A DNA stretch of 64,000 nucleotides from contig CAJHZI010000649.1 of assembly GCA_905160935.1 (NCBI GenBank), positions 3,228,001-3,292,000 of the forward strand, read 5' to 3'. This DNA comes from Enchytraeus crypticus (lineage: Eukaryota > Annelida > Clitellata > Enchytraeida > Enchytraeidae). Both the position numbers and the translations under genes were made by a program. The notes below the pieces were generated by a model, which worked only from the letters and a program-made list of their open reading frames with translations, searched no databases and was not told the origin of the DNA. Positions 1 to 64,000 of the stretch are shown in pieces (position 1 is the stretch's first letter; every line of letters begins with the position of its first letter).

Positions 1-833
1 TTATAATGGATTGATCATAGATTATGTTATTATGATTCTACTTGACTTAATGTTTAACTTTTACTACTCTTTTTTATAGTAGAGAAGTAAAATATCTTGT
101 GTGTATAATTTTTTTGCTTGATTTTTATGAACACCTTTGTTTATGAGACTATAATTATTTGCATGATCATTTCTCAAATCTTCTGCTAGCTTGATTTTAT
201 TAACACCTCCGACTAATTTGTTATGATTTATTCGATCTTGTTCGATTTTTTTCGGCCAGCTTGATTTTATTAACGTTCTTGTTGGATTGTATGATTTACT
301 TGCATAACATTTCATGTCGCTGCAGAAGCTTGTTAACAATTCTTTGTTGTTTGTTTGCCCATTCATTGTGATGTAGTTGTTAAATCAAATTATACTGTAT
401 TATTAGGAATGTTTTCTGTCTCCTACGCTAATAACTGCAAGTAAAGTATTATGAAGACTTGTTATTACTAACTGTTAACTAGACAGATAAAGCTTATATT
501 GCGCACTGCGCGTATATTAATAGTTTAAAGCGACGAAGTCGAAGATGAGAGAGACAAAGAGAAACCACCTCTGATGATTTGATATATCATCATTGGTTTA
601 TTTCAGACAAAAGTCCATAAGGCATTGCTCGACTCAATGACATAAACAAGAGAAAAAGAAAAAGAATTACGTATTCTAACATGAAAAGATACAAAAGTTA
701 AACAAAATTAGTGATCAGCTTTGATAGAACCTTGACATGGACGAAATAGGAGCATTATGAGACTCTTAATACATTTCAACAAAATTCGGAAAGTTAGAAA
801 AAATAGATTTACATTTGATAAACGGGTTAAATA

Positions 834-1175
834 TCATACAAACAGTTTTTTTGTATTGCACATCATGTTGATTTTCCTAGTTGCAGACTCAAGCACATAT
901 AATAAATGTTGCTCTGCACGCCAAGAGGGAGCCAACAAAACCATATCATCTGCATACGCTAAGACGTTAATGAATCTGTTCATGAAGTAACAGCCTATAC
1001 CAGATTGTGTAACTTTGAGTAACACTCTACGAATATAAAAGCAGAACAGAAAAGGTATACCACCCTGCCTCACGCCATTAGAAATCTGAAAGCTACTAGA
1101 AATTGCAGATTGCCATTTATAATAGAGCTTTGGTGGTTGTACCAAAAAGTAAGAACATGCTTTGCTAAAAAGCAT
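834..1175 (-). pseudogene. Non-LTR retrotransposon reverse transcriptase fragment
   Basis: The minus-strand frame holds a piece of a LINE reverse transcriptase. GVRQGG stands for the family motif GVxQGxxLSP, and YADDMVLLAP is the catalytic Y/FADD box followed by its usual hydrophobic strand. A CNTKK segment follows, as in many LINEs. Fingers, endonuclease and ORF1 are all missing and only about 113 residues are open, so this is a dead fragment. The clade cannot be fixed. No target duplication or 3' tail was found. Confidence 0.7.
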
Positions 1176-1189
1176 TCAGATGTGTGTTT

Positions 1190-2302
1190 ACTGTCCAATA
1201 ACTCACTGAAAAGAAACCAGTGGGCTAATTACATTAATTACATTATATTACATTACGAATCATTAAAGGTTAATAAATGTACTTCCTTTGTCATAGAAAA
1301 GACAATTTTTAATAATAGTTGATATAGTTTTTGTACTTTAGGCCATTGTTCAGAACATCAAAAATAGAGAGAGAGCGAGAGAGGGGGGAGGAGAGAGAGA
1401 TAGTGAGTGAGTCAGAGAGAGATATTTAGAAATGATATACTTGCATAGCAAGACATTACTAATCCTATAGACATGTAGCTGATCCCTTTTCTTTGCACTT
1501 TTCCGAAACGCATGTATGACGTTGTCATTTATCTAGAGCCAAGATCGCTAACTTTCTGTTCATGACATTCACAGACCTGAAATAAGGTCATCACGTTACA
1601 AATACAATCGCAACATAAAACGAAGTCCAAGGTCTGAAAACCACAGGCCTCTTGCTAATATGGCAAGCTTTCTATCCATTTAACAATTTTACTAAACGAT
1701 TAGATGTATCAATTCGTTCATTTAGAAAGTACAGTGTCTAACTGACAGATGGGTTGTGTAGGATCATCTTAACCAAACTTATCATGCGAGGAGTTAATGT
1801 TGTCATGAATGAAACTTAACGACTCACCGGATGTAGAATACATGTATCTATAGATGTATACAATAAACTCCTCTTCATATGTCTTTTTGACGATTGTCAT
1901 ATTTCTCCGTCTCTCTCTGTCTCTCTCTCTCTCCCTCACGCTCTCTCTCACTCTCCGTATGTGTGCCACACTCAAGTCACTCAAAAGATGGCGCACCATG
2001 TATGTCTTCCAATGCATATGCAGGTTTTCTCTAGGAAAACACAGACGATTCCGTGACGCTAAAAGTTGCAACACGCCAGACTAAAACATGTCTGAACTTG
2101 TTCACAAAACGAAATACCCAGTTTCATGTTTCATTTCTTTTTTTCTTGTTCAGTAAATTCTTTCTCCTATCGCATTACATTTGTTTCACTCACATTTGTT
2201 TAGCTTTAACTTTTTTCACAACTCACTGGTCAATTCGTGTACAGCGTAGATACACTAAAAGAAGAGAGATAAAGGTCGTTAGCATTGCCCGTGTTACGGC
2301 GA
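1190..2302. other. Gene-free AT-rich stretch with GA/CT tracts
   Basis: No coding signal was found. Purine-rich GA tracts lie near 1366-1425 and CT tracts near 1907-1955. The CT tract generates Ser/Leu-rich and Arg/Glu-rich shadow frames on both strands that are simple-sequence artefacts. Confidence 0.6.
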
Positions 2303-2310
2303 CGGATGGC
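2303..2310. repeat. hAT target site duplication, left copy
   Basis: CGGATGGC lies directly outside the left CAGTGTTG end and recurs at 18582-18589 directly outside the right end. Eight base pairs is the diagnostic duplication length of hAT elements. Confidence 0.88.
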
Positions 2311-2712
2311 CAGTGTTGAAAAAAATACTCAGCAAAATACTTTTAAGTAAAAGTAAAAGTAAATGATTAATAAAAGTAAAAGTAAAAAGTACTTTATCAG
2401 AATTTTACTTAAGTAAAAAGTAAAAGTACTTGACAAAAAAGTAGTACTTTTAAGTAAAAAGTAAAAGTACTCTGAATTTTTAAGAAAACAAATTACACTG
2501 CACCGAATAACGAGTTAATTCTTGCTCAAAAGACTATGAATTACTCCCACCTTAATTTAGCCGACAGTTTTAATAATAATAATTCGAGATGGTTTCTGAG
2601 ATGGTTTCCCTTTGTCGTTTTCAGATATTACTCAGTCGCCTCTTACTACATATGCAATAGATGAACAGTTTATTTTTATGTGTCACGAACACAACTCACA
2701 TAACTCAGATAC

Positions 2713-2718
2713 GTTAAT
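2713..2718. repeat. Polinton target site duplication, left copy
   Basis: GTTAAT sits next to the left end AGTATCAGGG and is repeated at 17248-17253 after the right end. Six base pairs is the length made by Polinton/Maverick integrases. Confidence 0.92.
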
Positions 2719-3015
2719 AGTATCAGGGAATGTACTGTCCCCGGACCACCTACGCCCCCAGTGACCTCATTTCATTTCATTCGGGGGTCTCACTTCATTC
2801 GCCCCCTCATTAAATTCATTCGACCACTGAGTTCATAGGTAATCCAGGAACAGTACATTCCCTGATACTCTCATAATAACAAGCAAACATATATACATAT
2901 ATATATATATAGCAGGCACATAAAAATAATATTTATAATTGTCATTATCACTCTTTAATACGAAGTCAAGTTATGTGAAGTATATATAACAATTCATTCG
3001 GTTTTCTAAACTAGG
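2719..3015 (+). repeat. Polinton left terminal inverted repeat (297 bp)
   Basis: It matches the reverse complement of 16951-17247 except at two positions (TACGAAGTCAAG here, TACTAAGTCATG there). The outer 151 bp is itself an imperfect palindrome: AGTATCAGGGAATGTACTGT at 2719-2738 is answered by its exact complement at 2850-2869, with three TTCATTCG units between. The inner part is AT-rich with a short TA run. Confidence 0.97.
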
Positions 3016-3058
3016 ATAAATAATTTAAATTCTTTTTATATATAATTCTACCTAATAA

Positions 3059-3451
3059 ATGTCGAGTACTAAAGTGAAATGCGAATGTGGTTATTCAGTT
3101 AATGAAAACAACATGAATAAGCATATCGATTCTAAATCTCATAAAATTAAAATTGAAAGAAAACAGCGCAAAGAAAATGATTACAATAATCTCAAGGATT
3201 CATGCAACTGTTGTTCAATCTGCTTTGCTACATCCATAAACGAATATTACTATTTGAAAGATAAACAAATGTGCTTGTGCTGTGATGAAATTTCTAGAGG
3301 TGGAGTGAAAAGATGTAAAGAGTGTAAAGAACTAGTTGATATTAACAAAATGGAAAGGCCTTATTTAAAAAAGTGTAAAGAGTGCGCTTCAAAACGTATG
3401 GCTGGTATTAGAAATTCAAATTCAATTGTTCAGGAAAATTCTTTTATATAA
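3059..3451 (+). CDS. Polinton zinc-finger protein, unknown function
   Basis: A 130-residue protein, first gene inside the left inverted repeat. Near the N-terminus (residues 9-29) is a degenerate C2H2-like finger: CECG followed by a helix with H and a final SKSH. The middle and C-terminal parts hold at least four CxxC pairs (CSIC, CLCC, CKEC, CKEC), consistent with two zinc ribbons. The ATG is in the context CCTAATAAATG, the start motif shared across the element. PolB follows after 15 bp. Position and zinc content would suit an early regulator or DNA-binding accessory protein, but no family was recognised. Confidence 0.8.
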   Translation: MSSTKVKCECGYSVNENNMNKHIDSKSHKIKIERKQRKENDYNNLKDSCNCCSICFATSINEYYYLKDKQMCLCCDEISRGGVKRCKECKELVDINKMERPYLKKCKECASKRMAGIRNSNSIVQENSFI

Positions 3452-3466
3452 TCTTTTAATTAATAA
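3452..3466 (+). promoter_or_regulatory. 15-bp intergenic start element ending in TAATAA
   Basis: Example of the spacer type used between Polinton genes: a T-rich half followed by TAATAA directly before the ATG. Spacers of the same 15-bp length lie at 8492-8506, 8801-8815, 10117-10131 and 12964-12978. Spacers at 11350-11355 and 15473-15478 consist only of TAATAA. The layout resembles a poxvirus late promoter (T-rich run, then TAAATG). It also contains AATAAA, which could end the upstream transcript. Confidence 0.5.
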
Positions 3467-5095
3467 ATGGAGAGTACTCTGAGTAATGATTATGATGATT
3501 TCATTAACCTTGATTCTAAATATAGATCTCTACTGAGAGATAGCAAGACGTTAAATAAGAGAATTAAACGTGACAAGAAAGAGCTTAAACAAGCCCTGAA
3601 GAAATATGAGGAACTTGAGAGAAAGTCCTTAATTGAACAACAAGAAATTAAAAAGAAATATAAACATTTAAGATATTCTAGTAAATTAGATAAGAAGAAA
3701 ATCAAACATGAAAGATATATTAGAAAGCATGGTGTAATTGAAGAAGCATTGGATAGTAATATAACCAAAATTATGTTTACTAATAAAAACGAGAAATTAG
3801 CTGATATACAGAACAGAGCTACACGTGGAATGATATTAGCACTCCAAAATAAATTAAGAAAATTTAAATCAGTAAAATTTCAAATGACAGTGGAAGCATT
3901 GCTATTTAAACCAAAGTATAATATTACAATTAACTATCGTTTTTTCAATAAGAATATAATTATAAATGCTAACGAAATGAATAATTTACGCGGTTTAATT
4001 AAAGAACAGTTCACAGAAATTGAAAATAGGGTTGAAGCATTAAATGTAGAAGATAGTGAATCTGTGCTTCAAAACTATGAGGAGATTGAAATAACGATCA
4101 CCAAAAATACACATATGCAAGGATCTTCCTATATTATATTACCAAAGTATATTAAGCATAAAATGGCAGTTATAAATGTTAAAAATACAGATCAATATTG
4201 TTTTATTTGGGCTATATTATCTGCTCTTTACCCAGCAAGTGATCATTCAGATAGAGTAGCAAAATATAGACCATATTGGAATACATTAAATGTAGCTGGT
4301 TTAAACTTTCCAATGCAAATAAAAGATATACATAAATTCGAACAAATGAATAACATTTCAATAAATGTATTTGGATATGAAACAGAACGTAATACAGAAG
4401 ATGATACAAACGAATACTTCTATCCTCTATATAACACGAAAATAAATTCAGAAAGAGTTGTTGATTTATTATATATAGAGAGTGAAAATGTAGACCAAAA
4501 CCATAAAAAGCAATATCATTACGCTTGGATTAAGGATTTTAAAAGGCTAGTTCATAGAGCATTAAATTCAAAGGATAATTATGTTGCTATCTGTAAAAGA
4601 TGTATGATTGGTTATACAAATCAAAGTGCATACGACAAACATCTCTTCTACTGTACAACTGGAAATCCACAATGTATAATGCCAACTGTAGAAAATAAGA
4701 CATTAAAATTTAAGAACCATTCAAATAAATTTAGACATCACTTAGCAATTTATGGAGATTTCGAATCGGTTATAGAGAAAGGACCGAAAAAACATATTGC
4801 ATCGTCAGATGCATATTGTAGCGTTGGAGCTATTAATAGATTTGTTTTATTTCATAATGTGGATGACTTTGTTGAATCAATTGAACAAATAGTTCGAGAA
4901 TATCATTGTATGCTTCAAAAATATCCAGAACCAGTTTTGACAAATAGCGAAAAAAGAATTTACTATAAAACCAAAACATGTTGGTTATGTAATAAACCTT
5001 TTGATGAGGCCATAGCAATATCACGTAATGGAAACATTTGGAATCCAAACAAAAAAGTACGAGATCATGATCATCTAACTGGAAAATTTCTATGA
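3467..5095 (+). pseudogene. Protein-primed DNA polymerase B, N-terminal half (ends at in-frame TGA)
   Basis: First 542 codons of the Polinton replicative polymerase. Residues 15-90 are a Lys/Glu-rich coiled coil. Around residues 235-355 is an OTU-like cysteine-protease-type region: DQYCFIWAI with Cys245 and a later HYAWIK with His351, laid out like an OTU Cys/His pair. A C2H2-like finger spans about 376-396. The exonuclease motif I YGDFES starts at residue 429 with Asp431 and Glu433 as metal ligands. The frame stops at TGA 5093-5095 just after a conserved RDHDHLTGK segment, and the same frame stays open to 7273. This looks like one nonsense mutation in an otherwise intact gene of about 1,270 codons. 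The start ATG lies in TAATAAATGG, 15 bp after the previous gene. Confidence 0.93.
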
Positions 5096-7273
5096 GCTGC
5101 TCATGCAACTTGTAATTTTAAAAGAAAATCAAATACGTTTATACCAATTTTCTTCCATAATTTAAGCAATTACGATGCACATCATGTGGTACATTTACTG
5201 AATAAGTTCGGTAAGGGAGAGCTCAAATTAATACCTAATACCGAAGAAAAATATATTTCATTCTCAAAAATGTATAAAATAGGCAAAACAGATTATGAAC
5301 TGAGATTTCTAGATTCCTACAGATTTATTCCAGAATCATTGGATGAACTTTCATCAAATCTTCTGAAGAAAGATAAAATGCTATTTAAAAATCTTCTTAA
5401 ATTCACAACTAAAGAAGAACAAGATGTGATATTTTGGAATGAAATTATTGATGTTGAAAAAACAGCAGCAATTGTTGATAGTGAATTTAATGTAAAGTTC
5501 AAGAAATTTAAGAAATCTGAAAATAAACCAAGAATTAAAGGAATATACCCTTATTCATTCACAGACTCCTTCGAGAAGTTTAAACATAATCAGTTAATTT
5601 CAAGAGAAGAGTTCTATGATGAATTAAACTTAAAAGACATATCAGATCAAGAATATAATCAATATTTAAAAGTTTGGAATTCAATTGATGATGTTAATCT
5701 CGGTAAATATTCAGATCTATATTTAAAAATTGATGTGTTAGCGCTAGCTGATGTGTTTGAAGAATTTAGAAATAATTGTTTAAAATCGTATGATTTAGAT
5801 CCATGTTATTATTATACATCTCCAGGTTTAACATTTGATTCATGTTTAAAATATACTAATATTAATCTAGAATTACTAACTGACTACAGAATGCTTCAAA
5901 TGATTGAACATGGAATTAGAGGAGGAATTAGCGGTGTTACAGGTGACAGATATGTAAATGTTGAAGGTAAAAACTATACAACTAATCCAAATATTAAAGA
6001 AAGCGACCCAAATCAAGAATGGTTGCTTTATATTGATTGCAATAATTTATATGGAGATTCAATGAGTCAAAAGTTACCACATTCAGATTTTAAATGGTTA
6101 GATAACGAAGAATTGCTAAATTTAGATTCACAAATACGCAATAACAAAATTACAGGAGATGAAGAAATGGGATATATACTATCAGTGGAACTAAAAACTC
6201 CTAAAACAAGTAATTTTGAAAACTATCCTTTAGCTCCAGAAACAAAGAAAATAAGTAAAGATGCTCTTTCGGAATATTCTAAAAAGCAGCTAAAGAAAGA
6301 ATCATATATTGAAACTGAAAAATTAATTTTAGATTTTACAGATAAAACAAAATACACAATTCATATTAAAACATTGCTACTGTATTACAAATTAGGTACT
6401 GAATTTAAAATTAATGAGGCAATATCATTCAAACAATCCGATTGGCTTAAGAAATACATAGACTTCAATACAGAATTACGGAAAAAAGCTACTAATGATT
6501 TCGAGAAGAACTTTTATAAATTAATGAATAATGCTATGTTTGGAAAAACTATGGAAGCTATAAGAAACAGAATTGATATAAAATTATGCGATAATTGGGA
6601 TCAAGCAAAATATTATATAAAGAAACCAACATATAACTATTTAAAAATATTCAATAGAGATCTAGTTGCAATACACATGAGGAAACATAAAATTGTATTT
6701 AATAAACCAATATATATTGGATTCTGTGTATTGGAATTATCCAAACATCTCATGTATGACTTTTGCTATAATAAACTACAACAAATATTTAAAGATGTAA
6801 AGCTTACATACACAGATACGGATTCATTTGTGTTGCACATTAAGGATTCAAATATATATAGAATAATGAAAGAGAATGACGATTTATTCGACTTTTCAGA
6901 TTATCCTAAAGACCATATTCTATATTCTGATAAAAATAAAAAGGTAGTTGGTAAGTTTAAAGATGAATGTAATGGAAATATTATGATAGAAAGGATCCAT
7001 TTAAGATCCAAAATGTATTCACATAGAATATTTAGAGAAGAGATAGAAGAAAAGAAAGCTAAAGGTATTAAAACATGTGTAGTTAAAAAGAATATAACCT
7101 TTGATGATTATTATAAATGTCTATTCAATGGTATAAACACAAAACATAAATTTCAAACTTTTAAAAGTATTAATCACGTTATATATACAAGAGATATCGA
7201 GAAAGTCGGTCTATCATCGTTTGATTCTAAAAGATATTATCTAAATGCAGTTGAATCTATTCCGTTTCACTAA
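5096..7273 (+). pseudogene. Protein-primed DNA polymerase B, C-terminal half (exonuclease and polymerase core)
   Basis: Continuation of the polymerase frame after the TGA; no ATG is suitably placed to start it alone, so it is not an independent gene. FFHNLSNYDAH (about 5150-5180) is exonuclease motif II. YSDLYLKIDVLALADVF (about 5708-5760) is the third exonuclease region. Palm motif A is YIDCNNLYG near 6030, motif B is FYKLMNNAMFGKT near 6510-6550, and motif C is YTDTDS near 6809-6826, with the two metal-binding aspartates. A lysine-rich thumb follows. These are the DNA_pol_B_2 signatures of protein-primed enzymes in Polintons, adenoviruses and linear plasmids. The stop codon overlaps the stop of the convergent lectin-like gene. 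Confidence 0.93.
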
Positions 7274-7515
7274 TCACCAATAGCTATCCAATGACATTGA
7301 TCTCCAGGTTTATAATGACCTTCTACAAAGTATTGAAAACCATCTTTTGTAATATTACACGTGTTAATATGCAGAGCCCAATCCCGACCATATTGAGCTG
7401 ATCTCACTAACTGACAAATAACAACTGGAGGTTCTGTAAATTTATGAGGTGTAAACCCAGATCCACCACTAAATCTTGAACCAAGTATATTTTGCTTTCC
7501 AAACTCTACTTTCAT
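7270..7515 (-). CDS. H-type-lectin-like small protein
   Basis: An 81-residue protein on the minus strand between PolB and the ATPase, overlapping the PolB stop tail to tail by 3 bp. The pattern FTEPPVVICQLV, then LHINTCNITKDGFQYFV, then QCHWIAIG at the C-terminus resembles the H-type lectin fold: a PxV strand, an N-I-T-x-x-GF strand and a terminal W-x-A-x-G strand. Its size matches one such domain of about 70 residues. There is no signal peptide. The ATG sits in TATTAAATG, the element's start motif, which argues for a real gene. In a capsid-coding element a lectin would suit attachment to cell-surface sugars; that role is inference. Confidence 0.6.
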   Translation of the reverse strand: MKVEFGKQNILGSRFSGGSGFTPHKFTEPPVVICQLVRSAQYGRDWALHINTCNITKDGFQYFVEGHYKPGDQCHWIAIGD

Positions 7516-7567
7516 TTAATAGGGAAATATTTATTGAAATAATTTTATATGGAGTTTATACTGATAA
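7516..7567. promoter_or_regulatory. Divergent intergenic region between lectin-like and ATPase genes
   Basis: 52 bp separate the two divergent ATGs. The leftward start is TATTAAATG (minus strand) and the rightward start is TGATAAATGG. Both strands therefore carry the TAAATG element, and the sequence between is almost pure A/T. Confidence 0.45.
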
Positions 7568-8491
7568 ATGGAAGCGAAGTATTATTGGATATCGAAGAAG
7601 AGTAAGAAGCATTCCAATATATTTCCGGAGTCATTCCGATGCTTAATAATCGGTCAATCGGGTTCCGGAAAAACGGCTTTACTTATGCGGATGCTACTTC
7701 AGGAATATATGTTAGATTACAATAAGCTATATGTATTTGGAAGATCCCTCCATCAACCGGAATATCAAATACTAAAAGCTGGCTTTGATAATAAATTACC
7801 TAAGTCTGATATAACAGAAATCCTAATGCATAATTCTATGATTAATGAACACGATGAAAAGCCGGAAGTTATAGCGGCAGGACTTGCGCAAGAATTAGAA
7901 GATGAGGAGAAAGGAGATATATCTTGTGAATATTATGAAGATCCATCCGACATTCCTGATCCTAAAGAGTTTGATAAACATGACAAGAATCTAATAATAT
8001 TTGACGATATTATGACAGATAAGAATCAATCGGCACCTGGTGCATTCTTTACCAGAAGTAGGCATAACAATATCGACTGCATATACATTTCTCAAAATTA
8101 CTATCATTTACCTAGACATACTATTAGATCAAATTCTAATTTCCTAATATTATTCAATCTAGATCCCACAGACACTGATCATTTATATAGAGATTCTGGA
8201 GCAAGCGTTGATTTTAAAGACATTAATAAATTTAGACAGTTGTATGAACAAGCATGGTCGAAGAAATATGGATATTTAGTTATAGATAAATCAAAAACAA
8301 ATATCAATGAAAAATATAGATTTCAATTAGAACTTGAAGAACCCGTACAGTTAGTTGAAAATATAATATCACAACCTATAGATAGAATACGTAGAGCTAC
8401 AAAAACTTGTACATCTTGCAACCTAACAATGTTAAGCTCTAGTCATGCCAAACATATCAAATCGAAGCGTCATGAAAAAGCTTTCATATAA
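7568..8491 (+). CDS. FtsK/HerA-type genome-packaging ATPase
   Basis: A 307-residue ATPase of the A32-like family that pumps DNA into capsids. Walker A is GQSGSGKT at residues 29-36. Walker B is NLIIFDDIM with Asp146-Asp147. FFTRSRHNNIDCIYISQNYY is the following sensor strand with the conserved Gln, and RSNSNFLILFNL follows as in other Polinton ATPases. The C-terminal 25 residues add a finger CTSCN...HAKHIKSKRH that resembles the finger in the first gene of the element (3059-3451). The start is TGATAAATGG. The Walker motifs are intact, so the gene looks functional. Confidence 0.95.
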   Translation: MEAKYYWISKKSKKHSNIFPESFRCLIIGQSGSGKTALLMRMLLQEYMLDYNKLYVFGRSLHQPEYQILKAGFDNKLPKSDITEILMHNSMINEHDEKPEVIAAGLAQELEDEEKGDISCEYYEDPSDIPDPKEFDKHDKNLIIFDDIMTDKNQSAPGAFFTRSRHNNIDCIYISQNYYHLPRHTIRSNSNFLILFNLDPTDTDHLYRDSGASVDFKDINKFRQLYEQAWSKKYGYLVIDKSKTNINEKYRFQLELEEPVQLVENIISQPIDRIRRATKTCTSCNLTMLSSSHAKHIKSKRHEKAFI

Positions 8492-8506
8492 TCTTTCAGC
8501 TAATAA

Positions 8507-8800
8507 ATGGACGCACAACTTCTGAAGCTTGCCGATTTACAAATTGATCAATCTTATTTTGTGGTCGGATATAAACCGATAAAAAATACTAAATTTGGAA
8601 ATACTTATATTATCAGATGTACACACATGCTTAACAATGAAGAATTTGAAATGTTTGCCACTAAACTAATAGCTTCATATATTTCTCTAAATTCCCCAAA
8701 AAATAAATTTTTATTCACCGTTAGAAAAAATTCTAAATACACATACGCTGAGATTTCTGGATATATTCCAAACTGCTCATCTTATATTCAATTGAATTAA
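8507..8800 (+). CDS. Small Polinton protein, possible OB-fold DNA-binding protein
   Basis: A 97-residue protein starting in TAATAAATGG, 15 bp after the ATPase. It is mostly predicted beta-strand: a start LADLQIDQSYFVVGYK, then a TKFGNTYIIRC strand pair, then a C-terminal YAEISGY strand. A 'Y-x-V...TKFG' layout is typical of a small protein family seen in Polintons and some insect viruses, which may be an OB fold binding single-stranded DNA. That assignment comes from pattern and neighbourhood only, next to the packaging and replication genes. There are no cysteine pairs or membrane segments. Confidence 0.75.
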   Translation: MDAQLLKLADLQIDQSYFVVGYKPIKNTKFGNTYIIRCTHMLNNEEFEMFATKLIASYISLNSPKNKFLFTVRKNSKYTYAEISGYIPNCSSYIQLN

Positions 8801-8815
8801 TTTTCATTCCACTAA

Positions 8816-9364
8816 ATGGAAATATATTGTCTTAAATGTAAAAGTAAGACTTTAACTTTAGACTTAATTGAATCCATAACTAAAAATAATAAACCAATAC
8901 TTAAAGGTATATGTGAAGTTTGTGGATCTAAAAAGAATAGATTTATATCAAAGTCTAAAACTGGAGGTGATATCGTTTCATCTGTAATTTCTAAAATACC
9001 TAATGAATTTCATTTAAGAACCCTGAAGGGTAAAAAATATTCGTTCTGTGGTCCCAATACAAAGCTAGAAGAAAGATTAAATCCTGATGATACACCAAAA
9101 GAATGGTCAAAGCCTATAAATAAAGTTGATGAAGTTTGTTTAAAACATGATTTAGCTTATAGAGAATCTGATTTAGGAAAGGGAACTAGGCGTGAAGCAG
9201 ATAAGAAGATGTTACAAGAACTTGATAATCTTAAAGATTTGAATTTTAATGAAAAATTAGGTAAAGCAGTTATTAAGCCAATTATAGCTGCAAAATATAA
9301 ATTAGGTTTAGGAACATTAAAAAAAACAAAATCGAAGAAGCCAAAGAATTACACAAACCCATAA
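8816..9364 (+). CDS. Phospholipase A2-domain virion protein with zinc ribbon
   Basis: A 182-residue protein. Residues 5-36 form a zinc ribbon (CLKC...CEVC). Residues 75-125 are a parvovirus-VP1-type phospholipase A2 domain: YSFCGPNT is the calcium-binding loop, and DEVCLKHDLAY has the catalytic His111-Asp112. A basic tail follows. In parvoviruses this domain cuts lipids so the particle can leave the endosome; the same role in a Polinton particle is inference. The 3' end overlaps the integrase frame by 64 bp, and the A-run at 9319-9326 lies in the overlap. The start is CCACTAAATGG. Confidence 0.9.
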   Translation: MEIYCLKCKSKTLTLDLIESITKNNKPILKGICEVCGSKKNRFISKSKTGGDIVSSVISKIPNEFHLRTLKGKKYSFCGPNTKLEERLNPDDTPKEWSKPINKVDEVCLKHDLAYRESDLGKGTRREADKKMLQELDNLKDLNFNEKLGKAVIKPIIAAKYKLGLGTLKKTKSKKPKNYTNP

Positions 9365-10116
9365 TAAAGAAATTTAAACGAAGAAAAGTTATAGTGTATA
9401 ATATAGATGATATATGGTCAGCAGATTTAGTTGATATGAGACAATACGCAAAGCAAAATAAAGGATTCAATTACATTCTCACTGTAATAGATGTATTCTC
9501 TAAATTTGGTTGGGCAATACCGATAAAAGTTAAGACAGGTAAACAAATGATTGAATTATTCCAACAATTATTCAAAGAAAGAAAACCTAAAAAATTATGG
9601 ACTGATGCAGGAAAGGAATTTATTAACAAAGAATTTAAGAAATTCTTAACTGATAATGAAATAGAGTTATATCAAACGTTCAATGAAGGTAAGGCTGTTG
9701 TTATTGAAAGATTTAATAGAACTATTAAAGAAAAGATGTGGAGATATTTTACTGAAACAGGAAGTAATAAATATTTAGATGCTTTACCTAAACTGATTCA
9801 TGAATATAATAATACAATTCATTCTACAATTAAAATGACTCCAACTGAAGGATCAAAGTTGGAAAATGAACACAAGATTAGTTATATACCACAACCTACT
9901 AAAGAGAAACCAAAATTTAAAATAGGTGATAGAGTTAGAATTTATAAATATAAAAAATTATTTTCAAAAGGTTACGAAACAAATTGGACTGAAGAAATAT
10001 TTACTGTATCTCAAATTATCAAAACATCTCCTATAACATATAAAATAAAAGATTTAAACGGAGAAGATATTATCGGATCCTTTTACAAGCAAGAATTGAA
10101 CTTATCATCATTTTAA
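9301..10116 (+). CDS. Polinton integrase (rve/DDE), no AUG of its own before the catalytic core
   Basis: A retroviral-type integrase that inserts the element and makes the 6-bp duplication. Catalytic residues are the Asp codon at 9424 (WSADLVD), the Asp codon at 9604 (TDAGKEF) and the Glu codon at 9706 (VVIERFNRT). An SH3-like C-terminal domain follows (GDRVRI...KGYETNWTEEIF...GSFYKQEL); no chromodomain was found. The frame is open from 9301 after a TAA at 9298-9300, but the first ATG lies downstream of the first catalytic Asp. The usual N-terminal region of about 60 residues is missing. Translation could come by -1 frameshifting from the PLA2 gene at 9319-9325, or the N-terminus was lost and the gene is dead. 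Confidence 0.88.
   Translation: MRFRNIKKNKIEEAKELHKPIIKKFKRRKVIVYNIDDIWSADLVDMRQYAKQNKGFNYILTVIDVFSKFGWAIPIKVKTGKQMIELFQQLFKERKPKKLWTDAGKEFINKEFKKFLTDNEIELYQTFNEGKAVVIERFNRTIKEKMWRYFTETGSNKYLDALPKLIHEYNNTIHSTIKMTPTEGSKLENEHKISYIPQPTKEKPKFKIGDRVRIYKYKKLFSKGYETNWTEEIFTVSQIIKTSPITYKIKDLNGEDIIGSFYKQELNLSSF
9319..9325 (+). promoter_or_regulatory. Possible -1 ribosomal slip site (A AAA AAA)
   Basis: In the PLA2 frame the run reads TTA AAA AAA ACA, so A AAA AAA is a perfect X XXY YYZ heptamer. A -1 slip moves ribosomes into the open integrase frame. No strong downstream hairpin is evident in this AT-rich stretch, and an A-run is also a hotspot for indels. Confidence 0.3.
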
Positions 10117-10131
10117 AAATATAGTTAATAA

Positions 10132-11349
10132 ATGAGTTCATTAGTAAGGTTTAAAGAAGAGTTGATGAATGGAGAAAATCAAGAATTGCTTAAGAAGGTA
10201 TCTACTCAAAATAGAAAATTAAGGAAAAGATTTGATGATGAAGTTATTGCTAAACAAAATGTACAAACAGAGCTAAAAGAAATCTACAAACCTATTACAG
10301 ATACACAACAGTTAACTATCAGTAAGCAGATTACAAGAACGGATGATTTGTTTCAACAATTGTTAACAGATTTACAAGGTAAGCATGATAGATCATCACG
10401 TTTACTTGCAGATATTATTAGAGGTCTAGTGAGATGTAAGGAAGAAACTAGACAACAAGGTTTAGATATTATCAGCTCAATAGCTAAACAACCATTATTA
10501 GCAGAATTAATTAACAAATTAAATAACTATCCAGAATTAGTTAAGAAAATTATGCATCCTGATGGTATACAGAATCTTAATGAAAAAGACAGGAAAACAC
10601 TAGAGCCTTTAAATCATCTCAATGACGATGATCTAAGAACACTCGTACAATATTATGGGTTACAAGAAAAGATTAAAGCCACAGAATATCAGGAGGAAGT
10701 TGTACAATTACCTACTTACACAGATTCTGTATTTCAGGAAAGTCCAAGTGATAATAAAATGTATAAAGAAGTAATGGTTAGTTTAATGAAAAGAAATCCT
10801 GGAATAAATAATAAAGGTAAATATGGAATCGTAACTGTTTCACCTATCTTTTATTACGAGGAAAATGATCCTGATACTGTAAAATTTGGTAAATACAATG
10901 TTCTATTCAAAGATAACAAAATTAAAATTGCAGATAAAGAATATATTCTTACACAAGGTTTAGAGTTATTGTTGAATAGAGTTAATCCTAATTTAGATGA
11001 AAGAATATTAGATACAGATTTGAATAATTATTTAACAATATGCATTGATTCGGGATTAGATTACAGGCACAATCAAACAATAGGTAAAAAGTTACATAGC
11101 GTGCTTACAAAACTAAATAGATTGAATGAATTGGATAAAGGTGTTCAAGTGATTGGTAATGGACTAAATACAATAATTCTATCGGATAATGTAGATACAT
11201 TAAAAGAAAGATTAAATCTATTGATTGGGGAATATTCAGCAGGAAATAAAAGTATGTTTAATGAAATTAATGCTATTTTAGATATTTTATTCAATAAAGG
11301 AATAATAACTAAGAAACAACCAAGAAACATTATACGCAAAATTAAATAA
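10132..11349 (+). CDS. Conserved Polinton protein, probable structural role (405 aa)
   Basis: The protein starts in TAATAAATG, 15 bp after the integrase. Residues 1-75 and 85-130 are charged helices likely to form coiled coils. The C-terminal two-thirds has KYGIVTVSPIFYYEE, FGKYNVLF and LTQGLELLLNRVNP, then ILDTDLNNYLTICIDSGLDYRHN. This follows the layout of a long uncharacterised protein common in animal Polintons and adintoviruses, placed next to the capsid genes. No enzyme motif is visible. A structural or scaffold role is inferred from position alone. The next gene follows after only TAATAA. Confidence 0.85.
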   Translation: MSSLVRFKEELMNGENQELLKKVSTQNRKLRKRFDDEVIAKQNVQTELKEIYKPITDTQQLTISKQITRTDDLFQQLLTDLQGKHDRSSRLLADIIRGLVRCKEETRQQGLDIISSIAKQPLLAELINKLNNYPELVKKIMHPDGIQNLNEKDRKTLEPLNHLNDDDLRTLVQYYGLQEKIKATEYQEEVVQLPTYTDSVFQESPSDNKMYKEVMVSLMKRNPGINNKGKYGIVTVSPIFYYEENDPDTVKFGKYNVLFKDNKIKIADKEYILTQGLELLLNRVNPNLDERILDTDLNNYLTICIDSGLDYRHNQTIGKKLHSVLTKLNRLNELDKGVQVIGNGLNTIILSDNVDTLKERLNLLIGEYSAGNKSMFNEINAILDILFNKGIITKKQPRNIIRKIK

Positions 11350-11355
11350 TAATAA

Positions 11356-12150
11356 ATGGAACAGAAATTAATTAATTTACTTGAACCCATTTCTGCTTAC
11401 TTTCAGAAAAAGTCTATATCTAAAAATATACTCGTATCATACAATAATTCATCTGAACTTTGTACTATTAAATTTCCTAATCCTATTATTCTTAATGATT
11501 ATGATCTAGAAATTGCACTTGTAAATTTAGAGACCTGGTATAGTTTTGCAAATATTACACTAGCAAATAATAATTTTAAGTATTCAGTTGATGGTGGAAA
11601 TACTTGGAAATTAATAACTATTGAAATTGGAGCATATCAAATTGAAGCAATAAATGATGAGATTCAATGGTTGATGAAACTAAATGGAGATTGGGTTTCT
11701 GTTAGTAATGCTTATTATATAACTTTATTTCCTAATATTTCAACCTTGAAATCGATTATTGATATAACAAATTCACACTATAAAGTTGATTTCACAATAC
11801 CGAACTCACTGAGAAGTATATTAGGTTTTGATGATATAATTTTATCAAAAGGACGTAATGAATCACAATATATTGTTAACATTATCGAGTTTAACAGTAT
11901 ATTTGTTAATTGCGATTGTATAACTGAATCGTTTGTTAACGGAATATCATCTCCAGTTTTATATTCATTTGGACCTAAGGTGCAGCCAGGTTTTAGAATT
12001 GTAGAATCGCCAGTTAATCTTGTTTATTTACCTTTGAACAGGAAAACATTGAGTGAATTTAGTATTTGGATAACAGATCAAGATGGAAGACCTATAGATT
12101 TTAGAGGAGAGAATATTACATGTAGATTTCATATTAGAAGCGTAAAATAA
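11356..12150 (+). CDS. Minor capsid (penton-type) protein
   Basis: A 264-residue protein with the pattern of the Polinton penton, a single jelly roll that closes the capsid vertices. Family-like segments in order are IALVNLETWYSFANI, IEIGAYQIEAINDEIQ, IPNSLRSILGFDD, the central INCDCITESFVNG stretch followed by LYSFGPKVQPG, and finally ITDQDGRPIDFRGENITCRFHI. Length is normal for the family and no breaks are seen. The start TAATAAATGG directly abuts the upstream stop region (6-bp spacer). It ends 5 bp before the stop of the convergent cysteine-rich gene. Confidence 0.9.
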   Translation: MEQKLINLLEPISAYFQKKSISKNILVSYNNSSELCTIKFPNPIILNDYDLEIALVNLETWYSFANITLANNNFKYSVDGGNTWKLITIEIGAYQIEAINDEIQWLMKLNGDWVSVSNAYYITLFPNISTLKSIIDITNSHYKVDFTIPNSLRSILGFDDIILSKGRNESQYIVNIIEFNSIFVNCDCITESFVNGISSPVLYSFGPKVQPGFRIVESPVNLVYLPLNRKTLSEFSIWITDQDGRPIDFRGENITCRFHIRSVK

Positions 12151-12155
12151 AGTTA

Positions 12156-12593
12156 TTACTCATCATCATCATCATCACTATCAGAATGCACAAAATTACA
12201 GAGATCTTCACCATACCCCTCTCTCAAATTCTCACAAATGCTAAAGAAAGAATTAAATTCTTTCGCGGCGAATATAAACTTTTTGCAAATTTTGCAACTA
12301 ATACTGGAATAATAACATTCTTCACCTATGCTACAATTATTACACCTCATGCAATTGCACTCTAGTATTTCATTGCAGTAGAGACATCTATATTTTTCTA
12401 TATTTTCTATATTTTGTAATTTAGACATTATAATATCATTATCTGAATAAAAACCGTAGATAAGAATTAAAGTGTCTAGTGTAAGTTCATTGAAGTCAAA
12501 TATTTTTTCTAACATAAATGTTAAATACCAATCTTCTGTCTGATTCATAATAGCTTCTCTCAGAGCTTGTTCCTTGAGCTTTAAGGCTTCCAT
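12156..12593 (-). CDS. Cysteine-rich acidic-tailed protein, unknown function
   Basis: A 145-residue protein on the opposite strand to the capsid genes. The N-terminal 55 residues are helical. Residues 70-105 carry a dense cysteine cluster (CLYC, CNC, CNNC, CKIC), suggesting a RING-like or double zinc-ribbon module. The C-terminus is a run of Asp/Ser ending DSDDDDDE. The ATG is in TAATAAATGG on the minus strand, which supports a real gene. A regulatory or host-interaction role fits its reversed orientation, but no family was recognised. Confidence 0.75.
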   Translation of the reverse strand: MEALKLKEQALREAIMNQTEDWYLTFMLEKIFDFNELTLDTLILIYGFYSDNDIIMSKLQNIENIEKYRCLYCNEILECNCMRCNNCSIGEECYYSSISCKICKKFIFAAKEFNSFFSICENLREGYGEDLCNFVHSDSDDDDDE

Positions 12594-12660
12594 TTATTAT
12601 GTAGGTTTGTTTATAAAAGAAAAACATATAATACAAATATTCTAATTAATACCTTATTAA
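12594..12660. promoter_or_regulatory. Divergent intergenic region, cysteine-rich gene / small virion gene
   Basis: 67 bp of A/T-rich DNA between two divergent ATGs, each in the TAAATG context (TAATAAATGG leftward, TATTAAATGG rightward). With 7516-7567 it is one of two divergent switch points in the element. Confidence 0.45.
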
Positions 12661-12963
12661 ATGGGTCTCAAGCTAAAGAGAAAAGAAAGTAGAAAAATAA
12701 TATGCGGAAAGGGTTATTGTCATTGTAGAAATAGAGGATATGTAAGTGGTAAAGGTTTTTTAGATATTTTAAAAAAAGTTTTACCAGGTGTTACAGAAAG
12801 CATTATTGAGTCTGCACCAGAAGTAATAGGAATAAATCCTAAGATTGCTGATTCAACAAAAGCAATTGTTCAAGAGATAAGGAATAAAAGAAAACCAGAA
12901 TTGCAAAATATTGTTGATAGAATTAATCAATTTAAAATTGGAACTGGATTTGCTTACGTTTAG
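12661..12963 (+). CDS. Small basic virion-type protein (pVI/pX-like)
   Basis: A 100-residue protein just before the major capsid gene. The first 30 residues are very basic with CGKGYCHC. RGYVSGKG at about residue 31 resembles an adenain cleavage site of the type xXGX|G. It is followed by a short amphipathic helix GFLDILKKVLPG, much like the membrane-lytic helix freed from adenovirus pVI. The rest is helical. The basic part could bind DNA and the helix could act on membranes after maturation; this is inferred from layout, not from similarity to a named protein. Confidence 0.7.
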   Translation: MGLKLKRKESRKIICGKGYCHCRNRGYVSGKGFLDILKKVLPGVTESIIESAPEVIGINPKIADSTKAIVQEIRNKRKPELQNIVDRINQFKIGTGFAYV

Positions 12964-12978
12964 TTTTTTCATTAATAA

Positions 12979-14373
12979 ATGGAGAAAGTAAAGGAGTCTT
13001 ATCTGGAGCTTGAAAAATCTTTTAATTATGATGAATCTGTAGAAAAGTTTCAATATAGAGTTTATGATCCATCTCAAGGAACTGCACTTAATGCAAATGG
13101 ACAAGAAATTAGAATTCAAATTTTAAGTGAAGATATCTGGTCATTACCTTGTAAGAGTTTTCTTTACATTGAAGGACAATTACAAGATTCTACAACTAAT
13201 CAACCTTATGCTGCAAATAGTTTAGTAGCATTACAAAATAATGCTATGATGTATCTCTTTAGCGAAGCAAGATATCATATAGGAGATCATGAAGTTGAGA
13301 GATTTCAATATCCAGGTCATACTACAACAATAGATGCATTATTGACTAAAAGTAATAGTTTCAATGGAATGGATCAATGTTGGAGTTTAGATTCTGGTAA
13401 TGGAACACCTCAGACTTTAAGTGAAATTGTGAATTTAGTAGCAGGAGATATTCCAGGAAATACTGCTGCTAATATATTAACAGCTTTACAAACAACTGTT
13501 ACTAGATTAACAGAAGGACTGATCAATCAAAATAAGGGATTTGAAGAAAGAAGAAATTATACATCTACAGCAGGAGGATCATTTGCATTCAAAATTTCTT
13601 TAGAATTTATATTTAATTTCTGTAAACAATATAGAAAGATTATTTATGGATGTAAGCATTCAATTGTTTTTCCTAGACAAACTGATACTCAGGCAATAAT
13701 ACGAAATGGTGGAGTTGCTAATGCAGGTAGAGTAAACTTAACTAAAATACAATGGCATATACCAGTAGTTACAGTAAGTTTAGAAGAAAGAGGTATTTTA
13801 AATGATTACATTAAGGAGAAAGAATCGTTTCCATTATGTTTTATGAATAAGAAATCTGAGAACACTATTGTTCCCCAAGCTACTGAATTTGCTTGGAGAT
13901 TATCTATAGCTTCAGGTATCGAAAAACCTAGGTATATCGTTGTAGGCTTTCAATCTCCAGCAGCTAATCAAGCAGAAACTAATTATGCTATATTCAATGC
14001 TAATGTGCAAGTAATTAATGCTTATGTTGAATTGAATAGTGAAAGATATCCAAGCAATGATTATATAACTAATTATGACAGTAATCAGTATGCTCAATTT
14101 TATAATTCTTTTAAAGAATTTAAGAAAAGTTATTCTGAAGATGAAGAAGAGAATGATTGTATATCGTATCAAGCTTTTAAGAAGTTGTTTAGGTTATACG
14201 TATTTGATGTATCGAAACAGTCTGAGAGACTTAAAAATACTGTTGTAGATATCAGAGTAACATTTAAGTTTGGTGCAAATGCTCCCGCAAATACTACAGC
14301 TTATGCAGTTGTATATCATGATAGAAAGTGGTCGATAGAATCAGATGGTAGTAAGCAATATATCAGATATTAG
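12979..14373 (+). CDS. Major capsid protein (double jelly roll)
   Basis: A 464-residue protein matching the Polinton major capsid family. Typical segments are FQYRVYDPSQGTALNANGQ near the start, the ILSEDIWSLPCKSFLYIEG strand, NNAMMYLFSEARYHIGDHEVE, NKGFEERRNY, and the linker to the second barrel with KIQWHIPVVTVSLEERG. The C-terminal barrel ends in TAYAVVYHDRKWSIESDGSKQ. Six such barrels arranged as trimers make pseudo-hexameric capsomers. Length is normal and the frame is unbroken. The start is TAATAAATGG, 15 bp after the previous gene. With penton, protease and ATPase it completes a capsid-making set. Confidence 0.95.
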   Translation: MEKVKESYLELEKSFNYDESVEKFQYRVYDPSQGTALNANGQEIRIQILSEDIWSLPCKSFLYIEGQLQDSTTNQPYAANSLVALQNNAMMYLFSEARYHIGDHEVERFQYPGHTTTIDALLTKSNSFNGMDQCWSLDSGNGTPQTLSEIVNLVAGDIPGNTAANILTALQTTVTRLTEGLINQNKGFEERRNYTSTAGGSFAFKISLEFIFNFCKQYRKIIYGCKHSIVFPRQTDTQAIIRNGGVANAGRVNLTKIQWHIPVVTVSLEERGILNDYIKEKESFPLCFMNKKSENTIVPQATEFAWRLSIASGIEKPRYIVVGFQSPAANQAETNYAIFNANVQVINAYVELNSERYPSNDYITNYDSNQYAQFYNSFKEFKKSYSEDEEENDCISYQAFKKLFRLYVFDVSKQSERLKNTVVDIRVTFKFGANAPANTTAYAVVYHDRKWSIESDGSKQYIRY

Positions 14374-14390
14374 AATTTTTGGCTAAATAA

Positions 14391-14675
14391 ATGACATTAA
14401 CTAAAAGCCAGATAGAAAAAATTGCTACTGCTATTGCTATTGCGATAATTCAGGAATTGCATAAGTATAAAGTTGGTGGACTTTTACCACTAGCAACTCT
14501 AATTCCTATTATTGCTGCTGCTTTGGGAGGAGTAAGTACAGTTGCAGGAACTGTTGCATCAAGAGTTCAACAAAGTCAAGCTGATAAAGAAACTGCAAGA
14601 CATAATAGAGCGCTTGAGGATCAATTAAAGAAGACTGGAACAGGTAGATCAAAGGGAAAAGGGTTAAGATTATAA
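14391..14675 (+). CDS. Small hydrophobic virion protein (pX-like, membrane-active)
   Basis: A 94-residue protein after the capsid gene. A Gly-Gly step (KVGGLLPLATLIPIIAAALGG) opens a hydrophobic segment of about 25 residues. Then comes a polar helix KETARHNRALEDQLKK and a basic Gly-rich tail with GTGRSKGKG. The order GG, PL-x-PI hydrophobic core, RHN helix, basic glycine tail is characteristic of a small protein conserved in animal Polintons and adintoviruses. The tail and the GG step look like adenain-type processing points. A role in membrane penetration or core packing is inferred. The start is AAATAAATG. Confidence 0.8.
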   Translation: MTLTKSQIEKIATAIAIAIIQELHKYKVGGLLPLATLIPIIAAALGGVSTVAGTVASRVQQSQADKETARHNRALEDQLKKTGTGRSKGKGLRL

Positions 14676-14682
14676 CCACTAA

Positions 14683-15084
14683 ATGGATAGTATTCCTGAT
14701 AGGGCTCTTAGTAATATTGAAATTGAGAATTATTCAAAAATGTTAAAAATTAAAAGTTTTAGGGGTTGCTATATGAGAGATGAATTGAAGAAATTAAAAT
14801 CTTGTAAAGTTGAGTGTGGAATATTAAATTTAAATTTATCTAGTGAAAGTGGTAGTCATTGGACTTGTTGGTTTAAAACGAATAATGAAAAATATTACTT
14901 TAACAGTTTTGGTTTACCTCCACCAAAAGAAGTAATTGAGTATTTAGGATCACCTATTTTATACTCTACATTTCAATTGCAAGGATTGATGGATCAGAAT
15001 TGCGGTAAATGGTGTCTGATTGTACTAAAACGTTTAAGTGAAGGGTCTGATTATAAAGATTTAATTTTATCTTTAGTTAAATAG
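14683..15084 (+). CDS. Adenain-like maturation cysteine protease
   Basis: A 133-residue protease of the adenovirus/Ulp1 fold. The catalytic set is His59 (GSHWTCW), Asn74 in FNSFG at the place of the acidic residue, Gln100 and Cys107 (QNCGKWC). The Gln lies seven residues before the Cys, as in adenain. It is shorter than adenain (about 200 residues), as is usual for Polinton proteases. It should cut the capsid-associated small proteins during maturation. The start is CCACTAAATGG, 7 bp after the previous stop. The next gene begins 1 bp after its stop. Confidence 0.9.
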   Translation: MDSIPDRALSNIEIENYSKMLKIKSFRGCYMRDELKKLKSCKVECGILNLNLSSESGSHWTCWFKTNNEKYYFNSFGLPPPKEVIEYLGSPILYSTFQLQGLMDQNCGKWCLIVLKRLSEGSDYKDLILSLVK

Positions 15085-15085
15085 A

Positions 15086-15472
15086 ATGACGAATAACTTA
15101 AAACAATTTTTGAGTGATAAGCTAGAAGATTGTGAAGCTAAAATCAAAAGTTTGAAAAGAAAGAGAAAAATAGTTCAAGTAGCATATGGTATAACAATAG
15201 TTACATCAATAACTGTTTCAACAGTAACAACTACAATATCTGGAGTATTTGCATTGCCATTACTTCCTACAGTAATCATTACTACATTATCAGCTGTTGG
15301 AGCCTTATCAACAGCTATATCAACTAAATTTAATCTCAAAAGTAGGAAAGCAGAACTAAATAATATGATATCTAGGTTAGATAGATTGAAACAACAAATG
15401 AATTATGTGATTAAGTGTAATGGAGATTTAACAGAAAAAGAATCAAATGATATCATTAAAGAATTTTTATAG
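15086..15472 (+). CDS. Two-helix membrane protein with coiled coils
   Basis: A 128-residue protein. A basic coiled coil (residues 1-30) precedes two hydrophobic segments at about 35-55 and 57-75, rich in Thr, Ser and Val and separated by ALPLLP. A second coiled coil (about 82-115) follows. This topology recurs next to the protease in other Polintons. It starts one base after the protease stop, in the context ATAGAATG, the only gene of the cluster without TAAATG, so it may be translated from the protease message by termination-reinitiation. A minor virion or membrane-remodelling role is conjecture. Confidence 0.75.
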   Translation: MTNNLKQFLSDKLEDCEAKIKSLKRKRKIVQVAYGITIVTSITVSTVTTTISGVFALPLLPTVIITTLSAVGALSTAISTKFNLKSRKAELNNMISRLDRLKQQMNYVIKCNGDLTEKESNDIIKEFL

Positions 15473-15478
15473 TAATAA

Positions 15479-16351
15479 ATGAATACTGTAGATCTATTTG
15501 GTAGACAAACTAAAAAGCTAGAATCTAATTTAAAACTGTTGTCATATGGAGGACTTAGTTCTAAAAACGATTCACTATCGGTAAAGCTAGATCCTAATAT
15601 CAATAATATGCTAAGCCTATCTGCTAATGGTTTAATGGCTAATGGCCTTAAATTAACGGAGGGAGGTGAATTAGATATGAAAAATAATAAACTGATAAAT
15701 GTTAAAAACCCCATAGATAGTCAAGACTGTGCTACGAAGGATTATGTAGATGCACAGGTTGGATTGAAGTTGAACAAAACGGGTGATGGAAAACTTGATA
15801 TGAATTTTAATAGTATATCAAATATTCAATTTCCTGATAATAGTCTTGATGTAATTAATAAACTTTATTTAAAAGTTACAAGGAAACCTCACGAGATAAG
15901 TTTAGAAAATTTGGTGAAAATTGCAAATGTTGTATCTGTAATAATAGATAGAAATCCACATCTTCAGAAATACACCGCATATTTTAACAGAATGTATACA
16001 TTAGTTGTCAGCCTATCTGCTGTTCTTAATGAAGTTTATGAAGGAAAGGATGTTGTTAATGAATTTGAATATTTTACACATATAAAAGACTTACAAGTTG
16101 TTATAATTAGAGTCATTGAAGAACTATTTGAGGATGAGTTTATTGATTTAAAGAGAAATCTTATGAAAGAAAATCTAGTTTTTACACCAGAGAAAGGAAC
16201 TCTTCGTAGGAGATACAGGAAATTTGTAAACAGTATAAGTCCTAAGATAAAGAATACCAATATGAAAGAAATATTGATTCAAAAGAACTTATTACTTATC
16301 GATTTAGGATTTATATATTTGAGTGAAGAATTATTAGCACAGCTTGTATAA
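15479..16351 (+). CDS. Fibre-like (shaft and YVD motif) candidate attachment protein
   Basis: A 290-residue protein, last gene before the right inverted repeat. Residues about 33-62 alternate LSVKLDP, LSLSANGL and ANGLKL, like the triple-beta-spiral shaft repeats of adenovirus fibres. LDMKNNKLINVKNP followed by DCATKDYVD (about 63-95) is the motif common in trimeric phage tail fibres. A second weaker unit (KLDMNFNSISNIQFP...INKLYL) follows at about 103-130. From about residue 135 to the end it is helical and basic with no recognised fold. N-terminal anchor, shaft and distal domain suggest a receptor-binding spike, inferred from architecture. The start is TAATAAATG with a 6-bp spacer. Confidence 0.8.
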   Translation: MNTVDLFGRQTKKLESNLKLLSYGGLSSKNDSLSVKLDPNINNMLSLSANGLMANGLKLTEGGELDMKNNKLINVKNPIDSQDCATKDYVDAQVGLKLNKTGDGKLDMNFNSISNIQFPDNSLDVINKLYLKVTRKPHEISLENLVKIANVVSVIIDRNPHLQKYTAYFNRMYTLVVSLSAVLNEVYEGKDVVNEFEYFTHIKDLQVVIIRVIEELFEDEFIDLKRNLMKENLVFTPEKGTLRRRYRKFVNSISPKIKNTNMKEILIQKNLLLIDLGFIYLSEELLAQLV

Positions 16352-16950
16352 GCATAGCAACTTATGTCTCAAAGTTCCGGTAACGTTAATTTATACTGCA
16401 AGCTGGGATTGCTTCTGTAACTAATCTCTGCAGTTTCCAACCAATTCTCCGCGGTGCATATTGAGAGCTTAACACACTAAACGATGTAAAGCAGATGCTG
16501 TAAATTTGCAAAGGTTGAGTGCAATATTTCGCATTCCGTAGTCTAGGTACCTAGAATAGGGAATGTATGGAATGCAGATAATCATAGAACATATCCATAA
16601 TAATTGTTGTACAGGAGTAATCAGATTTTACATACAATAATGAACTTATTATAATATAATCATATAATCTTATATGTTTTAATTTCATGAGCCTTAAAAC
16701 TTTTTAAACATATATATAAGTTTTCTAGTACTGAAGAGTGATGAACATTTATAAATATTATTTGCATGTTATTATTTTGAATATCGTTGAATTGGCTTAC
16801 TTGTAAAATGGCTGAATGAGGTCATTGAGTACAGAGGTGGTCCAGGAACAATTTAGGATATGAAAGTGATCACGTATTGATATACATATCTTTGCATGCT
16901 ATTATGGAAGTAACATATAATGTACTTTCTTTAGAAGGTTTATGTGTAGG
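16352..16950. other. Non-coding Polinton tail with a decayed extra inverted-repeat copy
   Basis: No gene was found between the fibre-like gene and the right inverted repeat. Segment 16724-16862 aligns to the repeat: GAAGAGTGAT, TTATAAATATTATTT and TTATTAT lie in the same order, then AATGAGGTCA and GGTGGTCCAGGAACA match the outer palindrome with gaps. It reads as an old, diverged copy of the terminus lying just inside the current one. Confidence 0.65.
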
Positions 16951-17247
16951 CCTAGTTTAGAAAACCGAATGAATTGTTATATATACTTCACATAACATGA
17001 CTTAGTATTAAAGAGTGATAATGACAATTATAAATATTATTTTTATGTGCCTGCTATATATATATATATGTATATATGTTTGCTTGTTATTATGAGAGTA
17101 TCAGGGAATGTACTGTTCCTGGATTACCTATGAACTCAGTGGTCGAATGAATTTAATGAGGGGGCGAATGAAGTGAGACCCCCGAATGAAATGAAATGAG
17201 GTCACTGGGGGCGTAGGTGGTCCGGGGACAGTACATTCCCTGATACT
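16951..17247 (-). repeat. Polinton right terminal inverted repeat (297 bp)
   Basis: Inverted copy of 2719-3015 with two substitutions. It contains the same internal palindrome: AGTATCAGGGAATGTACTGT at 17097-17116 and its complement at 17228-17247. It ends ...CCCTGATACT, followed by the duplication GTTAAT. Confidence 0.97.
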
Positions 17248-17253
17248 GTTAAT
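17248..17253. repeat. Polinton target site duplication, right copy
   Basis: GTTAAT, identical to 2713-2718. Confidence 0.92.
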
Positions 17254-18581
17254 ATAAAAATAATCATTGAAATATTGGCAAAGTCCACAACATATAGCTG
17301 TAGGTTCATGATTTATATTTCTATATTTATGTTATCATTATTAAATTAATATATTATGAATAAAGTATATATTTTGTATTTTGATAATTATATTCCATCA
17401 ATTTCAATATCAGACCTACGGCTCTCTACTGACGATTGTTAAATTAGAGTCAATTAAATCAGTAAAACCAAAAATCAAAATGCTAAGACATATACATCTA
17501 TTGTAAATATCTGATGATAAGCAAAAATAATTGAAGATGACTATTCAATTCCTAAACAATTTTGCAAATAGGTTTCATGATAGATATTTATTGTACCTAA
17601 AACTTTCAAATAGTAATTTTTATAAGAATCAGATTATTAAATAGGGTCTACTTTGCCCATCTGTGTCACAACTAATATAGCAGCACAACTAAACAGTTGT
17701 TTAACAGTTGCACTGGCAGACAGGGGGTGTTAGCATGAACATGAAAATCACAATTTAATAAACAAGAAGGAAGCGAGTTCAATATTCCTGGCGAAACCCT
17801 GTAGGTCTATGTGTATAGGAAGACAGACACGGTGCGCCTATATATCTACTGAGTGATAAAATCTTGAGTGTAATAAAGAGAAAGAGGTGCGTATAAGGAT
17901 TGCTTCAGCAATATTGAAAGAATATATAATTGGAAGATTTTCTTTTTTTACGTTTCTTATAAAAATAACATTTTAATTCTTATTCTACATTTTTTTAAAA
18001 ACCTTTCCGGGTCTTAATTGCAAGCTGTTCATATCGAACTATAAACTTTTACTCCGTCTAACGATCTCGGAGAAAGACAGTCATCAACAATCAATAATAG
18101 AACTACATAGAACACTGTAGACGTTATCCTCTGAACTATCACAAAGTTTTATATTGCTCTAAACCTCAAAGCCCAATTTACGAGATCCTTAACAAGACAA
18201 CAAAGGCCAGTAAAGTGTGACGTACATTGTAAATAAAGGACTTTGATTTACGTCACACACCTGATTTAGCGCAGCTACTGGTGCTAGCTAAACTACAGAT
18301 GTGATATCGGTGAATTTGTGTTACTTTAATTCTTATTTTCCTGGTTTTGAAAGTTTATTAATTAGTAAAAATTTGACAATAGATATTCACACAGTTTTCA
18401 GAAAGTAACGCGACTTTTTCACTTCAGCGGTTAAAAGTAAAAGTAAAAAGTACTACACAAATTACTTCGTTACAAGTAAAAAGTACTCATACAAATTAGG
18501 TACTTCGTTACAAGTAAAAGTATCGGTTGAGTACTTTTTACTTGTAACGAAGTATTTTTACTTCGTTACTTCACAACACTG
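17254..18581. other. Right part of the hAT element, no transposase
   Basis: The stretch carries no long frame. A small inverted repeat GTGTGACGTA / TACGTCACAC lies at about 18216-18260. The last 160 bp are AAGTA/TACTT subterminal repeats ending in CAACACTG. Confidence 0.7.
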
Positions 18582-18589
18582 CGGATGGC
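18582..18589. repeat. hAT target site duplication, right copy
   Basis: CGGATGGC, identical to 2303-2310. Confidence 0.88.
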
Positions 18590-19138
18590 TACTCAGTAAT
18601 CACTGGTGTTTTTCCAAACGTTCGGTTAATTTTCCCTAATCTATATTCACCAAATATTTTCAAATTCCATATCCGGAAAGAGCCCTCCGGCGATCGGCAA
18701 GTTTATTTATTCACAAAGGCTATATAGCTTATATCTTATCCACTCCTCAGTGTCGATCCCTATTTGGGAAATAGTGACTTCCGGTATGGTATCTTTTTCT
18801 TTTCCTCTGTTTCTACTTAGTCGCCTATTGTACTAAGCTTAATTTGCCCGCACAAAACGTGAAATTTCTACAAATTCTAAAATTCGAAATCATATACATT
18901 ATGTTAAAGTGAATAACAGATTTAGCATCAATACTATCATACGAATATAGGCCTACATTCCGCAACAGATTTTTATTGAAATTCAACTCGTACTTCGTTA
19001 TTTTAGAATACATGTTTAGACTTCAGAGATGACTAGGAAAGCTGAGGATGTAATTTATTGGAAGAGTTACACGCCACAGATCTGCCGTTACGTCACCAAC
19101 GTTGTGCAATGCACTAAGAGTGGTAGAAAGAGAGAGAG

Positions 19139-19185
<47 letters not shown>

Positions 19186-20230
19186 TGGAGTGACAGAAAG
19201 AGACAAATGTAGGCACATTTTGGAACCCTTCAAATTTGTCAAGTTTATGTAAGCTTAAATTCTATTTTTTAATGTTTCTGGATATAACATTCCAGATCAT
19301 TAGGCCCTAATTGTGGGGTTGAAACCAACTTGAACCTCTATGATTTGTGGCCACATGCTCCAGTGTCTTTATAGTCTATCGATTTCCTCAGTTCACATCA
19401 ATTTTCAGTAAAACCCAGAAGCGGCTCTATACCCCCCCCCCGCATCATCGCTTCGAATTTGACGAATTCAGATACAGTAGAGTATTTATCAGCCTATAAT
19501 CAGCCATTTTACTTATTAGCAATCATTTTCTAATAATTTCATAGTAACAGCTTGCTATTTTAATTATACTAATAATTAACTTGCTTTGTACCACTTATTA
19601 TAATAAAAAATTGCTAGTAATTTTCAGATTTCACGTGCAATCAATCATTCAAACGTTGATTTCGCGACTATTAGAAAATACTGTATTGATACAATTCCGT
19701 GCCGCCTATTGAAAATTTTGCTCGAGGAAATACGAAACCAGTGGAATTTAGCATTGAAAAGTTTCAATCAGTTGATCTCTATTTTTGAACTTCATTGTCT
19801 ATGATCAAGGTGAGGAATGTAGGCCCATAGGCCTACCGTTGTAGCTTGACATTAGATCTAATCGACGGCACTGGTCAGTTTGTTCAAGTGACACTGGTAG
19901 AATTCTGTGTTTCAAGTAATAATATCATTAATCTGACAATACTAATTACATATACTATAATAATATAGGCTATAGCAAGTGGTATTGTAATATGTTGTAT
20001 CTTAATGTAATAGTTATATAGACCTTGTAGTAATGCTCAAGTATAAAAATATCAGGATATACAATCTTCAATGTATACAATCTTCTGAAGTTTGCTTTTC
20101 TAAGACGCAGTAGCAATATAGATGCAGTAGTTTATACATTTTCAACAAATGGCTATTTTGTATTATGTACGTAAGTAGATATATATATACATTTGCAGTG
20201 GCCTATAGTACTGTATGCATGCATTATAGG
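18590..20230. other. Gene-free stretch with GA microsatellite
   Basis: No coding signal. A (GA)n microsatellite runs about 19122-19190 and a short C-run lies near 19432-19441. The remainder is unremarkable AT-rich intergenic DNA. Confidence 0.6.
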
Positions 20231-20234
20231 CCTG

Positions 20235-20460
20235 TATTTACCAGTGCTGTGTCCGGATTGCTGAAGAATATACTAAGCGTAGACTGCAAGTGTCGTGAAT
20301 TGCGACAAGTCATTAAGATCCAATCCAACGTCAGAAAGGGCATTCGGTTGGTGAGCGCCTATGCTCTAAAATATTGCTACAAAATTGTCTAAAACCTTAC
20401 CCTAGTTAAACAGAGATTAAATTGAAGAAGATGATGATGATAATGATAATGATCGTAGCC
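20235..20460 (+). repeat. Dispersed short element with GATGAT tail
   Basis: GTGTCCGGATTGCTGAAGAA, then CATTCGGTTGGTGAGCGCCT and a GATGATGATGATAATG tail. Relatives lie at 30710-31000 (plus) and 60790-61090 (minus). The TTAAACAGAGATT then (GAT)n end is shared with the LINE 3' end at 59580-60300, so it is probably mobilised by that family. Confidence 0.65.
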
Positions 20461-21369
20461 CTGTAATGTGTATAGTGTTTGATTTGATAGGTAGAGATCA
20501 GATCACTTTACAGAACATTTGCACAACTCAGATTTTAGAGATCACTTACTTTAGCAGAGATTTCAACGTATTTGAATTCGAAATGTCGAAGGCAATGATG
20601 GGTTTGGCATTCTGGTGGGTATTCAACTGTTCAGGATTTGTTTGCCTGACGACTGTTGGTAAGAAAGGACCCGGAGGAAGTAGGACTGCCGTAAATGTTC
20701 TCACGAAGAGCGAGATTAGGCCCTATCATCTTAGAAGATGGTTAAGATGATTAATCCCCAAATCTAAATTAGTATCTCAGGCGAAGATCAAGATTAGAGC
20801 CCTATACCTGAAGTGAGTTTAGGTTATAGTCTTTATCGGCAACTCTCAGACATCCTTCATTGCTCTTATATACAATTAACTTTAAAATTAACATCCAGAT
20901 TAAAAGTCTGAGTAAATGCACATTCACCTAATCCACATGCAGATTTTATGTGTTTAGATTAAATATATAGCCTAAGTATAATATTTAACTTAATATATTA
21001 GAATGTCTTGATACCGTAGTGTAAACGTCATGAAGTTTTAAATGACAGATCCTGATGTGAATTGAATTCTCGTGGGGTCGAATCCCAGCCGTGCTGATCT
21101 GAGAGTAAAATCTCGGACATTCACTTGAAAAAAAAAAAAAAAATAGACTAATTTGCCTAACGGCGGTTTCTATACGTGGTATTAGTACTAGTATCAAACA
21201 GGGGTTGAGAGCTATTAGTTTAATCTCGGGTTTGACACCGTGCTTTCTCATGATTTTATGTAACTTGTTAAATGTTTTTCTTGCTATAGAGCAACTATTC
21301 TTTTGATTTCTGAGTCTGATACTCCTTATGCTTTCATTTCACTTCCTAGTTTAAAAAAATTGTCTAGAA

Positions 21370-22180
21370 TTTTTATATTTTTCTTTGGTGTTCAGTAGAA
21401 TTGCATACGGCCTTATAATTTATGAAAATAATTCGGAAAAAGCACTTCATCCTCTGCATGTAGCGAATAATAGAGCCCTTAGGATTCTCCAGGTTCAAGA
21501 CAGACAATATAAAACCAAGCTCCTTTATGAGAACTACAGTACCTTGCTGATACATCTGTTGTGTAAGTCTATGACTGCCAATATGATCTATAAGTGCTTA
21601 TATCACGAAGGATTCATGTCTAAAGTTATAAAAGATATGTTTATATCTAATCTTTTAAACAGCGGCTATCATACTAGGCTTTCGGTATCCAATTATCTTT
21701 CTTTACCTGCGAATAGTTCTAACTTCTCATCTAATGTATTTGAAGGATGCTCAATATGGAATGCTATACCTATTGCAATTCGCAACTTAAACTCTTTTAA
21801 TTCTTTTAAGGTGTCGTACAGACTTTTTCTTATGGAATCTTGGTAATTATTGAATTACTATTTAAAATCTGATATATATAAGATAATCGTATCATATATT
21901 ATTTTGGGTAATCTATTTACAATCCTAGTGACATAAACGTAACATATTACTGTTGTCATGTTTTAGACAAAACTTTAGTGTTTCTTCGATTTCCTTCTTT
22001 CTTTGTTTACTGCGGTGGTCAGCTCGATAGGGTACTTCAGTACCATCTCTGATGGACGTGGTGGGCAAATTTTAGTTTCTGTTTGATGCTACATATGTTG
22101 ATTCTCACTTTTGTCTGCTGATTTATCTGTTTACACAATTATTTGTCGGTGTTTGATGAATTTCTAAATAAACATATGTA
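21370..22180 (+). pseudogene. 5'-truncated CR1-like LINE, C-terminal part
   Basis: The frame at 21385-21846 (about 153 residues) is the region downstream of the reverse transcriptase palm in CR1-like LINEs: ANNRALRILQ, YKCLYHEGF, HTRLS, FEGCSIWNAIPIAIRNLNSF...FK. The catalytic palm is absent, so it is a typical 5'-truncated insertion. The 3' part (21850-22180) is non-coding with AATAAACAT near its end. It resembles the C-terminus of the larger element at 24.95-29.8 kb but is a different copy. Confidence 0.7.
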
Positions 22181-22487
22181 CTACTAATTCAAATTCTAAT
22201 TTAACTTTAAAGAGCATATGACTTTTTAAGAGATTATATGAATTTTTATTCTCATTTTTCTTAAAATTGTTCAGATATGTCTGTTGTTAAGTGTGTGTTA
22301 CGCCAGTTAGCCTTCTTGAGACTTCCAGTTATATATGTATTTGGGCACTGCTTCGCTAAATCTAACAATTTAACTAATTGAATCAGGACAGTTCTGGACA
22401 GATTGTTATACATGCCGGTAATTGAATAATTTACAAAATGGAAGACTCTGTCTATGGTGATTGCCAAGTATCTAGAAAACTTGAATA

Positions 22488-23538
22488 TTGAGTCTTTACT
22501 CTTGTGCAATAGACTCAGTCAATAATCCTCGATCATGGCATACTCTGCGGCGAAACAACAGCTTGAAATGTCTAGAGGCGCACTGCTTGCTTATGACAGA
22601 GGATGATAGTCAGAATTGCCCTGCCTGTCGGAAACATTTCAGCATTCCGCGGAAAGGTGTGAAAGGACTACCTGACTTCAAAAAGCAAACAAAATTTGAC
22701 CGGCAGAAGAACGACAAACGCAGAGCGAATAAAAATCAATGTGATATTTGCCAGTCAGGTTACTGTGTCCAAACCGCATCCGCTTACTCTCAATGCAGGA
22801 ATATATGTGCACGTTGTGCAATGGGTCATTCCAGTCAGCATCTTGGCCTAATTCGTAGAACTGAGGACATAAAGGAGACCTAAATCGATAAGAATTTGGA
22901 TAAGCGGAAAATTTTTTACTGTGCTATACACAACCATGAAATACTCGAACTGTATTGCTGCAACTGCAAAGTTACATTATGTCGAATTTGTTTAGAATCT
23001 GTCCACAAAAGGCACAGGTACAAATATCTCGACGAAATGGCAGAATGCGTGAGAAAAGATATAGAATGCGATAGCGATGCTGCCATCTGGTGCAGAGTAA
23101 TTCTAAAAGAAATGCTACATATTCTGAGAGGTAGTGAGGCGCAAATTATTGAAAAGGTGATTCTACAGAGTCTGCCATACGAAGCAAATGTAACGAGCTT
23201 TGCAGTCTTGTAGAGGCATCTGAGAGCGAGTTGATACTGAAATTGCATAGAAATAAAGAGCGGAAACTAACGGAATTGAAGCACGAAAAGGAATTAATTG
23301 AACTTCTTCGCAAAGAAGCTGGTAAATTTGTGGCGCGGAGTCGGAAGTTATTGGAGCAAGGCACAGCTCGCGAGATTGTGGGGCCGCCGACGAATTAAAC
23401 ATTTCAGCAGAAAATTCTCAATTCTTCTCAACTTAATAAGACGACAACGCTATCATTGAGAGAGTTGGAGTTTATTTCATCACCAAAAGTTAGCCAAGCA
23501 AACGTGTCGGCAATGATTGGAAGAATTTCATTGAATGG
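22488..23538 (+). pseudogene. TRIM-like gene relic: degenerate RING, two B-boxes, coiled coil
   Basis: The frame holds the end of a RING (CLEAHC...CPACRKHF), a B-box 1 (CDICQSGYC...CARCAMGH) and a B-box 2 (CAIHNHEILELYCCNCKVTLCRIC...HKRHRY), then a coiled coil (KERKLTELKHEKELIELLRKEA). The first RING ligands are lost (PRSWHTLRR where C and H pairs are expected). The frame is broken by an in-frame TAA at 22881-22883, by a frameshift near 23160 and by a later stop near 23396. A GTAAGT donor at about 23539 ends the exon. The matching beta-propeller exon is at 31476-32335. This is a decayed TRIM-NHL-type E3 ligase gene. Confidence 0.72.
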
Positions 23539-23544
23539 TAAGTA

Positions 23545-24940
23545 TAGTCGACGAATTAATTTATATTATACTATGCAATTTCGTCTATATAAAATAACGT
23601 AATGAAATTGAATTAATCATAAATTAGTTATGTAGGACTTAATTATATAATATATTAATATGTCATGCAGTAATCTAGAGTGTAGACATTAAGTGACATG
23701 CCAGGTAACGTCATAAATTTTTTAGCGGTTGTTTCTGAGGGGTTAGATTGGATTTCCTGAATAGCAATAAAAGAGAGAATATCTAGAACTTTCGGGAAGA
23801 TCGTAAAATATAGCTGCCTAATGCTTACACATGTCGCATTAAAAGTGATGAATATCATCATAGTCTCATAATCGAAAATTTAAAAGTGCATTTAGTATGT
23901 TGAAATTTTAATAGCATAATAAAACAGCAGCAAAATATTAAAATAATCGTATAATAATAAATAATAATATAATTTTAATATAATAAAAAGTGTTATAATA
24001 ATTGTTTGTCATTGGGCTCTGAAATTGAACATCTGAACATCTAGAGCTCGATGCTATCTTTATAATATGTTAACAAGTAATACTTGAATCCTATATGAGT
24101 ACCTGCTATATAAAATTGTTTATTTTTGTATTTATTATTCTGTTGTATTTCTAATAATTTCTATTAGCGTATGAGAACATAATCGATCACAATAAATATA
24201 GATCTAATCAGAAGCTTTTACATCTTTTAAAATCTAGTGGGGCAAAGGAATTCGCGAGCGAAAGAAATTTTACTTCCCCCGCAGTGGGGGGGGGGCACAA
24301 ATTTCATCTTTCTCCCCACTGCAGGGGACTGTAATTTTGTTTACCCCCGTGCATCCTGCAGGGGACAATGACATTAGGCCTATTTGGTCAAATTTGGTAT
24401 TTTTTGTACTGTATAATTTTATGAATTTTAATCTACAGAAATTGTTGCATGGTGGAGGGGAAGGTTGTCGAAAAATGTTTCAAAAATGGAGGGATTTAAT
24501 GGACCAAAAGATTTAAATTAAGTACAAGCCGAAATTTGGGGGCCCGGGGACTTTTTCTCCCGGCGGAGTCTAGGGGCGAAACCCTGGTAGGGCGAAGCTG
24601 AAACACTTTTGTAAATATTTTCAAGTTGATAGCATTTAATAGCATACTTTCTGATATTGACACGGTTTCTAGCGTGTCCTTGTGAATTAACATAGGCCTA
24701 CTGTTCGGCTTTATTGGTCATGGTGCCACTGCTACGCAAGTAAGTTTTCAAGAGACTGAGTTAGTGCATTGAAACTTCTTTCAGCTTCGCAAGATGAGGA
24801 TGGCAGGCGTAACAGGCATCTAGATAGTTATAAAATCTCAGAAAATAATTAATAAACTTCCATAGGTGATGAATCAATGTTGCACAGCTATAGTCTCTTC
24901 TAATAGATCGGTGTACGAATTGCTCTGCCGAAGCATCGGT
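23545..24940. other. Intron-like gene-free stretch of the TRIM relic
   Basis: No coding signal. At about 24276-24370 short G/C palindromes (CCCCGCAGTGGGG, CCCCACTGCAGGGG) form possible hairpins. The rest is AT-rich. Confidence 0.5.
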
Positions 24941-25193
24941 AACTATAGGCCTACTGCCAAGTGTATTATGTCATATTTTAGATATTGAGCAAGAACTGGA
25001 GCAGCCTCTGACACCATCAATCAAGAACACGGGTTTATATAGTTCAATCTTACGCGGCTAATTGTCATCCAGTGCAGTACTTTTCAATAATGACGGTGTT
25101 TGTTTTAAACTCACTTTTGACTTTGCACACTATACAATATAGTCCCATAACTTATTATTCTGTAATAATGAATCCATAGGTGCCGCAAAGGAT

Positions 25194-26327
25194 ATGCTAA
25201 TAACGGATATAGAAGCGTTACATCTAGACAACTTTAAATCTCCACCTAACCGTAGAGATAAAGAAGATAAAGATAGCAAAGCAAAGTTGGATCTTGATGA
25301 TATCTTATCGGCCCTTTCATTCGTATTCGAGAACGACTACTCAAGCCTCCTTCCCCGCTATTCAGTTGAAAACCTGGACGATATTCCCTCCATGAAGCTG
25401 GATAACGGTGAATGGAATATATTCATGTCTAAATTGAGCACCATTGAAGAAACCGTGGCCATCTTGAAAGCTCAATATGCAAATGAGGAAAGAGCTAGGA
25501 TTCAAAGTTCGACTGAGCTGGCTCGCATAGGCTCTATTGTCGATCTCATTAACTTTCAGCGTACCAATACAGCTGCGCACACGGTCGTTAATTCACAATC
25601 TCACTCACAACAATCAGCTGATCACCCATCGACTCAGCAATCAACTCAAGCTCCCATCAATAACTCTCAAACTCGCCGTCACACTACAGCTACTCGAGTT
25701 ACTCATAAATCCATTGACTATGAGACAGCAGATTGTGAATCAGAGGGGGGTTCATGGATCAACGCAGCTAGTCGTAAGAAGCGTAGAGTCGCTGAAGCCC
25801 AGCTGTCACCTCCAGATCAAAACATTAAAACAGCTCCTGAGAGCAGCATGCTTTGGAGCGATCGTGTTGCCAATTCTCCTCCAACAAGGAAACCGCCTCT
25901 TAAGAAAAAACTGATCAAGATAATAGGAAAGAACTTACAGCCTTCTGACGTCAGCCAGCCAACAAACGCCATAATAAAATCAGCAAAGCCCTATGTTAAG
26001 AAAAGGGTTCTAGGGATTTACAACGTCGACCACTCCGAAACCGTTGAATCGTTGGGGTCATCCATTACATCAGCATGTGGTAGTCCTCCAATCTCTTGCT
26101 TCCAAATCAAATCGAGAGACACTAATTCTAATGCATTCCGTGTCTGCATCAATGAAAACATATTCGAAAATCTCATCAACTCTAAACTATTATGGTCCAG
26201 TGGAATCATAATTAAACAGTGGACCTTCAAACCCAAAGAAGCAGCCAGTCAAAACTCCTCTATTAATTTCACAGGAATGGCCACTCGCACAGCTCTTCCA
26301 ATAGGCCTACCGCCTGAAATCTCTTAG
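25194..26327 (+). CDS. LINE ORF1 (gag-like) protein
   Basis: A 377-residue open frame upstream of the endonuclease/RT remnants. Residues 75-120 form a coiled coil (SKLSTIEETVAILKAQYANEERARI). A Ser/Thr/Gln-rich linker and a basic patch (AASRKKRRVAEA, RKPPLKKKLIKIIG) follow. The C-terminal part (KKRVLGIYNVDHSETVESL...FQIKSRDTNSNAFRVCI) looks like the RNA-binding fold of CR1-type ORF1 proteins. It would coat the LINE RNA. It is the only intact frame of an otherwise dead element. Confidence 0.6.
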   Translation: MLITDIEALHLDNFKSPPNRRDKEDKDSKAKLDLDDILSALSFVFENDYSSLLPRYSVENLDDIPSMKLDNGEWNIFMSKLSTIEETVAILKAQYANEERARIQSSTELARIGSIVDLINFQRTNTAAHTVVNSQSHSQQSADHPSTQQSTQAPINNSQTRRHTTATRVTHKSIDYETADCESEGGSWINAASRKKRRVAEAQLSPPDQNIKTAPESSMLWSDRVANSPPTRKPPLKKKLIKIIGKNLQPSDVSQPTNAIIKSAKPYVKKRVLGIYNVDHSETVESLGSSITSACGSPPISCFQIKSRDTNSNAFRVCINENIFENLINSKLLWSSGIIIKQWTFKPKEAASQNSSINFTGMATRTALPIGLPPEIS

Positions 26328-26419
26328 ATCACCGCATATGGAGAATATTAATACCCTCCCTACCTGATATAGACAACTTAAACAATATCAGCCCTAATAG
26401 CTTACTAGACAATGATCTT

Positions 26420-26932
26420 ATAAATAGCTCTAGAATTGGATACTATAATTATGAGGATTCCTACAAATATTTTAAATCGGTAGAGAAAACATCTAATATA
26501 TCTGTCTTCCATATTAATAAACGCAGTCTCAACGCAAATCATGAAAAATTAAAAGAAATGCTGGAAACCTTCAATAACAAATTTGATGTTATAGCTCTGT
26601 CAGAGATATGGGTGACTAATATTTGCTACTTCAGCTCTGTCTTCACGGACTACAATTTTATTCATAGTTCTCCTAAAATCGGCCGAGTGGGAGGAGTAGG
26701 ATTCCTAATTAAAAAGCACCTGTGCTACAACATTACTCACTCATCTATGGACCAAGATTTCTTTGGTTCACTCGCAGAGCACTTGGTGATTAACATCACA
26801 GTTAAGAGCAGTATTTTTCGTTTCTATCTGTTCTACCGACATCCTACTACGTTAATCTCTGAATTTAATGTCTTATTTGCTAAGTTCATGAAGCTTGTTA
26901 AACCATTAAGAAAAAGTTTTGTTAATTGGTGA
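26420..26932 (+). pseudogene. LINE apurinic-like endonuclease remnant
   Basis: SVFHINKRSLNANHEKLKEML, then DVIALSEIWV (catalytic Glu) and GRVGGVGFLIKK, is the N-terminal half of the endonuclease that nicks target DNA in CR1-type LINEs. The second half, with the final SDH motif (SDHYANLII near 27150), is in another frame, so the enzyme is broken. Confidence 0.7.
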
Positions 26933-27899
26933 TTTAAATATTAATCTCAATAACTACTTGACCAATGTGCACGTTAGAAACTATGTCGATATATTAGATA
27001 GTTTAAAGTTTAATTGTTTTTACTATTTTACCAACTCATTGTGATAAGGATTATGCAACTGTCATAGATCATGTCTTCTTAAACTTTGGCTTAAGCGGTG
27101 ACGGTAACAGTCTAATCAAATGTTTAACTATTATCTGTGATATTTCTGACCATTATGCAAACTTAATAATTGTTACCTCTAAAGATAAAATGCTTGATTA
27201 TGATGTTAGCCCGTATAGGAGAATTTATAATGCAAATAACATTGAATCCTTTCAGTCCTCTCTATCCAACGTCAATTGGTCTTATATATATGCTACGAAT
27301 TCCGTGGACGATAAAGTAGATTTGTATCTAATACTATAAGCAAATATTCGAACACTCACCTGCCTCTTACATGCATTTCAAGATCCAAATTTAGAGATAA
27401 ATGCTGGATCAACAAAGAATTAAAAACGAAAATTAGGATTAAAAATGCCATGTATTTTAAAGCTAAAAGATCATTCAAAATCAGTGACATGCTAAACTAC
27501 AAATCCTATAGAAACGATTTGGACAAAATACTCAAAGAAAAATGATCTGAATATTATAGTAATATCCTCAATTCCCGTAAAAATTCTATAAGAAATATAT
27601 GAAAAAATCTTAATAATATATGCAGCTTTAAAAAGAAACAAGGAAATTCCTCAATTGGATATATAACTCATAATAATGTTAACATTCATGAACAATTTGA
27701 AATGGCCAACATTTTTAATGAATATTTTCAGATATTGGTTTAAAATTATCCTCTATATTTAATTCCACCCTTGTAAGAGAAAGTAATTTTGAACAATACT
27801 TATCATTTGTAAACAAAAAATCCCTTTTTCTAAAACCCACCACTCCTAGTGAAGTTTTAAATGCATTAATGGCACTTTAAAAAACGAATTCTACCGGAC

Positions 27900-28785
27900 C
27901 AGATGAAATGCCAAATCAAATTCTTCAACTTTCTGCTCACTTTATTGCTGACCCTCTATCCTATATAATTAACAGTAGTTTTAGTTCAGGAGTTTTCCCT
28001 TCGGGTGTTGAGACGGCTAGAGTTATCCCAATTTATAAATCAGGCAAGAGCGATGATGTGCAAAATTATAGGCCAATCTCACTTTTAAATAACGTAAGCA
28101 AAATTTTTGAAAAATTAATGTATAACCGCATTAGAGTATACTTAGATAAATTTAATTTGATTTATGATTTGGATTTAGAAAAAGACATTCAACGATCGAT
28201 GCTATATTTAGCAGTCTAAATATGATTCGTTCAAACAAAGGGAAAAGCATGCATTCAATCGGGCTATTCCTTGACCTTATCAAAGCCTTCGACACGGTGG
28301 ATCACGGTATACTCTTACATAAACTACAACACTATGGCATAAGAGGTTTATCGCTTCAATGGCTCAAATCTTACTTGTCAAATAGACTTCAATATACTAT
28401 AATAGGACAAACTATTTCAACCATCAAACCAGTTACCATTGGTGTCCCGCAAGGATCTATTTTAGGTCCCTTGCTATTCTTAATATATGTCAATGATATC
28501 CAAAATGCATGTCCTGAAATCTCACTTAAACTTTTTGCTGATGATTCTAATGCTTTTATTAACAGTAGCAACCTGACTGATCTATTCTCACTAGCTAATC
28601 ACACCAGTTCAAGATTAAATCATTGGTTTCAAAAGAATCGCTTAACGACAAACTCTAAAAAATCTGCTTACATTGTTTTCTTCCCTAACAAAGGGGATGA
28701 GCAGTATATAAAAGATGAAAAACTTGAGATAATGCTTGATAATAATTCAATTTCTAGGGTAAACACATCAAATTTCTTGGAATAG
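27900..28785 (+). pseudogene. LINE reverse transcriptase, two frames
   Basis: 27908-28219 gives fingers motifs (RVIPIYKSGKSDDVQNYRPISLLNNVSKIFEK). After a frameshift near 28190, 28222-28785 gives palm motif A (FLDLIKAFDTVDH), motif B (GVPQGSILGPLLFLIYVNDI) and motif C (LKLFADDSN). These are classic CR1-like signatures. A second frameshift follows at about 28780. Confidence 0.88.
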
Positions 28786-29779
28786 AAATTGACGAGCAAT
28801 TGTCATTTAAAAACCCTGTTGATGCCGTTGTAAAGAAGATAAAAAGTGCTAAATGTTTTTTATTCAATCGTAGAGACAATATTCCTATGCCTTGCCGTAG
28901 GAATTTATATTTTTCAATGATCCACTCTCGCATTAGCTACTGCATTGAAGTGTATTGACACGCCTCCTGGAACATCTTGCAGCCACAGCACATTGTTTGC
29001 AATAGAGTACTAAGAACGTTGCAAGGAATGCACCGATTTAGTAATGTCAAAAATTTATACACTTTTTTTAATATTCTGCCCATCCCTTTATTACATAAAT
29101 TTTGTTCAGCGAAACTTATTCATAAGTGTCTATACAACAGATCATCCTCATCCACAGTAATGGCAAACATTTTTGATCTCAATCATGCTAACTACCCCAC
29201 AAGACTATACGGATCCAGCTATCTTTATAAGAAGTCTTCTGTCACTTTTTATAAATCATATTCAATGATGCTTGCATAAACTGGAACGAAATTCCAACCT
29301 CTATTAGAAACATCAACTCTCTCTCCACATTCTGTTATAAATACAAATATTACTTACTTAATAACTGATAATCTTCCATTTCTAACCAAACTCTTGTACG
29401 TTTTATTATGATTTAGAAAGCTTAATGTAGATATTTTAAATCTTATCAATCTGTAAAAATGGTTGTGTATAATTACTTGTAAACGATTTGGGCTCTCTCA
29501 GAGTCTTTTCCGAAAAATTATACTGGAGTGAAAACTGGGTGTTCAACCGGATAGGATGCCTTGCTTTGATGGCCTAGTTTTTTACTTATTTCTTATGCAC
29601 ATTTTTTGTTGTTGTTTTATTTTGCACTTACAGGACGTATTGCACTAATGACTAAGATTCTGATAACGCTTATTTAACTTTATTTGTCACACGTTCAGTG
29701 GTGTGATTACGCTGTGAATTTTGTGAAACTTTGTGTAATAAAACATATTTTTCTCTCTTTCTCTCTAACTCTAAGTAGG

Positions 29780-30552
29780 CCTGCCAGCGTTAATGACGTG
29801 TCCTCCCACTAGCTCGTTGCATTGGCAAATGTCCCCCCCCCAGAAACTACCATTAACATTAATGTTTCCATCGTCAAGCTTCTGGTGAGGACATATCCCC
29901 GCAATCCCCCACCCCACTGGATGAGCCCATGAGGAGGGTCAAGGAGTAGTAATGGAATCATCTACTCCATGCTGACTCACCTAGGCCTATGAAACATGAT
30001 TACTAGTACATAATTTAAAGAATTAAAAGAAATGACGTTGGTTGCCTTCTTCATTGAGCTGACATGTATCTACGACGTATACACATTGTATATTCAATGT
30101 GTGCGACGGACATTTAATTGAGATTGCTGTCATTCAGCAGAATCAAATGACGGGCATAACATTTAGATTAAAAAGGCTAATGTTGGCTTAATTGCTGCTA
30201 AGTCTCTGTTATTTTAAGTCGTGTGCTGCTACTTAATTAAAAACAGTGTTTAGGTATCACATCATTATTTATTAATATCACAATTATTGAACATTCTTAG
30301 GCTACCGGTGCTCCGGGGGTGGGGTGCCCCGGGGTGGGGGAGCCCCGGGTGGGATTTTTTAAATTAAATTATTGCATAAATTTAAAGTAATGATAATTTT
30401 ATGTCTTTCACATTCGTGCTGACGTTTAAAATATTAGTGAGAGATTAAGTTCACTGTGTACTTATCTACCCTACTGTACTTCCTGCCGAATAAATCAATG
30501 TGGATAAATTAGATATTACATCAATACAAATCAAATATGTTACATTATTGAG

Positions 30553-30601
<49 letters not shown>

Positions 30602-30690
30602 ACATAATACAGTAGGCTTAGCGATATTTTGTGTACGCCTATATATAAATACGTGTAGGCCTATATATAAACATATACAAATATAAATTA
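29780..30690. other. Gene-free stretch with GC palindrome and TA microsatellite
   Basis: A compact G/C-rich palindromic tract lies at about 30302-30352 (CCGGTGCTCC...GGGGTGCCCCGGGGTGGGGG), in sharp contrast to its AT-rich surroundings. A (TA)n microsatellite spans 30555-30598. No gene was seen. Confidence 0.6.
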
Positions 30691-30709
30691 ATCACGGGTT
30701 TCCCCGTGT

Positions 30710-31000
30710 TGTGCCCGGGTGTGGTGTCCGGATTGTTTGAAGAATTGACCAATCGGTGACTACACGAGTCGTAGAAGGCGACTAAAGCACTAAGATCCAT
30801 ACCAAAAGTCAGAAAATACATTCGGTTGATGAGCACCTAGGCTCCAGAAATTGGTACAAAAAGTTAAACAAATGGAAAAGTCTCAAATAGGGGATTGGCT
30901 GGAGGTGTGGTGTAGGACAGAGAGGCTTCGAGGCAGTCTATTTGTATCCCGACCCTGGTTAAACTGGGATTCAAGGGAGGAGGAGGATGACGATGATGGT
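30710..31000 (+). repeat. Dispersed short element with GATGATG tail
   Basis: It contains GTGTCCGGATTGTTTGAAGA, TACATTCGGTTGATGAGCACC, then a segment ending TTAAACTGGGATT and GGATGACGATGATGG. It is related to 20235-20460 and the inverted 60790-61090. Confidence 0.65.
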
Positions 31001-31004
31001 ATAT

Positions 31005-31056
31005 ATATAATATATATATATATATATAATTATACTATATATATAGGCCTACATAC

Positions 31057-31119
<63 letters not shown>

Positions 31120-31215
31120 ACGTATATACAGGGTGAGTAAAAAAAAAGATAACACCTGCAAAAAGTTTGAATATCTCAAGCTATTGTTAATATTTTACAA
31201 TAAAACTTATACATG

Positions 31216-31263
<48 letters not shown>

Positions 31264-31270
31264 CATGTAT

Positions 31271-31311
<41 letters not shown>

Positions 31312-31315
31312 TTAC
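31005..31315. repeat. Cluster of TA microsatellites
   Basis: Several (TA)n runs (about 31005-31040, 31061-31118, 31219-31257, 31279-31306) interrupted by short unique DNA. They create a Tyr/Ile frame that is not a gene. Confidence 0.9.
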
Positions 31316-31475
31316 ATTTTTTATTAATTAAATTATTACATATTTAATTACTAATATAGTTGTAATTTAATTATTGAAATACTATTTCAGTAAATACAGC
31401 ATTGGCCCTGTGCTATTCAATAATATTCTACAGTTTTATTTTATGCATAGACATTTCTGTTTTGCTGCAATTTAG

Positions 31476-32335
31476 GTTCGGACAACTCGCTATTCAACAG
31501 ATATTCAATGCCTACATTTGAATTCCAGCAGTGTAGGAATCCTATTCAGGGAATTACCGTCCTCAACGGTAACATAGTTCTAGTGTTTGCGGGTCAGGCA
31601 CGGATAGACGTATACGACTCGAACAGTCTGAGGTGTCAGGATGTCATCGACGTTACTGGTATGAGAGAGGCAGCAGGTCTGATTGGCTGCCCCTACAATC
31701 GAACTCTTTACGTCAGTGACTGGAATCTGCAGTGCATCCACCGAATCAGTCTCTTCAATAAATCTGCGTCCCGCTGGAAGATGAAAAGAGAATTTGTGCC
31801 GTTCGGTGTCTCGATAACACAAGAAAATTGACTTCTCGTAACCGTACAGATTGAAAAGCTCCAGCAGCACACTGGATGTAGTGGAGTAGTGGATTACTCT
31901 AGCGATGGTCAACTGGTTAGCGAGATACAGTTTTACAGTGGCATGGAATGGACTTGGCAAACAATTAAACTTAGTAGAAAACACTTCATAGCTTGCCACG
32001 GATGGTTCAATTTATCCACATGGGATTTCTGTCTTCTGCAGAAACGGTCAGATCATATTGAGTGGTGATGGAAAAGAAGGTCGCTGCAACAGAGGCTTCA
32101 GTGAACCCCGCTCTCTGGCAGTTGACTGCCGTAGAAAACAGATATTCGCATTGGACTAGAAGAATACTATTGCTGGGTTTTGACCTCACGTATTTAGGTG
32201 AAGTTCAGTTACCTTCCGATGTCTCTCAACCCTCTCGCCGTCATTACGATCCATCCTCGGATAGACTTCTCGTCGTTGAAACGTCTGGCAGGTTGATAGT
32301 CGTACGTCCATACATTGACCATACAGTTCAGGTTT
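31476..32335 (+). pseudogene. TRIM-like gene relic: C-terminal beta-propeller exon
   Basis: A TTTAG acceptor at about 31475 is followed by NHL/beta-propeller-like blades: GITVLNGNIVLVFAGQARIDVYDSN, GCPYNRTLYVSDWNLQCIHRISL and, in shifted frames, QLVSEIQFYSGMEWTWQTIKLS, GDGKEGRCNRGFSEPRSLAVDC and YDPSSDRLLVVETSGRLIVV. Frameshifts near 31829, 31855 and 32030 and stops near 32157 break it. With 22488-23538 it forms one decayed TRIM-NHL-type gene spread by the intervening LINE. Relatives bind targets through the propeller and ubiquitinate them through the RING. Confidence 0.72.
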
Positions 32336-32479
32336 ATTTTATTAGACATCGGCGCGATAGGCACAAGGGCTCAGGTTCAAAACCCAGAAGGATCGCCTCT
32401 GATAGTATCAGCAAAGCAGAAATAAAAATAAAAATGGACTTTAATTATAAAGTTATTTATGCTGATTACTCGGCGTAGC

Positions 32480-32935
32480 AGTGACGGGTCCAGGGTGCCC
32501 AGTGGCGGGTCCAGGGAGCACGGGTCCCAGTGGCGGGTCCAGGGGGCACGGGGGCCCAGTGGCGGGTCCAGGGGGCACGGGGGCCCAGTGGCTGATCCAG
32601 GGGGCACAGGGGGCCCAGTGGTGGGTCCAGGGGGCACGGGAACCCAGTGGCGGGTCCAGGGGGGCAGGGGGACCCAGTGGTGGGTCCAAGGGGCACGGGT
32701 CCCAGTGGCGGGTCCAGGGGGCACGGGGGCCCAGTGGCGGGTCCAGGGGGCACGGGGGCCCAGTGGCTGATCCAGGGGGCACAGGGGGCCCAGTGGTGGG
32801 TCCAGGGGGCACGGGAACCCAGTGGCGGGTCCAGGGGGGCAGGGGGACCCAGTGGTGGGTCCAAGGGGCACGGGGGCCCAGTGGCGGGTCCAGGGGGCCC
32901 AGTACTGAGTCCAGGGGGGACGGGGGGCCCCTGCG
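32480..32935. repeat. GC-rich minisatellite with a 175-bp higher-order period
   Basis: About 16 copies of a unit of about 29 bp, roughly CCCAGTGGCGGGTCCAGGGG plus GCACGGGGG. Variants (CTGATCCAGG, GTGGGTCCAAG, GGGGGCAGGGGGA) recur in a fixed order, so a block of six units beginning near 32521 is repeated from about 32696 (period 175 bp) and starts again near 32870. Because the unit has no stops, both strands show long Pro/Gly-rich frames; these are not genes. It lies about 150 bp behind the propeller relic. Confidence 0.92.
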
Positions 32936-32939
32936 ATCT

Positions 32940-33485
32940 ACTGATCATACATACATGACATTCTCCACTGGCCCAGTAGGGTAAATACTCTATATTAATT
33001 TTTAAAAATAGATTTTGCCTGATGCGCAAAAAGTAACAAATGAACATTGAAAAAGATCCGTTACTTTATTTCTGAAGAAAAAAAATATAGTGTAAGTAAA
33101 CATAGCAGGGTTAAATAATATGGATACTGTTCAAAATATTTTTCGACCCCTCCCCATAACAAATTACTAAGTCCGCGCCCCTGCTGCTTAGCGAATGTGC
33201 CTGTCAAGTGTAACCATTAGTAACATAATTGGCTGGCATTCGCTAGTTATTTTTAACTAGATTGACAAAAGTAGCCTAATCCAGATTATGGTCTCACGAG
33301 ATTGTCGGAAAGGTATTCGAAATATTGTTGCCTAGCTTGATGCATAGATTTAAAATCTATTACAATTCTCTGAATCAATAGATTACTAGTCGTGTGATAG
33401 AGTAACGACGACAATACTCAGATAATAATGTTAATAATAACTAGACTGATTGTGGGGTTGCCCAGTCATATTAAAGTGTATAAGT
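32940..33485. other. Gene-free AT-rich stretch
   Basis: No coding, repeat or RNA signal was recognised between the minisatellite and the 17-bp repeat. Confidence 0.5.
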
Positions 33486-33489
33486 TAAT

Positions 33490-33597
33490 AGTTATAGTTA
33501 AGTAGAGTTTATAGTTAAGTAGAGTTTATAGTTAAGTAGAGTTTATAGTTAAGTAGAGTTTATAGTTAAGTAGAGTTTATAGTTAAGTAGAGTTTAA
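33490..33597. repeat. 17-bp tandem repeat
   Basis: About six near-perfect copies of ATAGTTAAGTAGAGTTT. Confidence 0.92.
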
Positions 33598-33599
33598 AC

Positions 33600-34865
33600 A
33601 GTTTATTTAGCTTTTTGTGTAAAATGTCTATTTTCTTTGCTGTAATGTTTGGTATGTGTGGTTTTGGGGATGCGTAGGCCTAGGTATGTTGTAATTTGAC
33701 AAGTGTTAGCATATTGAGTAGTATTTGTACCTGTTAGTGTACAGGTTAATAGTACAGGTGTGCTGGTTTCCTGTATTAGTACTGGTTATTATGTAAATAT
33801 GTTTAATATGTTATGCTATGCTAGATGTGTAGGTAAGTTTTATTTTATTTTGTGTGGGTCTCAAACAAGCAGTTGTGCTTTCTGACCCAGTATTGTTATG
33901 TTAGATAATAACACCACAGATAACATCACTGATAACATGCCTAATCGCTACAATGAGTGTTGAATACTCGTGACTACCACTAGTCCCTCAAAGGACTTGT
34001 TTTTCCATATTCACTGTTCACTCTGCTGATTTAGGCTAACTCAGATGTATTGGTATTCTCTCATCAAGGCATATTCCTGCTCATTACGTGTTGTACTTTT
34101 TCATTGGATAATTTAATGTTAATTAGACTTTTCAGGATTTAATTAGTCTTGTTTTATTGGTCTTGTCTTGTCTGGGATTTAAGGGAAGATGATGATGATG
34201 AATTAGTTTTGTTATCTTATGTAATAGTAAATATAATATACAAAGTATTTTTTAATTTCCTATAATAGTAGTTATATTTTCATTTTCAAAGAAACTTCTG
34301 ATTTTAGCATTAAGTTAAATATTGTTAAATATAAACTTGTTGACTAATTGGGAGTCAGTTAGATCAGATACCAAATATTCTCACAAGCGACCTATTGTGT
34401 GTTGCCATATATTCTTGTGCACGATGCAAACAATATACATGTATATATGATTCAGTCTCAAAACAGATTAAACTACAGCGCTTGATAGCGGATTGACATT
34501 TCGAAAGAACCACTTGTTAAATTATGAATATTTGAGTTGCGGTCATATGCACGTTAATCAATGTTATCTTGAACGACGGTAACAAAATAATGATATTCTA
34601 AAGAGGTAATGGAATCTTGACAATGAATAGTAGGCCTACAAGTCTATCTACACGCTCGGAAGCACACTGTATTAATTAACACAAAGAGAGTGTTCGACCT
34701 TAGCGACTAACGTACACCCTGCAACAAACGGAAAATTAATTCAGATCTTTTTCTGGCCAGAGAGCTTATGAAAATTTGGTGTAGTAAAGTGTGACAGGAG
34801 TTGATCGATGGTATGCTCCTTATAAACCATATATCATACGATATCAACATATCAATATATATATA

Positions 34866-34910
<45 letters not shown>
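33600..34910. other. Gene-free stretch with GATGATG-tailed fragment and TA microsatellite
   Basis: At about 34165-34200 TCTGGGATTTAAGGGAAGAT is followed by GATGATGATG, the 3' tip of the GAT-tailed LINE family. A (TA)n run spans about 34856-34914. Nothing else was seen. Confidence 0.55.
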
Positions 34911-34914
<4 letters not shown>

Positions 34915-34917
<3 letters not shown>

Positions 34918-35047
34918 TGAAGCCAGTGGCGATGTCGGTAAGATACTCAACCACGGATCAGTTATGTGCGGGGTTCAAATCCTGGGCTCCCGTCACTGAC
35001 ATCTCTTTCGAGTGAGGAAACTGACGTTAACATTAGCTTTGCTTTAG

Positions 35048-35048
<1 letters not shown>
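34915..35048 (+). repeat. tRNA-derived SINE, copy 1
   Basis: The tRNA-like head is GGCGATGTCGGTAAGATACT, then a B-box-like GGGGTTCAAATCC, then a tail CGAGTGAGGAAACTGACGTT ending TTAGCTTTGCT. Copies lie at 61575-61705 (plus) and 52840-52975 (minus). This copy sits between two TA microsatellites. Confidence 0.75.

Positions 35049-35111
<63 letters not shown>
35049..35111. repeat. TA microsatellite, insertion target of the mariner
   Basis: A pure (TA)n run that meets the left mariner end at 35112; TA runs resume after the right end near 37053. Confidence 0.9.
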
Positions 35112-35114
<3 letters not shown>

Positions 35115-35160
35115 TGTGAGTCTTATAAGTGACACCCCTTTTATATTTGCAATAAAATCG
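35112..35160 (+). repeat. Mariner left terminal inverted repeat
   Basis: 49 bp, exact complement of 37002-37050. Confidence 0.93.
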
Positions 35161-35449
35161 CAATCAGTCAACCGATCCATGTGAAATTTACTGGGAGTGG
35201 AGAGCTAACAATTCTCTGCAATATTGCAAAATTTCTTTCAGATACATATAAAAATAAAAAAGTTATCTAAACTCGACTGCGGGTGGGGGTCAAAACAAAA
35301 ATCCTAATATAGAACGCCACAGACGTAGGCTACATCATGCGCATGCAATCTCACGTTATGCGAGATGCTTTGAATTATTGATTATTTGTGGTAGCTCTGA
35401 AAAGAGCTGTTTGATTGAGCCTATGGTTAGATTATGATTTGGGTGTGGC

Positions 35450-36467
35450 TTATAACTTTTGTTCAAAATGACCACCATCAACTGATATGCAAGCCCGAAG
35501 ACGCTGGCGCCACTGTCTGATTGATCCATCGATAATTTTTTGATCAAATGAAGACCACTCTTCAATGAGGCGTTCTTTTAGGTGATTCACATCACGAATT
35601 CTGGTCTTATAGACACGCTCTTGGATGACTCCCCATATCTTATAGTCCACTGGGTTAAGATCCGGGCTATTCGGAGGCCACAAAGTCGGTGGTATGAACG
35701 CAGGTGTATTCTGTCGTAACATCGCAACTGTTTCACATGCGCGATGAGCGGGAGCGCTGTCTTGCTGAAAGATAAAGAATTCTCCTGACATGGCCCTGAT
35801 AGCTGGTAAGAGATGCTGTGACAGAAGCACGTCTCGGTAGTAAGCGCCGTTAATCTTGACACCTGGATCAATGAAGATAAGATCAGTTGCTCCAAGGGAC
35901 GACACCCCGACTGATACCATGACAGACTTCGTGAAGGTCGAACGCGTCTTTAACAAGCGTGCTGCAGGAACTTGTTTCTTTCGAGTTCCTGCAAACACGT
36001 AGAGCCTATCATTCTGTGCATTCTTTGGTGCAGCAACTGTGAAAATCTTCTCATCAGTGAACCATATGAAATCAACTTTGCTCTGGGGATAATCTCGCAG
36101 CAGAAGCTTTGCACGCACCAACCTTGTCAACTTATTTGCTTCTGTAAGTTCTTGAGCTTGTTTCTTTTTCAAGCATTTCAGATTAAGCTCATGGCGTATA
36201 ATCCTGCTAACAGTTGCTTGACTCACTTCAATCTCACGTGCTATCTGTCTTGTACTTCGATGAGTTCCAGGCTGTGATTCCTGACTCATAATCATCTCCT
36301 CAACAGCTGCGACAATTTCAGGCGTTCTTCCTGTCTTGGGCCTTGCCTTTCTAGCAGATGATCCGCTTTCAGTAATGGTTCTAAGCAATCTGGCAACCCT
36401 TGGCGCCATAGCCTTTGGCTATTCGCATTTCGTAAATCAAAATGCGATCTTCTTTGCTGAAAACCAT
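35450..36467 (-). pseudogene. Mariner transposase, N-terminal frameshift
   Basis: The long frame (36409 down to 35450, 319 residues) has the paired-like HTH (STRQIAREIEVSQATVSRII) and the catalytic core. FTDEKIF holds the first Asp and QQDSAPAHRA the second. NSPDLNPVDYKIWG holds the third, 37 residues after the second, hence DD37D. Codons from an upstream ATG at 36465-36467 (MVFSKEDRILIYE...KGYGAKG) give the expected start of this family but are in another frame and reach a stop near 36393. A single indel near 36405 therefore separates the first HTH from the rest. The enzyme cuts and pastes at TA; this copy is probably inactive. Confidence 0.85.
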
Positions 36468-37001
36468 CTTTGAAGAATGGAAATGATGGATTTGTGATTT
36501 GTATTGAATGAGTTTCAAATCGGTGAACAAGTGATGGCGGTAAATGGAGCATCGGCCTAGCCAGTCTGATATGTCATATGGCTGATCTGATTTTTAGCCT
36601 AGCAGCTGCAGCTTTAGCGCACAGGCTAAATGCGCAGTCAGGCCTTATGCGTAACAACAGTCTGCATAGTTCTTTTGACACCCCAGGGCTATTAAAAAGG
36701 CAATAACTTCGGCAATTTTCTACAAATCTGCACATAATATGGCACGTTTTGAACAAAAATGCCTGTTTTTTAAGATAAGTATAGCATGATATGCATAAGA
36801 TGTTTTCCCTGTTTTCATTATAACAATATAGAGAATGTCAGTTACTTGGCCCATAGTTGTAAATTCATCATTGCCCCTAGCGTTCCTATATATCAATAAC
36901 TTTTTTGTTCTTAAAGATATGGTAACAAAATTTTGCAGTAATAGCGAAAATTGGTTGATTCCAACAACCTGTAAATTTTATAGAAATGTGTCGACTGGTT
37001 A

Positions 37002-37050
37002 CGATTTTATTGCAAATATAAAAGGGGTGTCACTTATAAGACTCACAGTG
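37002..37050 (-). repeat. Mariner right terminal inverted repeat
   Basis: 49 bp, exact complement of 35112-35160. Confidence 0.93.
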
Positions 37051-37089
37051 TCTATATATATATATACAATATACATATATTTATTTGTC

Positions 37090-38177
37090 TAAAATGTCAA
37101 ATTTTAAATGACTAAATGAAATATTAATCATTAATATCTCTGATTAGACTTTAAGTTCCCTAACGTAAGTTTTACATGGACTACTATGTGTATCCCATAG
37201 AAAGCAACACGCCAAGGCTTCATAACCGATGACCGAAGAGAAAACACCGATAGCAAGTTATAAATGCATTTCCGTTATATTCTTATTTTTAATCGTCTAT
37301 ATTGCGCAATAACTCTAATTCGATATACAGTCAAACAAAGTACAATAATTAATAATATAGTTCTAAGGCCAACTAAAGTTGCAGTGGTGAAGTTAATACG
37401 AGGTTTTAACTAAGCTACGCAGAGCTATTAGCCACAATACGGCAATGTTCAACTACAAACCATATAAGCAGATTCCAAAATTTAATTCCCACATAAAAAC
37501 GTGTTCAATGCGAAAGGAATCAAATATGGATCAACTAAAGTTCGAGATCAAAGAGTAACCAAATAAACGAAACAACTTGAATTTAATTTCACACGTTTCG
37601 ACAATAAATCAAGAAGTTTCACATGTTTCTTCAACGTAACCGGAATTCAGGTTGAAACTAGAAGAAATAAACAATATTTCAATAATTAACATTATGAATA
37701 AAGGACGATAATTGCGTAAGTTAAATTGTTTGCCAAATTAGTCATTCAAATATTTCGTCATACGTGTACTAGCACAGAACAGAAAGAGTTATTAAACCAG
37801 TGACGTTACCATCCTTATCCCTGAGTGATAGTAATTTATAACAAGGATTAAGTTATGACGTCACAATCCAATCTCAACTATAAACACAGATAAAAACAAA
37901 TTGCACCACTATTTATACCCAAAAAACCCCACAGTTTGAGGCTTTTACTGAAGAGATTTCTATTTATTCTGAAATAATTTTCTCATGAATAATCAAACTT
38001 TGCTCGGACGCAGTGGACTACACATAAAAAAGATGCACTTCAAGCATCACCGTCGATTTGTTAGACCGCAGTGATAAAGCAGCATTCAAAGTAAAGTAAA
38101 GCAAGCCTTGGACCAACTAATACAGCAATTAAGGATAGACAGATCAAGAATTTTAATATAATATATGTACAGTATTT

Positions 38178-38228
<51 letters not shown>

Positions 38229-40040
38229 TGTAATATATATACAGTAAACACTGTATATAATATCATGATCCAAAAACGAATGCTCAATTTAAAATTCAAA
38301 ATGTGATTAATTAAAACCAGAACAAATCTCTAAATCAATACGCGGAGAATTTAAAAGTACAGAAATTTTGAGTAAAGTTTTAATATCTAAATATGCTTTT
38401 TATAGGCTAAACATCCAGCTAAAAAGCTACAGCCGGAATCCCGGGAATGTGGTGAGAGAACTCTACGAAGGAATTGTAAGAAGCTTATCCAAGTCATCCT
38501 GTATAGCAAGCATGCTTAACCCATGCTATGGATTAGGCTATTTAACCAAATTGCAAGAAGTACATTAGTAGTAAAGAGAGCCAAGGTGAGAAGTAATTGA
38601 GCTAAAGGTATCTGAGGATGAACAAGCATCAATACTTTAAGTTACAGAGAAATTCAAACAAGTGTATTACAAGTATTAGTATTTTGGCAGCCATGTTAGA
38701 CGCACCTGACTGAGATTTAAGTTCAAAATGAACACAGAGACAATCGATATGATTCGTAGCTAGTGGAAACGTTTAGTCTCATTCATTAATTTCCATTCGT
38801 ATCACAGATTAAAAATTGAACTTTGCACGTAGCGAAATATTAACACAAAGTATTTTATTTAGGAACGACACACCATAAAGTAGATATTAATTAAATTATA
38901 GATCATAGAAATAAATCTTAAAATAAAAATAATATGAATAGTATCAAATTAAAGTAATTAGAAATTACCATTTTAATGAATATTAATTAATGTTTGCAGT
39001 TCGTATAATTAATTATAGTTACCATTAAAAACAAGAAACAATGTTAATCACAATATTATATACCAGACTAGCATGAACTTAAAATTTCAACAGTTCATAC
39101 AGGTGCAGCACCCAGAAGTGCAATAGTTTTATACTAGATGAAAATGCTGCTAAACTACAAAATATGATGCTAGCTGTGTTGTGTGATTTAACCTGACAAT
39201 ATGAGAGAAACAGAATACGAATATATAATTGAAGGACAAATTGCAAAAATGATTCAGATATACACTGCACAATGAATAGATATTTACAATCGCAACAGCC
39301 TCCTGACTGGAAAAATCTGTCGGACCAATATCACGGAGGCAGAGAACTCATGGCCTATTAAACTAAGGACAATGATAGTACACTAGGGACAATGTTATAC
39401 AAAATTCATGTATATTTAGCACAACATTCTACCATTCTTATTCTTAAATTGATTTAAATTGTTTCGTCAGCCACTTTTAGCAAGGCGTCAAGAGATTATG
39501 TTAAGTTGCAATCGGTTTAAATGTTAATTATAATGAATTATTTTAATTATACAGTATGTCATTTAAGTTTGAATCATAATCATGATCTCACAATTGACAA
39601 AACTGACAGATATTTTGTTGATTTGCATTAATCAAATATTTTATATGAACATAAAACTTAAATTAACTTTTTAGAAGCAACAGGACAGATATTGTTAGAA
39701 GCAATAATATTATTACTATTACAATTCTGACCAAGGAACACTTGAATACAAATAGATTAAAAAGAAATTACACAATATAGAAATATATGTACAAGAAGTA
39801 ATGTACAAGCACATAACATACTGCGAAAAGTGAGAGCTATAATTTTATTTTTTTACATAGTTTTATAATTTTTATTTGCTATTTTTTCATTTTATATATA
39901 TTTTTTTAAAGTTTTGTTTCTATTTCATGTTTTTTGTGATTTTTTATTTTACTATTTTTTTGTTATTTTTTAAAATTGTGTCACAAATTTACTACTTTCT
40001 TGACATATAGTTACAAAATTAAATGACAGAAAATCAGACA
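37090..40040. other. Gene-free AT-rich stretch
   Basis: No convincing coding signal. A (TA)n microsatellite lies at about 38178-38221. Short open frames here show no domain and no splice context. Confidence 0.55.
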
Positions 40041-40049
40041 ACACTTGTC

Positions 40050-40300
40050 ATGCCATACATCATTCAAGTATGCATCAGTCAGGTCATACATCAGTCAAGT
40101 CATACATAAGGCAGGTCATACATCAGTCAGGTCATACATCAGTCAGGTCATACATAAGGCAGGTCATACATCAGTCAGGCCATACATCAGTCAGGCCATA
40201 CATCAGTCAGGCCATACATCAGTCAGGCCATACATTAGTCAGGTCATACATCAGTCAGATCATACAAAAAAATTAGGTAATACATCAGTCATATAATACA
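40050..40300. repeat. 16-bp tandem repeat
   Basis: About fifteen head-to-tail copies of CATACATCAGTCAGGT, some with AAGGCAGGT variants. Units are contiguous with no spacers, so this is a minisatellite and not a CRISPR array. Confidence 0.92.
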
Positions 40301-40309
40301 GGAGTTTGG

Positions 40310-43125
40310 TCAAAGTATATATCAGACAAGCTTTTGTTATTACCCGCAAAACAGTTGATCAATTATTATTCAATTTACATACGCTTTATCTGACAAGATA
40401 TAGAATATAAATACAGCTAAATTGCTAATACTATTATAGCCGTATATCAATCACTGTTCAACAACAGAATTGAAGTTCTATTCCTAGCTTCAAGATAATA
40501 AAATGCAATAATATCTAATAATAGTTGGTCGTTACCGTACTGAAGTTATCTATCCACTTTAATGCCCCTTTTCACACATTTTATTTAAAATTACAAAAAC
40601 GAGTAATTACTGTTGAATATGCATCATGAAACAAAACGCAATTTCGTAAAATCTTTTTAGTTTTGGGTGAATCGATTTGTAGCGACATGTGATGGGGGGA
40701 CGTCCCTGATATTATCTTTCTATGAGGAAATGGATGTTAAGCCTTTATTATTACTATTAAAAGACAGCAAAGATTTTGCATTTGTCATTCACGATACATA
40801 TTTCGGTCAATCAAACAGCCACATAAGAATTGAGAAAATATAAAAAAATTAAATCCTATTTAATGAAGAGTTAAATTCTAGATAAAAATTAATTATATTA
40901 CTTATGCTTATTAAGATCTGACAGTTTTTGTATTTTTCGATTTTTTTAAAATTTTATTTTATTTTTCATATTATACACGATATTTAAACCGATATTTACA
41001 TTTTAATGCCACAACTTTGATCCTCTAAAACGTCGGCTTCATTCAGCTTTCGTAAAACTTTAGAGTAAAACCCATGCCACTAACAAAACAAAAACTGATA
41101 CAGATGAAGAAGCCATGCTTAAAAACTGCAAATCAACTACAATGATTTTCCAAATCTCTGAAGGATAGTATAAATAACTCAAGATTCATATTTGGCAAAA
41201 TTAATAATTAAACTGCAATGCTAAATGTATTTTATATATATATTTCAAGTCCTTAGTAGGACCTTACACACAAAATGCTTATGCTCAATTAAATTTCATA
41301 TACCTACGTCTACGCTACTGTTGAAAGTAACATGCAGTTTAGAAAATTTTAAAACTTTTCTAACTTCCATGAAGAAATTGAAGCTTTACCAGCATCTATT
41401 TTTACTCAAGTAAATGCAATCTGGAAGCTCATTTATGTTGTTTAAACCTAATTTATACAGCTTTCCTCTATGAAAAGTTGTACCACAGAACTACAGCACA
41501 CAATGGCTATTTTGCTATGTAAGTGTTTTTAAATCTAGTAGAAGTCACTTTTGGCATCATTTATACAAAATTGTAATCAGATATTCATACTATCTAACAT
41601 AACTAAGAGTTACGATAAGTCATACAGTATAAATATCTTAACAATTGTATTTTATTGTTCAAGGAAGTATTCAGAAAATTACTAACAAACAAAAGTCACC
41701 TTAGCCGTTACTAGAAGTTAGTATTACCAAACGACAATTAGATAGCTTATCATATGCTACATATGAAAAAGTCCGTTGAATTCTAATTTGCAGTTCATCG
41801 ACTTTCTGTCCCTACTATGATATATGATGTCAAAGCAACAACATGTGATGCTAATCAGCAATGTCATATAAACAAGCAAAATCCTTTATATATTATTTAC
41901 ATACACCATCACATATCATGCAAAATATATCCACTCGCTTAGCATACCCAATGTTAGTTCAACAAACAAGCGATGAAATCTATCTATAGTTGCATTAAAC
42001 AAATTCTAATGTTCACGCCATAGCCGGATGTCCATAACCGGATGTTGACATAGCCGGATGTTCATAGCCGGATATTGACTTCCCAGACGTCATTGCTCCG
42101 CATTCGTCTGCAACTCCATCCTGTCAGGCTTAAATCCAGTCCTAAAACAATTCCAAATATAATCAGTGATTTATAGCACATTGAATCAATTATCTCTAAC
42201 TTTACTAACAGGATCCAAAGGATTTGCAACAGGACTCAGCAATATATGGCTTCTAGATTTATAAGCAAGCTGAAGTGGATTTGAACCATCAAACCATGGG
42301 AAATGTTACTCTTGATATATATTCTCTTGCGAAGTCGGACACATATATACTAAAAATTCAATTGTGAACTGCGGAAACTATAGTAACTCTATGAAAACAG
42401 AACTCACTATTGCATCAATGTAATTTTTATACGTAAATCTTGGGATTTTTATAAATGGGAAACAATATAATTTCTTTGCAGAACCAAGAAAGCTGCAGCA
42501 GTCAATTGCACACATATTAAACTTAATTTAGCACTACAATAACAATATCATCTCTTCTTCACAGTCGAGTCAGAGAATAAAGATTCATAAAAGTGCTCCA
42601 AGAATCGGATACAGATCACAGATTTGATCTATACGATGAAGCCACATGATATATGTATATTGATTAAAAACACCTTTATGCTGCAAAGCCATTGTGTTGT
42701 ACATTCTGGAAATGATCTCTTCAATTGAAAAGGAATAAAAGATAGATGATTTATGACATATCTCCGATTTTTAATCACATACTGTAACTGACATGACTGT
42801 TGGTAATGTCATATGGATTAATCGGGTGTTTGGGGTCCTGTTGCTCGCTGTTCCCTTCTTTTGAAGGGCTGTATGGTATGTGCACATGTGCACATGTCAT
42901 ACGTGTTTGTATTTGTACAGGATGTTGAATACATGCATTATATTTATTCTTTATTCTAATGTAATATGAACTGCTGTGTCAGAAATAAATGACAATGATA
43001 TCTAAGAATTTTATCTATTAACTAATAAAAAGCAGATTAAATAAATTTCTTATGCCTTTCACAGACATTCAAACTGGGCTGATTCATTACAAAAAACTAA
43101 AAATGTACAAATAATAGATATTTAT
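40310..43125. other. Gene-free stretch downstream of the MAF-like gene
   Basis: It probably includes the 3' UTR of the MAF-like gene. Minus-strand AATAAA signals lie at 42943-42948 and 42950-42955, about 180 bp after the stop. Five copies of a CCGGATGTTGACATAG-like unit lie at about 42020-42080. A short palindrome CATGTGCACATGTGCACATG lies at about 42879. No other gene was seen. Confidence 0.55.
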
Positions 43126-43129
43126 ATAC

Positions 43130-44020
43130 CTATTTTTGAGCATGCAAAGAAGCCAATGCATCTTCCAAAACGATGATTCGGTGACGCAGTCTTGCGGATT
43201 TTGAGCGTTCTTCCGCCAACTCACGTCTGAGTCTCATGTTCTCCTCGTCAGCAGCCTGGTGGCGACCCACGCGTCTCTGCCGACAATTCTGAGCATAACT
43301 CCTGTTCTTCAGAGTCCTTCGTCTCCTCTTCCACCGCTTTACCTCGTCAGGTGAGATACTAAGTTCCTGTATGTGCCGATTAAACTCCTTGGTTCCAACG
43401 CGTCGTAGATAGTCGTCGGTGAATAGCGGTGAAGGTGCTCGCTCAATATCGTCATATCTGTTGTAACGGGTTGAACGACTTTGGGGTTTAGACTTAACTG
43501 CCGTGTAGCTGACGTCCATACTGTCAGTTGTGCTGTCAACACCTGACACCGAGTCTTCGAAGTCACTGCGAGGGCTTGGAATAGCATCTTCCGTTTCAAC
43601 AGAGCTAATTGAGTAAGCTTCAGCTGGACTGCGAAGCATTTCTTCCGGAAGAACCGTTATCAGACGGTCAGCTTGACAAATCTCCGTACGATTAGGTTCG
43701 TTGTCCGGCTCAATTACCGGCTGAGGATAAAGAGTTACTCCCGGACTCAACTGCTGCGTTTGTTCAGGGCCGGTAAACAACAAATGTTCCAGAACATCCT
43801 CACACGAAGACTCCGGTTCTTGCTTTATTTCTTCTCTACACCTCTCCTGACTTTGAAGAAAATCAAAATCGCTCATATCAATTCCCAGATCGAGATTTCT
43901 GAGATAGTCGCTTTGCTGTGAAGCTTGGGAACATGGCAGATCGCTTTCCACTGCTTCCAGCAAACGATCCCAATCTATACGCGATTCGTTCGCGAATGTA
44001 TTCATTTCGAAGTTATCCAT
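43130..44020 (-). CDS. MAF-family bZIP transcription factor, single exon
   Basis: A 296-residue nuclear DNA-binding protein. The C-terminus carries the Maf extended homology region (RVGTKEFNRHIQELSISPDEV) directly before the basic region RRRTLKNRSYAQNCRQRR, which has the Maf signature RRTLKNRxYAQxCR. A leucine zipper ends the protein. The long N-terminal part is acidic and Ser/Pro-rich, like the activation region of large Mafs. The frame is uninterrupted, as large Maf genes are usually intronless. The ATG starts MDNFEMNTF. Two AATAAA signals lie about 180 bp downstream of the stop. The zipper is short and diverged, so the exact subfamily (large Maf or NRL) is open. Confidence 0.85.
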   Translation of the reverse strand: MDNFEMNTFANESRIDWDRLLEAVESDLPCSQASQQSDYLRNLDLGIDMSDFDFLQSQERCREEIKQEPESSCEDVLEHLLFTGPEQTQQLSPGVTLYPQPVIEPDNEPNRTEICQADRLITVLPEEMLRSPAEAYSISSVETEDAIPSPRSDFEDSVSGVDSTTDSMDVSYTAVKSKPQSRSTRYNRYDDIERAPSPLFTDDYLRRVGTKEFNRHIQELSISPDEVKRWKRRRRTLKNRSYAQNCRQRRVGRHQAADEENMRLRRELAEERSKSARLRHRIIVLEDALASLHAQK

Positions 44021-44717
44021 ATCGATCTATCACAGTCTGATATTTGTTATCACTCGGTAAATGTTAAGCAAGAACAAAAATGTTATTCAGTTACAGGCAC
44101 GATATTGTTATTCAGCTATAACCACGGTGGTTGGTTTTGAGTCAGTTAAGTCAGATCTGCTGACTGTGCGATTTCATAACGTTATGCAACAGTATCTATA
44201 ATCTCGAATATTCTACGTCCGACACAGTTTTCGCGATGAAGTTGACAGAATCTACAGCACAGCCTAATAACAACCAATGTTTCTGTTATCAAACTACACT
44301 TTAATCGAGATTTCGACAATAAATCGCTAATTTAGTATGATTTTGTTACGTTTTTTACGTGAGGACCACAAGCACATACACTCACGGGTCAAGACTGCGC
44401 GGCTAAAACAGCTCGAGCAACTGTGCAGCTGCTTATATACTACAGACGGGTCTCAATCTAAATATAGACATTACATCATGTTCCACCAATCAATGAACAA
44501 ATCATATGACTTGTCCTTTCGTGTCCAAATATTTTTAGTACATAATTTACTTTCGCTCTGATTTTTATGTTTGCGAGCTCTGAAGCTAAAAACTCAGTCA
44601 AAACTCTAAAAGTTTGCTTTCATTTCGATTTATTTGTTTCGTTAGTTCCATAAATTAGTAGTATATTGTATTAATCATGTCTGCCAGTTTATGTATAATT
44701 CCACGATAACGAAGAAG
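44021..44717. promoter_or_regulatory. Upstream region of the MAF-like gene
   Basis: On the minus-strand gene this is 5' flank and probable 5' UTR. TGCTGACTGTGC at 44158-44169 keeps the TGCTGAC half of a Maf recognition element (family consensus TGCTGACTCAGCA), about 140 bp upstream of the ATG. No TATA box was picked out with confidence. Confidence 0.4.
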
Positions 44718-44759
44718 TCAGCGAAAATTCACCGAACAAAAATTAAGGTGGCTTATCTT

Positions 44760-45245
44760 TTTCATCTTTGTAAAATGTGGTTTTAATGTCTCAAGGTCTG
44801 ATGTCCTAAGGGCTTTTCTTCTAGAAGTCAGGTGTACCGGAGTGCCATGAGAGGTGAATTTCCGAGATTTTACTTTCTGATCAGCTCTACTGGCAAGTGA
44901 AACCAAGACTTTGAGAACAGACACTTTTTTGTAAAATGTGGTTTTAATGTCAAGGTCTGATGCCCTAAGGGCTTTTCTTCTAGAAGTCAGGTGTACCGGA
45001 GTACCATGAGAGGTGAATTTCCGAGATTTTACCTTCTGATCAGCTCTGCTGGGAAATGAAACCAAGACTTTGAGAACAGACACTTTTTTGTAAAATGTGG
45101 TTTTAATGTCAAGGTCTGATGCCCTAAGGGCTTTTCTTCTAGAAGTCAGGTGTACCGGAGTACCATGAGAGGTGAATTTCCGAGATTTTACTTTCTGATC
45201 AGCTCTACCGGGAATTGAAACCAAGACTTTGAGAACAGACACTTT
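44760..45245. repeat. 159-bp tandem repeat, three copies
   Basis: Three copies contain GGTCTGATGCCCTAAGGGCT, TTCTTCTAGAAGTCAGGTGT, TGAATTTCCGAGATTTTAC and TCTGATCAGCTCTACCGGGA. The two right-hand copies are nearly identical and the left one has a 2-bp insertion. The minus strand is open through all three (a 53-residue repeat) plus unique ends (186 residues in all). Without a recognisable domain this is treated as a repeat. A piece (CTGATCAGCTCTACCGGGAA) recurs at about 61409-61430. Confidence 0.85.
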
Positions 45246-45299
45246 GCTGTTACCTGACGGGTTTACACTCTGAGCCATCGAGACATTTAAAGGCTCATC

Positions 45300-48230
45300 T
45301 CTTCAGTATACTGCGTATTTTTATATTCAATTCTATCTATTAGACCGTGAATATTATACGCATATCTGCTTTTCAATAGCTCTAAATTAATTATTAACTA
45401 TAAATTGAAGTTAATAGTTATGCAATTATATGTATAAGTTTTATCGTTTCATTATAGTATAGTATAATGTAGGCTATAAGTCTATATCAGCAGGCATTGC
45501 TATTGAACCCAGGTGATTTTAATTCGATTATTTATATTCCGTTGCTTTAATCCCCTTGTTATACTGATCGATTCTGGTCACAAAATACTATCGAGTTCTT
45601 AATGGGTCAGTGAATATTTACACTTTACAGTGCTCAAGTTACTTTTATAAACATATTTTTATAGCGCGTTTTGACGTTTTAATATTTTGTTTTTATAGGC
45701 CTTTTATTGCTTGTCATGAAAATAATTATAGTCATGTACGTCGTGACAATAAACTTGGGGATTTCAAGATCAAAAGTTAATAGCTATCTATTTGACGCTA
45801 TCCTCATTTTTAAGGGAGACAAGTGAGTGACCCCTCTTCTTCTCTTCAGTGAAGTGCCAAGTGTCAGGTTCAAGGTACAATATAGTCATACTCAAAGTCT
45901 GTTTTCTCTCTCCATAAGAGCACTCCTTAGATCAACAAGTTATAATCCCTTCAAAAAGTCTATGCCCTATCCATACCTTATGTAGCCTATAGCTTGGGAA
46001 AAGTATGGCTTCTGAGGTGGTTTTCCGTTGCCTTCCTCGGTTATATGGAATAATTACCATTTAATCCTGGGGAAAAATATTTCATGGTGAGGTGGGTCCC
46101 CTCTTGTCATTCTCAGCTCCTGCCTTAGTCGCCTCTTACGTACACGCAGGAAATTGTTTGCTGTTGCCCTATTCTGCAGTGGTCCAACCACACTCGAGCA
46201 CAACATGGGGAAAGTGAGTGACGTTGTGTGTTTATTATGGTCTACTGTCGTACCATGCTCTACTCGGTACAATTTATTGTGCTCTACTGAATATATTTCA
46301 TGCACGTCATAGGTAGCTAAGTGGAAAAATAATTTGTAGTTGGCATTGAATAAATACTGTCTAGAGTTTTGAATTTAAGATTTATGAGCTATCTATGGTT
46401 CCTCTAGCCACCGTAACAGGCAGTGTTAAAGATCTTTCTCTCTTTTTTGATCTCTACACTTCTAACAAATCGACACAAAGTGAGCAATGCAGTGAACTAC
46501 AAATGTAATCTTGAAAAAGTTAAGTTACGAACAAAAGTGATTATAAGAAAAACGAGAACTTACATATTGATCAAGAAAATTGAAAATTAAACATAATTTG
46601 TTGACAGTATGAGTTACATGAATAAAGAAGGGTGATTTTTGTTAGTAGTGCAATTGAAGGCTTCGGTCTTACAATCATCGCCCAAGGCACATACCTTCAG
46701 AAGATCCTCGGCAGCTATTCCTAAATTAAAACTAATTCATTATTTGTGAACATGTTTAGAGATGTTTCAGACTGAAGCAGGCAGTGACAGCTAGCAGAGC
46801 ATGCTGGCAAATCAGCTCGGTACGCCGTGTTCTTCCTGATGAAAACCATCACGTGGATTAGAACATGTATATGGTGCGCCCACTATGGTATGCGAGATAG
46901 AGGTGCGCACTTGGACTTTTTAAATATTACTAGATGGCATTCTATGGCTCAATTCTTTTTTATTGCTATGTCAATGATTAGCCTACTATTAATCAGTCCT
47001 TATTATATTTACAAGAAATCCACTATATCGATCTAAGATTTTATTATCACATTTTCTTAATCTACAACATTTAACATATATACTTATAAGCGCGTAGGGT
47101 TCTCTTCTCAATAACTCATTGGTAGTCACATTTTCAGTTTTAGATTTTAGAGACCTTTCTTAGCATCGGCAGTCTTAGTGAACTTTCACGACAGGAGCAA
47201 CATCAACTAACAGCCTCAATTGCTTGATAAAACTTAAGTTTCGCTTGTTGCTGATAACACTTCCTCGACCATATTAAAGCCCAATTGTCACAAGCTGAAA
47301 CTCAGTGTTACTTTGTTCTTACCATAGCTTACCATAGTTCAAGATAGATGCTGAAGACCTGAATTTATTATCTACTTATTTAATACAAAAATCCTTCACT
47401 TCGAATAAATATTAGTTTATAATGCTTGTTAACACTAATTTAATCAAACTTAAATTATCTAATTATGCAAAAATTACTACTATGAACATAACTCAAAACC
47501 TATAACTATACCATTAGACTATCTTTTCGCTTTTGAAACGGAGCAGATAAAAACTGACGAAATTCTTATAAATTCTCTTACAAAATTTCAAATGAACAGA
47601 ACAAAACGAACAACAAAGCAGTAGTAACACAAAAACCCACTCATCAGTCTCATTTGCACACAACTTCAAGAATGCACATCTATTCATACCTATAGTTTCA
47701 ACTATTCAATCAAAGATTTGGATTCAAACTCGAAGACTAAGTCAGGATCAACTCAAAACAGTACATATATCGACAGCCATTTATAAATTTTCAGTTGCAA
47801 AAGCATTTACTGCAAGATAGCAAGATCTAACTAAGTTTAGGCCTGCTGAAAAAAGACAAGACAGTCTTAGTTGACCTATGATAGGAAATGACGCATTTTA
47901 CATTTGTCTATTTGTAAGAAACACATCAATTGTGGGTTTCCGAGGAAAAAGTACTCCACAGATCTGGAGCAGAAGAACTGAATTAGAGTCTACGGAAGAT
48001 ACAGTTACCGATAAAGCAAGATTAGAGCCAAACGCACCGAGACAAGTAGCATTCAAAAGATACACACACCAGACACACATGCACACACAAACGTACTAGT
48101 GTCTGCTACAAGAATGACCATTCTATAACGTAATAATATACTTCAGCCACTCCATCACACCAGTTTTACAGATTGCTAGACATCAGTTCAAAAGGTCAGC
48201 CAATGACGAGGACATTAGACGATGACCTAT
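45300..48230. other. Intergenic stretch between repeat and PSMA1
   Basis: The only recognised element is a dispersed repeat at about 45912-46050, whose inverted relative lies at 61738-61865. The part just left of 48235 is expected to be PSMA1 3' UTR. No other gene was seen. Confidence 0.5.
45912..46050 (-). repeat. Dispersed repeat shared with 61738-61865
   Basis: GAGCACTC...AGATCAACA...TATAATCCC, then TATGGCTTCTGAGGTGGTTT and TTGCCTT, match the reverse complement of the second copy in the same order with small gaps. It is probably a SINE-like family of unknown type. Confidence 0.6.
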
Positions 48231-48234
48231 AGTA

Positions 48235-57575
<9,341 letters not shown>

Positions 57576-58180
57576 TGCTATTAATACTTCCTGCGGATGT
57601 TGTTATTTCAACTCTACTGGGCGTAAAAGGACAAAACTTTTACTACGTACTATTTTATTTTTAATTTATTTCAGTAATAATAATAATTAATGACATAACA
57701 ACAACTAGAGTGCTACATCATCAATGACAACATTGAGCACTATTGAGACAAACTAAAGAAGGTCCAAAAACGGTGCAAATTCCAGATCCAGAAAATCAGT
57801 CCAAAGTACATCTTACAAAATAACACAACAAAATAACTACAACAGTGAACAAAGAGTTAGCGATTTCCTGAGGAGCCCTAAGGCCATAGAGAAGTACACC
57901 AAACTAGTGCATCAGAAAAAGTTCTTGACTCTGAGGTCGAATCTTCTATCAAATTACGAGCCATACAGCACCGAGTTATCAACTTAAAAGCTACTGGAGC
58001 CCTGGACGTAATCCCAACCCAGCCCTAATCATAGCCATACTCATTGTCTTGGTCCTAACCCAATAGGCCTAACTCCAAATCTTAACCCCTACTCTAGACC
58101 TAAATTCTACAAAGTTTAACCTCAAACCTTATTCAAACCCCAACCACGTACTAACCTTAAAAAGTTTATTGTATTAGTAT
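57576..58180. other. PSMA1 upstream region
   Basis: Expected to hold the PSMA1 5' UTR and promoter (minus strand); CAGGAAGT, an ETS-like core, lies about 10-20 bp upstream of the ATG. No gene was seen to the right until the LINE end at 58180. Confidence 0.45.
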
Positions 58181-58184
58181 GAAT

Positions 58185-58775
58185 TACGGCTCTCGTACAA
58201 TCCAAACTGGACTACTGTAACTCCTTGTTTCTGGATCTCCCAAGCTGTGAGATCACAGACAGATTGCAGTTCATCCAGGATTCCCTTGCACGTGAAGTCT
58301 TCCGCCGCTCTAAGTACTCCCATGTGACTCCTCTCCTGACGTCTCTGCACTGGCTCAAAGTCAGAGAACGCATTGTTTACAAGGCAGCTTCTCTGACATA
58401 TAAGTTCGTTATCACCCCTGGTAAATGTTACATGTCCCACTTAATACAAGTGAGACAGCCTTCCTATATGCAGTCATCCACTAGGTCCTCTAAGTTAGAA
58501 CGACCTCGAGTTAGAATCACCTTAGAACGACCCAGTATCCCTTCTCGCAGTAAGCTCTCCAAGCGCTCCTTCCAGAACACCGCTCCTCAGATCTGGAATT
58601 CTCTTCCTTCCACTTTACGCACCCCCTCATCTTCTGCTGATCATCCTTTCCTTTCATATGAACAGTTTCATAGACGGTTGAAGGCTTTTCTTTTTGACCA
58701 CTCATATTCAACCAGTACACAAGAACTAAGACCAACACGAAAACCTCCATTCCACTAGTACCCTTCCTCGGACCG
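58185..58775 (+). pseudogene. CR1-like LINE 3' end (C-terminal domain)
   Basis: The open frame has LDYCNSLFLDLPSCEITDRLQ (read from 58210), the YSHVTPLLTSLHWLKVRERI motif and RSFQNTAPQIWNSLPSTLR near the end. These are the C-terminal signatures of CR1-like LINEs, common in fish and invertebrates. The palm and everything upstream are missing. It lies 600 bp upstream of PSMA1. It belongs to a different family from the 24.95-29.8 kb element. Confidence 0.82.
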
Positions 58776-58779
58776 AACT

Positions 58780-59550
58780 CCCGGATTTTGGATCGCACGG
58801 TTTTTGGACCCCAAACCCTGCTCATCGGATTGATTTGGTACCACAGTGCTCAATCTTGTCACTGACGACAGTAGAACTCTAATTCTGTTGTTGTTGTAGT
58901 ATGTTAATGGGCGATATTTCTCAGCATCCGGCCTCAAAGTTCAAATGCTGACATTAATATTTCTTTAAAGTAAAGATTCCTAATATTGACCATTTCATGG
59001 CAAGAAGCTGTGAGGATTGAAGATGATAAAAACGAATGGAGAAATCTTGCCGCCCGAAGTTCAGTTCAGCTATAACGTAAGGAACTGATGATGATATTCT
59101 TAGAAATTAATTAATTATTGTGGTCCTTATAGTTTATTGATGAACATAAATTATGATGTCCGATTTTGAAATCCTTCAATAATTCTATTTTAAAAGCATT
59201 TAATTAATTATTGTTTGGTATCGGATTTTAATTTGGTAAGGCTGCCAGCCTTAATAGGTACGATTCCAAGTTTTCAACATTAACAGGCCTAGTATGATTT
59301 TATTGTATAATATTATGATTGAAGTTACCCTCCAGTTGCCAATGTGAAACTAGAAATTTTATTTATATGGCGTTGGTCACTACTGTCTCAAACTTGGAAA
59401 CGCGAGGTCTGGTCTTGACAGAATCACTGGCTAATACTCAATTCGATTTGCAACCAAATAATGAAGTCTATACACCAGAAAACAAGATCAACATCATCAT
59501 CTTCCCATGAATCTCAGTTTAACTAAGGTCGACATTCGACAGACCTCCTC
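58780..59550. other. Gene-free stretch
   Basis: Possibly includes the 3' UTR of the LINE fragment (to about 58940). No other signal. Confidence 0.45.
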
Positions 59551-59579
59551 CACTCTTCTCTTTCCCACACCGTATAATC

Positions 59580-60300
59580 AGTGATCATTATCATCATCAT
59601 CCCTTAAATCTCAGTTTAACCAGGGTAGGGATACGAGTAGACCGACTCCAATCATCTCTGTCCCACACCGTATCATCAGTCAACCCTCTATTTTTTCATG
59701 TCCCTCTTAATTACCGCATCCCACGCCAATTGTGGTCTACCTCTTTGTAGCTTAACATCCAGCTCTTCCCTCCAAACTCTAACTACATCCTCATCTGTCT
59801 TTCTCACAATATGCAATCTCGACTGAGCCAACCTATCCCCGATCCACTCAACATTGAAAATCATCCTAACATATTCATTTCTGCACACATGCAATCTCTG
59901 TAAATGTTACATTGTTAGTGCCCAACTTTCCGAACCATATTTCATTACTGGCCCTACCACAGAACTATAAACACACAGCACTCCACTAGCTGCCCTCCAC
60001 TTTGCCCACCCAGCCTGCAACCTACTAGTAACTTCTTTTTCCAACTCCTCGTTTTCCTCTACTACAGATCCAAAATACTTAAAATCTGTTACCTTCCTTA
60101 GCTCCACCCCCTGACTTATTACTCTATCTCAGTTTATCATCTCACCCTTCCAGCTAATCTCCAAATGCTCTGTTTTTCCTTATTAACCCTCAGTCCTATA
60201 CTTTCCAATGCTTCTCTCGATTTTTCAAACATCTCGCTTACTTTCTCCACAGTGTTTAATACTATCACCAGATCATCTGCAAATAGCAAGCACCATGAAT
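59580..60300 (-). pseudogene. 3' end of a GAT-tailed RTE/L2-like LINE
   Basis: Read leftward: a reverse transcriptase scrap LLFADDLVIVLNTVEKVSEM (about 60290-60230), then GVELRKVTDFKYFGSVVEEN and SRLQAGWAKWRAASGVLC (60107-59910), then CNEYV-type tail segments ending GRPQLAWDAVIKRDMK (59894-59688). The non-coding tail TTAAACTGAGATTTAAGGGA with (GAT)n ends near 59585. Stops between the pieces show it is dead. Short tails of the same family occur at 51549, 60795 and 62350 (minus), and at 20400, 30950, 34165 and 55040 (plus). Confidence 0.78.
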
Positions 60301-60789
60301 TACACCGTATCATCAGTCAATCCCCTATTTTTCATATTTCTCTTAATCGCCGCATCCCACATTCTTTGTGGCCAATCTCGTTCTCTCTAACTTAACTTCC
60401 ATATCTCAAACCTCCAAACTCTCTTCACTATATGCCCATACCATCTCAATCTCGACTGAGCCAACCTATCCCTAATCCCGTTACCACTCAAATTAGAACC
60501 TCATATAGGCCATATTCATTTTCAATTCAATTCTTCTCGATTTTACGATACATTAGAAGCAACATTTTCATCTCTGCTCCTGTTCCCAAAACAACAGCAA
60601 TTAATAAAATATTGTCATCAGTGACAATATCGAGCACTATGGAACCGAAGCTAACGAGTAAAAAATAACTAAAATGGCACAAAATGTAGCTAATCATTTT
60701 CTAGAAAACCAGACAAGAAATTAAAGGGAAGAAGATTTACATGACCGTCGCAACTCAAGAACATCAGATGGAAAGTTATTAAATAGTGT

Positions 60790-61090
60790 AAGACTCCTAT
60801 CATCATCATCATCATCATCATCAACATCCCTTTCCAGTCCCATTTTAACCAGTGTCGGAATACAAATGGACTGTCTCAAATCCTCTCTGTCCTACACCAC
60901 AACACCAGTCAATCCCATATTTAACACTTTTCCATTCTTTTAAATGTTTGTAGCAATTTCTGGAGCCTCGGCGCTCACCAACCGAATGCCCTTTCTGACG
61001 TTGGTAGGCCTATGGGTCTTAGTGCTTTAGTCGTCTTCTACGACGCGTGCAGTCACCGGTTGGACAATTCTCCAAACAACCCGGACACAA
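60790..61090 (-). repeat. Dispersed short element with GAT tail
   Basis: (ATC)n, then CATTTTAACCAGTGTCGG and ACCAGTCAATCCCATATTT, then GAGCCTCGGCGCTCACCAAC and AACAACCCGGACACAACA. It is the inverted relative of 30710-31000 and 20235-20460. Confidence 0.7.
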
Positions 61091-61399
61091 CAAGGGAATA
61101 TGTAAGTAAGAATAAGTAGGACTCTGATCAAGTGAAAGATAACTATACTGTAATTATAATAATAATAATGAAGCATTACTCACCAGACGTTTGGTTAAAT
61201 TTATTGACTTTTTAAAATCATTGAAATCAACACAGCTTATGAACACATATGAACTATAGACTGAAGCAATATAAAAAGCGATACAAATCTCAGATACATT
61301 TCTTGAAATGTATATAAGATTTCTGTTGATTAGCTTTTTAAACATTAAATTTGAAATAACAATAATAATAACACTTTATAGTGAAACGATCAATTAATT

Positions 61400-61470
61400 T
61401 TATTCTCTGATCAGCTCTACCGGGAATTGATCCCAGGGCCTCAGGAACAGCCAAACAACTTCATGACGCT
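61400..61470. repeat. Fragment of the 159-bp repeat family
   Basis: CTGATCAGCTCTACCGGGAA matches the unit at 44760-45245, followed by TTGATCCCAGGGCC instead of TTGAAACCAAGACT. It shows that the tandem unit derives from a dispersed element. Confidence 0.55.
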
Positions 61471-61574
61471 ACTTAACGCACTTGCACACACAGCTATTTA
61501 TACACTGTATATTATAGCTTTCTCGTGTTGTGTCTGGGACACTGAAGAATAGATCAACCATTAACTGCATATAT

Positions 61575-61705
61575 GGCTGGAGCAGGTGGCCATGTCGGTA
61601 AGAAATTTGACCGCGGATCGGTATGTGCGGGGTTCAAATCCTGGGCTCGCCTGTCACTGACATCGCTTTTGAGTGAGGAAACTGGCGTTAATATTAGCAT
61701 CCGTT
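61575..61705 (+). repeat. tRNA-derived SINE, copy 3
   Basis: GGTGGCCATGTCGGTAAGAA, then GTGCGGGGTTCAAATCCTGG and TGAGTGAGGAAACTGGCGTT, parallel to 34915-35048. Both copies follow ATATGGCTG. Confidence 0.75.
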
Positions 61706-61737
61706 TTTATATAGCGTAAAAGGTGACAAAGCAAAAA

Positions 61738-61865
61738 TTGATTAAGGCAATAGGAAACCACCTCAGAAGCCATAGTTTTCGTGAGCTATGAGCTACATAG
61801 GTATGAATATGGATTGTGGAGGGATAACATGTTGATCCATAGAGTGCTCTATATGGAGTGTGAAA
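61738..61865 (+). repeat. Dispersed repeat shared with 45912-46050
   Basis: AAGGCAATAGGAAACCACCT and TCAGAAGCCATA, then TTGATCCATAGAGTGCTCTA, in the order of the reversed first copy. Confidence 0.6.
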
Positions 61866-61946
61866 GATGACCGCATATGAATTTTTACCCCGGAGCTGCC
61901 ACATGGTTGAACACTAGAAAGAGAGAGAGAGGGAAACTACAGCTAT

Positions 61947-62296
61947 TCATAGACCATCTAAACTGACCAAAATTTTAATAAACGACACATCATCCTTTAT
62001 GTAGCCACTGTTCGAACTCTCCAGATTTGGCAGTGGCATTAATTTTGGACAACCGCTGGCAATATTCATTTCCGTCACTGGTCTTTTGAATGAGGAGCTT
62101 GTTGCATCAGGGTAGAATGCATCTATCACGTGATTATTGTCATTCTGAGCCATAAACATCAGTGTCACTTTCTGTTTGAATGGCCACTTGAGTAGAGCAT
62201 CATATTGCCCTCTCATGACAACGAAGAACAGCGACACGTGAGTTCCCTTTCCCACTCCGTCTCCGTTCAGGTACAGTCGAGCGCATACTCTGTAAC
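61947..62296 (-). CDS. TRAF: TRAF gene, last coding exon (TRAF-C/MATH domain)
   Basis: 116 codons and TGA after a phase-1 acceptor TCAACAG. The exon gives most of the TRAF-C (MATH) domain: GYRVCARLYLNGDGVGKGTH, LSLFFVVMRGQYDALLKWPF-type core (here VSLFFVVM), QKVTLMFM, TSSSFKRPVTEMNIASGCP and YIKDDVSFIKILV. The domain binds cytoplasmic tails of TNF-receptor and Toll/IL-1 family receptors. The short terminus DGL after the last strand and the VIDAF/TSSSFxRPV segments resemble TRAF2, while the KWPFKQ part also resembles TRAF3, so the subtype is left open. Confidence 0.92.
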
Positions 62297-63163
62297 CTGT
62301 TGAAATAGACACATCAATAGATCAACGCTTTTTAAATCATACTATGTTATAATAGATCATCATCATCATCATCGTCATTATCATCATCAACACCATCATC
62401 ATAATCATCATCATTCCATGTTGAATCTCAGTTTAACTAGACCAGATACAAATAGACCTTCTCCATTCCACATATTTGAGATTTCCATTCGTATTATTGA
62501 AGTTTCAATAAAACGTAATTAAAATCGAATGTACTCAAGTCAACATTCAGGTATATTGCAGAATTATACACATGCATCACATCGTACGTTTCGGAGACCC
62601 CTGGAATGTACACCATCGTTATTTGGAGCCCATCGACAATCCAAAGCAACTACGACTGAAGTATTTTCGCACATTGGAAAAGAGTTCAAATTTAAGAAAT
62701 GAAACATTGTTTGAAAGCTATGCTAATCTTTTCGACAATATGCAAAACACACTATATATTAAAAGTTATTTTATACACTAAGGGAAGTTTGAAAATATAA
62801 GTAGGTAGTATTGCGTACAGTAAAAACAGCAACTAAAGATACAATCATTGTTTTGAACCTTCCAAAACTAAAAAGTATCATCTAGTGATTAAAGAACACC
62901 TAACCACCTAACGATGTAAAACTTTTGCCTGACTAATAACAATCAATTCACTTACAGAATACCTGGCTATAAAATAGATTTCATATAGAAACAATTCAAA
63001 ATAAAACAAAAATTAATAAAGCCATCTGCTTGTGTATATTGATTCAATTAATTACCAGCTAGAGAGAAAAATATAAATTTCAGTAAAAATTAGTCTAGTA
63101 CACAGTGCTCAGAACAAAACTTTTTAACGAATGCAAAATATGAATATGAATATATAGAATATA

Positions 63164-63219
<56 letters not shown>

Positions 63220-63451
63220 TACTATAATTAATTGATCCTATAGTTAGCAACAAAAATGGTCACAGATTGGAAAACATAAAAATTTAAAACGAAAATATTA
63301 GGAAAATACATACACTGTAAACAATACAGTTATTCATAACGTATTTTTATTACATAGTTAATTATTATTGAGGAGCTAGAAAACAGCATAATTATTTAAT
63401 GTCAGTCTTATCATCTTACAAACACAACAACAAGTTACTCCTCACTCGTAC
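62297..63451. other. TRAF intron with LINE tail and TA microsatellite
   Basis: (ATC)n and TTGAATCTCAGTTTAACTAG at 62355-62460 is another short GAT-tailed LINE tip. A (TA)n run spans about 63170-63211. A 69-codon frame at 62572-62781 has no identifiable domain. Confidence 0.7.
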
Positions 63452-63713
63452 CTGTCCGGCTGGTATAGAATGCCGGAGAGTAGATGCTGGGAACTTTGGA
63501 AGAGATTGCGTCCTGACGCCTCTGCTTCAAATTGTTAATCTTCCACAGCAGAACTCCGTCATAACTAGTTTGTTCCAGAGAGGTTACGCGCAAGTCCAGC
63601 TCAGATATGACGGCTTCTTTCATCGCCACCTGTCGTTCCAGAGCCTTGATTCTCTCTTCTGCTCGTTTTAGTTGCTCTCTGTCTGTCAGTTGCTGCTTCT
63701 CCGTATCATCAAC
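63452..63713 (-). CDS. TRAF: TRAF gene, penultimate exon (coiled coil and start of TRAF-C)
   Basis: 87 codons plus one base between acceptor TTCTGCAG and donor GTACGA. It starts with a coiled coil (LKRAEERIKALERQVAMKEA) and continues VISELDLRVTSLEQTSYDGV and LLWKINNLKQRRQDAISSKV. It ends SPAFYTSRTG, which joins in phase to GYRVCARLY of the next exon. RING and zinc-finger exons must lie beyond position 64000. Confidence 0.92.
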
Positions 63714-64000
63714 CTGCAGAAAATTGTCGTCTTGATTACAAAGTTTAAGATAAACTTTCTGGAGCCATTTCTAGACGAGCAACAACTGACTGATATAGAC
63801 CTTTTATAATATGTAGTGGTAGCTTTGTTCACATAATAAACAAAGTCTAATGGGGGAGCGGGAAGGGGAGTGTGCTTATATTTCCGGCTGGCAATATTCT
63901 ATATATTCCCATATATTTATTATGCTTTTCGTCATTTGTTAACAGAATGGTGTTTTAAAACTTGCAAAAAAATTATATTACCATTACTTATCAAATGATG
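63714..64000. other. TRAF upstream intron, running off the window
   Basis: No exon was recognised to the right edge. Confidence 0.55.

Follow-up and report, generated by a model that had tools for sequence, protein, structure and literature searches.

In the Polinton described here, 14 of 15 gene starts, lying on both strands, read TAAATG. On balance, this motif is probably a promoter of the poxvirus late type; a poxvirus-like DNA virus infecting the same cell would supply the RNA polymerase and late factors that read it, in place of host RNA polymerase II. The element lies in a window of 64,000 nucleotides, the whole stretch of DNA analysed, and is a Polinton: it has the hallmarks of Polintons/Mavericks, terminal inverted repeats (arms of 302 nt, 99% complementary) and a 6-bp target duplication (Table 1), and its integrase (PF00665), A32 ATPase (PF04665) and double-jelly-roll capsid (PF21738) all score above the Pfam cut-offs. 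The two polymerase pieces of the window gave no Pfam PolB match; the C-terminal one, which gave no match in the PDB, can be aligned, at 24-26%, with the polymerase ORFs in other copies, one of which matches PF03175 at 3e-46. The protease candidate had no credible Pfam match. Comparison of four ORFs of no assigned family with the PDB gave nothing judged credible, and the similarity of the 145-aa ORF to gp120 chains (E 0.003 and worse) was taken as a chance match of Cys-rich sequence. From gene order, I take the 264-aa ORF at 11356 to be the minor capsid candidate. A 25-nt spacer similarity (D3) occurs in three copies.

Table 1. Ends of the Polinton and its gene starts (positions in the window)
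Feature	Position	Strand	Basis
Polinton element, AGTATC...GATACT ends	2719..17247	.	terminal inverted repeats, ends, target duplication
Target-site duplication GTTAAT, left	2713..2718	.	direct reading
Target-site duplication GTTAAT, right	17248..17253	.	direct reading
TAATAAATG start, Cys-rich 130-aa ORF (start 3059)	3053..3061	+	sequence reading
TAATAAATG start, DNA polymerase ORF (start 3467), one in-frame stop, end 5095	3461..3469	+	
TATTAAATG start, 81-aa H-type-lectin-like ORF (start 7515)	7513..7521	-	H_lectin E 7e-4, under curated cut-off
TGATAAATG start, A32-type packaging ATPase (start 7568)	7562..7570	+	PF04665
TAATAAATG start, 97-aa ORF (start 8507)	8501..8509	+	
CACTAAATG start, DUF5679 + phospholipase-A2-like ORF (start 8816)	8810..8818	+	
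TAATAAATG start, 405-aa ORF (start 10132)	10126..10134	+	
TAATAAATG start, 264-aa ORF (start 11356)	11350..11358	+	
TAATAAATG start, 145-aa Cys-rich ORF (start 12593)	12591..12599	-	
TATTAAATG start, 100-aa ORF (start 12661), head-to-head with 145-aa ORF	12655..12663	+	
TAATAAATG start, major capsid, double jelly roll (start 12979)	12973..12981	+	PF21738 E 9.7e-50
AAATAAATG start, adenovirus pX-like ORF (start 14391)	14385..14393	+	E 6e-4, under curated cut-off
CACTAAATG start, protease candidate named by eye (start 14683)	14677..14685	+	
TAAATAGAATG, sole deviating start (15086)	15078..15088	+	
TAATAAATG start, fibre-like ORF (start 15479)	15473..15481	+	T7 tail-fibre N-terminal match E 1e-4, under curated cut-off

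Direct reading of all listed starts bore out the sequence-only reading in its particulars: eight starts are identical (TAATAAATG), six more read TGATAAATG, AAATAAATG, TATTAAATG (twice) or CACTAAATG (twice), and only that at 15086 (TAAATAGAATG) deviates, with TAAAT three bases upstream. As background in the element, TAA precedes 24 of 538 other ATGs on both strands (4.5%), against 14/15 gene starts (Fisher P = 5.7e-17). To the right of the element, TAA precedes 57/1738 ATGs of the window, and TAAATG stands at one of 20 non-Polinton ORFs of at least 180 aa, taken from the right part of the window and from stretches of six other loci (one extra row with just 2 nt upstream was dropped). Two ORFs were left out of the start count, namely that at 5270, the C-terminal piece of the interrupted polymerase, and that at 9436, the integrase, whose reading frame stays open as far upstream as 9301, within the previous ORF; with both included the tally is 14/17. 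At most 17 nt lie before the start in 10/15 genes, a space into which no conventional promoter and leader would fit. TAAATG is likewise present at all five starts that have no same-strand gene end within 200 nt upstream.

Comparing upstream regions across related Polintons, the check proposed with the initial observation, showed that TAA is kept while its flanks diverge. A single host genome supplied all of this comparative evidence. Among 19 gene types that bear the motif, TAA is retained in 62 of 64 distinct upstream versions. Two copies have lost TAA, C722 in the ATPase and C453 in the 100-aa gene. When the most divergent pair was taken for each gene type, changes numbered 0/57 at -3..-1, 2/19 at -13, 2/19 at -14 and 1/19 at -5, while the same pairs averaged 0.40 changes per site at -45..-7, a flank figure inflated by small indels because the comparison is ungapped. 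The same genome holds a second Polinton family (B), the capsid of which is 33% identical to that of the window element (family A). TAAATG occurs at 7/14 of its starts (P 7e-7), and four of the remaining seven have TAAAT no more than 12 nt upstream (P 3e-4), so that the signal is not bound to the codon. The gene matching the minor capsid reads CCAATAAATG in B-type copy C213 and TAAATACAAATG in C554. Of 93 capsid matches in the genome, 58 cover all 464 positions without a stop, which indicates recent spread of the element in its host. No ORF matching any Polinton gene was found in the C171 and C105 stretches, and no relatives of the element were found in IMG/VR and INPHARED.

The proposal that the starts share a promoter grammar of the poxvirus late type is supported by the sequence, in that TAAAT at the start codon is mostly accompanied by an upstream T-rich stretch and this arrangement is kept between diverged copies and recurs in the second family. 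The stretch is centred about 10 bases upstream of TAAAT, as is the T of the vaccinia late promoter. With six positions tested and P values uncorrected, T is found at -13 in 15/21 TAAATG starts (family A 10/14, B 5/7) against 13/44 internal TAAATG sites (P 0.0017) and is absent in the other 6/21; the T count at -16..-9 is 4.0 of 8 at starts (n=21) and 2.5 at internal sites (n=44; P 2e-4), and A occupies -5 in 19/21 starts against 8/44 internal sites (P 2.6e-8).

Poxvirus genes, like those of the Polinton, are tightly packed on both strands. In the vaccinia late promoter, TAAAT(G) spans the start codon, and ten bases before it lies a conserved T amid weaker ones (PMC11980589). The Polinton shares both TAAAT over the ATG and this distant T; TAAATG is also described for entomopoxvirus (PMC3061580). 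The extra A at -5 of the Polinton is absent from the excerpted vaccinia description (PMC11980589). The Polinton further differs from vaccinia in that its polymerase and ATPase genes bear the same signal as its capsid genes, and in having no recognised RNA polymerase or late factor. Yeast cytoplasmic linear plasmids (VLEs) and the Polinton probably have protein-primed PolB relatives in common. The VLE initiator, TAAAN on 12 genes with 5' poly(A) slippage and 3'-end stem-loops, can be likened to TAAATG, but VLEs possess their own RNA polymerase and a UCS promoter box, whereas no RNA polymerase was recognised in the Polinton (PMC6211774). Strong 3' hairpins were rejected for family A, where the lowest z across 16 windows was -2.1. 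Precedents for helper-matched promoters exist (PMC8547959, PMC6428243): mavirus/EMALE virophages are integrated, as the Polinton is, and their gene starts also share a motif, TCTA, in common with the giant virus CroV, other EMALE types bearing other motifs (PMC8547959). By contrast, the Polinton motif is TAAATG, its host is likely an animal and its helper is only predicted. Vertebrate Mavericks share the capsid/ATPase/integrase set, the 6-bp duplication and AGT-type ends with the Polinton, but the excerpts of PMC8097293 mention no gene-start motif of the kind present here.

Under the helper-virus reading, transcripts would begin directly at the start codon, and every gene of the packed array, whichever strand it lies on, would be served by a short promoter of its own, ten of these overlapping the end of the preceding gene. 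The polymerase would initiate on the As of TAAAT and probably slip there, adding a short poly(A) leader to the 5' end, as happens in vaccinia and in yeast linear plasmids. Until a poxvirus-like virus infects the cell, integrated copies would be nearly silent, as with mavirus and CroV. From the sequence I infer promoter activity and the start site as likely; the helper virus is a prediction. None of the 17 ORFs, whole or in pieces, that were scanned in the window matched an RNA polymerase in Pfam, so that an unusual polymerase, as first suggested, is plausible but would have to come from elsewhere. Pox_VLTF3 (PF04947), one poxvirus late-factor family, had 0 matches in the genome, a weak result since the control set also matched nowhere. 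The motif resembles poxviruses as a class, no single helper virus having been matched. Since a cytoplasmic polymerase has no direct access to nuclear copies, reactivation would need a further step.

In the open literature searched, partly as excerpts, no description of a TAAATG gene-start motif in a Polinton was found. A 2014 commentary argues that Mavericks would have lost their dependence on helper promoters after integration, and also that their spread through animals points to virophages and large DNA viruses still to be discovered in such hosts (PMC4096385). The Polinton described here has spread recently, and its gene starts still resemble the poxvirus late promoter, which bears on gene expression in animal Polintons that lack an RNA polymerase. 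These starts make helper dependence in an animal directly testable: the virus group to seek is poxvirus-like, and the helper's own late genes would be expected to show TANTAAATG. A more tentative idea, possible but on the doubtful side, places an undiscovered poxvirus-like virus behind the Polinton: the element would be a virophage-like satellite with its genes kept under the late promoter of that virus, so that its dozens of genomic copies form a reservoir that would wake only in infected cells.

The same starts could be served without a helper, by an element-specific nuclear promoter or initiator at which host RNA polymerase II begins at TAAATG. All position-specific promoter evidence fits this equally, the element is integrated in the nuclear genome and has spread recently, and TATAWA is slightly enriched at -26..-19 in family A (3/15, P 0.03; family B, 0/14). 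I nonetheless regard it as rather unlikely, because a TATA box, which polymerase II would be expected to need at -40..-26, shows no excess there and was rejected (2/15, shuffle mean 1.3; family B 1/14, mean 0.9), because the five genes without an adjoining same-strand start have no AATAAA/ATTAAA within 60 nt of their stops, and because TAAATG is not known as an animal core promoter. A trans-splice acceptor was also rejected, no AG being seen by eye directly before the ATGs.

Base composition, ORF-calling bias or copying of one duplicated spacer could be suspected in AT-rich DNA that contains the D3 similarity, but is hardly credible given the 4.5% background in the same DNA, the lack of similarity between flanks, both among different genes and among diverged orthologues, and the retention of TAA amid diverging flanks. 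A translational signal, in which in-frame stops before the start (TAA-TAA-ATG) prevent read-through or tie termination to re-initiation on polycistronic mRNAs, would suit the second in-frame stop at -6..-4 in 14/21 TAAATG starts (counted by eye) and the spacing of neighbouring genes, which gaps of exactly 15 nt (five cases) or 6 nt (two cases) hold in one frame. It is improbable, since the motif is also present at starts that have no nearby same-strand gene upstream, since TAAAT is displaced from the codon in family B and since the few changes at -13 and -14 have no obvious translational reason. The base at -3 counts against it as well, being T in 14/15 Polinton starts but a purine in 6/6 host starts (Fisher 1.3e-4), which breaks the host rule and led to rejection of a host (Kozak-type) start context. 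Finally, the suggestion that the motif is a poly(A) signal, here of the upstream gene, did not hold up and is very improbable. AATAAA does occur at 9/15 starts, and AATAAA/ATTAAA lies within 60 nt of the stop in 8/11 genes that precede a same-strand gene (one case overlaps its own stop codon), against 0/5 of those that do not. However, AATAAA is also found before 3059 and 12593 minus, which have no close upstream same-strand gene, and the starts at 8816 and 14683 have ACTAAA, not known as a standard poly(A) signal, while keeping TAAATG. AATAAA thus follows gene starts and not gene ends.

The window element is a Polinton. It ends in AGTATC...GATACT, carries inverted repeats of 302 nt that are 99% complementary, and is flanked on both sides by a 6-bp duplication, GTTAAT. 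Pfam identifies an A32-type ATPase, an rve integrase, a double-jelly-roll major capsid protein and a DUF5679/phospholipase-A2-like protein, with a weaker match to adenovirus pX. The host assembly (524 Mb in 802 contigs) contains a core-histone cluster together with a bZIP gene of Maf type; the host is probably an animal. In the window copy, the polymerase gene is broken by one in-frame stop, and the space between polymerase and ATPase holds a small gene with an H-type-lectin-like match below cut-off (E 7e-4).

Coordinates of the elements, genes and sites discussed in the text
Feature	Location	Strand
Window Polinton	2719-17247	
Polymerase gene, two pieces	3467-5095 + 5270-7273	
H-type-lectin-like gene	7270-7515	minus
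Gene pairs exactly 15 nt apart	3451/3467, 8491/8507, 8800/8816, 10116/10132, 12963/12979	
Second-family Polinton (L013/L014)	C554:155801-169435	
Integrase overlap, window	9301-9364	
Integrase overlap, other copies	L023:5885-5948	
	L014:3423-3474	
	L012	minus
	L016:649-664	
	L027:7981-8003	
Extra ORFs, C722 copy	L020:2615-4285	

The sequence-only reading had reported TAAATG at 14 of the 15 Polinton gene starts, and this was borne out, TAA preceding 24 of the 538 other ATGs of the element. The 15 starts exclude 5270, which is the C-terminal part of the interrupted polymerase gene, and 9436, where the integrase frame is already open within the ORF before it. The one exception, at 15086, reads TAAATAGAATG, so that a TAAAT begins no more than 12 nt from the ATG at all 15 starts. 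Six host genes (H3, H2A, H2B, H4, Dr1-like and Maf-type, named by eye) all carry a purine at -3, and none has TAA; the element starts, with T at -3 in 14 of 15, differ from them (Fisher 1.3e-4). TAA precedes one of 20 non-Polinton ORFs of at least 180 aa. The same bases had also been proposed to serve as a poly(A) signal, a proposal that the gene ends do not support: 8 of the 11 genes with a same-strand gene next have AATAAA or ATTAAA no more than 60 nt from the stop, but none of the five others does. There was no excess of TATA boxes at -40 to -26 in either Polinton family, and the 16 gene ends examined in the window family are followed by no strong hairpin (lowest z -2.1).

Conservation was assessed by seeking 29 gene types in 11 copies; upstream regions came from 10 of these copies, additional copies retrieved afterwards not being included, and the starts used were those with no more than three residue differences in the N-terminal tag. 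Across the 19 motif-bearing gene types with at least two versions each, TAA is kept in 62 of 64 distinct upstream versions. When the two least similar versions of each type were compared (ungapped, between related copies), on average 40% of the sites from -45 to -7 differed, as against none of the 57 sites at -3 to -1, the two versions that lost TAA (the ATPase in C722 and a 100-aa gene in C453) not being among the chosen pairs. Changes were found in 2 of 19 pairs at -13, 2 of 19 at -14 and 1 of 19 at -5.

The second Polinton family, represented on contig C554, has a capsid protein 33% identical to that of the window. Among its 14 countable starts (protease and integrase were left out, as no N-terminal ATG could be set), seven read TAAATG, including those of polymerase, capsid and fibre (P 7e-7), and four of the remaining seven have TAAAT no more than 12 nt upstream (P 3e-4). 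C554 and another copy, C213, differ at the gene that matches the minor capsid protein, with TAAATACAAATG in C554 and CCAATAAATG in C213. Judging from these comparisons, TAAAT appears able to slide relative to the ATG, and so behaves like a transcription initiator rather than a translation context. In this family (L013/L014, C440, C323 and C456), short palindromic spacers stand before genes that differ from copy to copy, as though they could be swapped; one follows the 405-type gene (z -4.8). Some of them may act as 3'-end hairpins of the kind known from virophages and yeast plasmids.

Bases beyond TAA were examined in 21 pooled starts (14 from the window element, seven from the second family) against 44 non-start TAAATG sites inside the same elements. 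Uncorrected for the six positions tested, starts and internal sites have A at -5 in 19/21 and 8/44, T at -13 in 15/21 and 13/44, T at -12 in 15/21 and 17/44, and A at -17 in 16/21 and 17/44, respectively. The -17 A deserves less weight: five neighbouring gene pairs are spaced exactly 15 nt apart, hence in one frame, which places the upstream stop codon at -18 to -16 of the promoter, so that this A is partly that codon. In the published description of the vaccinia late promoter, TAAAT usually has a G after it, and a T ten bases further upstream is conserved among weaker Ts (PMC11980589). That T corresponds to -13 of the Polinton starts, while the A at -5 is additional to this description. The window-family table preceded knowledge of the vaccinia description; the second-family count of T at -13 (5/7) came afterwards.

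Ten of the 15 element starts lie no more than 17 nt from the preceding gene; these ten promoters must therefore overlap that gene, and the message must be almost leaderless. For vaccinia and for the linear plasmids of yeast, the polymerase is described as starting on a run of As and slipping, which yields a short poly(A) leader (PMC6211774). A TAAAT promoter would meet the tight spacing in this way, with a start on the A run and a near-zero leader. Pfam recognized no RNA polymerase in the 17 window ORFs or pieces, the lectin-like ORF, or the second-family and related ORFs scanned, so the element must take one from elsewhere. Virophages are believed to use the RNA polymerase of giant viruses, whose late promoter and termination signals they share (PMC6428243), and the motifs of EMALEs are reported as possible matches to different giant viruses (PMC8547959). 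Analogy with these systems leads to the prediction that the polymerase would most likely come from a poxvirus-like virus of the host. A search of the host genome for PF04947, a late factor family, gave no match, but neither did the control genomes, so that this absence says little; such a helper virus need not be integrated.

The integrase frame has no separate ATG at its N-terminus and is overlapped by the DUF5679/phospholipase-like ORF. It is the -1 frame in five of six copies examined (the exception is L027), and the slippery register reads A AAA AAC in three copies and A AAA AAA in the remaining three. This arrangement, seen in both families, suggests that a programmed -1 frameshift likely fuses the two proteins.

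The genomic DNA evidence on the motif comes from one host genome, in which the capsid gene has at least 93 matches, the window's own included. All 464 capsid positions are covered without a stop in 58 of the 93, at 95-100% identity, which points to a recent burst. In the protein database, 14 proteins are 80-98% identical over the whole capsid (13 on listed contigs of 1.9-13.3 kb); close relatives thus exist, some perhaps elsewhere. No related DNA was found in IMG/VR or INPHARED, as searched in versions that may not include close kin of the window's genome. One capsid module adjoins different polymerase genes, the window type (3467-7273) versus, in C318, C643, C453 and C184, a type with open frames of about 1120-1420 aa; modules seem to have been exchanged. 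In the C722 copy, the ATPase and 97-aa genes are separated by extra ORFs. None has a credible Pfam identity; those of 119 and 139 aa begin with TAAATG.
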